Of a stretch of DNA of 64,000 nt, positions 1 to 64,000 are shown piece after piece. The notes below the pieces were generated by a model. The model searched no databases, had not been told where the DNA came from, and worked only from the letters and a program-made list of their open reading frames with translations. A program made the translations under genes and the position numbers. The stretch's first letter is position 1; each line of letters starts with the position of its first letter. Origin of the DNA: Erythrobacter sp. 3-20A1M (GTDB lineage Bacteria; Pseudomonadota; Alphaproteobacteria; Sphingomonadales; Sphingomonadaceae); NCBI RefSeq assembly GCF_018636735.1, contig NZ_CP045200.1, positions 620,001 to 684,000 on the forward strand. The letters are read 5' to 3'.

Positions 1-418
1 CGGCGTTGAGGAAATCGGCGGCGCTTTCGCCCTCCTGGCTCATCCGCATGTCGAGCGGGCCGTCGGCGGAGAAGGCGAAGCCCCGCTCCCCCTGGTCGAG
101 CTGCATGGAGGAAACGCCGATGTCGAACATGATCCCGTCGACGCTGGCGATCCCGGCCTCGGCAAGGGTGCGCACCATGGCGGAAAAGCGTGCGGGGTGG
201 AGGACCAGCCGCTCACCGAACTCCGCCTCCATCGGCGCAGCCGCGGCGATCGCATCGGGATCGCGGTCGAACGCATGGACTTGCGCCCCGCGTTCGAGCA
301 CGGCGCGCGTATAGCCGCCGGCGCCGAAGGTCGCGTCGACGATGACGTCGCCCGGTTGCGGATCAAGCGCTTCGATCACCTCTTCCAGCAGCACGGGAAT
401 ATGCGGGGACGCGCTCAC
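1..418 (-). CDS. rsmH: 16S rRNA (cytosine(1402)-N(4))-methyltransferase RsmH, N-terminal part
   Basis: Methylates N4 of C1402 in 16S rRNA using S-adenosylmethionine. Only about the first 139 residues are in the window; the gene runs off the left edge. Reading the minus strand gives the family opening [15 protein letters not shown], then the SAM-binding segment [15 protein letters not shown] and the acidic FDRDPDA loop, then [11 protein letters not shown] and [11 protein letters not shown], all characteristic of RsmH/MraW. The start is a GTG whose last bases overlap the mraZ stop (GTGA), the usual translational coupling in this cluster. A division and cell wall (dcw) cluster is expected to continue to the left. 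The frame is open throughout what is visible. Confidence 0.93.
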
Positions 419-918
419 TTGCCCTTCCCCTTGCCCTTGGCGGAAGCTTCGGCGACCAGCGCGGCGCAGGCTGCCTTGGCGGCGGCGAATTCGTCGCCCA
501 TGCGCGCGATCTCGGCCGGGTTCCACGCGGTGAAGAACCGGCCCGCGCCCTGGAAGAACAGCCCGTCCTCGATATCGGCGAGATCGCGCAGATAGTCCGG
601 CATCACGAAGCGGCCGCTGTCGTCGAAGGGGATGGTGGCGAAGCCGTTCAACTGGAGCGAACGCTGCTCGCGGTCGAAATCGCGCCCGAACTTGAACGCC
701 ATTTCTTCCTCGCGGTCGAGCTGCGCCTCGAATTCGTCCATGCGCGAAAGGCCGAAGCCGACGAGGCAATTCCAGCGGTCGTGCTTGGTCAGGCACAGCG
801 TGCGGCCATCGGAGGAGAGTTTGACGGCGTTGCGGAAGGCAGGGGGCAGCACGAAGCGCCCCTTGTCGCCTGCAGGCGAATAAGCCTGTCCGCTAAACCC
901 TCTGAACCCCTCGGCCAC
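415..918 (-). CDS. mraZ: Transcriptional regulator MraZ
   Basis: MraZ is the DNA-binding regulator that heads the dcw cluster and controls its own promoter. The 167-residue product has two SpoVT/AbrB-like halves: residues ~8-60 with [12 protein letters not shown] and residues ~90-135 with [15 protein letters not shown]. These repeated GRFxxP motifs are the family signature. The start is GTG at 918, reading [10 protein letters not shown]. The product is somewhat longer than the roughly 150 residues usual for the family, owing to an Ala-rich C-terminus ending in a Lys-Gly tail (KGKGKGK). It overlaps rsmH by 4 bp, so the two are probably co-translated. Confidence 0.95.
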
Positions 919-1234
919 GTGCCCCTACACCCCAGGAAATTGAACGCCTCCCTCGGACATCGGCACGACTTCTCCGCTGTCGCCCGCACGATATCGCGAG
1001 CGACCTGCCCTTGTGGCAGCGCAAAGCACGTCGGCCTGTCCGTTGGCATTTCTTGTTACCGCGTGCCCGCGCGGGATTAAAGGGGAAATCTGGTTTTTTT
1101 ACGGGATAGCGCGGTAATAGTTTGTTTTCTTTCGCTATTTTCGCGAAGCGCGTCCCGCTATGCCTAACGGAACCTTTACGGCACCCCTCGCGGCAAATAT
1201 CGGAAATCCGGGGTTTCGGAAGACTCGTGTTGGA
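919..1234. promoter_or_regulatory. Intergenic region upstream of mraZ (probable dcw promoter region)
   Basis: This 316-bp gap separates mraZ from the end of the upstream lipoprotein gene, both on the minus strand. It is visibly more AT-rich between about 1075 and 1200 than the flanking genes, as expected for a promoter region. On the minus strand a G-rich stretch lies just before the mraZ start (GGGGTGTAGGGGCAC), reminiscent of the G-rich repeats MraZ binds in other bacteria, but I cannot define spaced boxes with confidence. No RNA gene or terminator was recognised. Confidence 0.35.
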
Positions 1235-2041
1235 TCACGGCGCAGCTGTTCCCGCGTTATCCCCGCTTCCGTCCCGTGCCATCCCTACCAGTTCCCGCAG
1301 CGCCTTTGGCGACTCGGGTGTCTCGAATCCCGCCTCCAGCAGAGTCGCATCGGCGACCGCCACGACGCGCCCCGTTCCGATGCGGCAATCGGCCATCAGA
1401 TCGCCCGCCTCCAGCACGCAATCCGCGCTGGCTCCCCCGGCCGGCTCCCGCTTGGCGAAGCGACCCGCGCTCGCCACGGGGATGATGGCATCGGCCACCT
1501 GCACTTGCGTAACGGCGGTATCGTGACTTGGCGGGAGCAGCCGCAAGCCCCACCGGGCCAGGATCGGATCGAGCAGCGCGACATCCTGCGGCCGGCGCGG
1601 ATCGCCCAGGGGATAGGCGGTTTCCCCCGACAGGAGGGGATCGGCGAAGATCAGAACGTGTCCGCCCGCGCGCACCCAGTCGTCCAGTGCGACGTTCTCC
1701 GGGCCGGACAGGGCGCGGGGCTGCGCCAGAACGAGGGTATCGATCCCCTGCAATGCCGACGCGTCCAGCGCATCGACGGGCACCAGGCGATAGGATCGTT
1801 CGAGCGCTTCCCGCGCCCAGTGCGATGCGTCCGAGTCTCCGCCGAGCGCGGTCAGTGCCCCGCCCTCCGGCCAGTAGATCGGCAGCGTGGACATGAGGCC
1901 GAGCGCCGGACGCGTCGCAGGGGGGCCATCGCGCTGCGGCAGTTGCGCGGGCTCCGCCGGCCCGCAGGCCGACAGGCAGACCGCCAGCATCGGGCCGAAC
2001 AGCGCGCGCAAGCTAGGGTGCGGTGGGAGAGGGCGCGGCAT
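1235..2041 (-). CDS. Putative lipoprotein with GldG/DUF4350-like domain
   Basis: An exported protein of about 268 residues. I placed the start at the ATG giving MPRPLPPHPSLRALFGPML followed by a lipobox-type signal peptide (AVCLSACG); the reading frame extends further upstream but without signal-peptide character. After the lipobox, residues ~45-150 resemble the class-I glutamine amidotransferase-like fold of GldG/ABC-auxiliary proteins (DTLVLAQPRALSGPENVALDDWV, then AGGHVLIFADPL). The C-terminus has a predicted strand-rich segment with GRVVAVADATLLE. The start lies inside the end of the upstream small membrane gene (29-bp overlap), so the two are probably one transcript. The function is unknown; the fold assignment is by resemblance only. 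Confidence 0.6.
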   Translation of the reverse strand: MPRPLPPHPSLRALFGPMLAVCLSACGPAEPAQLPQRDGPPATRPALGLMSTLPIYWPEGGALTALGGDSDASHWAREALERSYRLVPVDALDASALQGIDTLVLAQPRALSGPENVALDDWVRAGGHVLIFADPLLSGETAYPLGDPRRPQDVALLDPILARWGLRLLPPSHDTAVTQVQVADAIIPVASAGRFAKREPAGGASADCVLEAGDLMADCRIGTGRVVAVADATLLEAGFETPESPKALRELVGMARDGSGDNAGTAAP

Positions 2042-2366
2042 CGCCCGCTTCCGGCAGGACCGGGCCATCGGGCACCGGGCTCTCGTCCGCCTTCTTCGGC
2101 AGGTCGGGGACGACGCCTGCATCCGCCAGCGGATCGTTCTTCTTGCCGTCGCTTTCGGCCACGGTCTGGACCGCTTCGGGCACCGCGGCATCGTCCGTCT
2201 GCTGCGCCCGGTCGGTGACGACGGTGGCGACGCCGATGGAAAGGATCATCGCGCCCAGGCCGAGCAACCCGACCTGCAGGCGCTGCATCGCCTCCCCGCG
2301 CGAGCCGCCCAGCGGGGCCGCGGCAATGCGCCCCTCACCCTTCCTGCGTTTTCCGACCAGCGCCAT
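2013..2366 (-). CDS. Small single-pass membrane protein, hypothetical
   Basis: A protein of 117 residues with a basic N-terminus (MALVGKRRKGEGR), one transmembrane helix at residues ~29-50 (LQVGLLGLGAMILSIGVATVV) and a hydrophilic, Asp/Pro-rich C-terminal tail. This topology suggests a bitopic inner-membrane protein with a periplasmic tail. It lies directly downstream of cysK and overlaps the following lipoprotein gene by 29 bp, so co-expression is likely. An internal ATG at 2288 just before the helix is preceded by a GGGGAGG run but with very short spacing, so I prefer the longer start. No family was recognised. Confidence 0.6.
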   Translation of the reverse strand: MALVGKRRKGEGRIAAAPLGGSRGEAMQRLQVGLLGLGAMILSIGVATVVTDRAQQTDDAAVPEAVQTVAESDGKKNDPLADAGVVPDLPKKADESPVPDGPVLPEAGDAAPSPTAP

Positions 2367-2384
2367 GGCGTGATTTCTACGCCG

Positions 2385-3400
2385 TCATTCCTGCCCCTGC
2401 AACCAGTCGGGCACCGGCAGGCCTTCGACCGCAGCCAGTCCGCGTCGTACAGCGTGGAGAGATAGCGAAAACCAGTATCGCACAGGATGGTGGCGACGCG
2501 CGGCGCCTCGCGCCCCTGTTCGACCAGCATCTTGCCCAGGGCGACCGCGCCCGCGACGTTGATCCCGCTCGACAGGCCCAGGCACAGCCCCTCCTCGCGC
2601 AGGAGCCGGGCGACCCATGCCAGGCCTTCCTCGTCCGAAATGCGGAACTGCGTGTCGATCGGCGCACCTTCCAGATTGCCGGTGATCCGGCCCTGCCCGA
2701 TCCCTTCCGCGACGGACGATCCCTCCGCCTCCAGCTCGCCATGCGCGTAATAATTGTAGAGCGCCGCGCCATGCGGATCGGTCAGCGCGATCACGCAATC
2801 CTCGTCGTAGCTTTTCAGCCCCATGCCCGTGCCCGCGATCGTGCCGCCGGTGCCCGCCGCACAAGTGAAGCCGTCGATCCGCCCGTCCAGCTGTTCCCAC
2901 AGCTCCTTCGCCGTACCCTCGATATGCGCCTTGCGATTGGCGGTGTTGTCGAACTGGTTCGCCCACACGGCGCCCTCGGTCTCTTCCGCCAGGCGGCGCG
3001 AGGTGTGCACGAAATGGCCCGGATTGGCGTATTTGGTCGGTGGCACCAGCACCAGCTCGGCCCCCAGCGCGCGCAGCGTGTCCATCTTCTCCCGGCTCTG
3101 GTTTTCCGGCATCACGATGATGGTGCGGTATCCGCGCGCATTGGCGACCAGCGCCAGGCCGATGCCGGTATTGCCCGCGGTCCCTTCCACGACCGTGCCG
3201 CCGGGCTTCAGCAGACCCTTCTCTTCCGCGTCGCGGACGATGAAGAGCGCCGCCCGGTCCTTTACCGAGGCGCCGGGGTTGGTGAATTCGCATTTGCCGA
3301 AGATGTCGCAGCCCGCGGCCTCGCTGGGTCCGGCCAGGCGAACCAGCGGTGTGTTGCCGATCAGCGAGAGCGTGTCGGCAGTCGTCATATGTGTCGTCAT
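2385..3400 (-). CDS. cysK: Cysteine synthase (O-acetylserine sulfhydrylase) with apparent 3' frameshift
   Basis: PLP enzyme that makes cysteine from O-acetylserine and sulfide. Visible motifs: the substrate loop SLIGNTPLVRL, the PLP lysine in GASVKDRAAL, the EGTAGNTGIGLA loop and the phosphate-binding GTGGTIAGTG. The start is ATG 3400, preceded by GGAT; ATG 3388 is an alternative. Up to DADWLRSK the frame is normal. It then runs on without the expected ending and continues to 2246 through the start of the next gene. The frame one base over gives the natural C-terminus GLPVPDWLQGQE and a stop at 2385. One extra A at about 2424-2427 would restore a 338-residue protein. This is either a sequence error or a real mutation replacing the last ~12 residues. 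Confidence 0.85.
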
Positions 3401-3501
3401 GCCATCCGCGCGTAAGCGGACGGTATTCGCGCGGCAAGGCAGATGCGCTTGCCGCCCTGCATCCTGAACTTCGCTGCCCGAAGGGACAGCGGGTTGCGGG
3501 A

Positions 3502-3819
3502 TCAGTCCTCCGCCGCGATCGTGACCTTCAGCCCGTCGAGTTCGGGTTCGAAGGGGATCTGGCACGACAGGCGCGAATCCTCGTTGCGATGCTCGCTGCT
3601 CTCCAGCAGGTCGTCCTCGTCCTCGCCCAGCGGCGGCAGCTTGTCACGGAACGCGGGATCGACGTGGACGTGGCACGTCGCGCACGAGCAGCAGCCGCCG
3701 CACAGCGCCAGCAATTCGTCGAAGCCGTTGTCGCGGATCGCCTCCATCACGGTCAGCCCGTCGCCGACCTCGATCGTGCTTTCCTGGCCTTCGCGCGTGA
3801 TCACCGTCAGTTTCGGCAT
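3502..3819 (-). CDS. 2Fe-2S ferredoxin, adrenodoxin type
   Basis: A 105-residue electron carrier. The cluster ligands fit the vertebrate/bacterial adrenodoxin pattern: Cys40, Cys46 and Cys49 in [15 protein letters not shown], and Cys86 in SRLSCQIPF. Two further cysteines (43, 44) lie in the same loop. The N-terminus ([14 protein letters not shown]) and the acidic segment [10 protein letters not shown] match this class, which feeds electrons to P450s or to Fe-S assembly. It is transcribed in the same direction as cysK, about 100 bp upstream of it. The electron-transfer partner cannot be told from the sequence. Confidence 0.9.
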
Positions 3820-3918
3820 GCTGTCATTCCACCTTGTGCGTGCGGCCTATCGGCCCGTTCGCGCGACTGCTAGACGCCCCGTTCCGTCAAGACAAGCGAT
3901 GCACCGAGGGACGAGTGA

Positions 3919-4536
3919 ATGGGCCTCAGCGCCGATCAGATCAGGAATGGGCTGGATGCCATCGCGGCGCACGACCCGCGTATGGCGCGCGCGCTGTCGG
4001 TGGCGGGCTATCCCGAACCGCGCATTCGCGAACGCGGCTATCGCACCATGTTGCGCACCATCGTCGGCCAGCAGGTGAGCGTCGCCTCCGCCGACAGCGT
4101 CTGGCGCAAGCTGGAGGCGGAACTGGGCGAAGACATTCCGGCAGCCGACCTGCTGGGGCGCGATTTCGACGCGTTGCGCGCCTGCGGCCTGTCGCGCCAG
4201 AAACAGGGCTACGTCCGCTCGCTGTGCGAACTCGTCGAGGCGCGGGAGATCGATTTCGAGAACCTGCCCGCCGACGACGAGGAAGCGATCGCCCTGCTTA
4301 CTCGGATCAAGGGGATCGGACGCTGGTCGGCGGAAATCTACCTGCTCTTCGCGGAAGGTCGCCCCGATATCTGGCCCGCGGGCGATCTGGCGGTGCAGAA
4401 GGCGGTGGGCCGCATCGCGGGCCTGGACGAGGCACCGGGCGAGAAGGAAACCCGCGCCATCGGGGAGGACTGGCGCCCCCATCGCGGCGCGGCGGCGATC
4501 TTCACCTGGCACGCCTATTACGTGCCCACGCTCTGA
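3919..4536 (+). CDS. DNA-3-methyladenine glycosylase (AlkA-like, HhH-GPD)
   Basis: A base-excision repair glycosylase of 205 residues that would remove alkylated purines. The HhH-GPD fold is recognisable from TMLRTIVGQQVSVASADS (residues ~43-60) through the helix-hairpin-helix LLTRIKGIGRWSAEIYLLF to the catalytic Asp in WPAGDLAVQKAVGRI. No Cys ligands of an Fe-S cluster are present, which argues against MutY/Nth. The length matches the single-domain bacterial enzymes. The gene is divergent from the ferredoxin, leaving about 100 bp for promoters. I leave the symbol blank because full-length AlkA has an extra N-terminal domain absent here. Confidence 0.88.
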   Translation: MGLSADQIRNGLDAIAAHDPRMARALSVAGYPEPRIRERGYRTMLRTIVGQQVSVASADSVWRKLEAELGEDIPAADLLGRDFDALRACGLSRQKQGYVRSLCELVEAREIDFENLPADDEEAIALLTRIKGIGRWSAEIYLLFAEGRPDIWPAGDLAVQKAVGRIAGLDEAPGEKETRAIGEDWRPHRGAAAIFTWHAYYVPTL

Positions 4537-4624
4537 CGCCACGTAGCTGCCATCTCGACATCGCGCCGCGCGAGGCGCATACTCCCGCGCGGGTCGGAAC
4601 TTTGCATCGCGAAGGAGAGCGCGC

Positions 4625-6706
4625 GTGTCGATCGGACCCGTTATTCGCAATACCTTGCTGGCCGGTATCGCGGTCGCGGCATTCCTTTCCACGCCGCAGG
4701 CCGCGCTGGCCGATCCTCACCAAACAGGACAATCGATGACCGCTGATACGCAGACCGCCCCGCTGATTCCGCGCGAGGCGCTGTTCGGAAACCCGACGCG
4801 CGCCGGGGCGCAGATCAGCCCGGACGGGAAATACATCTCGTGGCTGGCACCCCGCGACGGCACGCTCAATATCTGGCTGGCCCCGGCTGACGACCTCTCC
4901 GCGGCGAAGCCGATGACCGCATCGACCGACCGGCCCATCCGCAGCTATTTCTGGGCACCCGACGGGCAGAGCCTGCTCTACGTGCAGGACAAGGGCGGCG
5001 ACGAGAATTTCCTGCTCTACGGTGTGAACGTCGCGACGGGTAAGGAGACCACCCTCACCCCGTTCGAAAACACGCGGGTCCAGCTGGTCGGCGCGTCGGA
5101 CACGATCAAGGACAAGGTGCTGGTCGGCCTCAACAACCGCGATCCGCAATTGCACGACGTCTACAGCCTCGATCTCAACACCGGCGAACTGACCGAGCTG
5201 ATCGAGAACGACGGCGGCTATGCCGGCTTCATGGCGGACGACAATCTCGACGTCCGCCTCGCCCTGCGGCAGAACCCGGCGGGCGGGATGGATTTCTTCA
5301 AGGTGGAGGACAACGTCGTCGCGGACGAGCCCTTCAGCTCGACCGATTTGGGCGATTCGCTGACGACCAGCCCCGCCGGCTTCACCCGCGACGGCCGGAC
5401 CATGTACTGGTACGACAGCCGGGGGCGCAACACGGCGGCGCTGATGGCGATGGACATGGCGACCGGCGAGACCCGCCTGGTGGCCGAGGACGACAAGGCC
5501 GATATCGGCGGCTCGATCCGCGACAAGGATACCGGCGAGATCGAAGCCTATTCGGTCAATTACCTCAAGACCGAATGGACCGCGCTCGACCCCGACGTGA
5601 AGGCGGCGCTCGATTTTCTGGGCAGCAAGCTAGAGGGCGAGTTCGGCGTCCAGTCGCGGACCGACGACGACCGCAAGTGGATCGTGGGCAACGATCCGGT
5701 GATCGGGCCGAGCGCGGCCTATCTCTACGATCGCGACGCCGGGACGCTGGAACAGCTCTACGTCTCGCGCCCGGAGCTGACCGGGACGCCGCTGCAACCC
5801 ATGCAGATGCTGGAGCTGACCAGTCGCGACGGGTTGACCCTGCCGACCTACCTGACCCTGCCGCCGGGCAGCGATGCCGACGGCGACGGCGTGCCCGACG
5901 CGCCGGTGCCGATGGTGCTGCTGGTGCATGGCGGGCCGTGGGCGCGCGACGCCTACGGCTTCAATTCCTATCACCAGTGGCTCGCCAATCGCGGCTATGC
6001 GGTGATGAGCGTCAATTATCGCGGCTCGACCGGCTTCGGGAAGGAGTTCATCAACGCGGCCAATCTCGAATGGTCGAAGAAGATGCACGACGACCTGATC
6101 GACGCGGTGGACTGGGCGGTCGAGAAGGGCATCGCGCCAAAGGACAAGGTCGCGATCATGGGCGGGTCCTACGGGGGCTACGCCACGCTGGTCGGCCTGA
6201 CCTATACGCCGGAAACCTTCGCCTGCGGCGTTGACATCGTCGGCCCGTCCAACCTCGAGACGCTGCTGTCCACAATTCCGCCCTATTGGAAGCCGATGGT
6301 GGCGCAGTTCCACGAGCGGATGGGCGACCCGTCCACGCCCGAAGGCCTCGCCGCGCTGAAGGCCGCATCCCCGCTCTACAAGGCGGACAAGATCGTGCGC
6401 CCGCTGCTGATCGGCCAGGGCGCGAACGATCCGCGGGTCAATCAGGCGGAAAGCGACCAGATCGTGGAGGCGATGAAGGCGAAGGACATTCCCGTGACCT
6501 ACGTCCTGTTCCCCGACGAGGGGCATGGCTTCGCCAAGCCGACCAACAACATCGCCTTCAACGCAGTGACCGAGAACTTCCTCGCCAGCTGCCTCGGCGG
6601 TCGGGCCGAACCGGTCGGAGACACGATGGAGGCATCGACCGCGCAGATCGTCGACGGCGCCGAATATGTGAAGGGCCTAGACACCGGTGACAATGTTGGA
6701 GGATAA
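4625..6706 (+). CDS. Exported S9 family prolyl oligopeptidase-type peptidase
   Basis: A serine peptidase of the dipeptidyl/acylaminoacyl peptidase group, 693 residues. The start is GTG at 4625 behind GAAGGAGAG. A signal peptide (LLAGIAVAAFLSTPQAALA) sends it to the periplasm. Residues ~60-390 form a WD/beta-propeller-like region with repeated SPDGKYISW- and DGQSLLY-type blades. The C-terminal alpha/beta hydrolase carries the nucleophile Ser515 in GGSYGGYA, an Asp in GANDPRVNQ and the His in PDEGHGF. The likely role is degradation of imported or periplasmic peptides. It appears to stand alone, followed by a short gap before an SDR gene. Confidence 0.93.
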   Translation: MSIGPVIRNTLLAGIAVAAFLSTPQAALADPHQTGQSMTADTQTAPLIPREALFGNPTRAGAQISPDGKYISWLAPRDGTLNIWLAPADDLSAAKPMTASTDRPIRSYFWAPDGQSLLYVQDKGGDENFLLYGVNVATGKETTLTPFENTRVQLVGASDTIKDKVLVGLNNRDPQLHDVYSLDLNTGELTELIENDGGYAGFMADDNLDVRLALRQNPAGGMDFFKVEDNVVADEPFSSTDLGDSLTTSPAGFTRDGRTMYWYDSRGRNTAALMAMDMATGETRLVAEDDKADIGGSIRDKDTGEIEAYSVNYLKTEWTALDPDVKAALDFLGSKLEGEFGVQSRTDDDRKWIVGNDPVIGPSAAYLYDRDAGTLEQLYVSRPELTGTPLQPMQMLELTSRDGLTLPTYLTLPPGSDADGDGVPDAPVPMVLLVHGGPWARDAYGFNSYHQWLANRGYAVMSVNYRGSTGFGKEFINAANLEWSKKMHDDLIDAVDWAVEKGIAPKDKVAIMGGSYGGYATLVGLTYTPETFACGVDIVGPSNLETLLSTIPPYWKPMVAQFHERMGDPSTPEGLAALKAASPLYKADKIVRPLLIGQGANDPRVNQAESDQIVEAMKAKDIPVTYVLFPDEGHGFAKPTNNIAFNAVTENFLASCLGGRAEPVGDTMEASTAQIVDGAEYVKGLDTGDNVGG

Positions 6707-6779
6707 GGCTCACGCCTCCCGACGTCGCTGGCAAGCCGGCACCGACGGTGGCAGAGCGCGGTCGCGTTAGGAGATGGCC

Positions 6780-7589
6780 ATGCACCCTCGCAAATCCATT
6801 TTCATTACGGGCGGAGCGTCTGGTATCGGGCGCGCCATCGCCATGCGCTTCGGGCGCGAAGGCTGGTGCGTCGGACTGGGCGATATCGACCGGCCGGGCA
6901 TGGACCAGACCTTTCGCCTGATCGGGCACGACTACATCTTCTGCTACGATCTGGATGTGCGCGACCGGTCTGCGTGGGACGAGGCGCTCGATCAATTCTC
7001 CGACGTCGCGGAAGGCCGCATCGACGTGGTCGTCAACAATGCCGGAATTCCGCTGGGCGGCATGATCGAGGAGATGACGGTCGAAGAGATCGAGCTGTGC
7101 TTCGACGTCAATCTGAAAGGCGTGTTCTTCGGCGCGCAGGCGGCGCTCCCCCACCTGCGCAAGGTCGGATCCGGCTCGTGCCTGCTCAACACCTCCAGCG
7201 CCGCCGGAATCTACGGTTCGGCGGGCGCTTCGGTCTATTCCGCGACCAAGTTCGGCGTTCGCGCCCTGACCGAGGCGCTCGACGGCGAATGGGCGCAGTA
7301 CGGCATCAAGGTTCGCGCCCTGATGCCCAGCTTCATCGACACGCCGCTGCTCGACCACGCCCCCCACGGTGGCGCGAACGAACAGATCCGCCAGCGGGTG
7401 CGCGGTGCCGGGCTGGAGATAACGCCGGTGCAGCAAGTCGCGGATGCGGCATGGCAGGCAGTCCACGGGGACAAGCTGCTGTGGCCGGTGGGCGCGACCG
7501 CGCGCAAGCTGACGACAGCGGCCCGCTGGATGCCTGGTCGCCTGCGCAAGTTCGCGCGCAAAAGAGCGCAGGCGGCCGAGGGCATTTAA
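6780..7589 (+). CDS. SDR family oxidoreductase
   Basis: A classical short-chain dehydrogenase/reductase of about 269 residues. The Rossmann cofactor loop TGGASGIGRAIA is at residues ~9-20. NNAG lies near residue 83, and the catalytic Ser...YSATK set is in NTSSAAGIYGSAGASVYSATK. The acidic residue after beta-2 (GDIDRPG) suggests NAD(H) preference. Two in-frame ATGs lie 6 bp apart; I chose the second (6780) because the AGGAG motif at 6769-6773 is correctly spaced only for it. The C-terminus is rich in basic residues. The substrate is not predictable. Confidence 0.88.
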   Translation: MHPRKSIFITGGASGIGRAIAMRFGREGWCVGLGDIDRPGMDQTFRLIGHDYIFCYDLDVRDRSAWDEALDQFSDVAEGRIDVVVNNAGIPLGGMIEEMTVEEIELCFDVNLKGVFFGAQAALPHLRKVGSGSCLLNTSSAAGIYGSAGASVYSATKFGVRALTEALDGEWAQYGIKVRALMPSFIDTPLLDHAPHGGANEQIRQRVRGAGLEITPVQQVADAAWQAVHGDKLLWPVGATARKLTTAARWMPGRLRKFARKRAQAAEGI

Positions 7590-7612
7590 CGCCCCGTTTC
7601 GACGCAAACCGA

Positions 7613-7903
7613 TCAGGCGAGGCTGTCGATCGCCTTGGCCATCTTCACATCGCGGCGGGAGAGCCCGCCCGCATCGTGCGTGGTCAGCGTGATTTCCACC
7701 CGGTTGTAGACATTGCACCATTCGGGATGGTGGTCGTGCTTTTCGGCCAGCAACGCGACCCGGCTCATGAACGCCCATGCTTCGCCGAAATCGCCGAATT
7801 CGATGGTGCGGCAGATGGCGTCGCGATCCTCGCACGTGTTCCACTGCTTCAGAGCCGTCAGCCAGCTCTCGCGTTCCTCTTCGGTCAGTTTCTCGACGGC
7901 CAT
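7613..7903 (-). CDS. 4a-hydroxytetrahydrobiopterin dehydratase (pterin-4-alpha-carbinolamine dehydratase)
   Basis: A small enzyme (about 96 residues) that dehydrates 4a-hydroxytetrahydropterin, recycling the cofactor of aromatic amino acid hydroxylases. The family hallmark EKHDHHPEW[20 protein letters not shown] is intact, including the paired histidines. The start is placed at the second ATG (MAVEKLTEE), which has AGGAG five bases upstream; the longer frame adds only five residues. No phenylalanine hydroxylase gene is visible nearby, so the pathway partner, if any, lies elsewhere. It is convergent with the SDR gene on its left. Confidence 0.92.
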
Positions 7904-7965
7904 GGAATCTCCTCGCATTCGCCTTCGCTTGTCGGTGAGCGGGCAATCGCCTATCGCGCGCGGTC

Positions 7966-8574
7966 ATGCAAGCGAGCGGGCTAACGGCATGGGCGCTTTT
8001 CTGCCGCCGGGGCGACCGCCCGCTGTTCGGCGGCCTCGATCTGTGGCTGGACCGCGGGGCCGCACTGCACCTCGTCGGCCCCAACGGGATCGGCAAGACC
8101 AGCCTGCTGCAAATCCTCGCCGGACTGCGGCGACCCGAGCGGGCGGTGTCCCCTGATGGAGCGCGCGAGACACGCGGGAGCATCCATTGGACCGGCACGG
8201 TCGGCCTGCTGGACGAACGCCCCGCGCTCGATCCGGACCTGCCGCTGGGCAAGGCACTGGGCTTCTGGTCCCGACTCGACCGGGCCCAACCGGCCCTGGA
8301 CGCGGTCGGGCTGGCCCAAATTGCCGAAGTGCCGGTGCGCTATCTTTCGACCGGGCAGCGCAAACGCGCCGGTTGGGCGCGGCTGCTAGCGCAAGGGTGC
8401 GATCACTGGCTGCTCGACGAGCCGTTCAACGGGCTCGACAGCGATAGCCGTGCCATCGTGGAGGATCTGATGCGGCAACGGCGCGAGGGGGGCGGCGTGC
8501 TGGTCATCGCCTCGCACCAGCCTTTCACCGGGGAAGCGATCGAACCGCTCGATCTGCGGGATCACCCCTGGTGA
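7966..8574 (+). CDS. ccmA: Heme exporter ATP-binding protein CcmA
   Basis: ATPase of the CcmABCD heme-handling complex for cytochrome c maturation. It has 202 residues, the compact length typical of CcmA. Walker A is GPNGIGKTSLL (residues ~38-48), the ABC signature is LSTGQRKRAGWARLL, Walker B is HWLLDEPFNGLD, and a switch His is in VIASHQP. It overlaps ccmB by 4 bp (GTGA), so the two are translationally coupled. The other ccm genes (C, D, E, F, G, H) are not adjacent. Confidence 0.92.
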   Translation: MQASGLTAWALFCRRGDRPLFGGLDLWLDRGAALHLVGPNGIGKTSLLQILAGLRRPERAVSPDGARETRGSIHWTGTVGLLDERPALDPDLPLGKALGFWSRLDRAQPALDAVGLAQIAEVPVRYLSTGQRKRAGWARLLAQGCDHWLLDEPFNGLDSDSRAIVEDLMRQRREGGGVLVIASHQPFTGEAIEPLDLRDHPW

Positions 8575-9233
8575 ACGGGATGTTCCTGATCCTGCTGCGC
8601 CGCGATCTCGCGCTGCTCGCCCCCGGTGGGGCACGCGGGGGCGCGGGGCTCGTCTTCGCCTTCTTCCTCGCGGTCGCGATCCTGTACCCGTTTGCGGTCG
8701 GCCCCGATGCCGCGCTGCTGCGCCGGACCGGGCCCGCCATGCTGTGGATCGCCGCCCTGCTTGCCGCGATCCTGCCGCTGGACCGGCTGGTGGCGGCAGA
8801 CCTGGAGGCAGGCGTACTCGATCAGTTCACGCTGCGCGGCATCGGTGAGGAAACCGCGATGGCCAGCCGCCTGATCGCGCATTGGTGCGGCTTCGCCCCC
8901 ATCCTGCTGCTGGCCTGCCTGCCCGGGGCGGCGCTGTTCAATCTCGACCGCGCGACACTGGTCACGGTCCTGCTGGGACTGCTCGCCGGGACGCCGGGGC
9001 TCGCCGCGATCGGGCTGGTCATCGCCGCTCTGATGGCTGGCCTGCGCGCCGGGGCCGCGCTGGCCGGGCTGCTGCTGTTGCCGCTGGCGGTGCCGATCCT
9101 GATCTTCGGAGCGGGCAGCCTGTCGACCGGCGGCGAAAGCGGTATCGCGCTGGCCGCGGCGCTCAGCCTCGCGCTGTGCGCGATCGCGCCCTTCGCCGCA
9201 GGCGCGGCGATCCGGGCGGCGCGCGAGGGCTAG
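8571..9233 (+). CDS. ccmB: Heme exporter membrane protein CcmB
   Basis: Integral membrane subunit that pairs with CcmA. The 220-residue product has about six hydrophobic helices (for example AGLVFAFFLAVAILYPFAV, then AMLWIAALLAAILPLDRL and LVTVLLGLLAGTPGLAAIGL) and the CcmB-type cytoplasmic motif AADLEAGVLDQ near residue 65. It starts at a GTG overlapping the ccmA stop. In many proteobacteria ccmC follows directly; here the next gene is map on the opposite strand, so the maturation genes are split. Confidence 0.9.
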   Translation: MNGMFLILLRRDLALLAPGGARGGAGLVFAFFLAVAILYPFAVGPDAALLRRTGPAMLWIAALLAAILPLDRLVAADLEAGVLDQFTLRGIGEETAMASRLIAHWCGFAPILLLACLPGAALFNLDRATLVTVLLGLLAGTPGLAAIGLVIAALMAGLRAGAALAGLLLLPLAVPILIFGAGSLSTGGESGIALAAALSLALCAIAPFAAGAAIRAAREG

Positions 9234-9366
9234 CGGGGGGCAGGTCCGGAGGCGCGAACCGTTTCCTACATAGCGATGCCGGGATAGATGGCGGGCAATG
9301 TCCACCGCCCCTTACCGATCGGAGCAACGCGCCGGCACGGCCCCCGATCACAAGGCGAATTTTTGC

Positions 9367-9402
9367 ACCCAGGACACTGTTCCAAGTGTTCCATCGTGTA
9401 GG
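9367..9402 (+). repeat. Dispersed 36-bp repeat, copy A
   Basis: A 36-bp sequence in the convergent gap between ccmB and map. It is identical, except for one base, to the minus strand at 52126-52161. It opens ACCCAGGACACTGTTCCA and closes GTGTTCCATCGTGTAGG, and contains TGTTCCA twice, 9 bp apart. A short T run precedes it in both copies. It encodes no plausible protein and does not fold into an obvious long hairpin. Confidence 0.8.
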
Positions 9403-9438
9403 ACTTCGACGCCAGGAACGGCGCAAATGCGCCGATCG

Positions 9439-10266
9439 TCAGTAGGGCGGCTTGTGCCGTCCGGTCGGGCTCTCGGTAAAGATCTCGACCCCGTTCTCGG
9501 TTATCGCCAGCGAGTGCTCGAACTGGGCGGAAAGCGACTTGTCGCGCGTCACCGCGGTCCAGCCGTCGCCCAGCACCTTGGCCCATGGCTTGCCCAGATT
9601 GATCATCGGTTCGATGGTGAAGAACATGCCCGGCTTCAGCAGCGGGCCGGTGCCCGCCTCCGCCTGGTGGATGACTTCCGGCGCGTCGTGGAACAGGCGA
9701 CCGACGCCGTGGCCGCAGAACTCGCGCACCACGGAATAGCGGTGCGGCTTCGCATGCGCCGCGATCGCCGCGCCGATATCGCCCAGCCGCGCGCCGGGAC
9801 GGCCCGCCGCCTCGATCCCCAGCATCAGGCATTCATAGGTGACCTCGACCAGCTTCTTCGCCTTCAGCGAAGGTTCGCCCGCGAAGTACATCCGGCTGGT
9901 ATCGCCGTGCCAGCCGTCGAGCAGCGGGGTCACGTCGATATTGAGGATGTCGCCATCCTTCAGCGTCTTGTCGCCGGGAATGCCATGACAGATAACGTGA
10001 TTGATCGAGATGCAGCTGGAATGGGTATAGCCGCGATAGCCCAGCGTCGCCGGAACCGCGCCGCCATCGAGCATCATCTCGCGAATGGCGGTATCGAGGC
10101 TCTCGGTCGTGACACCCGGCCGGACCAGATCGGCCACTTCGTCCAGGATCCGCGCGGCGAGCTGGCCCGCCTTGCGCATGCCCTCGAACCCTTCCGGTCC
10201 GTGGAGCTTGATCGTGCCGTCGCGCTGAACGTCGTCTTCGTCGGTGATGGTCTGATACTGGGTCAT
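9439..10266 (-). CDS. map: Methionine aminopeptidase, type I
   Basis: Removes N-terminal methionine from nascent proteins. About 275 residues. Metal-ligand motifs are present: LNIDVTPLLDGWHGDTSRMY (two Asp), EFCGHGVGRLFHDAPEV (His), MFFTIEPMINLG (Glu) and the last Glu in AQFEHSLAITENGVEIFT. The N-terminal substrate His is in THSSCISINHVICHG. The start at 10266 (MTQYQTITDEDD) is preferred; a second ATG lies nine bases further up and neither has a strong ribosome site. The first ~20 residues are a short acidic extension before the catalytic domain. Confidence 0.95.
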   Translation of the reverse strand: MTQYQTITDEDDVQRDGTIKLHGPEGFEGMRKAGQLAARILDEVADLVRPGVTTESLDTAIREMMLDGGAVPATLGYRGYTHSSCISINHVICHGIPGDKTLKDGDILNIDVTPLLDGWHGDTSRMYFAGEPSLKAKKLVEVTYECLMLGIEAAGRPGARLGDIGAAIAAHAKPHRYSVVREFCGHGVGRLFHDAPEVIHQAEAGTGPLLKPGMFFTIEPMINLGKPWAKVLGDGWTAVTRDKSLSAQFEHSLAITENGVEIFTESPTGRHKPPY

Positions 10267-10304
10267 GCCCACCATTTAGCGCGGACGGAGCCGAATTGCG
10301 AGCC

Positions 10305-11132
10305 TCAGCCGCCGAACGCCTTGCGGTATTCGGGCTTCACCGCCTCGCGCACCGCGACATCCACCGGCACGGGGATCTCGTATGCGCCCTCCACATATGG
10401 GCCCGCCACGTAGGGGCCGGCATACATGACGATCGTATCGAACACCTTGCCCTTCGCCTTCACCTCGATCGCCAGATCGGACATCGGCGGGCACTGGTCG
10501 AACTCGTCGACGGTCGGGTTGTCCGCCGCCTCGCTCGCTTCCTCGGTCGGGCCGCGCCGCTTCGCCCGCTCGGCGTCGAGCTTCTTGCAGAAACGCTCCT
10601 CCACCGCGTCGTACAGCGCGTCGGGCGAGGTAAAAAGGGTAAGCGGCTGGACCGTCCGCTTCGCGTCGCGATCCCACAGGACGGGATCGATGCCGTAGAT
10701 GCCGTGCGCCCCGCCCGAATAGCTGCTGACATCGGCGACCAAGCTGATCCATTCCGGCGTGCGCCCGATCACCTTCCACTCGGTGTTCTGCGAATAGGCG
10801 TTGTAGGGAAAGCCGTTCTCGCGCGCGTCCTGCCGCGCCTGCTTCGCCAGCTTCGCCAGGCCCTGCTCCCCCTCGCGCGCCCGCGCATCCAGCAGCTGGG
10901 CGAGTTCGGGCACCGCACCCACCGCCGCGGGGTAGCTGTACTGGAAGCTGTAGAGATCGTTCTCCACCTTGATGTCGCGCGCGCCGCCGTCGGCTTCTGC
11001 TCCGGCGGACGCGGTGGCCACCGCGTCGCTGGTCTGCTGCACCCCCAGATCGTCGCCCATGTCGCTGGCCGGCGTGCATTCGGAGAGGGCGAGCGCGAGC
11101 AGCATTGCCGGCGCGGCCAGTCTGACGATCAT
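10305..11132 (-). CDS. Exported DUF3298/DUF4163-like protein
   Basis: A secreted or lipid-anchored protein of about 275 residues. The N-terminus MIVRLAAPAMLLALALSEC is a signal peptide; the cysteine could be a lipobox, but Glu before it is unusual, so lipidation is uncertain. The mature region resembles the DUF4163-plus-DUF3298 arrangement of RsiV-like proteins (KVENDLYSFQYSYPAAVG early, then SYSGGAHGIYGI with the GGAH motif, then PLTLFTSPDALYDAVEERF). The start at 11132 is chosen because GGGAAGGAAG stands just upstream. It is divergent from the M17 aminopeptidase gene, with about 90 bp between for both promoters. Confidence 0.75.
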   Translation of the reverse strand: MIVRLAAPAMLLALALSECTPASDMGDDLGVQQTSDAVATASAGAEADGGARDIKVENDLYSFQYSYPAAVGAVPELAQLLDARAREGEQGLAKLAKQARQDARENGFPYNAYSQNTEWKVIGRTPEWISLVADVSSYSGGAHGIYGIDPVLWDRDAKRTVQPLTLFTSPDALYDAVEERFCKKLDAERAKRRGPTEEASEAADNPTVDEFDQCPPMSDLAIEVKAKGKVFDTIVMYAGPYVAGPYVEGAYEIPVPVDVAVREAVKPEYRKAFGG

Positions 11133-11222
11133 CGCGGCTTCCTTCCCTTGTGTCATCCGGCGCGGCGGCCAAGGATGGATTGCACCCTTGGCATGCGCCC
11201 TCGATCGCTCCATGTGCCTTAC

Positions 11223-12620
11223 ATGACCGATACGCCATTGATCCAGCCCGATCGCGGGCAAGACGCCATTTCGATCCATCTCGTGAACAAGGACGGGTTC
11301 GAAGACTGGGCTTCTTCGCTCGGCGCTGCCCAGCGCGCCACGCTGCGCGCGCAGCGCTTCGACGGGTCGGGATACCAGACCGCGATCGTTCCGGGCGGTT
11401 CGGGCGAGCCGGAGGAATGGTTCGCGGTCGGCGGCGTGGCCGATCCCGACAGCCTGTCGAGCTGGTGCATGGCGAAGCTCGCCGAGACGCTCCCCGCGGG
11501 CACCTATCGCCTTGCCGGGGGAGAGCCCGGCCCCGCCCTGCACGGCTGGCAGACCGCGCAATATGCCTTCACCCGTTATCGCAAGCCGGATAACGCGGTC
11601 GGGCCGCGTATCCTGCTGACGAAAAACGCCAAGGCCGTCGAACCCGCTATCGCGGAGGCGGAGGCGGTGTGCCGCGTGCGCCGGCTGGTCGATACGCCGG
11701 CCGAGGATATGGGGCCCGCCGGTCTGGAGGCGGAGTGCGAGGCGCTCGCCAAGGAGTACGGGGCGAAGCTTTCCGTCACCCGGGGCGATTCGCTTGAGCA
11801 GGACTATCCCATGGTCCACGCCGTCGGCCGGGCCGCCGCGCGCCATCACGCACCGCGCATCATGCACCTGTCGTGGGGCAAGGAGGGCGATCCGGTCCTG
11901 GCCCTGGTCGGCAAGGGGGTGTGCTTCGATTCCGGCGGGCTGGACGTGAAGTCGGCGTCCGGGATGCTCATCATGAAGAAGGACATGGGCGGCGCGGCGC
12001 ACGCGATCGCGCTGGCGGACCTCGTCATGCGCGCAGGGTTGCCGGTGCGGTTGCACCTGTTCGTTCCGGCAGTGGAGAACGCCATTTCCGGCAACAGCTT
12101 CCGGCCGGGCGACATCCTGCGCAGCCGCAAGGGGCTGAGCGTGGAGATCGGCAATACCGATGCCGAAGGGCGCCTGATCCTAGGCGACGCGCTCACCCGC
12201 GCGAGCGAGGAGGACCCGGAACTGCTGATCGATTTCGCCACCCTGACGGGTGCCGCGCGCGTAGCGCTGGGGCCGGATTACCCGGCGCTGATGACCCGGC
12301 GCGAGGAAACCGCGGCGGAGCTGATCCGGGCGGGCAAGGCACATGACGACGAGCCCTGGCCGCTGCCGCTGCCGGCGGCCTATGCCGACTATCTCAACTC
12401 CGACATAGCGGACACCTCGAACGCGCATACCAACGGGTTCGCCGGTGCCAGCATTGCGGGCCTGTTCCTCGACAAGTTCGTCGGCGACGGCATCGACTGG
12501 GCGCATTTCGATACCTATGCATGGCGCCCCTCGCCCAAGCCCGGCCGGCCCAAGGGCGGCGAGGCGCTGGGCTTGCGGGCAGCCTGGCACATGCTGTGCG
12601 CGCGCTACGCCGACGCTTGA
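11223..12620 (+). CDS. M17 family leucyl aminopeptidase
   Basis: A cytosolic metallo-aminopeptidase of 465 residues. The family signature NTDAEGRLILGDAL is intact and carries metal and catalytic residues. The upstream metal-binding segment VGKGVCFDSGGLDVKS and the lysine-bearing MLIMKKDMGGAA are also present. The N-terminal third is the less conserved regulatory domain. Shorter, single-substrate M17 members are common in this group, so I do not assign pepA. The frame is open far upstream, but that part is antisense to the DUF3298 gene and lacks sense; ATG 11223 gives the natural N-terminus MTDTPLIQPDRG. Confidence 0.92.
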   Translation: MTDTPLIQPDRGQDAISIHLVNKDGFEDWASSLGAAQRATLRAQRFDGSGYQTAIVPGGSGEPEEWFAVGGVADPDSLSSWCMAKLAETLPAGTYRLAGGEPGPALHGWQTAQYAFTRYRKPDNAVGPRILLTKNAKAVEPAIAEAEAVCRVRRLVDTPAEDMGPAGLEAECEALAKEYGAKLSVTRGDSLEQDYPMVHAVGRAAARHHAPRIMHLSWGKEGDPVLALVGKGVCFDSGGLDVKSASGMLIMKKDMGGAAHAIALADLVMRAGLPVRLHLFVPAVENAISGNSFRPGDILRSRKGLSVEIGNTDAEGRLILGDALTRASEEDPELLIDFATLTGAARVALGPDYPALMTRREETAAELIRAGKAHDDEPWPLPLPAAYADYLNSDIADTSNAHTNGFAGASIAGLFLDKFVGDGIDWAHFDTYAWRPSPKPGRPKGGEALGLRAAWHMLCARYADA

Positions 12621-12705
12621 ACCGACTGCCCCTCCCCCGCGCGCTTGTCGCTTGCCCCCCGGCCCGCTAAGCGCGGCGCGCAGGCACGAAAGGTCGAAAG
12701 TTTCA

Positions 12706-13056
12706 GTGAACGGCAGCGAAGGCAATCTGACGGATTACTCCCCACCCGCAGGTCAGGTCGGCCTGACCGGACCGGTGGCGGCGCCCGAAAGCGGGACCCT
12801 GCCGGTCCGCGGCGACCTGGCGCATATCGCGCTGGCCGAACGCTATCTCGTCGCCGCCTATGCCATCCCCGTGCAGATGACCGTCCGCGAGGGCGCGGCC
12901 ACCCTGTATGCCGCGCGCGACGATCGTTCGGACACCGTCGCCCAATTGGCGGAAGGCTCGGCGTTCGAGGCGCTCGACGTGACCGAGAGCTGGGTCTGGG
13001 GCTGCGTCGCCCCGACCGGGCCGAGCGGCTATGTGCGGCGCGCGGCGCTCGCCTGA
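12706..13056 (+). CDS. Bacterial SH3-domain protein
   Basis: A 116-residue protein starting at GTG 12706. Residues ~45-110 form an SH3-like domain (YAIPVQMTVREGAATLYAARDD, DTVAQLAEGSAFEALDVTESWVWG, GPSGYVRRAAL), similar to the targeting domain at the front of NlpC/P60 peptidases. No catalytic domain follows: the stop overlaps the argC start (TGATG), so it is complete as a free SH3 module or a relic of a larger enzyme. It has no signal peptide. Coupling to argC is probably positional and not functional. Confidence 0.7.
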   Translation: MNGSEGNLTDYSPPAGQVGLTGPVAAPESGTLPVRGDLAHIALAERYLVAAYAIPVQMTVREGAATLYAARDDRSDTVAQLAEGSAFEALDVTESWVWGCVAPTGPSGYVRRAALA

Positions 13057-13994
13057 TGGCGCATTCGGTTTTCATCGACGGGGCGGAGGGAACGACCGGG
13101 CTCGAGATCAGGGAACGCCTGGCCGGGCGCGACGAATTCGAGCTGGTGGTGCTGGCCGAAGATCGGCGCAAGGATGCTGCCGCGCGCCGCGAAGCCCTGA
13201 ACGAAGCGGATTTCGCGATCCTGTGCCTGCCCGACGATCCCGCGCGCGAAGCGGTGGCGATGATCGATCCGGCAAGCGCGGTGCGCGTCATCGACGCATC
13301 CAGCGCGCACCGGGTGGCGGATGGCTGGACCTACGGCTTTCCCGAACTGGTCGGGCGCGATGCGGTCGCCCGGGCAACCCGCGTCAGCAATCCGGGCTGC
13401 TATCCCACCGGCTTCCTTGCGCTCGTCGCGCCGCTGGTGCGGGCCGGGCTGCTGCCGGGGGACTGGCCCTTCACCGTGAACGCGGTCAGCGGCTATTCCG
13501 GTGGGGGCAAGGCGCTGGTCCGGCGTTTCGAAGAGGAGCCCGACATTGCCTGGCGCGGCTATGGCTACAGCCTGTCGCACAAGCACCAGCCGGAAATGAA
13601 GCGCCATGCGGGGCTGGCCCACGATGTCATCTTCGCGCCCGCGGTCGTCCCCGCCTATCGCGGCATGGCGGTGGAGGTGCCGTTGCATCTGGGCGCGATG
13701 GATACGCAGCCTACGCCCGCCCGGCTGCGCGAGGCGCTGCGCGAATTCTACGCCGGTTCGCGCATCGTTGCCGTCGCCGACGAGGCGGTGCCCGATGAAC
13801 TGCTGCTGCGGCAAGATGCGGCACCCGACGACGGCATGACCCTTCACGTCTTCGGCATTGATGGCGGCTTTCACGCGCGCCTCGTCGCGCGGCTCGACAA
13901 TCTCGGCAAGGGGGCCAGCGGCGCGGCGATCCAGTCGCTCAATCTGATGGCCGGGCTCGACGAGACCACCGGCCTGCGCCTGCCCAATTGCTAG
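13056..13994 (+). CDS. argC: N-acetyl-gamma-glutamyl-phosphate reductase (short type)
   Basis: Third step of arginine synthesis: NADPH reduction of N-acetylglutamyl phosphate to the semialdehyde. 312 residues, the shorter type-2 form. Visible features: N-terminal Rossmann segment VFIDGAEGTTGLEIRERL, DASSAHRVADGWTYGFPEL, the active-site Cys115 in SNPGCYPTGFL, and the C-terminal domain with SGYSGGGKALV and SHKHQPEM. The ATG overlaps the SH3 gene stop by one base. No other arg gene is near except argS, which is unrelated. Confidence 0.93.
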   Translation: MAHSVFIDGAEGTTGLEIRERLAGRDEFELVVLAEDRRKDAAARREALNEADFAILCLPDDPAREAVAMIDPASAVRVIDASSAHRVADGWTYGFPELVGRDAVARATRVSNPGCYPTGFLALVAPLVRAGLLPGDWPFTVNAVSGYSGGGKALVRRFEEEPDIAWRGYGYSLSHKHQPEMKRHAGLAHDVIFAPAVVPAYRGMAVEVPLHLGAMDTQPTPARLREALREFYAGSRIVAVADEAVPDELLLRQDAAPDDGMTLHVFGIDGGFHARLVARLDNLGKGASGAAIQSLNLMAGLDETTGLRLPNC

Positions 13995-14071
13995 GCAGTC
14001 GCGCCCGCATGTTGTGCAGCGGCGGCGGATCACCGGCCCGCCCCCTTTCGCCCGCTTGCGGCTTCCCCTAG

Positions 14072-14551
<480 letters not shown>

Positions 14552-14600
14552 CCCGATCGCATACATCCGACCTATCGCTATCAAGAAGGGAAACAGCAGC

Positions 14601-16010
14601 ATGGCTTCCGCAAAAGACGTCCTGAAGCAGATCAAGGAAAACGAGGTCGAATGGGTCGACCTGCGCTTCACCGATCCCAAGGGCAAATGGCAGCACCTGA
14701 CCATGGTCGCCGGCATCCTGACCGAGGACGAGCTCGAAGACGGGCTGATGTTCGACGGCTCTTCCATCGCGGGCTGGAAGGTCATCAACGAAAGCGACAT
14801 GATCCTGAAGCCCGACCTGAACCGGGTGTACATGGACCCGTTCAGCGCGACGCCGATGATGATCGTGTTCTGCGACATCGTCGAACCGAGCACCGGTGAA
14901 TGGTACGCGCGCGACCCGCGCACCACCGCGAAGCGCGCCGAGGAATACCTCAAGTCCACGGGCATCGGCGACACCGTCTATGTCGGCCCCGAGGCGGAAT
15001 TCTTCATGTTCGACGACGTGAAGTTCGAGGATGGTTATGCCGGATCGGGCTATCGCATCGACGATATCGAGCTGCCGACCAACTCCAGCCGCGATTACGA
15101 GGCGGGCAACATGGCGCACCGTCCGCGCGCCAAGGGCGGCTATTTCCCCGTCGCCCCGGTCGACAGCGCGGTCGATATCCGTGGCGAGATGGTTTCGACC
15201 ATGATCGAGATGGGCCTCAACTGCGACAAGCATCACCACGAAGTCGCCGCCGCGCAGCACGAGCTGGGCCTGACGTTCTCCACGCTGGTGGAAACGGCCG
15301 ACAACATGCAGATCTACAAGTATGTCGTGCACCAGGTCGCGCACGCCTACGGCAAGTCGGCGACCTTCATGCCCAAGCCGATCAAGGACGATAACGGGTC
15401 GGGCATGCACACCCACATGTCGATCTGGGACGATGGCAAGCCGACCTTCGCGGGCAACGGCTATGCCGGTCTGTCGGACAACTGCCTGTATTACATCGGC
15501 GGCGTCATCAAGCATGCCAAGGCGCTGAACGCCTTCACCAACCCGACCACCAACAGCTACAAGCGGCTGGTGCCGGGTTTCGAGGCACCGGTGCTGCTCG
15601 CCTATTCGGCGCGCAACCGCTCCGCGTCGTGCCGCATCCCTTATGGTGCGGGCGACAAGGCGAAGCGCGTGGAGTTCCGCTTCCCCGACGCGATGGCCAA
15701 CCCCTATCTCGCTTATGCGGCGCTGCTGATGGCGGGCCTCGACGGGATTCAGAACAAGATCCATCCGGGCGAGGCGATGGACAAGAACCTCTACGATCTG
15801 CCGCCCGCCGAGCTGGCCGAGGTGCCGACGGTCTGCGCCAACCTGCGCGAAGCGCTGGAAAGCCTGGAGGCGGACCACGAGTTCCTGCTGAAGGGCGACG
15901 TGTTCACGAAGGACCAGATCGAGGCCTATATCGAGCTCAAGTTCGAAGACGTCGTGCGCTGGGAAACCACCCCCAGCTCGGTCGAGTTCGACATGTATTA
16001 CAGCTCTTAA
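14601..16010 (+). CDS. glnA: Glutamine synthetase type I
   Basis: Dodecameric ATP-dependent ligase making glutamine from glutamate and ammonia. 469 residues, full length. Key segments: [17 protein letters not shown], the metal-binding [24 protein letters not shown], the ATP-binding [12 protein letters not shown] and the adenylylation Tyr398 in [11 protein letters not shown]. The start ATG has GAAGGGA upstream. The gene is intact, but its last 299 bp are repeated at 18066-18364 beyond a low-GC segment, so its 3' end may have been supplied by an integrated element. A terminator follows at 16040. Confidence 0.97.
15708..16006 (+). repeat. 299-bp direct repeat, copy 1 (3' end of glnA)
   Basis: This stretch is repeated at 18066-18364 in the same orientation with two mismatches that I can see: one changes Ala to Val, the other is silent. 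Identity begins sharply at the CTC codon (15708) and ends within the last serine codon. The two copies flank the low-GC segment. Confidence 0.95.
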
Positions 16011-16039
16011 CATAAACCGGAACACGGCTGACCAGCGAT

Positions 16040-16073
16040 GGGCGTTCGGAGCGATCCGGACGCCCCAATTTTT
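16040..16073 (+). terminator. Rho-independent terminator after glnA
   Basis: A 10-bp stem, GGGCGTTCGG paired with CCGGACGCCC (one G-T pair), a 6-base loop, and a T run at 16069-16073. It lies 30 bp after the glnA stop. Confidence 0.75.
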
Positions 16074-16284
16074 CGCATAAGCGTGAAGTATGCCTTAAGC
16101 GGCCAAGGCGCGCATCGGATACCGGATACCTTTTGATATCGTTAATGACTCACCGGTTGCCCAAACGATTTCCATCGGTCACAATGTCGAAATCGCGGAA
16201 CCCATATCTTGGCAGATAGCGAAGAGCGCGCATGGCTGCGTCGCATTGCGCTCGATGCGCCCAAGAACTTCAAAAGGTGTATTA

Positions 16285-17892
16285 ATGTCCAATTTCCGTC
16301 ATCACCTAGCAATACTCGCTTTCGGCGCCGCTACAGCGAGTGTGGCAACGCCGGCATGGGCCGACTGGCGAGTTGTAGAAACCGAGCACTTCAAGTATTA
16401 TAGCGAAGCTCCGGCTGATGAATTACTCGAGACAGTAAAGCGGATGGAAACATTCGACACCTTGGTCCGTGCTCTGACTAATAACCAAAAACCCTCGAGC
16501 CCTGTAAAGGTCACAATGTTCGAGGTGGCCACGATGGATGATGTAAACCACACTTTCCCTTACCCTTCGGAGGGGGTCGGCGGTTACTATAGCAGTACAA
16601 CCGAGGGACCATTTCTTGTTACCTTCCGCAATACGCTTCGTACAGGGATGAAAAGCGCCCGAAAGGCGGCAAGGCAATCCTACGCTTGGGGGCCGGAGGT
16701 CCGCCAGCACGAGTATCTGCATCATTACATGTATCAGTATTTCAATGCTAACTATCCAAGTTGGTACTCGGAGGGATTTGCAGAATATTATGGTAGCATG
16801 CAGTTCCCGGAACCTAACATCGTTGAAATAGGGCACGCGCCGTTTTTCCGTGTCGATACTATTAGAAACGGCTCCTGGATCGATGCGAGAGAGTTGCTTA
16901 CAGCTAAATCATACGGCGACGTCAACGACGTCTCCGCCCTTTATGCCGAAGGATGGCTCCTCACGCATCTCGCGGCGCAGAACCCAGAACGTGGCACGCA
17001 ACTGCAAATGTACTTGAATTCCGTTGCCTCGGGTACCGATTATGAACAGGCAGCCAAGCAAGCGTTCGGCAATTTCGACGCGCTGAATTCGGATCTAAAA
17101 AAGCATCTCAAAAACATAAATGCAATGCGTTTATCCCTTAAGCCGATGGAACTGGGTGATTTTGAGGTTAGAGATCTGAGCCCAGTAGAAGACAAGCTGA
17201 TGCGCTACCAAGTCCGATTATATTCAGGATACGAAGTATCGGATTTGCCGCAGATCATCTCGGCTGTTCAAGCTATAAGAACTGAAGATCCCGACAATCT
17301 TATGGGGCTTGGTATTCAGGCTAAGCTTCAGAACCTTGACGGAAAGTATGCAGATGCTCTGGCGAGTTCCAAGCGTTTGCTTGAGCTTGACGACAATAAC
17401 GTCATTGGGCTGACGGAAAAAGGTAAGGCCATGGTGGGATTGCTCGACAGTTCCGCGAACGAAGCGGCGTGGGAGGAGGCTAGGGCTCCGTTGCTCGCAG
17501 CAATAGAAGCTTCGAAGACCGCAACAGAGCCCCGGGTCGCCTTTTTCAAATCATACCTCACTCAGGGCATCCTACCGTCAGTTGCCGCGCAAAACTATAT
17601 GGTTCAGGCTTTCGATCTTTTGCCGCAAAACGACGAAATCCGTTATCTGGTCGCTAGGGATTTCGAACAGCGCGGTATGCTGGATGATGCGGTTGCGGTC
17701 ATAGAACCTGCTGCTTACGGAACCTTCGATGGCGACGAAGGCAAGAAGCGCAGGCGCGAGCGCCTCATGAAGCGATTCGCCGAGAAGTATACGAACATCC
17801 AGAACTACGAGAGCCCGCTTGAAATGCTAAATCGTCTTCGAGAAAAGCAAGGCAAGACTATAGAGGCTGATCCCGAGGTCGATAGCGAGTGA
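16285..17892 (+). CDS. Exported HExxH metalloprotease-like protein, low GC
   Basis: A 535-residue protein. The start at 16285 (MSNFRHHLAILAFG) has AAGGTG upstream and gives a clean signal peptide ending at ATPAWA. Residues ~20-270 look like a DUF1570/gluzincin-type domain: VVETEHFKYYSEAP at the front, then RQHEYLHHYMYQYF with the zinc motif HEYLH, and WYSEGFAEYYG with the downstream Glu expected in this clan. The C-terminal half is helical and reads like degenerate TPR units (KYADALASSKRLLELDDNNVIGLTEKGKA). It is the only gene of the segment between the glnA repeats. Substrate and role are unknown; export suggests a periplasmic protein. Confidence 0.75.
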   Translation: MSNFRHHLAILAFGAATASVATPAWADWRVVETEHFKYYSEAPADELLETVKRMETFDTLVRALTNNQKPSSPVKVTMFEVATMDDVNHTFPYPSEGVGGYYSSTTEGPFLVTFRNTLRTGMKSARKAARQSYAWGPEVRQHEYLHHYMYQYFNANYPSWYSEGFAEYYGSMQFPEPNIVEIGHAPFFRVDTIRNGSWIDARELLTAKSYGDVNDVSALYAEGWLLTHLAAQNPERGTQLQMYLNSVASGTDYEQAAKQAFGNFDALNSDLKKHLKNINAMRLSLKPMELGDFEVRDLSPVEDKLMRYQVRLYSGYEVSDLPQIISAVQAIRTEDPDNLMGLGIQAKLQNLDGKYADALASSKRLLELDDNNVIGLTEKGKAMVGLLDSSANEAAWEEARAPLLAAIEASKTATEPRVAFFKSYLTQGILPSVAAQNYMVQAFDLLPQNDEIRYLVARDFEQRGMLDDAVAVIEPAAYGTFDGDEGKKRRRERLMKRFAEKYTNIQNYESPLEMLNRLREKQGKTIEADPEVDSE

Positions 17893-18065
17893 GGTTGTCT
17901 CACATTCGCTATTCAGAAGACTTTATGATCTGAGTGGAGAATCTCCCCAGCGCCTACAGGGTCCCTCTATTTCGGATCTTGCAGGTCGCCTATAGGGTAA
18001 CGATGGTGAGCGTTCATTGACTATAGCGACTGCGTGGTCCGTCCGCACTTCGAGCGTCGTTACTC

Positions 18066-18364
18066 CTCGCTTATGCGGCGCTGCTGATGGCGGGCCTCGA
18101 CGGGATTCAGAACAAGATCCATCCGGGCGAGGCGATGGACAAGAACCTCTACGATCTGCCGCCCGTCGAGCTGGCCGAGGTGCCGACGGTCTGCGCCAAC
18201 CTGCGCGAAGCGCTGGAAAGCCTGGAGGCGGACCACGAGTTCCTGCTGAAGGGCGACGTGTTCACGAAGGACCAGATCGAGGCCTATATCGAGCTCAAGT
18301 TCGAAGACGTCGTGCGCTGGGAAACCACCCCCAGCTCGGTCGAATTCGACATGTATTACAGCTC
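18066..18364 (+). repeat. 299-bp direct repeat, copy 2
   Basis: Second copy of the repeat at 15708-16006, same orientation, two mismatches. The sequence 5' of it (to 18065) has no similarity to glnA. 3' of it the sequence also differs from that after copy 1: a different terminator follows. Confidence 0.95.
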
Positions 18365-18368
18365 GTAA
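18066..18368 (+). pseudogene. Truncated 3' fragment of glnA
   Basis: Encodes the last 100 residues of glutamine synthetase in frame (from [15 protein letters not shown] to FDMYYSS), with a single Ala-to-Val change in LPPVELAEV. It lacks the N-terminal domain and most of the active site, so it cannot be an enzyme alone. An ATG at 18087 could start a 93-residue product, but there is no ribosome site worth noting. It is best read as the displaced original end of glnA. Confidence 0.9.
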
Positions 18369-18390
18369 GCGCGGGCCTCCCGATACTGAA

Positions 18391-18426
18391 AAGGGGGCGC
18401 CGGAGTCGATCCGGCGCCCCCTTTTT
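18391..18426 (+). terminator. Rho-independent terminator after the glnA fragment
   Basis: A 13-bp perfect stem, AAGGGGGCGCCGG with CCGGCGCCCCCTT, a 7-base loop and a run of five T. It is stronger than the terminator after full-length glnA and is probably the ancestral glnA terminator. Confidence 0.85.
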
Positions 18427-18448
18427 CATGCCGCCCGCCAGACGGAAC

Positions 18449-19105
18449 TCAGCGCGGTTTCAGCAAGCCGCGCGTGGCACACACGCCGAACGCGGCGACG
18501 AGCAGCACCGCCCACAGCATGGTGAGCCAATCGAGTGCGGCCGGACCGGTGATCATGCCGAGATGCGCCAGCAGGGTCCATGTCCCGCCGGTCAGCACTG
18601 TCAGATAGAACGCCATCGCCGCGGCTTCCCGCGAAATCGCGCGCATGAACTCGTCCTGCCGTTTCGCCGTCCCCACGGATGTTATTACGAATATCAGCAT
18701 GGCGATCGCGAACCCCGCCAGCGCGACGGGAGCGGCTATCGGACCCGCCGGGGCTGCCAGCGCCGCGATCATCAGCGCGATCCCCGCCGCCATCATGCCC
18801 GCCGAGGCGAAAGCCAGCTGCACGCGCTGCTCGCGCAGTTCGTCGCTGTCCTCGACATTCAGGAAACGGGCACCCAAGTTCGGGATGAACAGGCCCAAGC
18901 CGAGGGCCAGCCCCGTGACGATGTAGACGAGGGCGACCAGCCCGGCGATCTCCCCGCTTTTACCCAACTGGTCGAACGTCCCGTCGACGAGCGACAGGAA
19001 GAGGAACGACGAGAGCCCGCCGCACACGGCGCCCACCCCCAGCGAAAACGCGAACTTGCGCCATTTGCGGACTTCTCCGCTGGTGCGATCTTCAATCTTC
19101 ATCAT
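18449..19105 (-). CDS. Multi-pass membrane protein paired with XRE regulator
   Basis: 218 residues with about six transmembrane segments (for example AVCGGLSSFLFLSLV, IAGLVALVYIVTGLALGLGLF, GMMAAGIALMIAALAAPA, AFAIAMLIFVITSVGTA-type and LTMLWAVLLVAAFGV helices). A cytoplasmic loop EDSDELREQRVQ follows the second helix. It overlaps the upstream XRE gene by 14 bp, so it is co-transcribed and likely under that regulator. Pairs of a tiny XRE repressor with a membrane protein are common in this group; the function of the membrane partner is not known. Confidence 0.75.
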   Translation of the reverse strand: MMKIEDRTSGEVRKWRKFAFSLGVGAVCGGLSSFLFLSLVDGTFDQLGKSGEIAGLVALVYIVTGLALGLGLFIPNLGARFLNVEDSDELREQRVQLAFASAGMMAAGIALMIAALAAPAGPIAAPVALAGFAIAMLIFVITSVGTAKRQDEFMRAISREAAAMAFYLTVLTGGTWTLLAHLGMITGPAALDWLTMLWAVLLVAAFGVCATRGLLKPR

Positions 19106-19307
19106 CTTGCGGCTCCCAGTCGTCCTTGAAAAGATCCGGCACGCTCACGCCGAACAGCTTCGCCATGCGCAGCGCCAATGGCAGCGAGGGATCGTATTTG
19201 TCCGTTTCGACGGCGTTGATGGTCTGGCGCGAAACGCCCAGCCGGCGGGCCAGCTCTCCCTGGCTCCATCCCCGCCGCTCCCGCTGTTCCTTCAGCATGT
19301 TACGCAT
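19092..19307 (-). CDS. Small XRE-family HTH regulator
   Basis: A DNA-binding protein of about 71 residues made almost only of one helix-turn-helix domain: LKEQRERRGWSQGELARRLGVSRQTINAVETDKYDPSLPLALRMAKLFGV is the complete five-helix fold, here described in pieces by its signature WSQGELARRLGVSRQTI. The tail is acidic (PQDDED). The start at MRNMLKEQ (19307) fits the family; the frame is open nine residues further. A large palindrome just upstream is a probable autoregulatory operator. Confidence 0.88.
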   Translation of the reverse strand: MRNMLKEQRERRGWSQGELARRLGVSRQTINAVETDKYDPSLPLALRMAKLFGVSVPDLFKDDWEPQDDED

Positions 19308-19327
19308 TGGTCCGCGATCTCCCTTGC

Positions 19328-19381
19328 CTGACAAGAACTCTTTACTGACAAGAGTTCTTGACTGTCAAGAGCTCTTGTCAG
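19328..19381. promoter_or_regulatory. Palindromic operator upstream of the XRE gene
   Basis: A 37-bp near-perfect palindrome at 19345-19381, with arms CTGACAAGAG and CTCTTGTCAG, an inner pair TCTTGAC/GTCAAGA, and centre at 19363. A further half site, CTGACAAGA, lies at 19328, 17 bp before the first arm. Such stacked sites suggest cooperative binding of two repressor dimers. It lies between the XRE gene (minus) and the exported protein gene (plus), so it may control both. Confidence 0.7.
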
Positions 19382-19448
19382 ACGAGGTTTGCAAGTTCCG
19401 GAACCATCCCGCTCGAGGCCGCGTTGCGGAGTCAAAGGAGTCTAACAA

Positions 19449-20456
19449 ATGCGAAGTTTGATCGCCGGTATCGCGCTCGTCGCGGTGGCGAGCGGGCTCG
19501 CGCAGGCGCGACCCGACCAGCAAGGTACAAAGCCCGCCGCTTCAAAAGCGGCCGATAAACCAGGAAATAATGCGCGCCCCTCACCCAAGGTGCGCGCGAC
19601 TACCGGCAGTGAACGACCCGAAATTTCCCTCTCCGTCCCCAAGGTCGCCGAGGCACAAAAAGAACGCGCAAAAGCCGCTGCCCGAAACGCACATAAGGTC
19701 TCGGCCGGTGAAGGCGGTAAAGACACGGTCCGGGCCAGACCGCAGGACGTTCGCCAGCCCGCCGGGCGAACCCCATCACCCCCGTCCAGGCCATCGCCGG
19801 TCCGTCGGGTGGTAGTGAAACCCAAGCCGGCGAAGACCGCTTCGGTCGCATCGATGAAGGACATGCAACGCTTCGCGGCGCGACAGCTCGCGCCGCTGAG
19901 GGGCTGCCCGCCCGGCCTCGCCAACAGAGAGAACGGCTGCATGGCCCCGGGGCTGCTTCAATCCGCAACGCGCCGGTTCTCTCCATCCCATTTCGGTATG
20001 CGCGCCCCCTCCCAGGACGGCTTTTATTTGCGGGACGGTTATCTCGTCCGGATCGATGCGCGGGACCGCATCTCCAGCTATATCCCGCTGCTGGGCGGCG
20101 CGCTGTCGATCGGGTCGATCTGGCCGCAGGCATACGTGCCGGTCACCGTTCCGGACTATTATCGCAACTTCTACGACCTCGGCCCCGACAACAGCTATCG
20201 CTACGCCGACGACGTCATCTACCGGGTGGATCCGTCCAGCGAGGCGATCATAGCGGTCGCGGCAATCCTGACGGGCGACCGGGTATCGGTCGGCGACCGG
20301 CTGCCGGCGGGTTACGACGTCTACAACGTCCCCCTGGGTTATCGCGACCGGTATGCCGACACCAGGAACGCGAATTATCGCTACGGAGATGGCTACATCT
20401 ATCGCGTCGATCCCCGGACCCAAGTGGTGAACGCGGTCATCGAGCTGCTGACATGA
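19449..20456 (+). CDS. Exported protein with repeated YRYxDxxIYRVDP motif
   Basis: A 335-residue exported protein: signal peptide MRSLIAGIALVAVASGLAQA, then a ~130-residue Lys/Pro/Ala-rich, low-complexity linker, then a globular C-terminal half. Two near-identical motifs, YRYADDVIYRVDPSSEAI and YRYGDGYIYRVDPRTQVV, occur near the end, and a related FYLRDGYLVRIDARDRI sits before them, suggesting a small repeat domain like those of RcnB-type periplasmic proteins. AAAGGAG at 19434-19440 supports the start. The stop overlaps the following fasciclin gene by 4 bp (ATGA). The function is unknown. Confidence 0.75.
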   Translation: MRSLIAGIALVAVASGLAQARPDQQGTKPAASKAADKPGNNARPSPKVRATTGSERPEISLSVPKVAEAQKERAKAAARNAHKVSAGEGGKDTVRARPQDVRQPAGRTPSPPSRPSPVRRVVVKPKPAKTASVASMKDMQRFAARQLAPLRGCPPGLANRENGCMAPGLLQSATRRFSPSHFGMRAPSQDGFYLRDGYLVRIDARDRISSYIPLLGGALSIGSIWPQAYVPVTVPDYYRNFYDLGPDNSYRYADDVIYRVDPSSEAIIAVAAILTGDRVSVGDRLPAGYDVYNVPLGYRDRYADTRNANYRYGDGYIYRVDPRTQVVNAVIELLT

Positions 20457-21037
20457 GAGCCTCGCGAAAACTGATTTGCGCTCTGTTCGCGGCGACCGGT
20501 TTGACGCTGAGCGCGTGCGACAACGATCGAACAGCGACGCCGCCCGAGAGCCTGCCGACCGAAACGCTCGCGACGGCGGTGGCGAGCACCGCGGATTTGT
20601 CCGATTTCGCGGCCATGGTGAACGAGGCGGAACTCGGATCGGTTTTCGACGGGCGCGGGGTCTATACGGTGCTGGCCCCCATCAACTCCGCCTTCGCCGA
20701 CACGGAGGGCAGCCAGCCGAAAGATGGCGTGGAAAGTCGCCCGCTGCTGGTGGCGTCGATCCGGCGGCAAATCCTTCCCGGCTATATCACCCTCGAAGCC
20801 ATCAGGCAGAGTATCGACCGCCACGGTGGCAAGATCCAGATGCGAACTCTGGGCGATACGCTCGTCACGTTCTCGCGCGAAGGCGAGGTTATTCAGGTCA
20901 CCGGCGAATCGGGTCAGAGTGCCGCGCTGACGGGAAATCCGACCCCGGCGACCAATGGCGCGATCCTGCCGATCGATGGGCTGATGGCGCTGGCGCCGGA
21001 CGATGCGCCGACCACTTCGCCGGACCCGCCAGCCTAG
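20453..21037 (+). CDS. Fasciclin-domain lipoprotein
   Basis: 194 residues. The signal peptide ends in a lipobox (TGLTLSAC). Residues ~40-175 form a FAS1 domain: the H1-like motif GVYTVLAPINSAFA is clear, and the C-terminal end NGAILPIDGLMALAP is the typical closing motif. FAS1 proteins mediate adhesion or surface attachment. It is translationally coupled to the preceding exported protein, so the two may act together at the envelope. Its stop codon overlaps the tamB stop on the other strand (CTAG), so there is no space for an intrinsic terminator. Confidence 0.88.
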   Translation: MRASRKLICALFAATGLTLSACDNDRTATPPESLPTETLATAVASTADLSDFAAMVNEAELGSVFDGRGVYTVLAPINSAFADTEGSQPKDGVESRPLLVASIRRQILPGYITLEAIRQSIDRHGGKIQMRTLGDTLVTFSREGEVIQVTGESGQSAALTGNPTPATNGAILPIDGLMALAPDDAPTTSPDPPA

Positions 21038-24000
21038 TAATCGTAGCTCGCCTCCGCAGCGACGCTGTTGCGGCCGATCGAGGAAATCGTCGCCAGGATC
21101 GACAGCCACCGCGTGATCCGGAATTCGACCGAGGTGGCGGTGTAGCCACGTCCGTCGGTGATCAGTTCGACATAGAACCGGCGGCCGATATTCTTGCCCA
21201 GCGCAACGCCCGTGCCGCGATCGATCGTGGGATCGGCGCTGACGATGCGCAGCCGGTCGAGCCCGATCGCAGTGCGCAGCTGGTTGATCGGGTCCATCCC
21301 GCCCCCGCCGCGCAGCGATGCCAGGGCGGAGCCGAGCTGCAACGCGTCCGTCGCCGACAGGCTGGTGATCGAGCCCCCGAACAGCAGGCGCGCGAGGATT
21401 TCCTCCTCCGGCAGCGAAGGTGTGGAGGTGAAGGTGATTTCCGGCTGGGTCGCGCTGCCCGTCGCGGTCACGGTCACCGACAGTCCGTTCTGCGTCGTCT
21501 CGGCGGCGATGTCGACCTGGGGATCGATCGGCCCGCTCTCGTCGAAGCGGATTTGGCCCTTGGTCAGTTCGAACCGAGTGCCGGCGAAACTGTATCCGCC
21601 GCTGACATACCGCGCGGAGCCGCCGATACGCGGTTCGTCGGTGGTGCCGCGCACGCGCAGATTGCCGCTCCATTCGCTATCCAGCCCGAGTCCATCCACG
21701 TCGACGCGACCCGGCGCACGGGCATCGATGAGGTAGTTCCAGGGCACGCGCGCGCGGCGTGCCGGGGCGCGGTCGCTGGGCACGTTGACCTCCCTGGTCT
21801 CGATCTGGGGCAGGCGATAATCCTCCGCCGCCGTGCCCAGTTTCCAGCTGGCGCGGTTGACCAGCAGGCGTCCCGCAATGGTGCCGCCGATGCCGTTCGA
21901 GACGATGCGGATCGGCCCCGTCACCGTGGCGGTCAGCCCGTTGGCGTCGAACAGCCGCGCATTGCTGGCGGCGATCCTGAGATCGAGTTCCGGACCCACG
22001 CCCGCGCCCAGATTGGCGAGGTCGACAACCCCGCTGCCCGACACGCGCCCGCCATTCACTGCGGTGCCGCTGAAACGGTTGATCTGCAGGCGCGAGCCGC
22101 GGAAGGTGCCCTCCACCTTCGCGTTGCGGACATCGGTCCCCGACAATGCGCTCTGCACGCGCAGATCGTCGCTCGCGAGCGATCCGCGCACCTCGGGCTG
22201 GGCAAGCGTGCCGGTGGCATCGGCTGCGAGGGAGACCGGGCCGGTGAAATCGAACGCGTCGACCGCGGCGAGGCGCCACAGCGCGGAGGCCGCCCCGCGA
22301 TACCGCAATTGCGCGAACAGCTCGCCAGCGCGCAACCGCTCCGGCAGAGCGCCGTCTCTCGGCAGGTTGGCAATCCGCAACTGGAGGCGCCCGGACTGGC
22401 TCTGCGCGTCGTCGATGACGGCGCGCGCTTCCAGCCGGTCGGCGGTGAGGCGCGACACCAGCGCTAGGTTGATCGGCCGCGAGGTTAGGACCAGCCCCGC
22501 GCGGGTCAGCCCTTGCACCTTCACCTTGATATCCGCGGTCGGCGGCCCGCCCGCTTGCGCGCGATAGTCGATCGTGCCGGACAGGTTGCCGCCCAGGCCC
22601 AGATCGGCCACGGCGACGTCGATCAGCGACAGCGGCATGTCTTCCAGCGCCAGCGACAGCTGCGTGTCGCCCCCGCCCAGCCTTCCGCTGGCGACCACGG
22701 CACCATCGCCATAGGTTATCTGCGTGGGGGCCAGGGTGTAGCCGCCATCCGGCTGCCGGGTCAGGATGGCCCTGCGCGGCATGGTGATGGCTTGCCCGGC
22801 ATAGGACCCGCGCGCGATGAGCGCGATCCGGTCGCCGCCGAATTGCGCGTCGAATTGCAGTGCGAAGCGGCTGCCGCGCGCGCCCGCCACGGACCCCGCC
22901 ACCTGCCCTATCCCGTTCGACACCTGCGCGCGTGCCGCGACCTGCCCCAGGAACAGGGTGTCCAGCCGCACGCCGCGTGCGTAGACCGATCCCTCCAGGT
23001 CGGTGTTCGACCCGCCCAGTGTTCCGCTGGCGTCGATATCCGCCTGCGCGATATAGCTCGGCCCCAGCGAGGCGTTGCGCGCGGTTATCTTCGCGGCAAA
23101 GCCCTGCGCGCCATTGCGCGGTGCCAGATCGATCGTGCCGTCCAGTCCGCCACCGGCCAGCGTGATGGTGCCGGCGACGCCACCATCGCCCAGCGTCAAT
23201 CCGCCGCTGACCTGCGTTTCCGACACCCGGAAGGTCTGGATGTCGATCCGCGCGGGCTCGCCACTGGGCATGACGAGGCCCAGCGTGCCCTCGAAATCGC
23301 CGAGCAGCGATCCGCCCTGCGTATCGATGGTGAAGCCTTCCTCCGTGGGAGCCAAGGCCACGCGCACATCCTTCAGGCCCGCCGCGGGCAGCGGATCGGC
23401 GAATACCAGTGTCGCGGTCGGCCCGGCATCGGTCAGCGCCGCCTCGATCGTGAAGGGGCCGTAATCCGCCGAGCGTCCGCGACCCGCGACGGTCGTGCGT
23501 CTGCCACTGACCGTCCCGTCCAGCACGAGGTTCAGCTTCTGCGAATCGAGGCGGACCTGACGGAAGGTGACCGGTCCGGCGGCCGATAGCGAAACCCCGC
23601 CGCCGAAGGACAATTGCGGCCCGGCAAGATTGGCGATCGTATCGTTCGTGACCCGCGGAACCTGGCCGCGGAAATTGGCATCGAGCGTCCAGTTGCCGTT
23701 GGCGGGTAGCGTGAAATCGATCGTCGCCGCCGCATTGACGATCCCGACGGTCTCGAACGGCAGGCCGTTGACTGCCGCCGGGCCGCGCAGCCGATAGGTG
23801 TTCGTCGCGAGATTGCCATCGAACGCCAGTTGCGCGCTCGCGCCCGGGAAGGCGAGGCGCAGCTGGCGCGAGCTCAGCCGGTTGCCGTCGAGCACCATAT
23901 CTCCAATCAGCCGACCGCTGACCAGGCGGGGATCGACGAACGCATTGCCGGTCTCGATCCGCCCGATCGCTGCGTCCAGCGGCAGGATCAGCCGCTTCCC

Positions 24001-25248
24001 GTTCCAGCGCGCCGTGCCCCTCTGCGTCAGGCTGGTGAGGGTCGCGGTGCCGATTTCCATGCGATCCACGGCCAAAGTGTGCTTCACGGCGAGATTGTCG
24101 AGCGAACCGTCCGCCACGCCTTCGAAGCGCCCGCCCCTGATGGCAACGCCCGATCCGAACAGCGCCGGGTCGCGCACATCGCCCTCCAGCCTCATCTTGC
24201 GGACCGCGCGGTTGAAGTAGTCGATCCCGCCCTGCCCGCGCAGGTCGAGGCCCCGCCCGCGAAGGTCGAAGGCTATCCCGGCAGCGGTGGTGTTCTCCAC
24301 CAGCCGCCCCGCGGCGGTCACCAGAACCTGATCCCCCAATGCGCGCTCCGGGAGCCCGGAAATCATTCCGGAGGCGTCCAGCCGCCCGTTGAGGAGGTAG
24401 AGATCGCCGCGCTTGGTCAGGGAGAAGCCGCCGATGGTCTCGCCCGCGCGAACCAGGCCGAGCTGGCCGTTCCACGCGTCCCACGCGCCGTCGCCGGTAA
24501 TCCGCACGCGATAGGGCACCTTCGCCCCGGTCAGGCCCGCCATCAGGCCGGTCGCGCTCGCGCGGTAATCGAGCGCGACCTGGTAGACATTGTCCTGCTT
24601 GCGCGAATCGAAGTCCACCGCAAAGCGGTCACCGCCGCTGCTGCTGCCGGTCGCCTTCACCACGGTCCGCCGGGGCAGCAGCTCCAGGGAGCCGGTCAGA
24701 TCTAGGCGATAGGCCTTGTCGGGCGATATCAGCCCCTTGGCCAAGATCAGGTCGTTCACATCAAGCTGGCGGACATGGATGGCGAGGCCGCCCGGCTTGT
24801 CCGAGCTGGGACCCAAGGTGGGGAGGCGTTGCAGGACCGCGCCGTTCACCGTCAGCGCGTCGATATCCACCCCGCTGAAGAAGTAATTATACGGCTTCCA
24901 GTTCAGGCGGGCGCTCTCGATCCGCATGAACTCGCCCTTCTCGTCCGACAGCACGACATCCTCCAGCCGCGCCGGGCCGAACAAGCCGTAGATGTCGCCG
25001 CGGATATTGCCGATCGACACGCTGACGGTCTTGCTGATCTTCTGCTGCGCGATCTGCTCCGCGATGAAGCGCTTGCCGATCTGCGTGTTGAGCGAGGCGA
25101 GCGCCACGATCACCAGCACCACCAAGCCGATGATGCCGAGCGCGACGCCGCGCGCGACCCTGCGCCCCCGTCCGGAGCGGCGGCGGGCGGGCGCCGGCTC
25201 CGCTTCCGCGCCATCGTGCACGGGTGGTGGGTTCTCGGCTTCGTCCAT
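21034..25248 (-). CDS. tamB: Translocation/assembly module protein TamB
   Basis: A very large envelope protein of 1404 residues, the AsmA/TamB type that bridges inner and outer membranes with TamA and helps lipid transport or outer-membrane protein assembly. The N-terminus has a proline/arginine-rich cytosolic stretch, then one transmembrane anchor (GVALGIIGLVVLVIVALASL, residues ~34-53). A long region of repeated beta-strands follows. The C-terminal ~250 residues are the DUF490/TamB domain (for example SGGYSFAGTRFELTKGQIRF and QLGSALASLRG), ending in the family's aromatic tail YDY. The start overlaps the tamA stop by one base (TGATG). Confidence 0.93.
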   Translation of the reverse strand: MDEAENPPPVHDGAEAEPAPARRRSGRGRRVARGVALGIIGLVVLVIVALASLNTQIGKRFIAEQIAQQKISKTVSVSIGNIRGDIYGLFGPARLEDVVLSDEKGEFMRIESARLNWKPYNYFFSGVDIDALTVNGAVLQRLPTLGPSSDKPGGLAIHVRQLDVNDLILAKGLISPDKAYRLDLTGSLELLPRRTVVKATGSSSGGDRFAVDFDSRKQDNVYQVALDYRASATGLMAGLTGAKVPYRVRITGDGAWDAWNGQLGLVRAGETIGGFSLTKRGDLYLLNGRLDASGMISGLPERALGDQVLVTAAGRLVENTTAAGIAFDLRGRGLDLRGQGGIDYFNRAVRKMRLEGDVRDPALFGSGVAIRGGRFEGVADGSLDNLAVKHTLAVDRMEIGTATLTSLTQRGTARWNGKRLILPLDAAIGRIETGNAFVDPRLVSGRLIGDMVLDGNRLSSRQLRLAFPGASAQLAFDGNLATNTYRLRGPAAVNGLPFETVGIVNAAATIDFTLPANGNWTLDANFRGQVPRVTNDTIANLAGPQLSFGGGVSLSAAGPVTFRQVRLDSQKLNLVLDGTVSGRRTTVAGRGRSADYGPFTIEAALTDAGPTATLVFADPLPAAGLKDVRVALAPTEEGFTIDTQGGSLLGDFEGTLGLVMPSGEPARIDIQTFRVSETQVSGGLTLGDGGVAGTITLAGGGLDGTIDLAPRNGAQGFAAKITARNASLGPSYIAQADIDASGTLGGSNTDLEGSVYARGVRLDTLFLGQVAARAQVSNGIGQVAGSVAGARGSRFALQFDAQFGGDRIALIARGSYAGQAITMPRRAILTRQPDGGYTLAPTQITYGDGAVVASGRLGGGDTQLSLALEDMPLSLIDVAVADLGLGGNLSGTIDYRAQAGGPPTADIKVKVQGLTRAGLVLTSRPINLALVSRLTADRLEARAVIDDAQSQSGRLQLRIANLPRDGALPERLRAGELFAQLRYRGAASALWRLAAVDAFDFTGPVSLAADATGTLAQPEVRGSLASDDLRVQSALSGTDVRNAKVEGTFRGSRLQINRFSGTAVNGGRVSGSGVVDLANLGAGVGPELDLRIAASNARLFDANGLTATVTGPIRIVSNGIGGTIAGRLLVNRASWKLGTAAEDYRLPQIETREVNVPSDRAPARRARVPWNYLIDARAPGRVDVDGLGLDSEWSGNLRVRGTTDEPRIGGSARYVSGGYSFAGTRFELTKGQIRFDESGPIDPQVDIAAETTQNGLSVTVTATGSATQPEITFTSTPSLPEEEILARLLFGGSITSLSATDALQLGSALASLRGGGGMDPINQLRTAIGLDRLRIVSADPTIDRGTGVALGKNIGRRFYVELITDGRGYTATSVEFRITRWLSILATISSIGRNSVAAEASYDY

Positions 25249-27403
25249 CAGAAAGCCTGGCCCAACGATACATAGACCGCGACGGGGCTGTCGTCGGGGC
25301 CGGGATTGATCGGCACACCGACATCGAGGCGGATCGGCCCGAAGCCGGTGGCATAGCGCACGCCGACGCCCGCGCCGATCTTGACGCTATCGAAGTCCGG
25401 CACGGTGCTGGTGCTGACCGAGCCTGCGTCGATGAAGGGAACGACGGACACCGCCCCGCCGAACAGCCCGGTCCTGATCCGGGCCTCGATCGCGCCCTCC
25501 ACCACCGAACGCCCGCCGGTCGGATCGCCTTCCGCATCGCGCGGGCCGATGGTCCGATAGCCGTATCCGCGGACCGATCCGCCGCCGCCGGCATAATAGC
25601 GCCGCGACGGCGCGATATCGAACAGGTCCGCGCCGACGATCGAGCCATAGGCGGTGCGTCCCGCCACCACGATGCGGTCGTTGACGCTGTAGTAATAGGA
25701 CGTGTCGAGCCGCCCGCGCAGGTAGAAGCTTTCCGCGCCATTGGTGCGCGAAACCTCGGGCGACAGCTTCAGCGCGACCCGGAACCCGTGTTCGGGATCG
25801 AGCAGATCGTCGCTGGTGTCGATCTGCGCGTAGAGCGGCAGTGCGGCGATCAGATAGGTCTGGCGCGGCTGGCTGGAATCCGCCGGGCGCTCGTCCGTCG
25901 CCACCAGTTCCAGCCCAGCGCTCCAGCTGAAGGGTTTCTGGAACAGCAGGTTGCTGACCTTGCCCAGTGTTCCCACCAGCGACACGGTGTTCGCGTCGAA
26001 CGCCGGATTGTTCAGCGTGCTGGCATAGGCGTCGATATTCAGGATGCGGTCGCGCTCGCCGAAATTGTTCTTGCGGAAGGTCACGCCGAAGAGCTGTTCC
26101 TGCGTCCCCGCGATGCCGCGCACGCGCAGCGCGCCTTCGGGCGGGAACAGGTTGCGGTGCTCCCAGCTCGCCTCCAGCCGGATGCCGTCCTCGCTGCCGT
26201 AGCCGATCGCGCCCGCGATCGTGCGCAGCCGAGCCTTGCGCAGGCTCACGTCCAGATCGACCACCCCGGGCTCGTTCCCGCTAGGCGCTTCGACCTCGCG
26301 CGGGGTCACCGTGACGGAGGAGACGAGCCCGGTCGCGGTGATCGCGCGGCGCAGGTCGAGCTGCAGGCTGCGCTGATAGATATCGCCCGGATCGAACCGA
26401 GCGATGTCCGCAAGATGGCGGCCCGACAGGAATTCGGGCTCTGAACTGGTGACCGCGCCGAACCGGTATTTCCCCATCGGGCGCACCGCCATGGACAGGT
26501 CGCCGATCGTCTCTTCGTGGTCGATCAGCAGGCTGGGCGAATCGATCTCGGCAAAGGCATAACCCGCTTCGCCCAATGCGGTATCGAGATCGAACTGTTC
26601 ATCGACTATGGCGTCGTTCGACAGCGGATCGCCCGACTGAATTTCGAACGCGGAACGCAGGTAGTCTCCATCCGGCGCGCTCGCCAGTTGGCCCAGGTCG
26701 ATGCTGCCAAAGCGGTAGCGCGGCCCCGGCACGATATCGAAGCGCACCTGCGGCCGCGTGGCCTCCCCGTCCGCCGCCGGAACGGTGCTGACCGTGCGCT
26801 GCACCTGGCTGTCGTAATAGCCGTAATTGCGCAGAATCTGGTCGAGCAGCTCGGTGTCCTTCTTCGCGCGCGCGGCCAGCTGCGCGATGTTGGCATCCTT
26901 GCTGCCGTATTCCTCGATCGTGGACAGCGCCTTGTAGCGCTCAATGAATTCCTGGCGCAGCGGAAATGCGGTCTCGTCGGCGGGGAAAGCGAGCACCAGC
27001 TGGTCGCTCAGCCGCTCTTCCACCAGCCCGGCGGCGAGGTCCTCTCCCTCCAGCTCGGGGGCGGCGAACTGCGCGGCGTCCTCGTCGGGCTCAAGCCGTT
27101 CGAGCGGGGGCAGCTCCAGCGTGTCGGGCCATTCGATACCCATGTCGGGCAGCTCGGCCATGGGGCTGTCGGGGTCCAGCGAGCTCTCGATCGGCGCCTC
27201 GGCGTTGTCGATCGGCGTCGGCTCTTCGGGCGGGACCCCGTCGGCGGCCCATTGTTCGGGATCGGCGACTGCCTCGTCCGGAACCAGCTCCTTCAGCAGC
27301 TCGTCATCCGCCGACGCGGTCTGCGCCGCGAGTGGCAGGGGATGCGTTGCGAGGAGAAGGGCAATCAGCAGCGCGGCACGGCGGGACCGCGCGCGCGCTT
27401 CAC
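25248..27403 (-). CDS. tamA: Outer-membrane assembly protein TamA (BamA family), start disrupted in a GC run
   Basis: Outer-membrane partner of TamB: an acidic N-terminal region, POTRA domains (~residues 150-390, for example [16 protein letters not shown]) and a 16-strand BamA-type barrel ending in Phe (SLGQAF). The signal peptide [21 protein letters not shown] is in frame with the body, but no ATG, GTG or TTG precedes it in that frame within reason. A GTG at 27403 overlaps the bpt stop (GTGA), the natural coupled start, but is two bases out of frame. Removing one GC from the CG run at 27388-27398 would join them as [19 protein letters not shown] at 27410 is the only in-frame alternative nearby. 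Confidence 0.85.
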
Positions 27404-28197
27404 CCGGCAGGTGCGTCGACCCGCTTTCCGGACGTGGCGGCGCGGATAAGCGTGTCCTGCTCTTCGGCGGACATGCGAGCCCATCCTTGCGGGCCGAGCC
27501 GTTCGAGGGGGCGATAGCGGATCTTGTAATCCATCCGGCCCGAACCCTGCACCCAGTAGCCGAGATAGACGTAGGGCAGTCCTTCTTCGGCGGCGCGCCG
27601 GATGTGATCGAGGATGATGAAATTGCCAAGACCCTGACGCTTCTCATTGTTCGAGTCGTAGAAGCTGTAGATCATCGACAACCCGTCCCCCTGCCGGTCG
27701 GTGAGGCAGGCCCCGATCAGTCGGCCAGCACCACCGTTGCCATCGGGTTCCCTATATTCGACCACATAGCTGGATACGGGCGTATGTTCCACCATATCCG
27801 CAAAGTCGGTTTCCTCCATTCCGGCCATGCCCCCTTCGGGGTGCCGCTGGGCGAGGTAGGAGCGCAGCAGGTCGTATTGCTCGCCGGTCGCCCAGGGTCG
27901 GCATTCGTTGACGATCAGGTCGGAATTGCGGCGCAGGACACGCCGCTGCGTCGCCGACGGGGCGAACTCGTTAGCCACCACCCGCACCGAAACGCAGGCC
28001 TGGCAATCCACGCAGCTGGGGCGATAGGCGACCGTCTGGCTGCGCCGGAAACCGATCCGCCCCAGCGCCTCGTTCAGCGCCTCCGCATGCGAACCGCGCA
28101 GTTCGGTGAACACCTTCCGCTCCGTCCGCCCCGCGATATAGGGGCACGGCGCGGGGCTGGTGACGAAGAAGCGCGGGAAACGTACGGGGGCGGTCAC
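27400..28197 (-). CDS. bpt: Aspartate/glutamate leucyltransferase (Bpt)
   Basis: N-end rule enzyme that transfers leucine from Leu-tRNA to proteins beginning with Asp or Glu, marking them for ClpAP. 265 residues. The N-terminal ATE domain has the Cys cluster ([17 protein letters not shown], then [13 protein letters not shown]), and the C-terminal GNAT-like half has [22 protein letters not shown] and [19 protein letters not shown], characteristic of Bpt. The start is GTG. It is upstream of and coupled to tamA. Confidence 0.92.
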
Positions 28198-28274
28198 GTG
28201 CCGGTCAGCCTGTCCTTTGCGAGCGGCGAGTCTGCGCTCGGAGAAGGCATGATATGGGGCAAGCGCGGAATTGA

Positions 28275-28292
28275 TTAAAGGGAGTTAACCAT
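28275..28292. promoter_or_regulatory. CtrA-like motif upstream of bpt
   Basis: TTAA, six bases, then TTAACCAT. This resembles the alphaproteobacterial CtrA box (TTAA-N7-TTAA), but the spacing is one base short. It lies about 78 bp before the bpt start on the other strand. Regulation by CtrA is only a suggestion. Confidence 0.3.
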
Positions 28293-28345
28293 GGAATGTG
28301 GGTAATTCGCCTACGAACCGGTCGCCCCGCCCCGCAGCCTCCCCG

Positions 28346-29596
28346 TCAGGCCAGTTCCACCGGGTGCACCACGTAACCCTGCTCGCGCAGCTCCGCCACC
28401 AGCGCTTCGAGCTGGGTCCGGTCGCGCGCCTCGCACTCGATATCGGTGATGAGCCCCTTGGCCGGAAGGTTGGTGAAGATGCGCTGGTGATAGATCTCGA
28501 TGATGTTCACATTATGCGCGTCGAACAGGCGCATCACGCGGAACAGTGCGCCCGGCCGATCCTTCAGCGTGATGCGCAGCCGGGCCAGCCGACCCTGCCG
28601 CGCGAGATCGCGCAGCAGCACGTTGGCGAGCAGGCGCGAATCGATGTTGCCACCGCACAGCACCAGCCCGATCTTGCGCCCGGCGAAACGCTCCGGCTCG
28701 GCCAGGATCGCCGCCAGGCCCGCCGCCCCGGCGCCCTCCACCACGGTCTTTTCGATCTGCAACAGCAGCGCGACCGCGTTTTCCAGCGCGGCCTCGTCCA
28801 CCAGCAGGATTTCGTCGACATTCTTGGCGATCACCTGCGAGGTGAACTCGCCCGGAGCCTTGACCGCGATCCCTTCGGCCAGCGTATCGCCGCCGCATTC
28901 CTCGTTCAGCCCCTTCACCCGCGAATGCATGGACGGATAGAGCGCCGATTCGACCCCGACGATCAGCATGTCGGGCTTCAGCGCGCGGGCGACGGTCGAC
29001 ATGCCCGACATCAGCCCGCCGCCACCGATCGGCGTGACGATGCAGTCGAGCTCGGGCGCATCCTCCAGCATTTCGAGCGCCACGGTGCCCGCCCCGGCCG
29101 CGACGTCCGGATCGTCGAAGGGATGGACGAAGGTCAGACCGCGCTCCTGCTCCAGCTTGCGGGCATGGGCATTGGCTTCGTCGAAGGTCTCCCCCTCCAG
29201 CACGACATTGCCGCCGACGCTTTCGGTCTGCATCACCTTCACGACAGGCGTGGTGCGCGGCATCACGATAGTGACGGGAACGTTCAGCCGGGTGCCGTGA
29301 TAGGAAAGACCCTGGCTGTGATTGCCCGCGGAGGCCGCGATGACGCCGCGCTCGCGCTGCTTCTCGTCCAGCAGCAGCAATGCGTTCAGCGCGCCGCGCT
29401 CCTTGTAGGCGGCGGTGAACTGCTGATTCTCGAACTTGAGCCAGATGTCCGCGCCGGTGATCTGCGACAGGGTGATCGAATGCAGCGTCGGCGTGCGGAC
29501 CACCGCGCCCTCGATCCGCTTCGCGGCGGCGCGTACGTCATCTATCGTCAGCGCTTCCACGCCGGGCTGTGCGGTTTCGGGATCGGATCTGCTCAT
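28346..29596 (-). CDS. ilvA: Threonine ammonia-lyase
   Basis: PLP enzyme deaminating threonine to 2-oxobutyrate, the first step towards isoleucine. 416 residues: catalytic domain with the PLP lysine in FTAAYKERGALNALL, the SAGNHSQGLSYHGT loop, the Gly-rich TPIGGGGLMSG and NIDSRLLANV. A C-terminal ACT-like domain (RLARLRITLKDRPGALFRVMRLF, residues ~325-400) is shorter than the two-ACT tail of the classical IlvA, so it is the single-ACT type seen in alphaproteobacteria. The symbol is by function; TdcB-like nomenclature is also used. Confidence 0.9.
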   Translation of the reverse strand: MSRSDPETAQPGVEALTIDDVRAAAKRIEGAVVRTPTLHSITLSQITGADIWLKFENQQFTAAYKERGALNALLLLDEKQRERGVIAASAGNHSQGLSYHGTRLNVPVTIVMPRTTPVVKVMQTESVGGNVVLEGETFDEANAHARKLEQERGLTFVHPFDDPDVAAGAGTVALEMLEDAPELDCIVTPIGGGGLMSGMSTVARALKPDMLIVGVESALYPSMHSRVKGLNEECGGDTLAEGIAVKAPGEFTSQVIAKNVDEILLVDEAALENAVALLLQIEKTVVEGAGAAGLAAILAEPERFAGRKIGLVLCGGNIDSRLLANVLLRDLARQGRLARLRITLKDRPGALFRVMRLFDAHNVNIIEIYHQRIFTNLPAKGLITDIECEARDRTQLEALVAELREQGYVVHPVELA

Positions 29597-29674
29597 TGCG
29601 CGGCCTTAGGATCATGCGCCGCTCGCTGCAAACGGCATTGGCACCGGCGCATGTGCAGGATAATCCCTGCGCCC

Positions 29675-31381
29675 ATGAACGCTGTCCCCCCTCTCCTTCA
29701 CTCTGCCTTCCGCCATCTCCTCGTCGCGCTCGCGCTATGCTCTCTCGCCGCGTCCGCCCGTGCGGACGTGCTGGTCGATAATATCGAGGGGATTCGCCTC
29801 GACGACGAGGGCAAGGTCGACCGCTTCACCGGGCTGTGGATCGACGATGGCGGGCATATTCTTCAGGTGCTTCACCGCGGGGACAAGCGCCCGCAGGGCA
29901 CCACCTATCGCACCGACGGGCGCGGCCGCATCGTCATTCCGGGCATGATCGATGCCCACGCGCACGTCATGGACCTGGGGTTCGCGCAACTGGAACTCGA
30001 TCTTTCGGACACGACCTCGCTGGCCGATGCGCTGACCCGGATCGGCGCGTTCGCCGCCGCGCATCCCGATCGCCCCTGGATTCTGGGCCGCGGCTGGAAT
30101 CAGGAGAAATGGGGACTGGGCCGCTTCCCCACTGCGGCGGAGCTCGATCAGGCGGTCGGCGACCGGCCGGTCCTGCTCGACCGGGTAGATGGACACGCTA
30201 CCTGGGCCAATTCCGCAGCGATGGAGCAGGCTGGCATCACCCCATCTACGAAGGACCCCGTCGGCGGCCGCATCGAACGCGTGGCGGGCTCGCGAAGGCC
30301 CGCGGGCGTGTTCGTGGACGCGGCCATGCCTCTCGTGCGCCAGGCTTTGCCCAGGCCCCGCCCGCTCGATTACGACATCGCGCTGGGCGAAGCGCAGAAG
30401 TTGCTGCTCGCGAACGGGATTACCGCCGTCGCCGACATGGGCACTGACGTACCCGCCTGGCAGGCCTTCCGCCGGGCGGGTGACGAAGGGCACCTCAATG
30501 TCCGGATCATGGCCTATGCGGCGGGGCTCGACGCGCTGGAGACGATCGCCGGGCCGCGCCCCACCCCGTGGCTCTATGGCGACAAGCTGCGCGCCGGGGG
30601 GATCAAGCTGTATCTCGACGGGGCGCTGGGATCGCGCGGGGCCTGGCTGACCGCCGACTATGCCGACGATCCCGGCAACAGGGGCCTGCCGCTGCTGACC
30701 CCGGCGCAACTGCGCAACCTGATGAGCCGCGCGTCGATGGACGGTTTCCAGGTGGCGATCCACGCGATCGGGGATGCCGCCAATCACGAGGCGCTGTTGG
30801 CGATCGAGGAACTCGCGCAGACCTACACCGGCGACCGCCGCTGGCGCATCGAGCACGCGCAGATCGTGGCACCGGGGGACATTCCCGCCTTCGGGCGCGA
30901 CGGCATCATCGCCTCCATGCAGCCGAGCCACCAGACCTCCGACCGGCTGATGGCGGAGGCGCGGCTGGGTCCGGACCGGCTGCAGGGCGCCTATGCGTGG
31001 AAGAGCCTGGCGGACGCGGGCGCGACTCTCGCTTTCGGGTCGGACGCGCCGGTAGAGGCGCCCGATCCCTTCGCGGGCTGGGCCGCCGCGATCTCACGCC
31101 AAGACGCGCGGGGGGAGCCGTTCGGCGGGTGGATGCCGCAGGAACGGGTCAGCAGGGAGGCCGCCTTCGCCGCCTTCACCTCCGACGCCGCCTATGCCGG
31201 TTTCGCGGACGGTCGCTTCGGTCGCCTCGCCCGGGGGGAGCGGGCCGATTTCATCGTGATCGATCGCGACCCGATGCTGGCCTCTCCCGGCCAGTTGGGT
31301 CAGACCAAGGTCCTCGAAACGTGGGTTTCAGGGGAGAAAGTCTATTCGTCGACGGCGCAGCCATCCGCCGGCGGGCGCTGA
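29675..31381 (+). CDS. Exported amidohydrolase family protein (YtcJ-like)
   Basis: A 568-residue metal-dependent amidohydrolase. Signal peptide FRHLLVALALCSLAASARA, then the N-terminal beta-sandwich and TIM barrel with the metal motif VIPGMIDAHAHVMDLG, the second metal His in HAIGDAANHEA and IEHAQIV, and the Asp in AFGSDAPVEAPDPF. YtcJ/NfdA-type enzymes hydrolyse N-formyl or amide substrates; the actual substrate is unknown. The start ATG 29675 is chosen; the frame is open upstream but antisense to ilvA. Confidence 0.88.
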   Translation: MNAVPPLLHSAFRHLLVALALCSLAASARADVLVDNIEGIRLDDEGKVDRFTGLWIDDGGHILQVLHRGDKRPQGTTYRTDGRGRIVIPGMIDAHAHVMDLGFAQLELDLSDTTSLADALTRIGAFAAAHPDRPWILGRGWNQEKWGLGRFPTAAELDQAVGDRPVLLDRVDGHATWANSAAMEQAGITPSTKDPVGGRIERVAGSRRPAGVFVDAAMPLVRQALPRPRPLDYDIALGEAQKLLLANGITAVADMGTDVPAWQAFRRAGDEGHLNVRIMAYAAGLDALETIAGPRPTPWLYGDKLRAGGIKLYLDGALGSRGAWLTADYADDPGNRGLPLLTPAQLRNLMSRASMDGFQVAIHAIGDAANHEALLAIEELAQTYTGDRRWRIEHAQIVAPGDIPAFGRDGIIASMQPSHQTSDRLMAEARLGPDRLQGAYAWKSLADAGATLAFGSDAPVEAPDPFAGWAAAISRQDARGEPFGGWMPQERVSREAAFAAFTSDAAYAGFADGRFGRLARGERADFIVIDRDPMLASPGQLGQTKVLETWVSGEKVYSSTAQPSAGGR

Positions 31382-31717
31382 CGAGCGATCCGGTAACCTG
31401 ATCGTAACCCATTGCTCGTAACGCCCCACAGGCGTGGAAAAGTCGAAGGGGTTCAGGAACTTTTGGAGTTCGTTCCGCGTATAGGTAGGTGAATGTACGG
31501 CGTTTTCGCCGGTGCTCCTCGCATGTAATGCACGGACTGCCGTCGGCACAGCGCCACGATGTTGATTTATACTAGGGAAATTGGGAACTGCGGCCTGTTT
31601 TCAACACTTTCGCGAAGATTGTGCAAATGCGAAATTGGATGAGGCAAAAAGGTTGAAGTGACCACTCGAACGGCTTAGAGGCCCTGACTGAAACGAATTG
31701 CTACTCGGAGATTGTTT
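31382..31717. other. Intergenic region upstream of the small membrane protein
   Basis: This 336-bp stretch has no convincing gene. It is more AT-rich towards its right end and ends in GGAG at 31707-31710, the ribosome site of the next gene. The length suggests a promoter and a long leader for that small gene. No riboswitch or hairpin was recognised by eye. Confidence 0.4.
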
Positions 31718-31939
31718 ATGAAGACCCGTATTCTTACCGCTGCCGCCACCGCTCTGGCGCTGGTTTCCGTCCCGACCATGGCGCAGGCCGAAGTGTCGCG
31801 TGACGCGGCTCCCGTCGAAGGCGAGAGCAACCTGGCCGGTGGCTCGGGCGTGATCATCGGCATCCTCGCCGTTGCCGCGATCATCGCCGGCATCGTGGTT
31901 GCTGCCGACAGCGACGACGAAGAGCCGATCAGCTTCTAA
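31718..31939 (+). CDS. Small exported or membrane protein, hypothetical
   Basis: 73 residues: signal peptide MKTRILTAAATALALVSVPTMAQA, a short linker, then a Gly/Ala/Ile-rich hydrophobic helix (GSGVIIGILAVAAIIAGIVVAA, residues ~42-63) and an acidic tail DSDDEEPISF. Its own ribosome site (GGAG, 7-base spacing), long leader and strong terminator suggest a well-expressed monocistronic gene. The function is unknown; small proteins of this build are frequent in Erythrobacteraceae. Confidence 0.75.
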   Translation: MKTRILTAAATALALVSVPTMAQAEVSRDAAPVEGESNLAGGSGVIIGILAVAAIIAGIVVAADSDDEEPISF

Positions 31940-31961
31940 TCTCCGCTGCTACGCTACAAAA

Positions 31962-31995
31962 GGGGGCGAGGTCACACGATCTCGCCCCCTTTTTC
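31962..31995 (+). terminator. Rho-independent terminator of the small membrane protein gene
   Basis: A 9-bp stem, GGGGGCGAG with CTCGCCCCC, a 10-base loop and a T run, 22 bp after the stop. Confidence 0.85.
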
Positions 31996-32159
31996 GTGCG
32001 TTGAACAAGTGTTGGATGTCAACGCCGTCTTCGCGAACTTCGCGGGCACAACTTTGGACTTCGCCGACACAACGTCGAACTTCTCCCACCGCTGCCGATC
32101 GTGTCGAACAGCGTAGGAAACTGATGAAACCCCGCCCGATCGCGGGGCCTGGATGGGGA

Positions 32160-32957
32160 TTAGCTGGAGGGTTCCGTCGTTTCCGCAGCCGCGGAACCGG
32201 CGCTTTCCCGCCGTTCGCTAAACCGCATGATGACCAGCGATCCCTCGAACAGCAGATAGAGCGGCACGGCTAGAATCAGCTGCGATCCCGGGTCCGGCGG
32301 CGTCACTATCGCCGCGATCGTCACCACCGCGACCATCACGTAGCGCCGATAGGCGGCGAGCTGCTTGCGCTCCACCAGCCCCGCGCGATGCAGCAGCAAC
32401 AGCAGGACGGGCAGCAGGAAGCTCACTCCGAATGCCAGGATGAACTGCATCACTAGGCTGAGATAATCGCCCGCACTCGGCAACGCCTCGATGCTGATCC
32501 CGCCAGCGGTCCCCTCGAAGCCCAGAAACCAGCGGAACGCGGTCGGCATGACCACGAAGTAAGCGAGGGATCCGCCTGCTATGAACAGCACCGGCGTAGC
32601 GATGATAAACGGCAGAAACGCACGCTTTTCCTTCGCATAAAGGCCCGGCGCAATGAAGGCCCAGATCTGGTTGGCGATGACCGGGAAGCTGATGAAGAAC
32701 GCCGAGAACAGCGCGACCTTCAACTCCACGAAGAACACCTCGTAAAGCTTCGTGTAGATCAGCCGCCCCTGCCCCGGCGGAAACGCCTCCAGCAACGGTC
32801 GTGCGAGGAATCCCAGGATGTCGTCGGCGAAGTACAGGCAGATACCGAACGCCACAACCAGCGCCGCGAGCGCGCGCATCAGTCGGGTCCGTAGTTCGAT
32901 CAGATGGTCGAGCAACGGTGCCTGTGTATCGTCGATATCGCGCAGCTTGAATGCCAT
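32160..32957 (-). CDS. tatC: Sec-independent protein translocase TatC
   Basis: Core of the twin-arginine translocase; binds the signal peptide of folded substrates. 265 residues with six transmembrane helices and the TatC hallmarks LLDHLIELRTRL at the N-terminus, the periplasmic LIYTKLYEVFFVELKVALF and YRRYVMVAVVTIAAIVTPPDPGSQ. The ATG at 32957 directly follows the tatB stop; the longer frame runs antisense-like into tatB and is not used. End of the tatABC operon. Confidence 0.95.
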   Translation of the reverse strand: MAFKLRDIDDTQAPLLDHLIELRTRLMRALAALVVAFGICLYFADDILGFLARPLLEAFPPGQGRLIYTKLYEVFFVELKVALFSAFFISFPVIANQIWAFIAPGLYAKEKRAFLPFIIATPVLFIAGGSLAYFVVMPTAFRWFLGFEGTAGGISIEALPSAGDYLSLVMQFILAFGVSFLLPVLLLLLHRAGLVERKQLAAYRRYVMVAVVTIAAIVTPPDPGSQLILAVPLYLLFEGSLVIMRFSERRESAGSAAAETTEPSS

Positions 32958-32958
32958 G

Positions 32959-33357
32959 TCAGACCTCCTTGCGGTCCGATACGGGGGTGCCCTCGGCATC
33001 CTCAGGCGCGGCATTTTCCCGCTCGCTCTCCGCCCCACTCGCATCCGACCGCGCTTCTGCGGTGGCCGTGTTTGCGGGAGCGGACTCTGCCGAGGGGGCC
33101 TCAAGCGGCGTCATCTGGTCGGCGGGATATTTCGCCATGATCGCTTCGTTCTGCTCACGCCACTTGCGATCCATCTCCTCCATCTCCGCTTCGCGGATCA
33201 TGGCGTCGAGACCGCTGCGGAAATGGGCGGAAATGCGCCGCATCTTACCGATCCAGCGCCCGGCGGTGCGCAGCGCGAGCGGCATGTCCTTCGGGCCGAT
33301 CACCACGATCGCCACGATCGCGATGACCAGCAGCTCGCTGGCACCGATATCGAACAT
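32959..33357 (-). CDS. tatB: Sec-independent protein translocase TatB
   Basis: 132 residues. One N-terminal transmembrane helix (MFDIGASELLVIAIVAIVVIG) with the Glu8 typical of TatB, then the GPKDMPLALRTAGRWIGKMRR amphipathic segment and a long acidic, low-complexity tail. Binds signal peptides with TatC. It lies between tatA and tatC, with a 1-bp gap to tatC. Confidence 0.94.
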   Translation of the reverse strand: MFDIGASELLVIAIVAIVVIGPKDMPLALRTAGRWIGKMRRISAHFRSGLDAMIREAEMEEMDRKWREQNEAIMAKYPADQMTPLEAPSAESAPANTATAEARSDASGAESERENAAPEDAEGTPVSDRKEV

Positions 33358-33378
33358 GGGCTTCCAGCCTTCCGGGCG

Positions 33379-33639
33379 TCAGCCCTGCTTGTCGGACCGC
33401 TCGCTCGGCTGCGGATCGCGCGCCGCGCTGTCGGCGGGCTTCGCCTCGTGGCGCGGCCCTTCGATCCGGCCGGAAGGCGCGGAAGAGGAACCGGACGTGC
33501 TGTCGGGCTCGTTCATCCCTTCCTTGAAGCTTTTGATACCCTTACCGAAATCGCCCATCATTTCGGAGATGCGCCCGCGCCCGAACAGCACGAGGATGAC
33601 GATAGCGATGATGATAAGCTGCCAGGGACCGAGGCTCAT
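33379..33639 (-). CDS. tatA: Sec-independent protein translocase TatA
   Basis: 86 residues. The pore-forming subunit: transmembrane helix LGPWQLIIIAIVILVLFG, the FGRGRISEMMGDFGKGIKSFKEG amphipathic helix (the Gly-rich hinge FGRGRI) and a hydrophilic tail. First gene of tatABC. It follows scpB on the same strand after 63 bp, so it may be part of the scpAB transcript. Confidence 0.95.
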   Translation of the reverse strand: MSLGPWQLIIIAIVILVLFGRGRISEMMGDFGKGIKSFKEGMNEPDSTSGSSSAPSGRIEGPRHEAKPADSAARDPQPSERSDKQG

Positions 33640-33702
33640 GGATAATCTCTTGGTTAGCGTTGAAGCGCCGATATACAGGTTCGCGGCGGGGAGTGCCAGC
33701 GA

Positions 33703-34350
33703 TCATCCACCTTCGGCGTTGGCGTCGGTGTCGGCTTCGTTCTCCTCCGGATCCGAACCGGTCAGTGCGTCGAACGCATCGTCCACCGGGTCGAGCAGAC
33801 CCGCCACTCGCAGCTCATCGATGCCAGGGAGGTCGCGGCGGCTTTCCAGACCGAAATGATCGAGGAAGGCAGGTGTCGTCGCGTAGATAACCGGGCGACC
33901 CGGCACCTCACGCCGCCCCGCGACCCGTACCCACCCGGCCTCCATCAGCACGTCGAGCGTTCCCTTCGCGGTCTGCACGCCGCGGATCGATTCGATCTCC
34001 GCTCGGCTGACCGGCTCGTGATAGGCGACGATCGCCAGAACCTCCGTCGCGGCGCGACTGAGCCGGCGGACCTGCTCGCGCTCCCGCCGCAGCAGATGCG
34101 CGAAATCGGGCGACGTCTCGAAATGCCAGCGCTTGCCGCGCTCCACCAGCTGGATGCCCCGGTCGCGATAACGCACCGCCAGCGCGCGCAACGCTTCGCG
34201 CACCGCCGCGGGTTCGGCACCGCCGAGATGCCCGGCGATCGCCTCCACGGTCATCGGTTCCTCTGCCGCAAACAGCGTGGCCTCGATCGCGCGTTCGAGG
34301 TCGTTGGCGAGATCGTCGGACAATTGGGTGAGCGTGGGCGTATCGCTCAT
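33703..34350 (-). CDS. scpB: Segregation and condensation protein ScpB
   Basis: A winged-helix partner of the ScpA kleisin in the SMC-ScpAB condensin, needed for chromosome segregation. 215 residues: the motif ATLFAAEEPMTVEAIAGHL at the front, the long first winged helix RGIQLVERGKRWHFETS and the second AYHEPVSRAEIESIRGVQT, ending in a short acidic tail. It starts with ATG overlapping the scpA stop (ATGA), the usual coupling. Confidence 0.94.
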   Translation of the reverse strand: MSDTPTLTQLSDDLANDLERAIEATLFAAEEPMTVEAIAGHLGGAEPAAVREALRALAVRYRDRGIQLVERGKRWHFETSPDFAHLLRREREQVRRLSRAATEVLAIVAYHEPVSRAEIESIRGVQTAKGTLDVLMEAGWVRVAGRREVPGRPVIYATTPAFLDHFGLESRRDLPGIDELRVAGLLDPVDDAFDALTGSDPEENEADTDANAEGG

Positions 34351-35153
34351 CCCGGCACCCGGCGCAGGTGCAACGGACCGAAGATATCCTCCTGCCGCAG
34401 CTCAGCCCGGCCGAGGCGAGCGAGTTCCAGCGCCGCGACGAAGCTGGAGGCGAGCGCGGATCGGCGCAGGCGCGGTTCGGCATGGGTGGGCAGGAAATCC
34501 TCCAGCACCATCCAGTCGAGCGTCACGCCCAGCATGTTGGAAACCCGCTCCAGCGCGCTGTCGAGCGTCATCACCGGGCGTTCGCGCACCATGTGGACGG
34601 CGGGTGCGGTGCGTGCCTTCACCCGGCCATAGGCCTGGATCAGATCGAACCAGTCCGCCTTCCACCGCGTGCGGCGATCGACCCCTAGCCCCTCTGGCGC
34701 GCCGCGCGCGAACACGTCGCGCCCAATCCGGTCCCGCGCCATCAATCGCGCCGCCGCCTCCCGCATCGCGCCCAGCCGCTGGAGCCGCAATTGTAAGCGC
34801 AAGGCAAGCTCTTCGGGGCTCGGATCCTCCTGCTCCTCCTTGGGCAGGAGCAGCGCGGATTTGAGGTAGGCGAGCCATGCCGCCATCACCAGATAGTCCG
34901 CCGCGAGCTCCAGCTTCAGCGTCTCGGCCTGCTCCAGATAATCGAGATACTGATCGACCAGCGCGAGGATGGAAATCTGACGCAGATCGACCTTCTGCCG
35001 CCGGGCCAGATCCAGCAGCAGGTCGAGCGGCCCCTCCCACCCGTCTATTTCGAGATAGAGCGCGCTTTGGTCTTCGGGGGCGGTCCCGGCGATTTCCCAG
35101 TCGTCCCCGTCCCGAAGGTTTTCGTCCTCCGCGATCGGGGCATGCCCGCTCAT
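34347..35153 (-). CDS. scpA: Segregation and condensation protein ScpA
   Basis: The kleisin that closes the SMC ring. 268 residues: the N-terminal SMC-neck binding segment (LYLEIDGWEGPLDLLLDLARRQKVDLRQISI) is described by its core EGPLDLLLDLARRQ. The C-terminal winged helix ends near LRQEDIFGPLHLRRV. An N-terminal acidic stretch of ~35 residues precedes the domain. The start ATG overlaps the restored nagZ stop (ATGA), which supports both the start and the nagZ correction. Confidence 0.93.
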   Translation of the reverse strand: MSGHAPIAEDENLRDGDDWEIAGTAPEDQSALYLEIDGWEGPLDLLLDLARRQKVDLRQISILALVDQYLDYLEQAETLKLELAADYLVMAAWLAYLKSALLLPKEEQEDPSPEELALRLQLRLQRLGAMREAAARLMARDRIGRDVFARGAPEGLGVDRRTRWKADWFDLIQAYGRVKARTAPAVHMVRERPVMTLDSALERVSNMLGVTLDWMVLEDFLPTHAEPRLRRSALASSFVAALELARLGRAELRQEDIFGPLHLRRVPG

Positions 35154-36168
35154 GCGGCGAGCCCGGCCGCCGTAAACAAGCGTCGCGCTTCGCCAGCAGG
35201 TCGCGCCGCTCGCCCTCGGTCGGTTCGCTTTCCATCGGTTCGAGGGCCCGCGCCAGTCGGGCCGCTCCTTCCTGCGCGAGAGAGGGGCATCGTTCGGCAA
35301 TTCCCTCCATCTCGGGAATTTTGGCCCAGCAATTGAGCACCACGTCGCACCCTGCGGCGAGCGCTTTCTCGGCACGGTCCGGAATGTTGCCCGACAGCGC
35401 CTGCATGTCGATATCATCGGTGAGCAGGAGACCGTCGAAACCGATCGTTTCGCGAATGATCCGCTGGATTACGAAGGGAGACAGCGTTGCCGGATTGTCC
35501 GCGTCCCACGCCGTGAACACGATATGCGCGCTCATCCCGATGGGCGCGTCGGCCAGTCGCCGGAACGGCGCGAGGTCGGTCTCCAGCTCCTCCGCGCTGG
35601 CTTCCACCACCGGCAGCTCCTTGTGACTGTCGGCCATTGCCCTCCCGTGGCCGGGCATGTGCTTGAGACAACCGGCGACGCCCGCCCTCCCCAGCCCTTC
35701 CATCAGCGCGCGGCCCAGCGCCGCGACCCGCGTCGGATCGCCGCCCAGCGCGCGATCGCCGATCACCCCGTCGGTTTCGGGGCGGCGCACATCGAACGGC
35801 GCGTGGAAATCGACATTGATCCCCGACTCCGCCAGTTCGCGTCCCATGGCCTCCGCGTTCATGCGGATGGCCTCGATCGCGGAGGCGGGGGTGATTTCGT
35901 AGAGTCGGTCGAAAGCTTCCCCGGCTGGATAGCGGGTCCAGACGGGTGGTTTCATCCGCTGCACCCGCCCGCCTTCCTGATCGATCGAAACCAGCAACCT
36001 GTCGCGCCCGTGAATCGCGCGCAGATCGTCGGTAAGCGCGCGCAGCTGCTCCGGATCGACGCAATTGCGCGCGAACAGGATGTAGCCGACCGGATCGGCG
36101 TCGCGGAAGAAGTCGCGCTCCTCCCCGGTCAGGGTGGGGCCGGACAGGCCAAAGATCGCTGGCGTCAT
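35150..36168 (-). CDS. nagZ: Beta-N-acetylhexosaminidase NagZ with apparent 3' frameshift
   Basis: Cytosolic peptidoglycan-recycling glycosidase that removes GlcNAc from anhydromuropeptides. Motifs: FARNCVDPEQLRALTDDLR, the IDQEGGRVQRM loop, CLKHMPGHGRAMADSHKELP and the nucleophile Asp in LLLTDDIDMQALSG. The frame is normal to LLAKRDA, then reads on through scpA to 34402 in a frame that makes no sense. One missing base at about 35176-35182 restores DALFTAAGLAA with a stop at 35150-35152, overlapping the scpA ATG in the standard way. Restored length is 339 residues. This is either a sequence error or a recent mutation of only the last ~10 residues. Confidence 0.87.
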
Positions 36169-36242
36169 GATGGACGGGAAATTTGCAGGAAAGCCGGCGC
36201 GCGGCAAGGCAAAGCGTGATCTCGCCGGTGGACAGCGCGCCC

Positions 36243-36971
36243 CTATTTCACCTGGCAGGCGACGCCATCGGCCTTGAGCGCGCGGCACAGCGTATCGGCG
36301 GCTTCGCGAGAGCCGGTGATGGCCTGCAGCCGATAGACGGTCCCGTTATCCACCGTGCCTTCCAGCACCCGGTGACTGACGCCCTGCAGCTTCTCCGTCT
36401 GCCCGTTCAGAGTCTGCCACCCCCGCTCGGCCAGCGCTTTGGTGGAGAAGGCCCCGACCTGGACCCCGACGCCGCCCGATGAAGTAGCGGGTGATGGCTT
36501 CACCTCCGGTTCGTCCGTTGCGGGCTTCGCGCTGGTGGAGGCGGTGGGGGTAGGCGTGGGCGATGGCTTCGCATCCGCGATGCGGCCCTCTCGCGTCTGA
36601 CCCTGGCCGACCGCGGGAGCGACGTCGCCGGTGTTGGCGAACTCCTTGCCGCCCGCATCCTCCGGCCGCTGTTTGTACCCGTCTTCGGGAGCGGAGATCG
36701 CGCTGCCGTCGCCCGCCAGTTCCCCATCTGAACTGGGGCGAGAGAAATACCAGATTGCCCCAAGGATCACGACGAGCGCGATCAAGGCCAGCAACGCGAA
36801 GCCGACCATCCGCGACGTGTCGGTGCCTTGCCCTTCGACATAATCGGACGATTCCAGCCACGGGAGCGAGTCGTCGTCGTTGAGCGCGAGTTCCTCGTTC
36901 GTCTCGTCCTGGTGCAGGCGCTGGTAGGCGGTCTGGTATTCGCCTTCCTCGTCATGCCGATCGTCGACCAC
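36243..36971 (-). CDS. SPOR-domain membrane protein
   Basis: A 242-residue cell-envelope protein, possibly involved in division. The start is GTG 36971, one base after the argS stop, with GGAGGAAATG just upstream. An acidic cytosolic N-terminus (~65 residues) precedes a transmembrane helix (MVGFALLALIALVVILGAIWYF). A Pro/Thr/Lys-rich periplasmic linker follows, and a C-terminal SPOR domain (~residues 165-242: VGVQVGAFSTKALAERGW...TVYRLQAITGSREAADTLC) that binds denuded septal peptidoglycan. Its position between argS and nagZ is conserved in alphaproteobacteria. Confidence 0.9.
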   Translation of the reverse strand: MVDDRHDEEGEYQTAYQRLHQDETNEELALNDDDSLPWLESSDYVEGQGTDTSRMVGFALLALIALVVILGAIWYFSRPSSDGELAGDGSAISAPEDGYKQRPEDAGGKEFANTGDVAPAVGQGQTREGRIADAKPSPTPTPTASTSAKPATDEPEVKPSPATSSGGVGVQVGAFSTKALAERGWQTLNGQTEKLQGVSHRVLEGTVDNGTVYRLQAITGSREAADTLCRALKADGVACQVK

Positions 36972-36972
36972 G

Positions 36973-38718
36973 CTACATTTCCTCCACCGCCTGTACGCCC
37001 AGGAGGGCGAGACCGTTGCGCACAACCTGCCCGATCCGGGCGACGAGGAAAAGCCTCGCCGCGGTCAGCGCCGGGTCCTGTGCCACGATGACCCGGTTTG
37101 CGGGATCGTCGTTCCCCGCATTCCAGTAGGCGTGGAATTCGGCGGCGAGGTCGTAGAGATAGAACGCGATCCGGTGCGGCTCGCGCGCCGACGCCGCCGC
37201 TTCCACCACGCGCGGATATTGCGCGGCCATGCGAACCAGTGCGAGATCGCCAGAATTCAGCCGATCAAGCGCTTCGTCGGAAGGGGATATCCCCTCCTCG
37301 CGTCCCTTGCGCAGGGTCGAATGAATCCGCGCATGCGCGTACTGGACGTAGAAGACCGGGTTGTCCTTGCTCGTCTCCACCACCTTGGCGAAGTCGAAAT
37401 CCATCTGCGCCTCTGGCTTGCGGGTCAGCATGGTGAAACGGACCACGTCCCTGCCCACTTCCTCCACGACTTCGGCGAGCGTCACGAAATTGCCCGACCG
37501 CTTCGACATCTTGACCGGTTCGCCATCGCGCAGCAGCTGGACCATCTGCACCAGCTTCACGTCGAACGGGATCGGTTCGCCCTGTTCCTGCGAAAGCGCC
37601 GCCACGGCCGCCTTGATCCGCTTGACCGTGCCGGCGTGATCCGCGCCCCAGATGTCGATCAGCGCATCTGCGCCTTCCGCCTTCTGCATGTGATAGGCGA
37701 GATCGGCCCCGAAATAGGTCCATTTGCCATCGCTCTTGCGGATCGGGCGATCTTGGTCGTCGCCGAATTCGGTCGACCGGAACAGCGGCAGCTCGACGGG
37801 CTCCCAATCGTCGGGCGTCTTGCCCTTGGGCGCTTCCAGCATGCCGTCATAGACGAGGTTCGCGGCCCGCAGCTTCTCTTCCGCCTGTTCAGGCTTCCCC
37901 GCCGCCTGCAGCTCCGCCTCCGAAGCGAACACGTCGTGCCGGATGCCGAGCGTCGCCAGGTCGGCGCGGATCATGTCCATCATCGCGGCGACCGCCGTCT
38001 TGCGGAATACGGCGAGCCATTCGCTTTCCGGCGCGTCGCGATATTTCTCGCCGAACTCGCCTGCGAGCACTTGGCCGACCTGCTTCAGATAATCGCCGGG
38101 ATAGAGCCCTTCCGGGATCGTGCCGATATCGTCGCCCAGCGCCTCGCGATACCGCAGATGGGCGGAGCGGGCGAGAACGTCGACCTGCGCGCCTGCGTCG
38201 TTGACGTAGTATTCGCGGATGACGGTATGCCCGGCGTGCTCCAGCAGGCTGGCGAGCGCATCGCCCACCACCGCGCCGCGGCAATGGCCCATATGCATCG
38301 GCCCGGTCGGGTTGGCGGAGACGTATTCGATGTTGACCGTAGAGCCTTCGCCCATGCGCGACCGCCCGTAATCGGGACCCAGCACGTGGATCGCGCGCAA
38401 TTCCTCCAGCCAGACCCGGTCGAGAAGCCGCAGGTTGATGAAGCCGGGGCCCGCTATCTCGGCGCTTTCGATATCGGGTTCGCGCTCGAGATGCTCGACG
38501 ATCTTCTGCGCCAGCGCGCGAGGATTGGTCTTCGCCTGCTTGGCAAGCACCATCGCGGCATTGGTTGCGAGATCGCCGTGAGCGGGATCGCGAGGCGGTT
38601 CCACCGCCACGCCGGAACGCGGCGTGTGTGGAGGCAGCGAGCCTTCCATTTCGAGCGCGGACAGGATCGCGTCGATCCGTTCGGCAAAGGTGGCATGAAG
38701 GGTGTGGGGGTGGGTCAT
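36973..38718 (-). CDS. argS: Arginyl-tRNA synthetase
   Basis: Class I synthetase charging tRNA-Arg. About 581 residues: N-terminal Add-1 domain, the class I HIGH variant HMGH in SANPTGPMHMGHCRGAVVGDAL, then the KMSKR-like KMSKRSGNFVTL loop and a DALR anticodon-binding C-terminus (DLAAEFHAYWNAGNDDP, ending VQAVEEM). The start is uncertain: two ATGs, 38727 and 38718, lie 9 bp apart; I use the second. It heads the SPOR-nagZ-scpAB-tatABC series. Confidence 0.95.
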   Translation of the reverse strand: MTHPHTLHATFAERIDAILSALEMEGSLPPHTPRSGVAVEPPRDPAHGDLATNAAMVLAKQAKTNPRALAQKIVEHLEREPDIESAEIAGPGFINLRLLDRVWLEELRAIHVLGPDYGRSRMGEGSTVNIEYVSANPTGPMHMGHCRGAVVGDALASLLEHAGHTVIREYYVNDAGAQVDVLARSAHLRYREALGDDIGTIPEGLYPGDYLKQVGQVLAGEFGEKYRDAPESEWLAVFRKTAVAAMMDMIRADLATLGIRHDVFASEAELQAAGKPEQAEEKLRAANLVYDGMLEAPKGKTPDDWEPVELPLFRSTEFGDDQDRPIRKSDGKWTYFGADLAYHMQKAEGADALIDIWGADHAGTVKRIKAAVAALSQEQGEPIPFDVKLVQMVQLLRDGEPVKMSKRSGNFVTLAEVVEEVGRDVVRFTMLTRKPEAQMDFDFAKVVETSKDNPVFYVQYAHARIHSTLRKGREEGISPSDEALDRLNSGDLALVRMAAQYPRVVEAAASAREPHRIAFYLYDLAAEFHAYWNAGNDDPANRVIVAQDPALTAARLFLVARIGQVVRNGLALLGVQAVEEM

Positions 38719-38818
38719 GGGCGACATCGCGCTTTATGCGCCCCCATGCGGAGGGGGCGGGTCTGACGGGAGCCCGCCACCATGGCGAGCCGGATGGATG
38801 GCTTGGGCCGGCCGCGCC

Positions 38819-39469
38819 TCAACGCGTGGCGTTGTAGGCGAGCTGGTCCTGCCCCAGCTGGAACCCTACCAGCACCTCGAAATTGGCGCGCTGCAATGCA
38901 GCCTTCACCTCGGGATCGGCCAGCGGATCGAGCGCGGCGTCCGCTTCGCCCGCCTTGCGCTCGCGCGTGATCTTCGCGCGGATATCGTCGGGCAGAGTGG
39001 CCTCGGCGCGGTCGATGAACGCCCCGCCCTGCGCACTGGCGCTGGCGCGGCCCTGCCCGTCCGCGAACTGGACCGTTACCGTCCCCATACGCTTGCTGAC
39101 CACCGCGCTGCCGCCCCGCAGGACGGTGACGAAGTACGGCAGCTCGACGCTGCGCGCGCCGCGCGTGTCCATCCGGCTCGCCAGCACGTCGAACGTCACG
39201 TTGGCGTAGATCTTCTCACCGGTCTCATCGCAGGTGCTGCGTACATCGGTGAGCGTCGCGGTCACGTCTATATCGGAGGCGAGCGTCGAACCCGGAGTAC
39301 GGAAGGTGGTGATGTCGCCGGTATATTGTGGCACCCCGACCGCGGGGCATGCGGTACGCGTGGCGCGCACGCCGACGCCCTCGGCAACGACCAGCTCGCC
39401 CTCGCGCGAGCAGCCGGCAAGCGTTGCGATCGCTACGGCGACGGCGAAGATGCGTGCGGATTGGTTCAT
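38819..39469 (-). CDS. Putative lipoprotein, hypothetical
   Basis: 216 residues. The signal peptide carries a good lipobox (MNQSARIFAVAVAIATLAGC). The mature part has a conserved-looking region with two Cys (CPAVGVPQYTGDITTF and STCDETGEKIYANVTFDVLAS) followed by SVELPYFVTVLRGGSAVVSKRMGTVTVQF, suggestive of a small beta-rich domain. No enzyme motifs. The C-terminal ~50 residues are charged and end at TR. It lies upstream of argS on the same strand, 100 bp away, and diverges from ispH. Confidence 0.78.
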   Translation of the reverse strand: MNQSARIFAVAVAIATLAGCSREGELVVAEGVGVRATRTACPAVGVPQYTGDITTFRTPGSTLASDIDVTATLTDVRSTCDETGEKIYANVTFDVLASRMDTRGARSVELPYFVTVLRGGSAVVSKRMGTVTVQFADGQGRASASAQGGAFIDRAEATLPDDIRAKITRERKAGEADAALDPLADPEVKAALQRANFEVLVGFQLGQDQLAYNATR

Positions 39470-39560
39470 CGGTCGAACTCGGTTCCCTGGGTCTGCCTGT
39501 GGTCTGCAATATGCCCGCGTGCCCTAGCGACCCGCGGCCGAAAGCGCTAGAGGCGCAGGA

Positions 39561-40535
39561 ATGAACGCACCCTTTCCGTTGTCGTCCGAAGCCGAGGGCA
39601 AGCCCGGCCTGCAATTGCTGATCGCCGCGCCGCGCGGTTTCTGCGCCGGGGTCGACCGCGCGATCGAGATCGTGGAACGCGCGCTGGAGCGCTATGGCGC
39701 GCCGGTCTATGTCCGGCACGAGATCGTCCACAACCGCTATGTGGTCGAAACGCTGAAGGAGAAGGGCGCAGTCTTTGTCGAGGAACTGGACGAGGTGCCG
39801 GACGGCGCGCACGTCGTCTTCAGCGCCCACGGCGTGCCCAAAGCCGTTCCCAAGGAAGCAGAACGCCGCGAGCTGTCGTATTTCGATGCGACCTGTCCAC
39901 TGGTGAGCAAGGTCCATCGCCAGGCGGAGCGACAGATCGAGAAGGGGCAGCACATCATCTTCATCGGCCATGCCGGGCATCCCGAAGTGATCGGGACCAT
40001 GGGTCAGGTCGAAGACGATCAAATGACACTGGTCGAATCGGTGGAAGACGTCGCCCGCCTGCCGTTCGGACACGAACATTCGCTCTCCTACCTGACCCAG
40101 ACGACGCTGTCGGTGGACGACACAGCGGAAATTGTGTCCGCTCTGGAGGACCGTTTCCCCCAGATCGTGGGGCCGAAGGCAGAGGATATCTGCTACGCAA
40201 CGTCCAACCGGCAGATGGCGGTCAAGAAGATTGCGCCGGGCAGCGATCTGGTGCTGGTGATCGGCGCGCCCAATTCTTCCAATTCGGTGCGGCTGGTGGA
40301 GGTCGCGGAACGGCTCGGCACACCGGCCCGGTTGATCCAGCGGGCGGAGGATATCGACCCCGCTTGGCTGGAGGGTGTGGGTACCATCGGCCTTACCGCG
40401 GGCGCGTCCGCGCCGGAAACCCTGGTCCGCGAGGTCGTCGCCCGGCTGGCCGAATGGCGGAGCGTCGAAGAGCGCACGCTGAGTAGCGCGGAAGAAAACA
40501 TGGTGTTCAAGCTGCCGCGCGAACTGGTCGACTGA
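39561..40535 (+). CDS. ispH: 4-hydroxy-3-methylbut-2-enyl diphosphate reductase
   Basis: Last enzyme of the MEP isoprenoid pathway, a 4Fe-4S reductase producing IPP and DMAPP. 324 residues. The three cluster cysteines are in [24 protein letters not shown] and [10 protein letters not shown]. The substrate-binding segments [13 protein letters not shown] and [16 protein letters not shown] are intact. The N-terminus has a ~15-residue extension. It is followed within 16 bp by thrB, so the pair is probably co-transcribed although the pathways differ. Confidence 0.96.
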
Positions 40536-40551
40536 TCCTCTCCGCACGCGC

Positions 40552-41511
40552 GTGGCAGTCTATACCCATCTCACGACCGAAGAGCTCGCGGAGTTCGTCG
40601 CGCACTATGCGGTCGGCGCGCTGCGGTCTGCCAAGGGTATCGCGGAAGGCGTATCCAATTCGAACTGGCTGATCGAGACCGCCGGTGGACGCTTCATCCT
40701 GACGATCTACGAAACGCGAACCGACCGCGAAGGATTGCCGTTCTTCCTCGGCCTGCTCGATCATCTGGCTGAGAAGGGCGGACCGGTGCCGCGCGTCATC
40801 CACGACCGGGACGGCGCGGCCTTCCGGAGGATACACGACAAGCCGGCGGCCCTGATCGAATACCTGCCCGGCGTCGCACCCGACCGGCCGGACCCATCCC
40901 AGGCACATGCGGTAGGAGCGGCCCTCGCCCGGCTGCACCGAGACGCCGTCGATTTCGATCTGACCCGGCGCAACACCATGGACCTGCCCGAATGGCGGAG
41001 GCTGCTGGCAGGTTGCGGCACGGACGGGTTGGACCGGATCGATCCCGCCCTGTCCGCGCTGGTGGAGCCCGAACTCGCCGCGCTGGAGCGGGACTGGCCC
41101 AGCGGCCTGCCGCGCGGGATCATCCATGCGGACCTGTTTCCCGACAACGTCCTGATGCTGGGCGACGAAGTGACCGGGATGATCGATTTCTATTTCGCCT
41201 GCGAGGATCTGCTCGCCTACGATTTTGCAATTACCCACGCGGCGTGGGCCTTCGACAGGGACGGCGGCTTCCGCCCGGAGATCGCCGTCGCTCTCGCGCA
41301 AGGCTATCAAAGCCAGCGGGAGTTCGCCCGCGCGGAGAAGAACGCTCTGCCAGTGCTGGGGCGCGGGGCGGCGCTGCGCTTCGTCGCGACACGGGCGTGG
41401 GACTGGCTCCACACCCCGGCCGACGCGGTCGTGACGCGCAAGGACCCGATGGATTTCGCACGCCGTCTTGCCTTCTATCGCGATGCGGGGGAGGAGGCGT
41501 TCGCCCTATGA
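40552..41511 (+). CDS. thrB: Homoserine kinase, aminoglycoside phosphotransferase-fold type
   Basis: Phosphorylates homoserine for threonine synthesis. 319 residues of the ThrB2 (APH-fold) type found in alphaproteobacteria, unrelated to the GHMP kinase ThrB of E. coli. Signatures: [17 protein letters not shown] at the start, [19 protein letters not shown], and the catalytic loop [14 protein letters not shown] with [16 protein letters not shown]. The start is GTG. It overlaps rnhA by 4 bp (ATGA). Confidence 0.93.
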
Positions 41512-41951
41512 AGAAAGTCGATGTCTTTACCGATGGTGCCTGCAAGGGGAACCCCGGCCCGGGTGGCTGGGGCGCGCTGCTGCGCATGGGCGCGCACGAG
41601 AAGGAGTTGTCGGGGGGAGAGCCCGATACCACCAACAATCGGATGGAAATGACGGCGGTCGTTCGCGCGCTCGATGCCCTGATCGTGCCGTGCGAGGTCA
41701 ATCTGCACACCGACAGCCGCTACGTCATCGACGGGATGACCAAGTGGATCCACGGCTGGCAGAAACGCGGCTGGGTGAACGCCAGCAAGAAGCCGGTCCG
41801 CAACGACGATCTGTGGCACGAACTGATCCGTGCGGCGGGACCGCATCTGATTCGCTGGACATGGGTGAAGGGCCATTCCGGCCATCCAGAGAACGAGCGG
41901 GTCGACCGGCTCGCCAGTGACGAAGCCGAACGGTTCATGCGCGGCGGTTAG
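41508..41951 (+). CDS. rnhA: Ribonuclease HI
   Basis: Cuts RNA in RNA-DNA hybrids. 147 residues, the normal length. The catalytic acids are in [15 protein letters not shown] (Asp), [10 protein letters not shown] (Glu), [12 protein letters not shown] (Asp) and [13 protein letters not shown] (Asp). The handle region [20 protein letters not shown] is present. Coupled to thrB by ATGA. Its stop codon overlaps that of the convergent oxidoreductase (TTAG). Confidence 0.96.
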
Positions 41952-43048
41952 GCGAAGCGGCCCGGGCGGTAGAGCCCGGCATCCAGCGGCGCGGTCATCG
42001 CGTCGCGCGGCGCATCGAGCAGTAGCTGGCTGGCGAGCCGGGCCGCGGCGGGCGCGGTCTGAATGCCGAAGCCCCCCTGCCCGGCGAACCAGAAGAACCC
42101 ATCTACTGTCGGGTCCCAACCATAGACGGGTGCGCGATCGGGCGAGAAGCTGCGCAATCCGGCCCAGCGCCGCTCGACCCGCGTCACCTTCGCATCCACC
42201 GTCTGCTGGTAGCGCTCGATCGCCTCGGCGACGGCCATTTCCTCGGGCGCGGCATCGACCGCGGGCGAGGGGGTTTCGTCGTGCGGGCTGAGCCACAAGC
42301 GGCCACTCTCCGGCTTGAAGTAGAACCGGCCGTTAATGTCGAGCACCAGCGGCGCAGCGGAATCGGTTGGCGGATCGGTCTCCACTTGCGCGACGGTCCG
42401 GCGCAGGGGCTGAATGCCCAGAGCGCGCGCGCCGGCCATTCGCGCGACATCGTCTGCCCAGGCACCTGCGGCATTGACGATGGCGGAAGCCTGCCAGCTA
42501 CGGCCGCGTTCGTCCGCTATCGCCCAGCGCTCTGCGTTCCGTTCGATCCGGGCGATCCGCGCGCGGCACCGCGGGCGTGTTCCCGCTCGGGCGGCCAGTG
42601 CGAGATAGTGCTGGTGAAGCGCGGCGACGTCGATGTCCGAACAATGCGGCTGCCAAACCCCTTCCGTCCATTCCGGGAGCAAATCGGGGAGGCGCGCGCG
42701 CATGGCGACCGCACCGATTCGCTCAATCGTCGCGCCTGTGTCCGAGAACCGGTTTACGAAGGCATCGATCAGTCCAGCATCGGCGCTTCGACCGATGGTC
42801 ATCGCACCGCGAAGTTTCAGGAACCCGCCATCGCGCAGATACGCGCCGGAGGCGAGAGTAAGTGGGACAATGGCGGGGCCGCCATAGCATTCCTCCCAGA
42901 ACGCAGCCGAACGTCCGGTGGTGTGATAACCCGGTCGCTCCTCAGCCTCCAGCAACAAGACCCGCGCGTTCGGGGCGCATTCGGCTGCCAGGCTGGCCCC
43001 GGCCATACCCGCGCCGATCACCGCAATATCGTAATGCTCCTGCGTCAA
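41948..43048 (-). CDS. FAD-dependent oxidoreductase (DAO family)
   Basis: A flavoprotein of 366 residues. The start is TTG 43048 preceded by GAGGGAAG, since it gives [23 protein letters not shown] with the dinucleotide loop GAGMAG at the very N-terminus and follows the upstream stop by 10 bp. The body reads as a D-amino acid oxidase/dehydrogenase-like fold ([69 protein letters not shown]). The substrate is likely an amino acid or amine but cannot be fixed. It is the second gene of a two-gene minus-strand unit. Confidence 0.87.
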
Positions 43049-43058
43049 GCCGCTTCCC

Positions 43059-44030
43059 TCAGCGCGACGCGGGCGCTTCGCGGGCGAGGAAGTCGGCGAT
43101 CGTCTCCATCGCCCGGTCGCGCACTGGATCGGCTTCGCGCAGTATCTCGTGACGCGCTTCTTCGCCGAAAGCGACCAGTTCGGCATGCGGAAGCCGCTCC
43201 GCCGCCCGTTCGATGGCAGCGAAGGAGACCAGACGGTCGACTCGCGTCGCGATCAGGAGGACCGGCAGATCGACTTTTTCCAGCACATCCGGCGCGGCAA
43301 GCGCGCGCATGGACGCCATCGCCCGTTCGACCCAGCCCCAGCTGCCCGGCCCCATCGCCAGCTCGGGACGCGTTTCGCGCCACGCGATCTCGTCCTCATA
43401 CCGGTCCTCGTCATGAGTCAGCAGCGCGGCCCGCGTCGTCGGCAGCACGCCTGGCTTCTCGCTCCACTTCCAGGCCGGTCGCCGCGGATCGCCCAGCGCG
43501 CGCATGACCCGCGCGATCGTGTGCATCACCGCCGGGGGGAGCGGCTGACCGACGAAGCCCAGCATCGGTGCGGATAGCACCAGCGCGGTAGGATCGACCT
43601 TGCCCTCTACCACGGCACGCAACGCCAAGTGGCCGCCCATCGAATGGCCGATCAGTACATGGGGCGCAGGCGTCGTCACCTTCCATTCCGCCCACAGGGC
43701 CGCAAGGTCGCGCACCCAGTCGGCGAAATCGGCGACGTGGCCGGTCAGCGGATCGATCCCCAAACGGCCCGAACCCGCCTGCCCGCGCCAGTCGGACGCG
43801 GTGACGCGCCAGCCCGCCGCGTGCCATTCACCCAGCGATTCGAGGTATTTCTCGTAAAAGTCGCCGCGACCGGGCAGGAACAGGACCGATCCGCGGGTCG
43901 CGGAACCTTCGCCCCAGTCGATCCGCCGCACATCGGCACCGCCCGGCGCACGCCATCGGCTCTCCCGCGCACCGTACGGAATCGATCGGCGGGAATGCTG
44001 CCTAGCGGTCGCCTGTCCGGTTTCGATCAT
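43059..44030 (-). CDS. Alpha/beta hydrolase, lysophospholipase-like
   Basis: 323 residues, the serine aminopeptidase S33/Hydrolase_4 type related to PldB and monoglyceride lipases. The nucleophile elbow is LIGHSMGGHLALRA; an Asp lies in LLIATRVDRLVSF and the His near the end in FGEEARHEILRE. Start ATG 44030 (MIETGQATARQ) is preferred to the much longer open frame. The first gene of the pair with the oxidoreductase. Divergent from the cpaA pilus gene. Confidence 0.87.
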   Translation of the reverse strand: MIETGQATARQHSRRSIPYGARESRWRAPGGADVRRIDWGEGSATRGSVLFLPGRGDFYEKYLESLGEWHAAGWRVTASDWRGQAGSGRLGIDPLTGHVADFADWVRDLAALWAEWKVTTPAPHVLIGHSMGGHLALRAVVEGKVDPTALVLSAPMLGFVGQPLPPAVMHTIARVMRALGDPRRPAWKWSEKPGVLPTTRAALLTHDEDRYEDEIAWRETRPELAMGPGSWGWVERAMASMRALAAPDVLEKVDLPVLLIATRVDRLVSFAAIERAAERLPHAELVAFGEEARHEILREADPVRDRAMETIADFLAREAPASR

Positions 44031-44117
44031 GCTGCGCCTCCGGGCGGCAAACGTGGTTACTATTTGGTAAGCCCTGCCCTGTAGCACGGCGTGCACGCAT
44101 TCATGCACGGGGGCTTC

Positions 44118-44609
44118 ATGCAGCACGACAGCTTTCACTACGGACTGCTCGCCGCCTTGGCAATCGCGCTGCTCTACGCCGCCTTTACCGACCTGCGGCA
44201 TCGCCGGATCGACAACTGGCTTAACCTGGCGATCGCGCTCGGTGCGCCGCTGTTCTGGTGGAGCAGCGGCCTGTCGCTGTGGCCGGGCGTCGCGATCCAG
44301 CTGGGTATCGCGCTAGGGACTTTCGCGATCACCGCCGGCCTGTTCGCCATCCGGGCGATGGGCGGCGGCGATGTGAAGCTGCTGACCGCACTCGCGCTGT
44401 GGATCGCGCCCGCCCTGTTCCTACAGCTGATCGTCCTCATGGCGATCTTGGGCGGCGTGCTCACGCTCGTCTTCGGCGCGTGGCATATCGCGCGCCGGCG
44501 CAAGGACCGCCTCGCCGTGCCCTATGGCGTCGCGATTTCGTGCGCCGCGCTGTGGGTAGTGAGCGCGAACTACCTCGCATTGCCCGGATTTACGCAAGTT
44601 TTCGGGTGA
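44118..44609 (+). CDS. cpaA: Prepilin peptidase CpaA (A24 family)
   Basis: Aspartic peptidase that cleaves Flp prepilin leaders. 163 residues with several hydrophobic helices. The first catalytic Asp is in AAFTDLRHRRIDNWLN and the second in the GxGD motif MGGGDVKLLTALAL. The start is placed at ATG 44118 (MQHDSFHYGLLA), where a GGGGG run lies a few bases upstream; two earlier in-frame ATGs exist. It opens the pilus locus, 84 bp before cpaB. Confidence 0.9.
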   Translation: MQHDSFHYGLLAALAIALLYAAFTDLRHRRIDNWLNLAIALGAPLFWWSSGLSLWPGVAIQLGIALGTFAITAGLFAIRAMGGGDVKLLTALALWIAPALFLQLIVLMAILGGVLTLVFGAWHIARRRKDRLAVPYGVAISCAALWVVSANYLALPGFTQVFG

Positions 44610-44617
44610 ACTCCTTT

Positions 44618-44625
44618 TTAACCAT
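44618..44625 (+). promoter_or_regulatory. CtrA half-site-like TTAACCAT upstream of cpaB
   Basis: TTAACCAT lies 69 bp before the cpaB start. It matches the half-site motif found in CtrA-controlled genes; pilus genes are CtrA targets in Caulobacter. No second half is at the usual distance. Confidence 0.3.
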
Positions 44626-44693
44626 TTTTCCCGTAGTCCAACGGGTGAACCGGGCCCGAAACGGGTCGGGCGATTAGGGGGCCTCCAAGAGCC

Positions 44694-45863
44694 ATGGACC
44701 GGAAAAAAGTCATATTGATCGTCGGCGCGCTGTTCGTTGCGATTATCACCGCGCTGGCCGCGCGCAGCATGATCGTCGGCTCTTCGGCACCCGAAGCGAG
44801 CGCGGTCCCGGCCCAACCTGCGGGGACCCGCGTCCTCGTCGCGCAGCGGGCGCTGCCCGCCGGCACCATCATCACCGCCGACGCGATCGGTTACCAGCAA
44901 TGGCCGGACGGGCTGATGAAGGACGCCTATTTCATCGATGGCCAAACCGATATCAACAAGCTGCTAGGCACCGTCGTCCGCCTGCCGATCACTGCCGGCG
45001 AGCCGGTAACGCAAGGCGCGCTGGTCGCACCGGGCGATCGTGGCTTCCTGGCCGCGGCACTCGCCCCGGGCATGCGCGCCGTCACCATCCCGGTCTCGGA
45101 TATGACCGGCGTCGGCGGCTTCATCTTCCCGGGCGACCATGTCGACCTGATGCTGACCCAGTCGATCGCGGGCGACGACACCACCAGCGGTCTCAACGCG
45201 ACGGAAACCTTCCTGCGCAATCTGCGTGTCCTCGCCACCGACAAGAAGACCGAGACAACCAAGGGTGAGGACGGCAAGACCGAAGTCACCGGCTTCACCA
45301 CCGTCACGCTGGAAGTTACGCCGAAGATGGCGGAAAAGGTCGCAGTAGCGCAGACGATCGGGACGCTCAGCCTGGCGCTGCGCTCGCTCGCCGACAACCA
45401 GGACGATCTGGAGCGCGCGATCGCCGAAGGCGACGTGAAGATCCCCGAAGATGCGACACCGGAAGAGGAAGAGCGCCTGCTGCGCAGGGCCGCCTCGCGT
45501 CCGACCGACGGCGGCAGCAGCTATGCCACCGGGGGCGATGTCTCCCGCTTCCAGAACCGCACCTTCGTTCGCTCCCGCCCCGCGCCTCAGCAACAGCAGG
45601 GACAGGCGCAGATGCCGATGAACTACCTGCCGATGCCCGGTACCGCTCCCAGCCAGCCCACCGGCCCCATCGTGCGCGTTACCCGCGGCACCGATACCAG
45701 CGCGGTCGAGATCAACCGCAACGGTCAGGCGAAGCGGTCTGATACCGGCGGCGCCACCACCAACGACGCGCAAGCAGCCGCGATGGTCAACCTTCTCAAT
45801 CAGATGTCCGCCAACGGCAACCGGAACGCCGGCAATGCCGTGTCCAACCGGATCGTGCAGTGA
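44694..45863 (+). CDS. cpaB: Flp pilus assembly protein CpaB
   Basis: 389 residues. N-terminal membrane anchor (KVILIVGALFVAIITALAA), SAF domain near residues 45-110 (TRVLVAQRALPAGTIITADAIGYQQWP) and the RcpC/CpaB region (RAVTIPVSDMTGVGGFIFPGDHVDLMLTQ, then TLEVTPKMAEKVAVAQTIGTLSLALR). The last ~120 residues are low-complexity, rich in Asn, Gln and Pro. It helps the secretin and pilus pass the outer membrane. First of four closely spaced genes. Confidence 0.94.
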   Translation: MDRKKVILIVGALFVAIITALAARSMIVGSSAPEASAVPAQPAGTRVLVAQRALPAGTIITADAIGYQQWPDGLMKDAYFIDGQTDINKLLGTVVRLPITAGEPVTQGALVAPGDRGFLAAALAPGMRAVTIPVSDMTGVGGFIFPGDHVDLMLTQSIAGDDTTSGLNATETFLRNLRVLATDKKTETTKGEDGKTEVTGFTTVTLEVTPKMAEKVAVAQTIGTLSLALRSLADNQDDLERAIAEGDVKIPEDATPEEEERLLRRAASRPTDGGSSYATGGDVSRFQNRTFVRSRPAPQQQQGQAQMPMNYLPMPGTAPSQPTGPIVRVTRGTDTSAVEINRNGQAKRSDTGGATTNDAQAAAMVNLLNQMSANGNRNAGNAVSNRIVQ

Positions 45864-45919
45864 GGCACCGGATGCTTGCTTTCCCATCTCGTTCGACGGC
45901 AGCCGCGAAAGGCAAACCG

Positions 45920-47530
45920 ATGACCCACCGCATTCTCGCCCGGGCGCTCGCCCTCGGCATCGCCGCGCTGCCCCTTGCCGCCCTACCCGCAGCATCGGCG
46001 AACGCGCAGTCCATCGTGCGTCCGTCGCAGGATATCACTCTATCGATCGGACGCGGCGAGTTGGTCTCCATTCCCGCGACGCTGGCAGACGTGTTCGTCG
46101 CCAATAGCGAGATCGCGGATGTGCAGGTCAAATCGCAGCACCAGCTGTATCTTCTGGGCAAGGCGGGCGGCGAAACCACCGTCTATGCCAGCGACGCGAA
46201 GGGGCAGGTGGTCTGGGCGGCCAATGTGCGCGTCGGGTCGAACATCGGCAGCATCGACCAGATGCTGGCGCTCGCCATGCCGGAGGCGAAGATCGCCACG
46301 GCGAACATCGGAAGCAACACCGTGCTGCTGACCGGCACCGTTACCCAGCCCGACGACGTCGCCGAGGCGGAGCGGCTGGTTGCCGCATTCCTGGGCGATC
46401 AGACCAACGTCATCAGCCGGCTGCGCATGGCGACCCCGTTGCAGGTGAACCTGCAGGTGCGCTTCGCCGAGGTCAGCCGCTCGCTGGTGCGCGAGATCGG
46501 ATCGAACCTGAAGACCCGCGACACAACCGATGGCTTCATGTTCGGGGTCAATCGCGGTCGCAATTTCGGTAATATTACGGACATCGACGTCTCGAATCTC
46601 CCAGTGGTGGACGCGTCGGCGCAATTCGGCCTGCCTGCAGGTTCGATCTCGCTCCCCTTCGATCCCGTCACGCGCCAGTTCGTGTTGGGTGGGTCCGCTT
46701 TCCCCATCGCCTCCAACAACGTCGGGCAGACCGCTATCACCCTGGCGGGCCGCCTGTTCGGGCTGGATATCTCGCAGGCGTTCGACCTGGGCGAGCGGCT
46801 GGGTCTGATCAGCACGCTGTCGGCACCCAATCTTACCGCGATCTCGGGCGAGACCGCGACGTTCCTGGCGGGCGGGGAATTCCCCATTCCGCTGAACCAG
46901 GGCTTCGGTCAGACGACGATCGAATTCAAGAAATACGGGGTCAGCCTGGAGTACACGCCGGTGGTGCTGTCCGACGGACGTATCTCGCTCCGAGTTCGCC
47001 CGGAAGTGTCCGAACTGTCCTCGCAGAATGCAATCTCGCTTGGCGGTTTCCAGGTCCCCTCGCTGACCACGCGACGGGCCGAAACCACGGTCGAGCTCGG
47101 CTCGGGCCAGAGCTTCATGATTGCCGGTCTGATGACCAACAACATGCAGAATCAGATCGAGAAGACCCCGGGTCTCGGCGACGTACCGGTCCTAGGCAAT
47201 CTTTTCCGCTCTAGCGATTTCCGCCGGGGCGAAACCGAACTGGTGATCGTCGTCACCCCCTATCTGGTGAAGCCGGTCGATGCGAAGGACATCGTTCTGC
47301 CCACCGATGGCTTCCACGTGCCCGACGAACTGCAGCGCAATACCATTTTCAAGAGCAATGCCGGTGTTTCCGGCGAACAGCGCCCCGGCCCCGTTCAGCG
47401 CGATGCCGACACGGTCGGCGCGCCCGCGAACGGTCAGCAGCCAAGCGCGGCCCAGGCCCTCCCGCCCCGGAATGTCATGGGCGAGCGCAAGGCCGATCCG
47501 AATGCCGCCCCCGGCTTCAGCATGAAATGA
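45920..47530 (+). CDS. cpaC: Pilus secretin CpaC
   Basis: Outer-membrane secretin of the Flp pilus, 536 residues. Signal peptide MTHRILARALALGIAALPLAALPAASANAQS; a longer start at GTG 45860 overlaps the cpaB stop but gives no signal peptide at its end. An N-terminal pilus/secretin domain (SIGRGELVSIPATLADVFVAN) is followed by a BON-like segment (LTGTVTQPDDVAEAERLV) and the secretin domain (LGLISTLSAPNLTAISGETATFLAGGEFPIP and the closing TPGLGDVPVLGNLFRS). Overlaps cpaD by 4 bp. Confidence 0.94.
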   Translation: MTHRILARALALGIAALPLAALPAASANAQSIVRPSQDITLSIGRGELVSIPATLADVFVANSEIADVQVKSQHQLYLLGKAGGETTVYASDAKGQVVWAANVRVGSNIGSIDQMLALAMPEAKIATANIGSNTVLLTGTVTQPDDVAEAERLVAAFLGDQTNVISRLRMATPLQVNLQVRFAEVSRSLVREIGSNLKTRDTTDGFMFGVNRGRNFGNITDIDVSNLPVVDASAQFGLPAGSISLPFDPVTRQFVLGGSAFPIASNNVGQTAITLAGRLFGLDISQAFDLGERLGLISTLSAPNLTAISGETATFLAGGEFPIPLNQGFGQTTIEFKKYGVSLEYTPVVLSDGRISLRVRPEVSELSSQNAISLGGFQVPSLTTRRAETTVELGSGQSFMIAGLMTNNMQNQIEKTPGLGDVPVLGNLFRSSDFRRGETELVIVVTPYLVKPVDAKDIVLPTDGFHVPDELQRNTIFKSNAGVSGEQRPGPVQRDADTVGAPANGQQPSAAQALPPRNVMGERKADPNAAPGFSMK

Positions 47531-48210
47531 GCGAGGTGAACGCGATGTCTCCTACCAAAGCCCTGACCGCTGGCATGCTCGCCGTCCTCGCCGGATCCGG
47601 CCTGGCCGGTTGCGGCAGGATGGCCGACAACACGTCGCTCTATTCTGTCCATCAGCCAGTGGTCGAACGCAGCAATTACACGATCGATCTGCGGACCGGT
47701 CCCGGCGGGCTACCCGTGGGCGAGGAAGGTAGGCTGGCCGGGTGGCTGGAAGCGATGGACCTCAAGTACGGCGATCGCCTGGCGATCGAGGACCCGGCGA
47801 TGAGCCCCGCCACGCGCGACGAGATCGCGCGCCTCGCCGCCAAGCATGGCATCCTGCTGAGCGAAGGCGCGCCGGTCACGCCCGGCTATGTCGAACCGGG
47901 CAGCGCGCGGGTGGTTCTAACCCGTACCACCGCCAGCGTGCCGGGCTGCCCGGACTGGTCGGTGAAGACCGATTTCAACCCCCGCAACGGCAACAGCTCC
48001 AACTATGGCTGCGCGGTCAATTCCAATCTCGCCGCTATGGTGGCCGATCCGGAAGACCTGGTGCGCGGGCAGGATGGGACGGAACAGCAGCTGATCTACG
48101 GTGCCAGCCGTGCCGTGGCCAAGGGGCAGGCACCGTCGACGAGCGGCTCTGCCGGAGGCGGTACCTCGGGTGGTTCGGGCGGCATATCCCTAGGCGGATC
48201 GGGAGACTGA
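47527..48210 (+). CDS. cpaD: Pilus assembly lipoprotein CpaD
   Basis: 227 residues, a lipoprotein by its signal (LTAGMLAVLAGSGLAGC). The CpaD domain has SVHQPVVERSNYTIDLRTG near residue 40 and GCPDWSVKTDFNPRNGNSSNYGCAVNSNLAAMVADPEDLVRG near residue 150, described here only by its core NSSNYGCAVNSNLAAM. The tail is Gly/Ser-rich. It couples to cpaC (ATGA) and to cpaE (4 bp away). Lipoprotein partner of the secretin. Confidence 0.92.
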   Translation: MSEVNAMSPTKALTAGMLAVLAGSGLAGCGRMADNTSLYSVHQPVVERSNYTIDLRTGPGGLPVGEEGRLAGWLEAMDLKYGDRLAIEDPAMSPATRDEIARLAAKHGILLSEGAPVTPGYVEPGSARVVLTRTTASVPGCPDWSVKTDFNPRNGNSSNYGCAVNSNLAAMVADPEDLVRGQDGTEQQLIYGASRAVAKGQAPSTSGSAGGGTSGGSGGISLGGSGD

Positions 48211-48214
48211 CATC

Positions 48215-49510
48215 ATGAACGCACCCTGGAACAGCGCGAGCCGCGCCCCCGTCAGCGCCTATATCTGCGATACAGCGGCGCTCGACACGGTCCGTAGCGC
48301 GGTCGCCGAAATGGGCTGGTCGCCGGAACTGTGCCACAAGGGCGGCCTGCGCGACGCGGTGCAGGCGCTGGCTGTGAGCGCGAGCCCCAACATCCTGCTG
48401 GTCGACCTGTCGGAATGCGGCGATCCGCTGAACGACATCAACTCCCTGGCCGAGGTCTGCGAACCCGGTACGGTGGTAATCGCGATCGGCCAGATCAACG
48501 ATGTGCGCCTTTATCGCGGTCTCCTGGCCAGCGGCATGCACGACTACATGCTGAAGCCGCTGGCGCTGAAGACAATGTACGAAGCCCTGCAGGAAGCGCA
48601 GGAGATCTTCACCGCGCCGAAGGCGGGCGAAGGCAATACCGGGCGGCGGCATATCAGCACCGCGATCATCGGAACGCGCGGCGGTGTCGGCGCGTCCACG
48701 CTGGCGACGTCGCTCGCCTGGGAGTTCAGCGAGCAGCACAAGCTGACGACCGCGCTGTTGGACCTCGACATCCATTTCGGTGTGGGGGCCCTGACCCTCG
48801 ACCTCGAGCCGGGTCGCGGCCTGACCGACGCGATCGAGAACCCCAGCCGCATCGACGGCCTGTTCATCGAACGCGCGATGATCCGCGCCAATGCAAAGCT
48901 CGCGATCCTGTCGGCGGAAGCACCGATGAATGCACCGCTGCTGACCGATGGCGCGGCCTTCGTGCAACTGACGGAAGAGTTTCGTCAGGCGTTCGAACTG
49001 ACCGTGATCGATCTGCCGCGCAACATGCTGATCAACTTCCCGCATCTGCTCAACGACGTGAACGTGGCGGTCATCGCGACCGAGATCACCCTGGCGGCCG
49101 CGCGCGACACCATCCGGATTCTCAGCTGGATGAAAACCCACGCCCCGCACGTCGAGCCGGTAATCGTCGCCAACAAATCCCAGCCGGCGGTGGCCGAGAT
49201 CAGCAGGAGCGATTTCGAAGCCTCGATCGAGACCAAGATCGACTTCGTCGTGCCGCTCGATGCGAAGGCCGCTTCCAATGCCGCCAAGCTGGGCCGCGTG
49301 CTTACCCATGCCACGCCATCGAGCAAGGCCAGCGTAGTGATCCGCGAACTGGGCGATCGGATCGCGGCGCTGGGCGACGATAGTGTCGATGGAGCGGGCA
49401 GTGTGAGTAAGACGCAGAAGAAATCGCTACTCGAAAGCCTCGATCTGAAGTCGCTCATTCCGGGGGCCAAGAGCTCTTCGAAACCGAAAGAGAAAGCCGC
49501 GGCGCGCTGA
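48215..49510 (+). CDS. cpaE: Pilus assembly ATPase-like localisation protein CpaE
   Basis: 431 residues. An N-terminal receiver-like domain (ASPNILLVDLSECGDPLNDINSLA) precedes a ParA/MinD-type P-loop region with the deviant Walker A motif TRGGVGASTLATSLAW and DLDIHFGVGALTLDL. It positions the pilus at the pole in Caulobacter. The C-terminus is basic and ends in AAR. In most alphaproteobacterial loci the cpaF ATPase follows; here tadB follows after 44 bp. Confidence 0.92.
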   Translation: MNAPWNSASRAPVSAYICDTAALDTVRSAVAEMGWSPELCHKGGLRDAVQALAVSASPNILLVDLSECGDPLNDINSLAEVCEPGTVVIAIGQINDVRLYRGLLASGMHDYMLKPLALKTMYEALQEAQEIFTAPKAGEGNTGRRHISTAIIGTRGGVGASTLATSLAWEFSEQHKLTTALLDLDIHFGVGALTLDLEPGRGLTDAIENPSRIDGLFIERAMIRANAKLAILSAEAPMNAPLLTDGAAFVQLTEEFRQAFELTVIDLPRNMLINFPHLLNDVNVAVIATEITLAAARDTIRILSWMKTHAPHVEPVIVANKSQPAVAEISRSDFEASIETKIDFVVPLDAKAASNAAKLGRVLTHATPSSKASVVIRELGDRIAALGDDSVDGAGSVSKTQKKSLLESLDLKSLIPGAKSSSKPKEKAAAR

Positions 49511-49554
49511 GGCGCGGGCGCGAGCGAGAGCGGAGACAGGGAAGCGGCGATATC

Positions 49555-50526
49555 GTGAGCACCGATTTTATCTTGGTCCTATGTGGCGGTCTGGCCACGC
49601 TGGCGCTGCTTGCCTACGCTTTTCTCGGTGGGGCTTCTCCGGCCAAGGAAAGCCGACGCCGGCTTGAATCGGTGCGCTATCGCCATTCGCAAAACACCGA
49701 GACCAGGGTCGAATCCCAGCTCAAAAAAGCCATCGCTTCGCGCCGGTCGCAAAAGGGTATGTTCGCGACCGACTCGACGCGCATGCAACAGATCCAGAAC
49801 CGGCTCGACCGCACTGGCAAGGGATGGTCGGTCACCGGCTACATGAACACCTGCATCGGTCTGGGGCTGGTGGTCGGCGGGCTCGTTTTCCTGAAGTCTG
49901 GCGCGCTGTTCCTGGGCCTGTTCGTCGGGGTGATCGTCGGCCTCGGGCTTCCCCATATCTATGTGAGCCGCCTCATCACGAAGCGTACGGCGCAGTTCAA
50001 TGCGCGGTTCCCCGATGCAATCGAACTGCTGGTTCGTGGCCTGCGATCCGGCTTGCCCGTCACCGAGACGCTGCAGGTCGTCGCGCGGGAGGTGCCGGGG
50101 CCGGTGGGCCAGGAATTCAAGGGCATCTGCGAACGTATCCGGATCGGGCGCACCATGGACGAGGCGCTGCAGGTCGCGGCGGAAAAGCTCGGTATTCCCG
50201 AATTCAACTTCTTCTGCATCTCGCTCGCCATTCAGCGCGAGACCGGCGGCAACCTCGCCGAAACGCTGTCCAACCTCTCCGAAGTGCTGCGCAAGCGCAG
50301 CCAGATGAAGCTGAAAATCAAGGCGATGAGCTCGGAGTCCAAGGCATCGGCCTACATCGTGGGGGCCCTCCCCTTCCTCGTCTTCGGGCTCGTCTATTAC
50401 ATGAAGCCCGATTATCTGCAGGGCTTCTTCACCGAAGACCGCCTGATCATCGCCGGGCTCGGCGGAATGGTGTGGATGGGCATCGGCGCGTTCATCATGG
50501 CCAAGATGATCAATTTCGAGATCTGA
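49555..50526 (+). CDS. tadB: Pilus inner-membrane platform protein TadB (T2SSF)
   Basis: 323 residues. A type II secretion F-domain platform protein: a short N-terminal helix, two central membrane segments (MNTCIGLGLVVGGLVFL, LGLFVGVIVGLGLPHIY), the F domain with FPDAIELLVRGLRSGLPVTETL and ETGGNLAETLSNLSEVLRKR, and two C-terminal helices. Start is GTG behind AGGGAAG. Eight bases separate it from tadC. Confidence 0.92.
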   Translation: MSTDFILVLCGGLATLALLAYAFLGGASPAKESRRRLESVRYRHSQNTETRVESQLKKAIASRRSQKGMFATDSTRMQQIQNRLDRTGKGWSVTGYMNTCIGLGLVVGGLVFLKSGALFLGLFVGVIVGLGLPHIYVSRLITKRTAQFNARFPDAIELLVRGLRSGLPVTETLQVVAREVPGPVGQEFKGICERIRIGRTMDEALQVAAEKLGIPEFNFFCISLAIQRETGGNLAETLSNLSEVLRKRSQMKLKIKAMSSESKASAYIVGALPFLVFGLVYYMKPDYLQGFFTEDRLIIAGLGGMVWMGIGAFIMAKMINFEI

Positions 50527-50533
50527 GGCGAAC

Positions 50534-51553
50534 GTGATCCTTCTCTCCTCCGCCACCGGCCCTACCCTCCTGGGCGTAGACGTGATCTTCGCCGGCACGG
50601 TGCTGGCCGCGATCGCCGCGCTGTCGGTGCTGTTCGCGGTCTATACCGCGATGAGCGTGAAGAACCCCATGGCGAAACGCCTACGGGCCCTGAACGCGCG
50701 GCGGGACGAACTGAAATCCGGCATTGTAAAGTCGACCGCGCGCAAGCGGCAGAGCCTCGTCAAGCGAACCAACCAGACCGAACTGGTGCGCGAGCGGCTG
50801 GAGAAGATGAAGGTCCTCCAGCAAAGCCAGCTGAAGGACATCCGTCAGAAGCTGGCGCATGCCGGCTATCGCAATCCCGAACTCGCCTTCTTCGTCATCG
50901 GCGCGCGCATGGTGGTGCCCATCACGCTCGGCCTGCTGGTCTTCTTCGTGGTCTATCTGGGCAACTCCTTTCCCGAATGGGGCGATTTCAAGCGGTTCGC
51001 CACTTTCGCCGCAGCGGTCGGCATCGGCTACAAGGCACCCGAAATCTTCCTCAAGAACAAGGCGACCAAGCGGACCGCCGAAATTCGCAAGGGATTGCCC
51101 GACGCGCTGGACCTCCTCGTCATCTGCGCCGAGGCGGGCCTTACCGTCGATGCCGCTTTTGGTCGGGTGGCGCGCGAACTGGGCTCCGCCTACCCCGAAC
51201 TTGGCGAGGAATTCACGCTGACCTCGATCGAGCTCTCCTTCCTGTCCGAACGCAAGCAGGCGTTCGACAACCTGGCCTATCGCGTGAACCTGGAATCGGT
51301 GCGCGGGGTGGTGACCACCATGATCCAGACGGAGCGCTACGGGACCCCGCTCGCCTCCGCACTGCGCGTGCTGTCGGCCGAGTTCCGCAACGAGCGGATG
51401 ATGCGCGCCGAGGAGAAGGCGGCCCGCCTGCCCGCGATCATGACGATCCCGCTGATCCTGTTCATCCTGCCGGTGCTGTTCATCGTCATCCTGGGTCCGG
51501 CGGCATGCTCCATCGCCGACGCCTTCGCCGCGGGCGGCCCGGTGAAGGGCTGA
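50534..51553 (+). CDS. tadC: Pilus inner-membrane platform protein TadC (T2SSF)
   Basis: 339 residues, the second F-domain platform protein. Membrane segments near the N-terminus and at residues ~120-170 flank basic cytosolic loops. The F domain shows LPDALDLLVICAEAGLTVDAAFGRVARELG and a second-half motif TTMIQTERYGTPLASALRVLS, and a C-terminal hydrophobic pair closes the protein. Starts at GTG. Last gene of the pilus series; tadD and the tadE/F/G genes are not in view. Confidence 0.92.
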   Translation: MILLSSATGPTLLGVDVIFAGTVLAAIAALSVLFAVYTAMSVKNPMAKRLRALNARRDELKSGIVKSTARKRQSLVKRTNQTELVRERLEKMKVLQQSQLKDIRQKLAHAGYRNPELAFFVIGARMVVPITLGLLVFFVVYLGNSFPEWGDFKRFATFAAAVGIGYKAPEIFLKNKATKRTAEIRKGLPDALDLLVICAEAGLTVDAAFGRVARELGSAYPELGEEFTLTSIELSFLSERKQAFDNLAYRVNLESVRGVVTTMIQTERYGTPLASALRVLSAEFRNERMMRAEEKAARLPAIMTIPLILFILPVLFIVILGPAACSIADAFAAGGPVKG

Positions 51554-51557
51554 TCGC

Positions 51558-52025
51558 TCAGCCCAGTTCGGGCGCGATCGATCCGGCCCGCTCGCGCACG
51601 CGGGCCAGCAGGGTGCGCAGGCTCTCCTCCTCCGCGGCGGTGAACCCTTCGAGCAGTTGCGCCTCGCTCTCCCGCGCAAGCGGCATGATCTGCGCGTAGA
51701 TTTCGCGCCCCTCCTCCGTCAGCGCCAGATGGTGCGAGCGCCCGTCCTGCGCATTGGGGCGCCGGGCCGCCAGACCACGGTCGACCAGGGCCTTGCACGC
51801 CCGGTTGACCGCGACCTTGTCCATCAGCGTCAGCGCCACGAGCTCGCGCTGCGTACGCTCGTCCGCTTCGCCCAGCACGGCCATGATCCGCCATTCCCCG
51901 ACCTTCAGGCCGAACCGCTCCTGATAGAGCTGCGCGATCCGCCCGCTGACCGCGTTCGAGGCGATCGAGAGCTGGTACGGCAGAAAATCGGCGAGGACGG
52001 GAGCGGTGGTGGCTTTGCGAGACAT
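51558..52025 (-). CDS. MarR family transcriptional regulator
   Basis: 155 residues: a winged-helix MarR protein. GEWRIMAVLGEADERTQRELVAL is the first part of the wing domain, LMDKVAVNRACKALVDRGLAARR is the recognition helix and DGRSHHLALTEEGREIY the wing. The start at ATG 52025 (MSRKATTAP) has AGGA upstream; the longer frame includes part of the 36-bp repeat. It follows, on the same strand, the fatty-acid-related SDR and thiolase and may regulate them or a catabolic pathway. The ligand is unknown. Confidence 0.9.
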   Translation of the reverse strand: MSRKATTAPVLADFLPYQLSIASNAVSGRIAQLYQERFGLKVGEWRIMAVLGEADERTQRELVALTLMDKVAVNRACKALVDRGLAARRPNAQDGRSHHLALTEEGREIYAQIMPLARESEAQLLEGFTAAEEESLRTLLARVRERAGSIAPELG

Positions 52026-52125
52026 GATCGTCATTCCTACTGCACCCACCGCATCGATCAAGCTTCGCAGCCCCTCGCTCGCGCCCCTTGCAGGCACATT
52101 CCAAGGCGCGGCGTCGGTGCGACAC

Positions 52126-52161
52126 CCTACACGATGGAACACATGGAACAGTGTCCTGGGT
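52126..52161 (-). repeat. Dispersed 36-bp repeat, copy B
   Basis: On the minus strand this is the same sequence as 9367-9402 with one mismatch (T for A at position 19). It lies between the SDR stop (52270) and the MarR start (52025). Confidence 0.8.
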
Positions 52162-52269
52162 CAGGAAAAACCCCTTCTCCGATACCCCGCAAAAGGGATC
52201 GGAAAAGGGGCGCATGAAGGAAGTCATCGGGCGCGGATTACCGCGCCCGAGCCGAGTAGGACAGGAGCC

Positions 52270-53055
52270 CTAGCGCGGGGCCATCCGGATCGCCCCGTCC
52301 AGCCGCACGTCCTCGCCGTTGAAATAACCGTTCTCGATCATGGTCATCGCGAGGTGGGCATATTCCTCGGGGTTGCCCAGCCGCTTGGGGAACGGCACCG
52401 AGGCATTCAGCGCATCGATCGCCTTCTCCGGCAGACCCATCAGCAGCGGGGTGTGGAAGATGCCGGGCAGGATCGTGTTCACGCGAATGCCCTCGTTCAT
52501 CAGGTCGCGCGCGATCGGCAGCGTCATGCCGACCACCCCGCCCTTCGAGGCGGAGTAGGCCGCCTGGCCGATCTGGCCGTCTTCCGCAGCCACGCTGGCG
52601 GTGTTGACGATCGCCCCGCGCTCGCCCTCGTCGTTCAGCGGATCGAGGCTCATCATGCCCGCTGCCGCCTTGGCGATGCAGCGGAAGGTGCCGATCAGGT
52701 TGACCTGCACGACGAATTCAAACGCCGACACCGGGAAATGTTTGATCTCGCCCGTTTCCTTGTCGCGGCTCGCGGTCTTCATCGCGTTGCCGATGCCGGC
52801 GCAATTGACCAGGATGCGCTCCTGCCCATGGGCCTCGCGCGCCTTCGCGAAGGCGGCGTCGACCTCCTCCTCACTGGTCACGTTGACCTTGCAGAACACA
52901 CCGCCCAGCTCCTCGGCGAGAGCGTTGCCCTTCTCCTCGTTCATGTCGAACAGGGCGACCTTCGCGCCCTTCGCCGCGATCGCGCGCGCGGTGGCCGCGC
53001 CCAAACCGGAGGCACCGCCGGTCACGATGGCGGGGGTATTGCTGCTGACTTCCAT
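52270..53055 (-). CDS. 3-hydroxyacyl-CoA dehydrogenase-like SDR
   Basis: An SDR of 261 residues similar to the type II 3-hydroxyacyl-CoA dehydrogenases (HSD17B10-like). Cofactor loop TGGASGLGAATARAIA, beta-2 Asp in VALFDMNEEKG (NAD-specific), NCAGIGNA, and the catalytic set ASVAAEDGQIGQAAYSASK. The C-terminal GYFNGEDVRLDGAIRM matches this group. It lies next to a thiolase, which fits beta-oxidation. Confidence 0.9.
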   Translation of the reverse strand: MEVSSNTPAIVTGGASGLGAATARAIAAKGAKVALFDMNEEKGNALAEELGGVFCKVNVTSEEEVDAAFAKAREAHGQERILVNCAGIGNAMKTASRDKETGEIKHFPVSAFEFVVQVNLIGTFRCIAKAAAGMMSLDPLNDEGERGAIVNTASVAAEDGQIGQAAYSASKGGVVGMTLPIARDLMNEGIRVNTILPGIFHTPLLMGLPEKAIDALNASVPFPKRLGNPEEYAHLAMTMIENGYFNGEDVRLDGAIRMAPR

Positions 53056-53080
53056 TGATCTCTCCTGTGTTTCTCAAAGC

Positions 53081-53105
53081 CGCTCGCCCTGAGCCTGTCC
53101 AAGGG
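53081..53105. repeat. Possible REP-like repeat
   Basis: The sequence includes CGCCCTGAGCCTGTCCAAGG, close to a palindromic intergenic repeat (GCCCTGAGCCTGTCGAAGG type) that is common in sphingomonad genomes. A GCCTGGACAG nearby at 53147 can pair with it. Only one copy is visible here, so the call rests on recall. Confidence 0.35.
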
Positions 53106-53191
53106 CTGTCCCTAGCTCAAGCACTGCGCGCAAAGCGAGTACAGAGCCTGGACAGACTCAACACCAGGGGAATTTATCTTCGAGCCGTGAC

Positions 53192-54364
53192 CTACATCGC
53201 CTCAACGATCGTGACGTTGGCGACGCCGCCGCCCTCGCACATCGTCTGCAGCCCGCGCTTGGCCCCGCGCGCCTTCATCGCGTGCAGCAGGGTCGACATC
53301 AGCTTCGTGCCCGACGCGCCGAGCGGATGGCCGAGTGCGATCGCGCCGCCATTGACGTTCAGCCTGTCCGGATCGCCTCCGACATGCTTCAGCCAGGCGA
53401 GCGGCACCGGCGCGAACGCCTCGTTCACCTCGTACAGGTCGATGTCGTCGATGCTCAGTCCCGCGCGCTGCAACGCTTTGTCGGTCGCGAACAGCGGCTC
53501 TTCCAGCATGATCACGGGGTCGCCCGCGGTGACCGTCAGGTTGACGATCCGCGCCATCGGGGTCAGGCCGTAATCCTTCAACGCCTGTTCGGACACGATC
53601 AGCGCCGCGCTGGAACCATCGCAGATCTGGCTGGCGCTGGCGGCAGTGATCACGCCTTCTTCCGACAGCTTTTTGACCGAAGCGATGCTCTCCAGCGTTG
53701 CGTCGAAGCGGATGCCCTCATCCACGGTGTGCATCTCCTCGCCATTGGGCGTCTCGATCTCCACCGGCACGATCTCGGCCTCGAAACGGCCCGCCTCGGT
53801 CGCGGCGATCGCCTTCTTGTGGCTCTCCAGCGCGAAGCGGTCGAGGTCGTCCTTGTCGAAGCCGTGCTTCTTAGCGACCATCTCCGCCCCGACGAACTGG
53901 GACCACATCACGCCCGGATATTTGGCCTCGAGACCCGGCGATTTGTAGTTGCCCAGCCCCTCCTTCATCGCCAGCGTCACCGGCGTGCCCATCGGAACGC
54001 GGCTCATGCTCTCGATGCCGGCGGCGACAACCACGTCCTGCGTGCCGCTCATCACCGCCTGCGCGGCGAACTGGATCGCCTGCTGGCTCGACCCGCACTG
54101 CCGATCGATCGTCACTGCGGGCGTCGATTCCGGCAGCAGCCGCGCCGCGAGCACGGCGTTGCGCCCGACCTGCATGCCCTGCTCACCCGCCTGCCCGACG
54201 CAGCCCATAATGACGTCCTCGATCGCCGCCGGATCGACCCCGGTTCGTTGGATTAGAGCGTCGAGCGACTTCGCGGCGAGATCGACCGCGTGGACCCCCG
54301 CGAGGCGACCCCCGCGGCGCCCTCCGGCAGTCCGAAGCGCATCGACGATATAGGCTGCGGGCAT
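53192..54364 (-). CDS. Acetyl-CoA C-acyltransferase (thiolase)
   Basis: A 390-residue thiolase that cleaves 3-ketoacyl-CoA or condenses acetyl-CoA. The nucleophile is Cys90 in IDRQCGSSQQAIQFAAQ, the second active-site Cys in QTMCEGGGVANV and the His in GGAIALGHPLGASGTK. The N-terminus (AYIVDALRTAGGRRGG) is family-typical. About 136 bp upstream of the SDR on the same strand, so the two probably form a unit for fatty acid or related acyl-CoA breakdown. Confidence 0.93.
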   Translation of the reverse strand: MPAAYIVDALRTAGGRRGGRLAGVHAVDLAAKSLDALIQRTGVDPAAIEDVIMGCVGQAGEQGMQVGRNAVLAARLLPESTPAVTIDRQCGSSQQAIQFAAQAVMSGTQDVVVAAGIESMSRVPMGTPVTLAMKEGLGNYKSPGLEAKYPGVMWSQFVGAEMVAKKHGFDKDDLDRFALESHKKAIAATEAGRFEAEIVPVEIETPNGEEMHTVDEGIRFDATLESIASVKKLSEEGVITAASASQICDGSSAALIVSEQALKDYGLTPMARIVNLTVTAGDPVIMLEEPLFATDKALQRAGLSIDDIDLYEVNEAFAPVPLAWLKHVGGDPDRLNVNGGAIALGHPLGASGTKLMSTLLHAMKARGAKRGLQTMCEGGGVANVTIVEAM

Positions 54365-54707
54365 GTGGCTCTCCTCAAGGTAGGTTTCTGTTTGCCACCG
54401 GGCGGTGGGGCGAGTTGGGGGGTGGAGTCAAGGGCGGGGGCTTGGAAGGGAGCGCGGTTGCATGACCAACCTCATCGGGACCGAGCACGCTATATTAGCA
54501 CGGCCCCATATCACCAAACCGTCACACTGTTGCAACGATAACACAGGACCGTCCCGAATATGCCCGAAAGCTGCAATTCCCATTGCCGCGCGTCACAGTA
54601 ATAGACCATCCCGCATGTAGCAGCCATCGGTCGGATTGCGCCGTCGGGTGGTTTGTATCTCGCTGAATGGGTCCACCTTCGGACCCGCTTATGGGGACAG
54701 GGAACAC
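54365..54707. promoter_or_regulatory. Intergenic region upstream of the TonB-dependent receptor
   Basis: This 343-bp gap separates the divergent thiolase and receptor genes. The receptor-side ~200 bp is more AT-rich and must contain its promoter. A hairpin with a 6-bp stem, GGGTCC/GGACCC (54669-54686), lies just before the ribosome site. No Fur box, riboswitch or RNA gene could be recognised with confidence. Confidence 0.4.
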
Positions 54708-57700
54708 ATGAAAACGACTTCAATTCTCAAGGCTGGCGCTGCGCCTCTCGCGCTGAGCTTGGCGCTGGTGGCTTCGCCGGCGCTCGCGCAAGTATCCGAC
54801 GGTCCGCTGCAACCCGAAGACGAAACGGCCAATGCGGACGGAACTCCGTCCGAGGGCGCCACGATCGTGGTTACCGGTTCGCGCATCGCGCGTCCGAACA
54901 TTGAGGCCGCTAGCCCGGTCACGGTGGTAAGCGCCGAACAAGTGCAGCTTACCGGCACTACCACCGTCGAAAACCTCCTCAACGAACTGCCGCAGGTCAT
55001 CCCGGGTAACACGCGCGTTTCGAACAACGCGGGCGGCGAGAACTTCTCGACCATCGACCTGCGTGGTTTGGGTGCGGGCCGAACGCTGATCCTTCTCGAT
55101 GGTGAGCGTCTCCCCGCTTCGACCACCACCGGTGTTACCGACGTTTCTCAGATTCCCACTGGTCTGATCGAGCGTGTCGAAGTCGTTACGGGCGGCGCAT
55201 CTGCAGTTTACGGTTCGGACGCGATCGCCGGCGTCGTGAACTTCATCCTTAAAGATGATTTCGAAGGCGTCGAACTGACTGCTCAGAGCGGCATTTCCGA
55301 AGATGGTACCGGGTTCAATTACAACTTCTCCGGTTTGGTCGGTGGAAACTTCGCCGACAATCGCGGCAATATCAGCGTGTACGGTTCCTACACGAAGCGC
55401 GGTGGTGTCGGCCAGGGACGTTACGATTATTCGCGCGTTTCGGGCGCTATCTATCTACCGATCGACGATGCGACGGGCCAGTACGGCATTCCATATGTTG
55501 CCGACGATCCAAGCGATGTGCGGAATACTCCGGGATTCACTCAAGCTGTCGCCAGCAGTGGTGGATCGGCGACTCCGCCGTGGGGCGTCATCGACAACAA
55601 CGCGGCCAACCCCTTCCAGAATCTGGGCACCCTGCTCCCAGGCAACTTTGGGGCTGGCAATACCGACACCAATTGCGATGGTGTGGCGGGTGGCGCCTAC
55701 AACACCGGTGCGCTATCCTTCAACGATGCCGGCGAGCTGACCCCGCGAAACGGGTCCGGACTGTGCAGCATTCCGCTTCGTTCGATCGGTTCCTCGCGCT
55801 ACAATTTCGCGCCGGACAATTATCTGATAACGCCATACGATCGACTGACCATCACCGCGAATGGTCACTATGAATTCACGGACAGTACACGTCTGAAGTT
55901 CTATACGTCTTACACCAACGCAAACCAGGAAGTTTCGCTGGCCCCGACGCCTGCGACTCAAATCGTGGTGCCTGCCGACAGTCCGCTGATCCCGGCTGAT
56001 CTCCAGGTCGCACTTGCCAGTCGTCCTGACCCGGATGCGCCGTTCATTATCAACCGTCGCTTCACTGAGACTGGACCGCGCCTGGGTTACTTCACTACCG
56101 ACGCGAAGAACGTACGGGCTATCCTCGAGCATGACCTGAGCGACAACTGGGCCGTTAACTTGGTGGGCAGCTTCGGGCGCATCGACAATAAGTCACGCAA
56201 TGAAGGAAACATTCGGAACTCGGCGCTTGCACAAGGGCTGAGCGGCTGCCCTACTGGGTCGGCTCCAGGTTGCGTTGCAGTCGATATCTTCGGGCCGAAC
56301 ACTTTGACGCCTGCGATGCTATCGTTCGTTGCGTTGACGACGACCGACACTGAGACGTTCGAGCAGGTTCGCGTGGCCAGCAACCTGACCGGTAGCCTTT
56401 TCGAGCTCCCGGGTGGTCCGCTCGGTATCGCGATCGGTGCGGAATACCGCAAGGACACTGGCTCGACGTTCGTCGACGATGCGAAGCGGACGGGCGATAT
56501 CATCGGCTTCAACGCGCAGAACGACATCTCTGGTTCGATCAACGTCAAGGAAGTCTACGGCGAAATCCGTGCTCCAATTCTCAGCCTGATCACGCTTGGG
56601 GCCGGTGCGCGCTACTCGGACTACTCTTCCGTCGGCGGCCTGTTTAACTGGAAGGCCGAGGCCGAATTTACGCCGACTGATTGGATCAAGGTTCGCGGTT
56701 CGTTCAACAAGGCGGCTCGTGCACCCAACGTGTTCGAACTGTTCCAGAACGGCAACCAAGGCTTTCCGTCCTACACGGATCCGTGCAATGCTTCGAGCAC
56801 CAGTCGCGACGAAGCTTTCTGCATCGCCCAAGGTGTTCCGGCCTCTGTCATCGATACCTTCAGCCAGAACAACCAGCAGGTGCAGGCGTTCGCCTTCGGC
56901 AACCCTAATCTGAGCGAAGAGAAGGCCGAGACCTACACTGCGGGTGTTGTGCTTACGCCTGGTTACCTGTTCGGGGGTCGGGTCACACTGACTGCGGACT
57001 ACTACCACATAAAGCTTGAGAACCGTGTCGCAGCACAGGGTGCACAGTTCTTCCTTTCCCAATGCTATACCCAGCAGGTGGCAAGTGCTTGTGCTCGCAT
57101 TACCCGCGATCCGGGTACCGGTCAGGTGACCGCGGTGAATACTACCGTCGTCAATTCTGAGGACGGTAATGACTTCATTACTGCGGGTATCGATGGCGGT
57201 CTGGACGTTACTTACAATGCGTTCGGCGGGCAACTCTACCTCTCCGATGTGCTCACTTATGTAGACAAGTACTCAATCAACGGGACTAACTTCACGGATA
57301 CGACCTCACCCGGCTTTGGGGGCGTCATTCCGAAGTGGGCGAATACGGCGACCGTAGGATGGCGGAACGATACCATTACCGGGCAGGTCCGCTACGTCTG
57401 GAAGAAGGGCGCTAAGCAGAACTATCCGGGCGCGTTCCTTGATGGTCTGTATCCCTACGACCTCAATGACCCTGATTTCGCGTCGCTGTACGACCAGTTC
57501 CCCGATCGGATCCCCGACCTGCACTTGGTCAACCTTTCCTTGCGTTGGCAGGCGGCCGAAAACTTTGAGTTCACCGCGATCGTGGATAATCTGCTGGACA
57601 AAACACCGCCGCAAACGACGACCGGCATTTTCGAACAGTCTAACACCAACATCAGCTTCTACGACCGTTACGCGCTTGGCCGCACATATACCTTCCAGGC

Positions 57701-57716
57701 GCGGGTGAAATTCTAA
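54708..57716 (+). CDS. TonB-dependent receptor
   Basis: An outer-membrane gated transporter of 1002 residues. Start ATG 54708 behind GGGAACAC; signal peptide MKTTSILKAGAAPLALSLALVASPALA. The TonB box region is near EGATIVVTGSRI (residues ~48-59). The plug domain (SPVTVVSAEQVQLTGTTTVENLLNEL to GVVNFILKDDFEG, ~residues 65-200) contains NNAGGENFSTIDLRGLGAGRTLILLDGERLP. A 22-strand barrel ends in the usual Phe (ARVKF). The imported substrate is unknown; receptors of this type in sphingomonads often import glycans or peptide-like molecules. No SusD or sigma/anti-sigma genes are adjacent. Confidence 0.94.
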   Translation: MKTTSILKAGAAPLALSLALVASPALAQVSDGPLQPEDETANADGTPSEGATIVVTGSRIARPNIEAASPVTVVSAEQVQLTGTTTVENLLNELPQVIPGNTRVSNNAGGENFSTIDLRGLGAGRTLILLDGERLPASTTTGVTDVSQIPTGLIERVEVVTGGASAVYGSDAIAGVVNFILKDDFEGVELTAQSGISEDGTGFNYNFSGLVGGNFADNRGNISVYGSYTKRGGVGQGRYDYSRVSGAIYLPIDDATGQYGIPYVADDPSDVRNTPGFTQAVASSGGSATPPWGVIDNNAANPFQNLGTLLPGNFGAGNTDTNCDGVAGGAYNTGALSFNDAGELTPRNGSGLCSIPLRSIGSSRYNFAPDNYLITPYDRLTITANGHYEFTDSTRLKFYTSYTNANQEVSLAPTPATQIVVPADSPLIPADLQVALASRPDPDAPFIINRRFTETGPRLGYFTTDAKNVRAILEHDLSDNWAVNLVGSFGRIDNKSRNEGNIRNSALAQGLSGCPTGSAPGCVAVDIFGPNTLTPAMLSFVALTTTDTETFEQVRVASNLTGSLFELPGGPLGIAIGAEYRKDTGSTFVDDAKRTGDIIGFNAQNDISGSINVKEVYGEIRAPILSLITLGAGARYSDYSSVGGLFNWKAEAEFTPTDWIKVRGSFNKAARAPNVFELFQNGNQGFPSYTDPCNASSTSRDEAFCIAQGVPASVIDTFSQNNQQVQAFAFGNPNLSEEKAETYTAGVVLTPGYLFGGRVTLTADYYHIKLENRVAAQGAQFFLSQCYTQQVASACARITRDPGTGQVTAVNTTVVNSEDGNDFITAGIDGGLDVTYNAFGGQLYLSDVLTYVDKYSINGTNFTDTTSPGFGGVIPKWANTATVGWRNDTITGQVRYVWKKGAKQNYPGAFLDGLYPYDLNDPDFASLYDQFPDRIPDLHLVNLSLRWQAAENFEFTAIVDNLLDKTPPQTTTGIFEQSNTNISFYDRYALGRTYTFQARVKF

Positions 57717-57737
57717 GAATAGGACCAAAGTAAAAGA

Positions 57738-57767
57738 AACGGCGGGCCCTTGGCCCGCCGTTTTTTT
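57738..57767. terminator. Bidirectional terminator between the receptor and TPR genes
   Basis: An inverted repeat ACGGCGGGCC / GGCCCGCCGT with a short loop, followed by seven T on the plus strand and a T-rich run on the minus strand as well. It therefore serves both convergent genes. Confidence 0.85.
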
Positions 57768-57805
57768 GTGCCTCAATCTTGCGAATGCTTTAGCAGCGTT
57801 TGCTG

Positions 57806-59599
57806 TCAGCTAGGCACTGCATCGAATGCTACCGTTAATCTCTCTTCGTCGGAGCGATAGGCATGTGTACCATGCCATAGCGACGAAGGGAAAAGTGCCA
57901 AATATCCCGGGCGCGGCAAGATAACTCTCCGCGGCTCAAGACTTAGACCGAGCTCGTCCGGAGCCGACCCCAAAAACAGCGCACCCGACTGTTTTGGCTC
58001 ATCCGGTTGCACTGCGGGTACTTCAATATGAAGAGCTGAACTCACCCATCCCTGATGATGAATGTGCGCAACATGAAAGCCGCCTTCTGCCAAGCGGACC
58101 GACCATGAACCGATAAATCGGATGTTTTTCGCTTTACGACAGTAATACGGATGCTGGTCGTCATCGGGCAAGGTAGCGATGTAGTCGTGTAGTACTGTTC
58201 TTATTGCTCGTTCCAGTTCCACGATTTCTGAAGATCGATTTACGAAGAGGGCGCCGAAAGTTTGCGTACCACCACGCAAACTCTGATCCGGCGGATGATG
58301 GCGCGCCGCGTGCAAACGTTGAAGGTGTTCGGACAAGCGCTCGAGTTGCTTCGATTCGTGAAGGTGCTGCACCGGTAGGTAACGGACTTGCTCCTCGTAA
58401 TCGTGAAGCCAGAACTCCCGCGGATCGTCCTGTAACCGCCAAGCCAGCGAGAGATAAGCCCATGCAAATTGATCATGCGGCGATAGATATGTCGCCTTCG
58501 TGGCAAGCTGCTCCGCAAGTTGCGGCTCGCCCGTTCGCAGCATCTGGCGTGCGAATGCAGTAAGATATGCTGGCACATCTCCCAGGATGCCCTCGAGGCT
58601 GCTAAAAAGCTGAATCGCATTATCGGCGTGGAGAAGTTCCCCATGTGCAACTGCCGCAGCGTAATCGTATGTCGCAGAGCGGCCAGTTTCTGCTGTAGCG
58701 CGTTCAGCGACTTCTAGTACTTCCGCGTAGTCGCGATAGGATAGCGCGAGTCGTAGCCATTCCGACCACACAACTTGCTCATTAGGGTGGCGACGAGCCA
58801 AGTCGCGATAACTAGAATAGGCATCCTCTTGTAAGCCGAACTCGCGAATGTATCTGGCACGCGTCTGGTGGCCAGGCATATAAGATGGAAACTTCGAGAT
58901 AAGCCGATCAAGCACTAACTTTGCCGCGTCAGTTTCGCCCATGTCAATTAGTGCGCCGGCATGACTTTCAAGAAGTTCTGGAGCATCGCCAAACTTGCCG
59001 AGTGCGGCGGAGAAGTGAACTTGAGCGTCGGAAGGTCTGCCAGACTCGCGTAGTGCTTGCCCGCGATAAACTACCGCCTCCGCATTGTCAGGATCAATTT
59101 GAAGGGTGCGGGCAAACGTCTCAGCCGCGTACTTTGGCTCTCCTGCCTCGCGAAGGGTCCGGCCGAGCGCGTTCAAAGCCAAAATTGATCGGGGGTGAGC
59201 ACGAATCGTCTCTTCAAGGAGGGCGATGGCCTCTGTGAAACGCCCCGCTTCGGCCTTCAACCTCGCAAGATTTACTCGCGCGGGCAAATATGCAGGATCG
59301 CGTGATATAGCTTCGGCAAACGCGCTCTCTGCCTCGGTCAGCCTGCCGAGCTCCTGAAGTGAACAAGCCATGCTGTTGGCAATTTCGGCTGTTAGCAGCC
59401 CAGCCTTGGTCGCCGCGGCGAAAGCTTCCACTGCTGCAGCATGGTCGCCTGCCCTCCGTCTAATCACGCCACACAAATGCCAAGCCGCGGCGCTTTTCGG
59501 GTATGATCGAACCACCCCTTCTATTGCCAACCTTGCGCCTGCAAGGTCACCACTCTGCATCCTGCGATGGATGGCCGGAAGATCGGCTGGGCTATTCAT
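57806..59599 (-). CDS. TPR protein with C-terminal 2OG-Fe(II) oxygenase-like domain
   Basis: 597 residues, no signal peptide. The first ~380 residues are tandem TPR units (for example AAAWHLCGVIRRRAGDHAAAVEAF, then YLPARVNLARLKAEAGRFTEAIALL and AEAVVYRGQALRESGRPSDAQVHF). The last ~200 match the putative 2OG-Fe(II) oxygenase family (2OG-FeII_Oxy_5): RFIGSWSVRLAEGGFHVAHIHHQGWVSSALHIEVP with a probable His-x-His metal site, and GYLALFPSSLWHGTHAYRSDEERLTVAFDAV with the distal His and Arg. It forms a unit with the next gene and lies convergent to the TonB receptor. The substrate is unknown, perhaps the receptor's cargo. GC content is lower than in the neighbours. Confidence 0.8.
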   Translation of the reverse strand: MNSPADLPAIHRRMQSGDLAGARLAIEGVVRSYPKSAAAWHLCGVIRRRAGDHAAAVEAFAAATKAGLLTAEIANSMACSLQELGRLTEAESAFAEAISRDPAYLPARVNLARLKAEAGRFTEAIALLEETIRAHPRSILALNALGRTLREAGEPKYAAETFARTLQIDPDNAEAVVYRGQALRESGRPSDAQVHFSAALGKFGDAPELLESHAGALIDMGETDAAKLVLDRLISKFPSYMPGHQTRARYIREFGLQEDAYSSYRDLARRHPNEQVVWSEWLRLALSYRDYAEVLEVAERATAETGRSATYDYAAAVAHGELLHADNAIQLFSSLEGILGDVPAYLTAFARQMLRTGEPQLAEQLATKATYLSPHDQFAWAYLSLAWRLQDDPREFWLHDYEEQVRYLPVQHLHESKQLERLSEHLQRLHAARHHPPDQSLRGGTQTFGALFVNRSSEIVELERAIRTVLHDYIATLPDDDQHPYYCRKAKNIRFIGSWSVRLAEGGFHVAHIHHQGWVSSALHIEVPAVQPDEPKQSGALFLGSAPDELGLSLEPRRVILPRPGYLALFPSSLWHGTHAYRSDEERLTVAFDAVPS

Positions 59600-59611
59600 C
59601 AGATCGGCCTA

Positions 59612-60343
59612 TTAGCGATCCCGGCACCAGCCAGTTACCGCAAACCGGGCCGCGGGCGCGAACGGAGGTATGTAAGAAACGTTGTGTAGCTGAGGCACGC
59701 GGAATAAATTGAGTTGGTTGAACGAGGGTCGAAACCCTTGCTCGATATTGCCATCGGAACCGAAGAAGTTGAGATAACCGCCCCAGTCAGGGCGCCAATC
59801 GACTGGACACATATTCAGAACATATGCGATTTTCCACCCCTCTCCAACGTGGCTGTCGTTGTGTATAGAAAGAAAGTGGCCAGGTCCGTAATAGGTCGCC
59901 TGTGCGTCGGCTTTTATTAGACCTGACTCGCCGGTTATTTCGCTCACCAATTCCAAGAAAGGTCCGGCATTCACGTGCTCAAGCAGTGCATCATGGGCGC
60001 TGCCTGGCGACCAGCGCTCCAAATAGGCATCCAGCATGCGATATTGTCCGAAAGAAAATGCATAGGAACCCTGACGCATGGCCTCGAAGGTTCGCGCCTC
60101 GACACGCTTTAGCAGGGAGGGGGAGAGATCGCCGGCGCGCTCTCCGTGCGGTCCTTCCGAACCGGCCTGCCACGCCAAACCCCAAGGCGTTCCGCTTTGC
60201 AAAACTTCGAAGAGATTTTTGGCGCTTTCCCCCGTCAAAAGGTCAGCGACCTGTACCCTCCCAGTTCGCTCAAATGCCGTAGCCAAAGCGCCACGATCAA
60301 TCACCGGATTCAGTTCGAATAGCTCCAGTCCGCCTCTGCACAT
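59612..60343 (-). CDS. 2OG-Fe(II) oxygenase (prolyl 4-hydroxylase-like)
   Basis: 243 residues. The double-stranded beta-helix core of a 2-oxoglutarate dioxygenase is visible: LSIHNDSHVGEGWKIAYVLNM holds the HxD pair, RPDWGGYLNFFGSDG the following strand, and LHNVSYIPPFAPAARFAVTGW the distal His and the 2OG-binding Arg. Stands 12 bp upstream of the TPR oxygenase gene on the same strand. The start at 60343 is uncertain, as no strong ribosome site is seen. Base composition is lower in GC than the core genes. Confidence 0.82.
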   Translation of the reverse strand: MCRGGLELFELNPVIDRGALATAFERTGRVQVADLLTGESAKNLFEVLQSGTPWGLAWQAGSEGPHGERAGDLSPSLLKRVEARTFEAMRQGSYAFSFGQYRMLDAYLERWSPGSAHDALLEHVNAGPFLELVSEITGESGLIKADAQATYYGPGHFLSIHNDSHVGEGWKIAYVLNMCPVDWRPDWGGYLNFFGSDGNIEQGFRPSFNQLNLFRVPQLHNVSYIPPFAPAARFAVTGWCRDR

Positions 60344-60566
60344 CTCGCTTCGAACCCCGATATTGACGTTTACTAGGAACTTTCAATTAATTCCGTTGTC
60401 TAAGCTTCGACACGCTTGCCGACGTTATCGCGCACCGTATCTCGCCTTGGGTGCGTGCACATAACATTCCTTTATCTTTGTAGTGAATCTTCGTTCGGCA
60501 GCTTCGCTATACAAATTGCGAATTAGTGCGGGGTGCATGGCGCAACATGTACGCGATTCGCGGCCG

Positions 60567-61088
60567 CTACCGCCGTCGCTTGATCCGAAAGGCCGGACGA
60601 CCACTGATCCTTGCCATGTAGTTTCCCAAAATCGCGCGCTTGATAACAATTGACTCTCCGCTTTTCGGTTCCGTCATGTAGCCGCTTTCGGATTGCTCCC
60701 AGACTGCACCGTTTTCAAGCGTCAGAACGTAATGGCCTTCACCCCCACCGACCGATTTAATCGTCGTCGTCAGCTCCTCAATCTTTTCTTCTTCTGCCTC
60801 ACTGCCACCATTCACAAAGGGCGCATCGGAAGACGGAAAGCCAAATAGGTTCCGCCGAGACTTCGCGAGGTTCTCCCGGCTCACGACGATAATTTCTTTC
60901 GCATCCCGAACACGTTGAAGTTCGCGAACATTGCCATCGAAGCATTCAAGCCGTTGTGACGAATCCGTGATTTCTTGGCACAAGATGACATCGCCGATAA
61001 TCGACTGAGGATCATCCTCTGCCAGACATAGACTCGGATATCCTAGCGCCAGTGCAACTACAATTGCGGCGTACCATTTGAAATGCAT
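60567..61088 (-). CDS. Exported hypothetical protein
   Basis: 173 residues with signal peptide MHFKWYAAIVVALALGYPSLCLA. The mature part begins with a short Cys-x-helix motif (ILCQEITDSSQRLECFDGNVREL), reminiscent of the paired Cys in small periplasmic VasI/TagO-like proteins. A middle linker and a C-terminal beta segment follow, with GHYVLTLENGAVWEQSESGY and PKSGESIVIKRAILGNYMARISG, ending in a basic RIKRRR. No enzymatic motif. It lies in the low-GC region upstream of the dioxygenase pair, but 223 bp away. Confidence 0.75.
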   Translation of the reverse strand: MHFKWYAAIVVALALGYPSLCLAEDDPQSIIGDVILCQEITDSSQRLECFDGNVRELQRVRDAKEIIVVSRENLAKSRRNLFGFPSSDAPFVNGGSEAEEEKIEELTTTIKSVGGGEGHYVLTLENGAVWEQSESGYMTEPKSGESIVIKRAILGNYMARISGRPAFRIKRRR

Positions 61089-61218
61089 CGGTTATCTCTC
61101 TTATCTGGATCGTTATCTCGTTACCGCGGACGAGAGGCTCACATATCACTTTGGCCTCTGCAAGCCCGGATTCACGGGGATGATCACCTGGTTATCGATC
61201 CCCTAGCTGTGTGATCTT

Positions 61219-63798
61219 CTACCCCACCCGCATCTCCAGCGCGCCGTCGCCTTCGTCGATCTTCACCGTGCTGCCGTCGGGCACTTCCCCGCGGAGGAGT
61301 TTGTCGGCGAGCGGGTCCTGCAGATAGCGCTGCACCGCGCGCTTCAGGGGCCGTGCGCCGTAGACCGGGTCGTAGCCCACCCGCCCCAGCCAGCGGCGCG
61401 CCGCGTCGGTGAGGTCAAGCGTGATCTTGCGATCCGCCAGCAGCTTCTGCACCCGCGCGACCTGGATATCGACGATCGGGGCCATGTGCTCCTGCGCCAG
61501 GCGATGGAACAGGATGATCTCGTCCAGCCGGTTCAGGAACTCGGGACGGAAATGTCCGCGCACGACGTCCATCACCTGGGGCTCGACATCCTCTACCGAT
61601 TGCTCGTCGGTCATGTTGGAGAGGAACTGACTGCCAAGGTTCGAGGTCAGGATGATCAGCGTGTTTGAGAAGTCGACCACCCTGCCCTGCCCATCCGTCA
61701 GGCGCCCATCGTCGAGCACCTGCAGCAGAACGTTGAACACATCGGTATGCGCCTTCTCGACCTCGTCGAACAGCACGACCTGATAGGGCCGCCGCCGCAC
61801 CGCTTCGGTCAGCACGCCGCCTTCCTCGTAACCGACATAGCCCGGAGGCGCGCCGATCAGCCGGGCGACCGCATGCTTCTCCATGAACTCGCTCATGTCG
61901 ATGCGGACCATCGCTTGGTCGTCGTCGAACAGGAAGCCGGCGAGTGCCTTGGTCAGCTCGGTCTTGCCGACGCCGGTGGGGCCGAGGAACAGGAAGCTGC
62001 CCAGCGGCCGGTTCGGGTCCTGCAGACCGGCGCGCGCACGGCGCACGGCCTTGGAAACGGCCTCCACCGCCTGTTCCTGCCCGATCACCCGTTTGCCGAG
62101 GATCGCTTCCATCTGGAGGAGCTTCTCACGCTCGCCCTCCAGCATCCGGTCGACCGGCACGCCGGTCCAGCGGCTGACCACGCCGGCGATGTCGTCCTCG
62201 GTCACTTCCTCGCGCAGCAGGGCGTTCTCGGTCTGGCCGCTTGCCTCGGCGAGCTTCTTTTCCAGCTCGGGGATCCTGCCGTAGGAAAGCTCGCCCGCCT
62301 TGGCGAGGTCGCCTGCGCGCTGCGCCTGTTCCAGCTCGATCCGCGCCTGGTCGAGCTCTTCCTTCAACCGGCTTTCGGCGTTGATCTTGTCGCGCTCGCC
62401 CTGCCAGCGGGCGGTCAGCGCGCTCGATTGCTCCTCGAGCCCCGACAGTTCCTTGCGCAGGTTCTCCAGTCGATCTTTCGAGGCGCTGTCGCTTTCCTTC
62501 TGCAGCGCCTGCTCCTCGATCTTGAGCTGGATGATCCGCCGGTCGAGCGCCTCGATCTCCTCGGGCTTGGATTCCACTTCCATGCGGATGCGCGACGCAG
62601 CCTCGTCCATCAGGTCGATCGCCTTGTCGGGGAGGAAGCGGTTCTGGATATAGCGATTGGAGAGCTGCGCCGCCGCGACGATCGCGCCGTCGGTGATACG
62701 CACGCCGTGGTGCAGCTCGTACTTGTCCTTGATCCCGCGCAGGATGCTGATCGTGTCCTCGACGCTCGGTTCGTCGATATAGACCGCCTGGAAGCGCCGC
62801 TGGAGCGCAGGGTCCTTCTCGACATATTTCTGGTATTCGTCGAGCGTCGTCGCACCGATGCAATGCAGTTCGCCGCGCGACAGGGCGGGCTTCAGCAGGT
62901 TGGAGGCGTCCATCGAACCTTCAGAAGCACCCGCGCCGATCAGCGTGTGCATCTCGTCGATGAACAGGATGATCTGGCCTTCCGCGCCCTTCACCTCGTC
63001 GAGCACGGCCTTCAACCGCTCTTCGAACTCGCCGCGATATTTCGCGCCCGCGATCAGCGCGCCCATGTCGAGGCTCATCAGCGTGCGGCCCTTGAGACTG
63101 TCGGGCACGTCGCCATTGGCGATGCGCAGCGCCAGCCCTTCGGCGATGGCGGTCTTGCCGGTGCCGGGTTCGCCGATCAGGGCGGGGTTGTTCTTGGTTC
63201 GGCGGGCGAGGATCTGCACGGTGCGACGGATTTCCTCGTCCCGGCCGATAACCGGATCGAGCTTGCCCGCGCGCGCCGCCTCGGTCAGGTCGCGGGCGTA
63301 TTTCTTCATCGCGTCATAGGCTTCTTCGGCGCTCGCGGTGTCGGCATTGCGGCCGCCCGCAACCTCCTGAATCGCGTTCTCCAGCGCCTTCACCTCGACC
63401 CCGGCGGCCTTCAGCGCCTGTCCGGCATTGGTCGTGGTCGCCAGCGCCAGCGCCTGCAGCAGCCGCTGAACGGGGACGTAGCTGTCGCCCGCCTTGGTCG
63501 CGATCTGTTCTGCCTGGTCGAGCACGCGCACGCTATCGTTGTCGAGGCCCGGCGTCTGCTGCGCCCCGCCCCCGCTTACCGCCGGTATCTTGCCAAGCGC
63601 GGTATCGACCTCGCTTTCGACGTCACGCGGATTGCCGCCTGCGCGAGCGATGAGCCCGGAGGCCATACCTTCCGGGTCCTCGATCATCGCCTTCAGGATA
63701 TGCGCGGGCGTGATCCGCTGATGGTTCATGCGGATGGCAACGGTCTGCGCGGCCTGGAGGAAACCCTTCGCGCGGTCGGTGAACTTTTCGAGATTCAT
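61219..63798 (-). CDS. clpB: ATP-dependent disaggregase ClpB
   Basis: The Hsp104-type chaperone that rescues aggregated proteins with DnaK. 859 residues, full length. Domains: N-domain with [21 protein letters not shown]; first AAA module with Walker [15 protein letters not shown] (~residues 201-214); the middle coiled coil (~residues 400-530, rich in Glu/Arg/Lys); second AAA with [14 protein letters not shown] (~residues 600-613) and the sensor/arm [19 protein letters not shown]. The heat-shock promoter was not clearly found in the 100 bp upstream. Confidence 0.97.
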
Positions 63799-63838
63799 GG
63801 GTGGAATGTCCCCTTGTTTCGACTACCGGGCCAAGATG

Positions 63839-63858
63839 GTGTTGCGGTTTTGCAACAC
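63839..63858. promoter_or_regulatory. Inverted repeat upstream of clpB
   Basis: A perfect 7-bp inverted repeat, GTGTTGC / GCAACAC, with a 6-base spacer, about 40-60 bp before the clpB start. It is not the CIRCE element. It could bind a regulator or form a leader hairpin. Confidence 0.5.
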
Positions 63859-63934
63859 AAGATCGGCGCCAAGATTTTTGCTCGGCGATAGTGATATAGG
63901 GGTCTCCCGCAAGGGTGCGAGAGCGGTGGGTGTT

Positions 63935-64000
63935 TTATTGCACCGACACACCTTCCAGGCCGGGCACCAGCAGCGTGCGTCCGCCGCCATATTCCTCGCG
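63935..64000 (-). CDS. C-terminal end of an unidentified protein
   Basis: The last 21 codons of a minus-strand gene that continues beyond the right edge, reading REEYGGGRTLLVPGLEGVSVQ then TAA. The frame is open and in the right place and direction for a gene upstream of clpB, but the short piece does not allow a family call. Confidence 0.55.
   Translation of the reverse strand, partial: REEYGGGRTLLVPGLEGVSVQ

What the first reader, a model, noticed from the sequence alone, without database searches (positions are those of the whole stretch)
15708..18426. glnA 3' end duplicated around a low-GC segment: probable integration into a housekeeping gene
Seen: the last 299 bp of glnA (15708-16006) recur at 18066-18364 with two mismatches, followed by a different, stronger terminator. 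Between them lies ~2 kb of clearly lower GC with one gene. Known: phage 21 and e14 enter the 3' end of E. coli icd and replace it with their own copy, leaving the original tail on the far side. Inference: the same happened here at glnA, or a plasmid carrying a glnA tail integrated by a single crossover. No integrase remains in view, so this may be a deleted remnant, or a satellite moved by another element.
Basis: partly seen in the sequence, partly recalled or inferred. Interest (0 to 1): 0.78.

Follow-up and report, generated by a model that had tools for sequence, protein, structure and literature searches.

The report
Gene-tail scar from recombination at glnA
A probably foreign gene for a secreted, protease-like protein sits just after the bacterium's glutamine synthetase gene and is followed by a copied tail of that gene, most likely the scar of an ordinary homologous crossover with one sloppy join rather than of a phage-like element.

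Summary
The repeat is real: the last 303 bp of glnA (15708-16010) recur at 18066-18368 with three mismatches, around 2,055 bp of low-GC DNA with one gene for an exported HExxH/TPR protein. glnA is intact. In 9 of 9 congeners glnA is followed directly by a terminator and the genes seen here after copy 2, so the copy-2 side is the original site and the protease segment probably the newcomer. A phage 21/e14-type integration is not supported: no integrase was found, and relatives of the protease sit directly behind a glnA without tail repeat in four other lineages. Two further loci carry repeats of the glnA 3' region around cargo (G242, tail plus terminator; Erythrobacter ECS31B5, terminator only); the three repeats start at different points (303 and 107 bp before the end of the stop codon, 20 bp after it), unlike a fixed recombinase core. 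In G242 the structure is visibly two alleles of one locus in tandem, joined illegitimately. The best reading is one homologous crossover in glnA plus one illegitimate joint, as when trimmed, recircularised DNA integrates by single crossover (documented at E. coli lacZ). It is a new instance of known recombination, at an accessory-gene exchange site.

The parts
14601..16010 (+). glnA, intact (469 aa, type I glutamine synthetase)
15708..16010 (+). repeat copy 1: last 303 bp of the functional glnA
16040..16072 (+). terminator 1, a glnA-type hairpin (CGGAGCGATCCGG) plus T run; probably the incoming side
   Evidence: motif class within 120 bp after glnA in 24 of 125 loci (window included), against 0.0055 per 120 bp elsewhere in the same loci
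16285..17892 (+). cargo: exported protein with HExxH metalloprotease-like N-terminal part and TPR C-terminal part (535 aa), low GC
17893..18065 (+). 173-bp low-GC spacer of unknown origin, ends at the inferred illegitimate joint
   Evidence: no significant match
18065..18066 (.). inferred illegitimate joint between donor spacer and glnA codon 370
   Evidence: sequences next to the joint share nothing obvious; donor continuation unknown
18066..18368 (+). repeat copy 2: displaced glnA tail, no full gene
18388..18426 (+). terminator 2, at the position held by the glnA terminator in congeners
18449..19105 (-). 218-aa protein, no Pfam or NCBIfam family; directly follows glnA in congeners
19092..19334 (-). 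Cro/C1-type HTH regulator, conserved partner

Best explanation
Incoming DNA that carried a glnA 3' end, its own glnA-type terminator, the protease gene and 173 bp beyond it entered this glnA locus by one homologous crossover inside the glnA tail and one illegitimate joint. The simplest form is a linear fragment whose glnA end was trimmed back to codon 370, whose two ends were joined into a 2,358-bp circle (joint at 18065/18066), and which then integrated by a single RecA-type crossover within the 303 bp. This leaves an intact glnA, terminator 1, the protease, and the displaced glnA tail with the original terminator and downstream genes. Shown here: the anatomy, the empty site in congeners, the lack of an integrase, and in genome G242 a tandem of two alleles of the same locus with a short joint. 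Inferred: that the protease is the newcomer, the circle, the trimming, the crossover position, and a donor of the same or a very close species. The protease is accessory cargo of an interval behind glnA in which single genes come and go.
For: Empty site in 9 of 9 congeners. glnA-to-218-aa-gene gap: 64-140 bp in 17 of the 31 loci (of 125) where that gene was found, 0.7-5 kb in 14 of 31, the 14 including the window and three loci chosen by me (L099, L102, L213). Protease next to glnA without a glnA-tail repeat in 4 other loci: Tsuneonella litorea (L098), Erythrobacter sp. ECS31B5 (L099), an uncultured Erythrobacter (L102), G142 (L095). Patchy: 1 of 11 genomes of the T. litorea genus at E 1e-60, 1 of 10 of the window's genus. 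Terminator 1 is of a class enriched after glnA. G242: last 107 bp of glnA plus terminator (163 bp, 90%) repeated; the genes after the two copies both match the same gene in relatives L246, L249, L254 (29-49% identity); the insert ends in 75 bp homologous (82%) to the 3' end of the native 218-aa gene, joined to the glnA tail with a 6-base overlap. There 8 of 10 tail differences are at third codon positions (P = 0.0034 if random), so the two tails diverged as working genes. Tail 1 and the native gene end match relative L254 at 94% and 94%, tail 2 and the remnant at 88% and 79%, as a single crossover beyond the tail would give. Literature: in E. coli, 56 of 60 Lac- recombinants from linearised plasmid with lacZ-end homology gave the PCR product diagnostic for a duplication of part of lacZ; 14 were sequenced (109-950 bp), and the authors inferred a single crossover of a circle lacking part of the lacZ end (PMC3240628, section 12).
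Against: The two tails in the window differ by 1% while the nearest of 104 other tails differs by 39 of 303 bases (12.9%), so a donor from another sampled species cannot have supplied the tail unless gene conversion later homogenised the copies. Foreignness of the cargo rests on low GC and patchy presence, but low GC is partly a trait of this protein group: relatives have GC 0.54-0.67 and one paralogue in this genome has GC 0.544. No donor with terminator 1 and this protease was found; the closest protease is 67% identical. Two of the five closest relatives (E. cryptus L100, L101) have no glnA in the 5-kb flanks held. The spacer matches nothing. The G242 direction rests on about 100 bp, and copy 2 could have drifted. 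Such scars are rare: 2 of 397 family genomes have a local second glnA tail at E 1e-6.
Confidence: 0.6

Rival explanations
1. Linear homology-facilitated illegitimate recombination (HFIR), perhaps between sister chromatids: the donor end crosses over near the glnA stop codon on one chromatid and its other end is joined illegitimately to glnA codon 370 on the sister, duplicating the recipient's own tail.
For: Explains near-identical tails with an unrelated sequence directly after the stop; 2 of 3 mismatches fall in the last 25 of 303 bp (P = 0.019, interval chosen after seeing the data). HFIR is proposed for displaced effector 3' ends in Vibrio T6SS clusters (PMC5361080, passages), and interchromatid integration makes tandem duplications in pneumococcus (PMC3784515, passages).
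Against: HFIR products are described with a deletion, not a duplication (PMC3240628, passage and section 12); in G242 the upstream tail looks native and the downstream tail less so, the reverse of the simple prediction.
Confidence: 0.2
2. Local tandem duplication of a glnA-protease segment followed by loss of one protease and replacement of a terminator.
For: Tail copies are nearly identical and adjacent; glnA-protease adjacency is found in 4 other loci.
Against: Needs extra steps; the two terminators share only the hairpin type; 9 of 9 congeners have no protease at glnA; the G242 tails diverged under coding constraint.
Confidence: 0.1
3. Site-specific integration of a phage satellite or other element at the glnA 3' end, as with phage 21/e14 at icd, with the integrase since lost.
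For: Intact gene upstream, displaced tail downstream, empty site in relatives.
Against: No integrase; different start points in three cases, though these are different genera and could be different elements; cargo next to glnA without tail repeat elsewhere; no relative of the cargo in viral contigs or plasmids.
Confidence: 0.07
4. Assembly artefact.
For: Long near-exact repeats can be produced by assemblers.
Against: Three substitutions between the copies, different flanks, one contig.
Confidence: 0.02

Closest known systems
Single-crossover integration of trimmed, recircularised DNA at lacZ (PMC3240628; section 12 and passages read)
   Same: Foreign DNA flanked by the gene end and a partial duplicate of that end; 109-950 bp in 14 sequenced clones there, 303 bp here
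   Different: Laboratory plasmid versus a natural chromosomal locus; the circle was inferred there too and cannot be seen here
Displaced effector 3' ends and orphan immunity genes in Vibrio T6SS clusters (PMC5361080, passages); Rhs orphan 3' regions as cited there
   Same: A constant upstream part anchors the exchange; an old 3' part is pushed downstream by the new module
   Different: Housekeeping gene with unrelated accessory cargo; no toxin-immunity logic; no serial array seen
Phage 21/e14 at icd (recalled; one search listed no paper)
   Same: Gene kept intact, old tail displaced downstream
   Different: No integrase, no fixed core, cargo also next to glnA without a tail repeat
Small variable segments between backbone genes attributed largely to illegitimate recombination (PMC2884548, passages)
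   Same: Small accessory segment at a conserved junction; homology-assisted illegitimate joining is proposed
   Different: Here the scar of the event is still readable

Membership tests
Single-crossover (Campbell-type) integration of homologous DNA | Insert flanked by direct repeats of the homologous segment | tested here: met
   303 bp, 99%
Single-crossover (Campbell-type) integration of homologous DNA | Uninterrupted site in relatives | tested here: met
   9 of 9 congeners
Single-crossover (Campbell-type) integration of homologous DNA | Circular donor molecule | not testable with these tools
   only the product is visible
Homology-facilitated illegitimate recombination (strict) | Illegitimate joint with little or no homology at one end | tested here: inconclusive
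   window: nothing obvious shared next to the joint, donor unknown; G242: 6-base overlap
Homology-facilitated illegitimate recombination (strict) | Deletion of recipient DNA at the joint | tested here: not met
   a duplication instead; gene order of the congeners is kept
Site-specific integration into a gene 3' end (icd type) | Integrase gene in the element | tested here: not met
   one long cargo ORF, no recombinase family hit
Site-specific integration into a gene 3' end (icd type) | Same crossover core in different insertions | tested here: not met
   repeat starts 303 and 107 bp before the end of the stop and 20 bp after it in three loci of different genera
Site-specific integration into a gene 3' end (icd type) | Element or attP-like glnA tail found elsewhere | tested here: inconclusive
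   protease: none in plasmids or viral contigs. glnA tail: 9 phage records, 4 annotated glutamine synthetase, 5 unannotated and not inspected; 1 viral contig at first, a prophage edge without tail repeat in the part held

The most novel reading that the evidence does not exclude
The interval behind glnA in this family is an integrase-free exchange site for single accessory genes, fed by chromosomal fragments that share glnA, and the rare repeats (window, G242, and a terminator version in ECS31B5) are natural fossils of trimmed-and-circularised fragments captured additively, so that two alleles of one locus end up in tandem.
Probability: 0.35. Interest if true: 0.5.

Novelty: new member of a known kind. 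Interest (0 to 1): 0.35.

Why it matters
It shows that an icd-like picture (intact gene, inserted DNA, displaced tail) need not mean a mobile element. The same anatomy can come from plain homologous exchange with one illegitimate joint, a route seen in laboratory E. coli. Loci such as G242, where both alleles remain side by side, could give a way to measure how often that route adds genes in nature.

Tried and rejected
Site-specific element: searched phage records with the glnA tail (9 records, 4 annotated as glutamine synthetase, 5 unannotated, not inspected), plasmids with the protease (none at 1e-10), viral contigs with the protease alignment (123 pattern matches, 0 relatives) and with the glnA tail (1 locus). 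That locus, fetched again with more flank, begins inside glnA and runs into phage-like genes (read by eye) with no tail repeat in the 10.8 kb held of 22 kb; the two other loci hold a long glnA frame some kilobases from an integrase-like frame (read by eye). This does not support the idea for the window but shows prophages can lie near glnA elsewhere.

Shared cassette boundary: the 173-bp spacer after the protease and the 168-bp spacer in ECS31B5 are not similar (score 16, shuffle mean 15.7). The stretches before the protease are marginally similar (9 of 300 shuffles reach the score).

Other genomes with two glnA-tail hits (G357, G020, G298, G325, G327) were checked: G357 two genes with long open frames on two contigs, G325 the same score and position on two contigs, G298 and G327 a second, remote hit (36-37%), G020 one gene split over contig ends with an identical 141-bp overlap. 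Only G242 is a local tail repeat.

Repeats also flagged in L200, L202 and L233 start 70, 111 and 158 bp after glnA, do not include its tail, and were not counted.

The fold search gave TPR matches at the top and does not test the metalloprotease part.
Full report
OBSERVATION. The window is bases 620001-684000 of a 3,116,220-base single-contig genome. glnA (14601-16010) is intact and matches the glutamine synthetase families. Its last 303 bp, stop codon included, recur at 18066-18368 with three mismatches, the only second copy found in the genome. Between them is a low-GC segment with one long gene, 16285-17892. Both copies are followed by hairpin terminators, -24.3 and -35.4 kcal/mol.

WHICH SIDE IS ORIGINAL. 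In 9 of 9 genomes placed in the same genus, the match to a minus-strand 218-aa gene begins 79-140 bp after the glnA stop and the HTH gene follows, as in the window after copy 2. None of the nine has a close relative of the protease: five have hits at E below 1e-20, all 24-29% identical and away from glnA, four have none. Contig lengths suggest that two of the nine are Alteriqipengyuania abyssalis and Citromicrobium bathyomarinum (inference). So copy 2 with terminator 2 keeps the old site, and terminator 1 with the protease is probably the newcomer. Terminator 1 is nevertheless a glnA-type terminator: its motif class lies within 120 bp after glnA in 24 of 125 loci (the window included), against 0.0055 per 120 bp in the rest of the same loci. 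The insert thus looks like another glnA allele's 3' flank, not like anonymous DNA.

THE CARGO. The protein starts like a signal peptide (by eye). In an alignment of 21 sequences H142, E143, H146 (HExxH) and E163 are invariant. The C-terminal half is TPR-like; no family passes its cut-off in Pfam or NCBIfam. An exported zinc-protease-like protein is the likely identity; activity is not shown. Two remote paralogues exist in the genome (25-26%). Of 397 family genomes, 45 including the window's own have a match at E below 1e-45; the closest others are 67%, 58% and 44% identical. One search kept the best 80 of 179 named relatives; in 3 of these 80, glnA lies beside the protease: Tsuneonella litorea, Erythrobacter sp. 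ECS31B5 and an uncultured Erythrobacter; G142 makes a fourth. None of the four has a glnA-tail repeat. Two other close relatives (E. cryptus L100, 64%; L101, 58%) show no glnA in the 5-kb flanks held, and in L100 the protease lies beyond the 218-aa and HTH genes. In the genus of G391, which contig length identifies with T. litorea, 1 of 11 genomes has the protease at E 1e-60. The gene comes and goes. Its low GC suggests a foreign origin, but relatives range from 0.54 to 0.67 and one paralogue in this genome has 0.544, so composition alone is weak evidence.

THE SITE. I took glnA downstream regions from 120 family genomes: 119 from the list or the congeners, chosen by glnA similarity or kinship without regard to repeats, and G242, chosen because it had two tail hits. 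Three pieces are shorter than the rest because of contig ends. With the window and four protease loci this makes 125. Where the 218-aa gene was found (31 loci), it lies 64-140 bp from glnA in 17 and 0.7-5 kb away in 14. Ten proteins from eight of these 14 gaps gave two Na/Ca exchangers, DUF417, TetR, CHAT-TPR, autotransporter, phage-type lysozyme and three without a family, but no recombinase; the cargo of L312, L318 and L331 was not scanned. The distance from glnA to the tamB-like gene, found in 88 of 125 loci, ranges from 84 to 6,005 bp. This is an accessory-gene site.

OTHER SCARS. A repeat of the glnA tail or its terminator around cargo was found in 3 of 125 loci: the window, G242 and ECS31B5, all three examined for a reason; in 0 of the 119 unselected ones. 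In the wider set 2 of 397 genomes have a local second glnA tail at E 1e-6, a threshold that misses short or terminator-only repeats. In ECS31B5 only the terminator is repeated (56 bp, 96%), around its protease. In G242 the last 107 bp of glnA and its terminator (163 bp, 90%) are repeated. The genes after the two copies both match one and the same gene in relatives L246, L249 and L254. The insert ends in 75 bp homologous (82%) to the 3' end of the native 218-aa gene, which runs into the glnA tail with a 6-base overlap. That is the same locus twice: two alleles in tandem with an illegitimate joint. Eight of ten tail differences are third-position, so both tails were working genes for most of their divergence. 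Against the relative L254, tail 1 is 94% and tail 2 is 88% identical, and the native gene end is 94% and the remnant 79%: the outer parts look native and the middle looks foreign. A single crossover of a circularised fragment predicts this; simple linear HFIR predicts the reverse for the tails. Drift in copy 2 could also lower its identity, so this is support, not proof. None of 29 other genus loci examined with G242 has a glnA-tail or terminator repeat (one short repeat in L259 starts 229 bp after glnA).

MECHANISM. The repeat starts at a different point in each case (303 and 107 bp before the end of the stop, 20 bp after it), which one site-specific recombinase would not do, although three genera could hold three elements. 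In E. coli, linearised plasmid DNA with homology only to the lacZ end gave 60 Lac- recombinants, of which 56 yielded the PCR product for duplication of part of lacZ; 14 were sequenced (109-950 bp), explained by trimming, recircularisation and single crossover (PMC3240628, section 12). The window and G242 have that structure. Related natural cases are the displaced 3' ends in Vibrio T6SS clusters, for which HFIR was proposed (PMC5361080, passages); a 3,276-bp duplication without flanking repeats, of unclear mechanism, was seen in pneumococcus (PMC3784515, passages). ComEC- and DprA-family genes are present here, but the same searches also hit E. coli, so competence is not shown.

WHAT DOES NOT FIT. 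The window's tails differ by 1%, while the nearest of 104 other tails differs by 12.9%. So the donor tail came from the same or a very close species, or the copies were later homogenised; if the cargo is foreign, at least two steps are needed. No parental allele was found. Two of three mismatches lie in the last 25 bp (P = 0.019 for an interval chosen afterwards), which would suit a crossover just upstream, but three events are few. The protease could also be an old resident, with the protease-less allele as the incoming one; the anatomy alone cannot tell.

NOVELTY. Searches (listings only) showed no paper on glnA as such a site; that is a narrow search. The mechanism is known; the locus and the G242 tandem are new examples. 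Names such as argC, RcnB and fasciclin for neighbours in my scripts are my labels, from no call.

Noticed in passing
L213 (G242:C17:71528-78028, minus strand): Tandem of two alleles of the glnA downstream locus: repeated glnA tail and terminator, two related cargo genes, and a 75-bp remnant of the next gene at the joint.
   Followed up: yes
L099 (Erythrobacter sp. ECS31B5), 4755-4810 and 6788-6842: 56-bp, 96% direct repeat of the glnA terminator on both sides of the protease.
   Followed up: partly
19322-19387: Large imperfect inverted repeat (32-nt arms, 2-nt gap) upstream of the HTH gene; a core of about 55 bp matches several congeners in both orientations. Perhaps the operator of the HTH regulator.
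   Followed up: no
L343 (IMGVR_UViG_2778261440_000002): Viral contig that begins inside glnA (last 266 codons) and continues into phage-like genes about 130 bp after the stop (read by eye): a prophage edge beside glnA in another lineage.
   Followed up: partly
L098 and L100, after the protease: The protease seems to be followed by a lysozyme-like reading frame in T. litorea and perhaps E. cryptus (read by eye); a phage-type lysozyme is also cargo behind glnA in L297.
   Followed up: no
L233 (G365:C11): 93-bp, 92% direct repeat at +158 and +475 after glnA, not involving the glnA tail.
   Followed up: no
G357:C6:92916-93212 and C66:160309-160605: Two glnA genes with long open frames on separate contigs, tails each 80% identical to the window's.
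   Followed up: no
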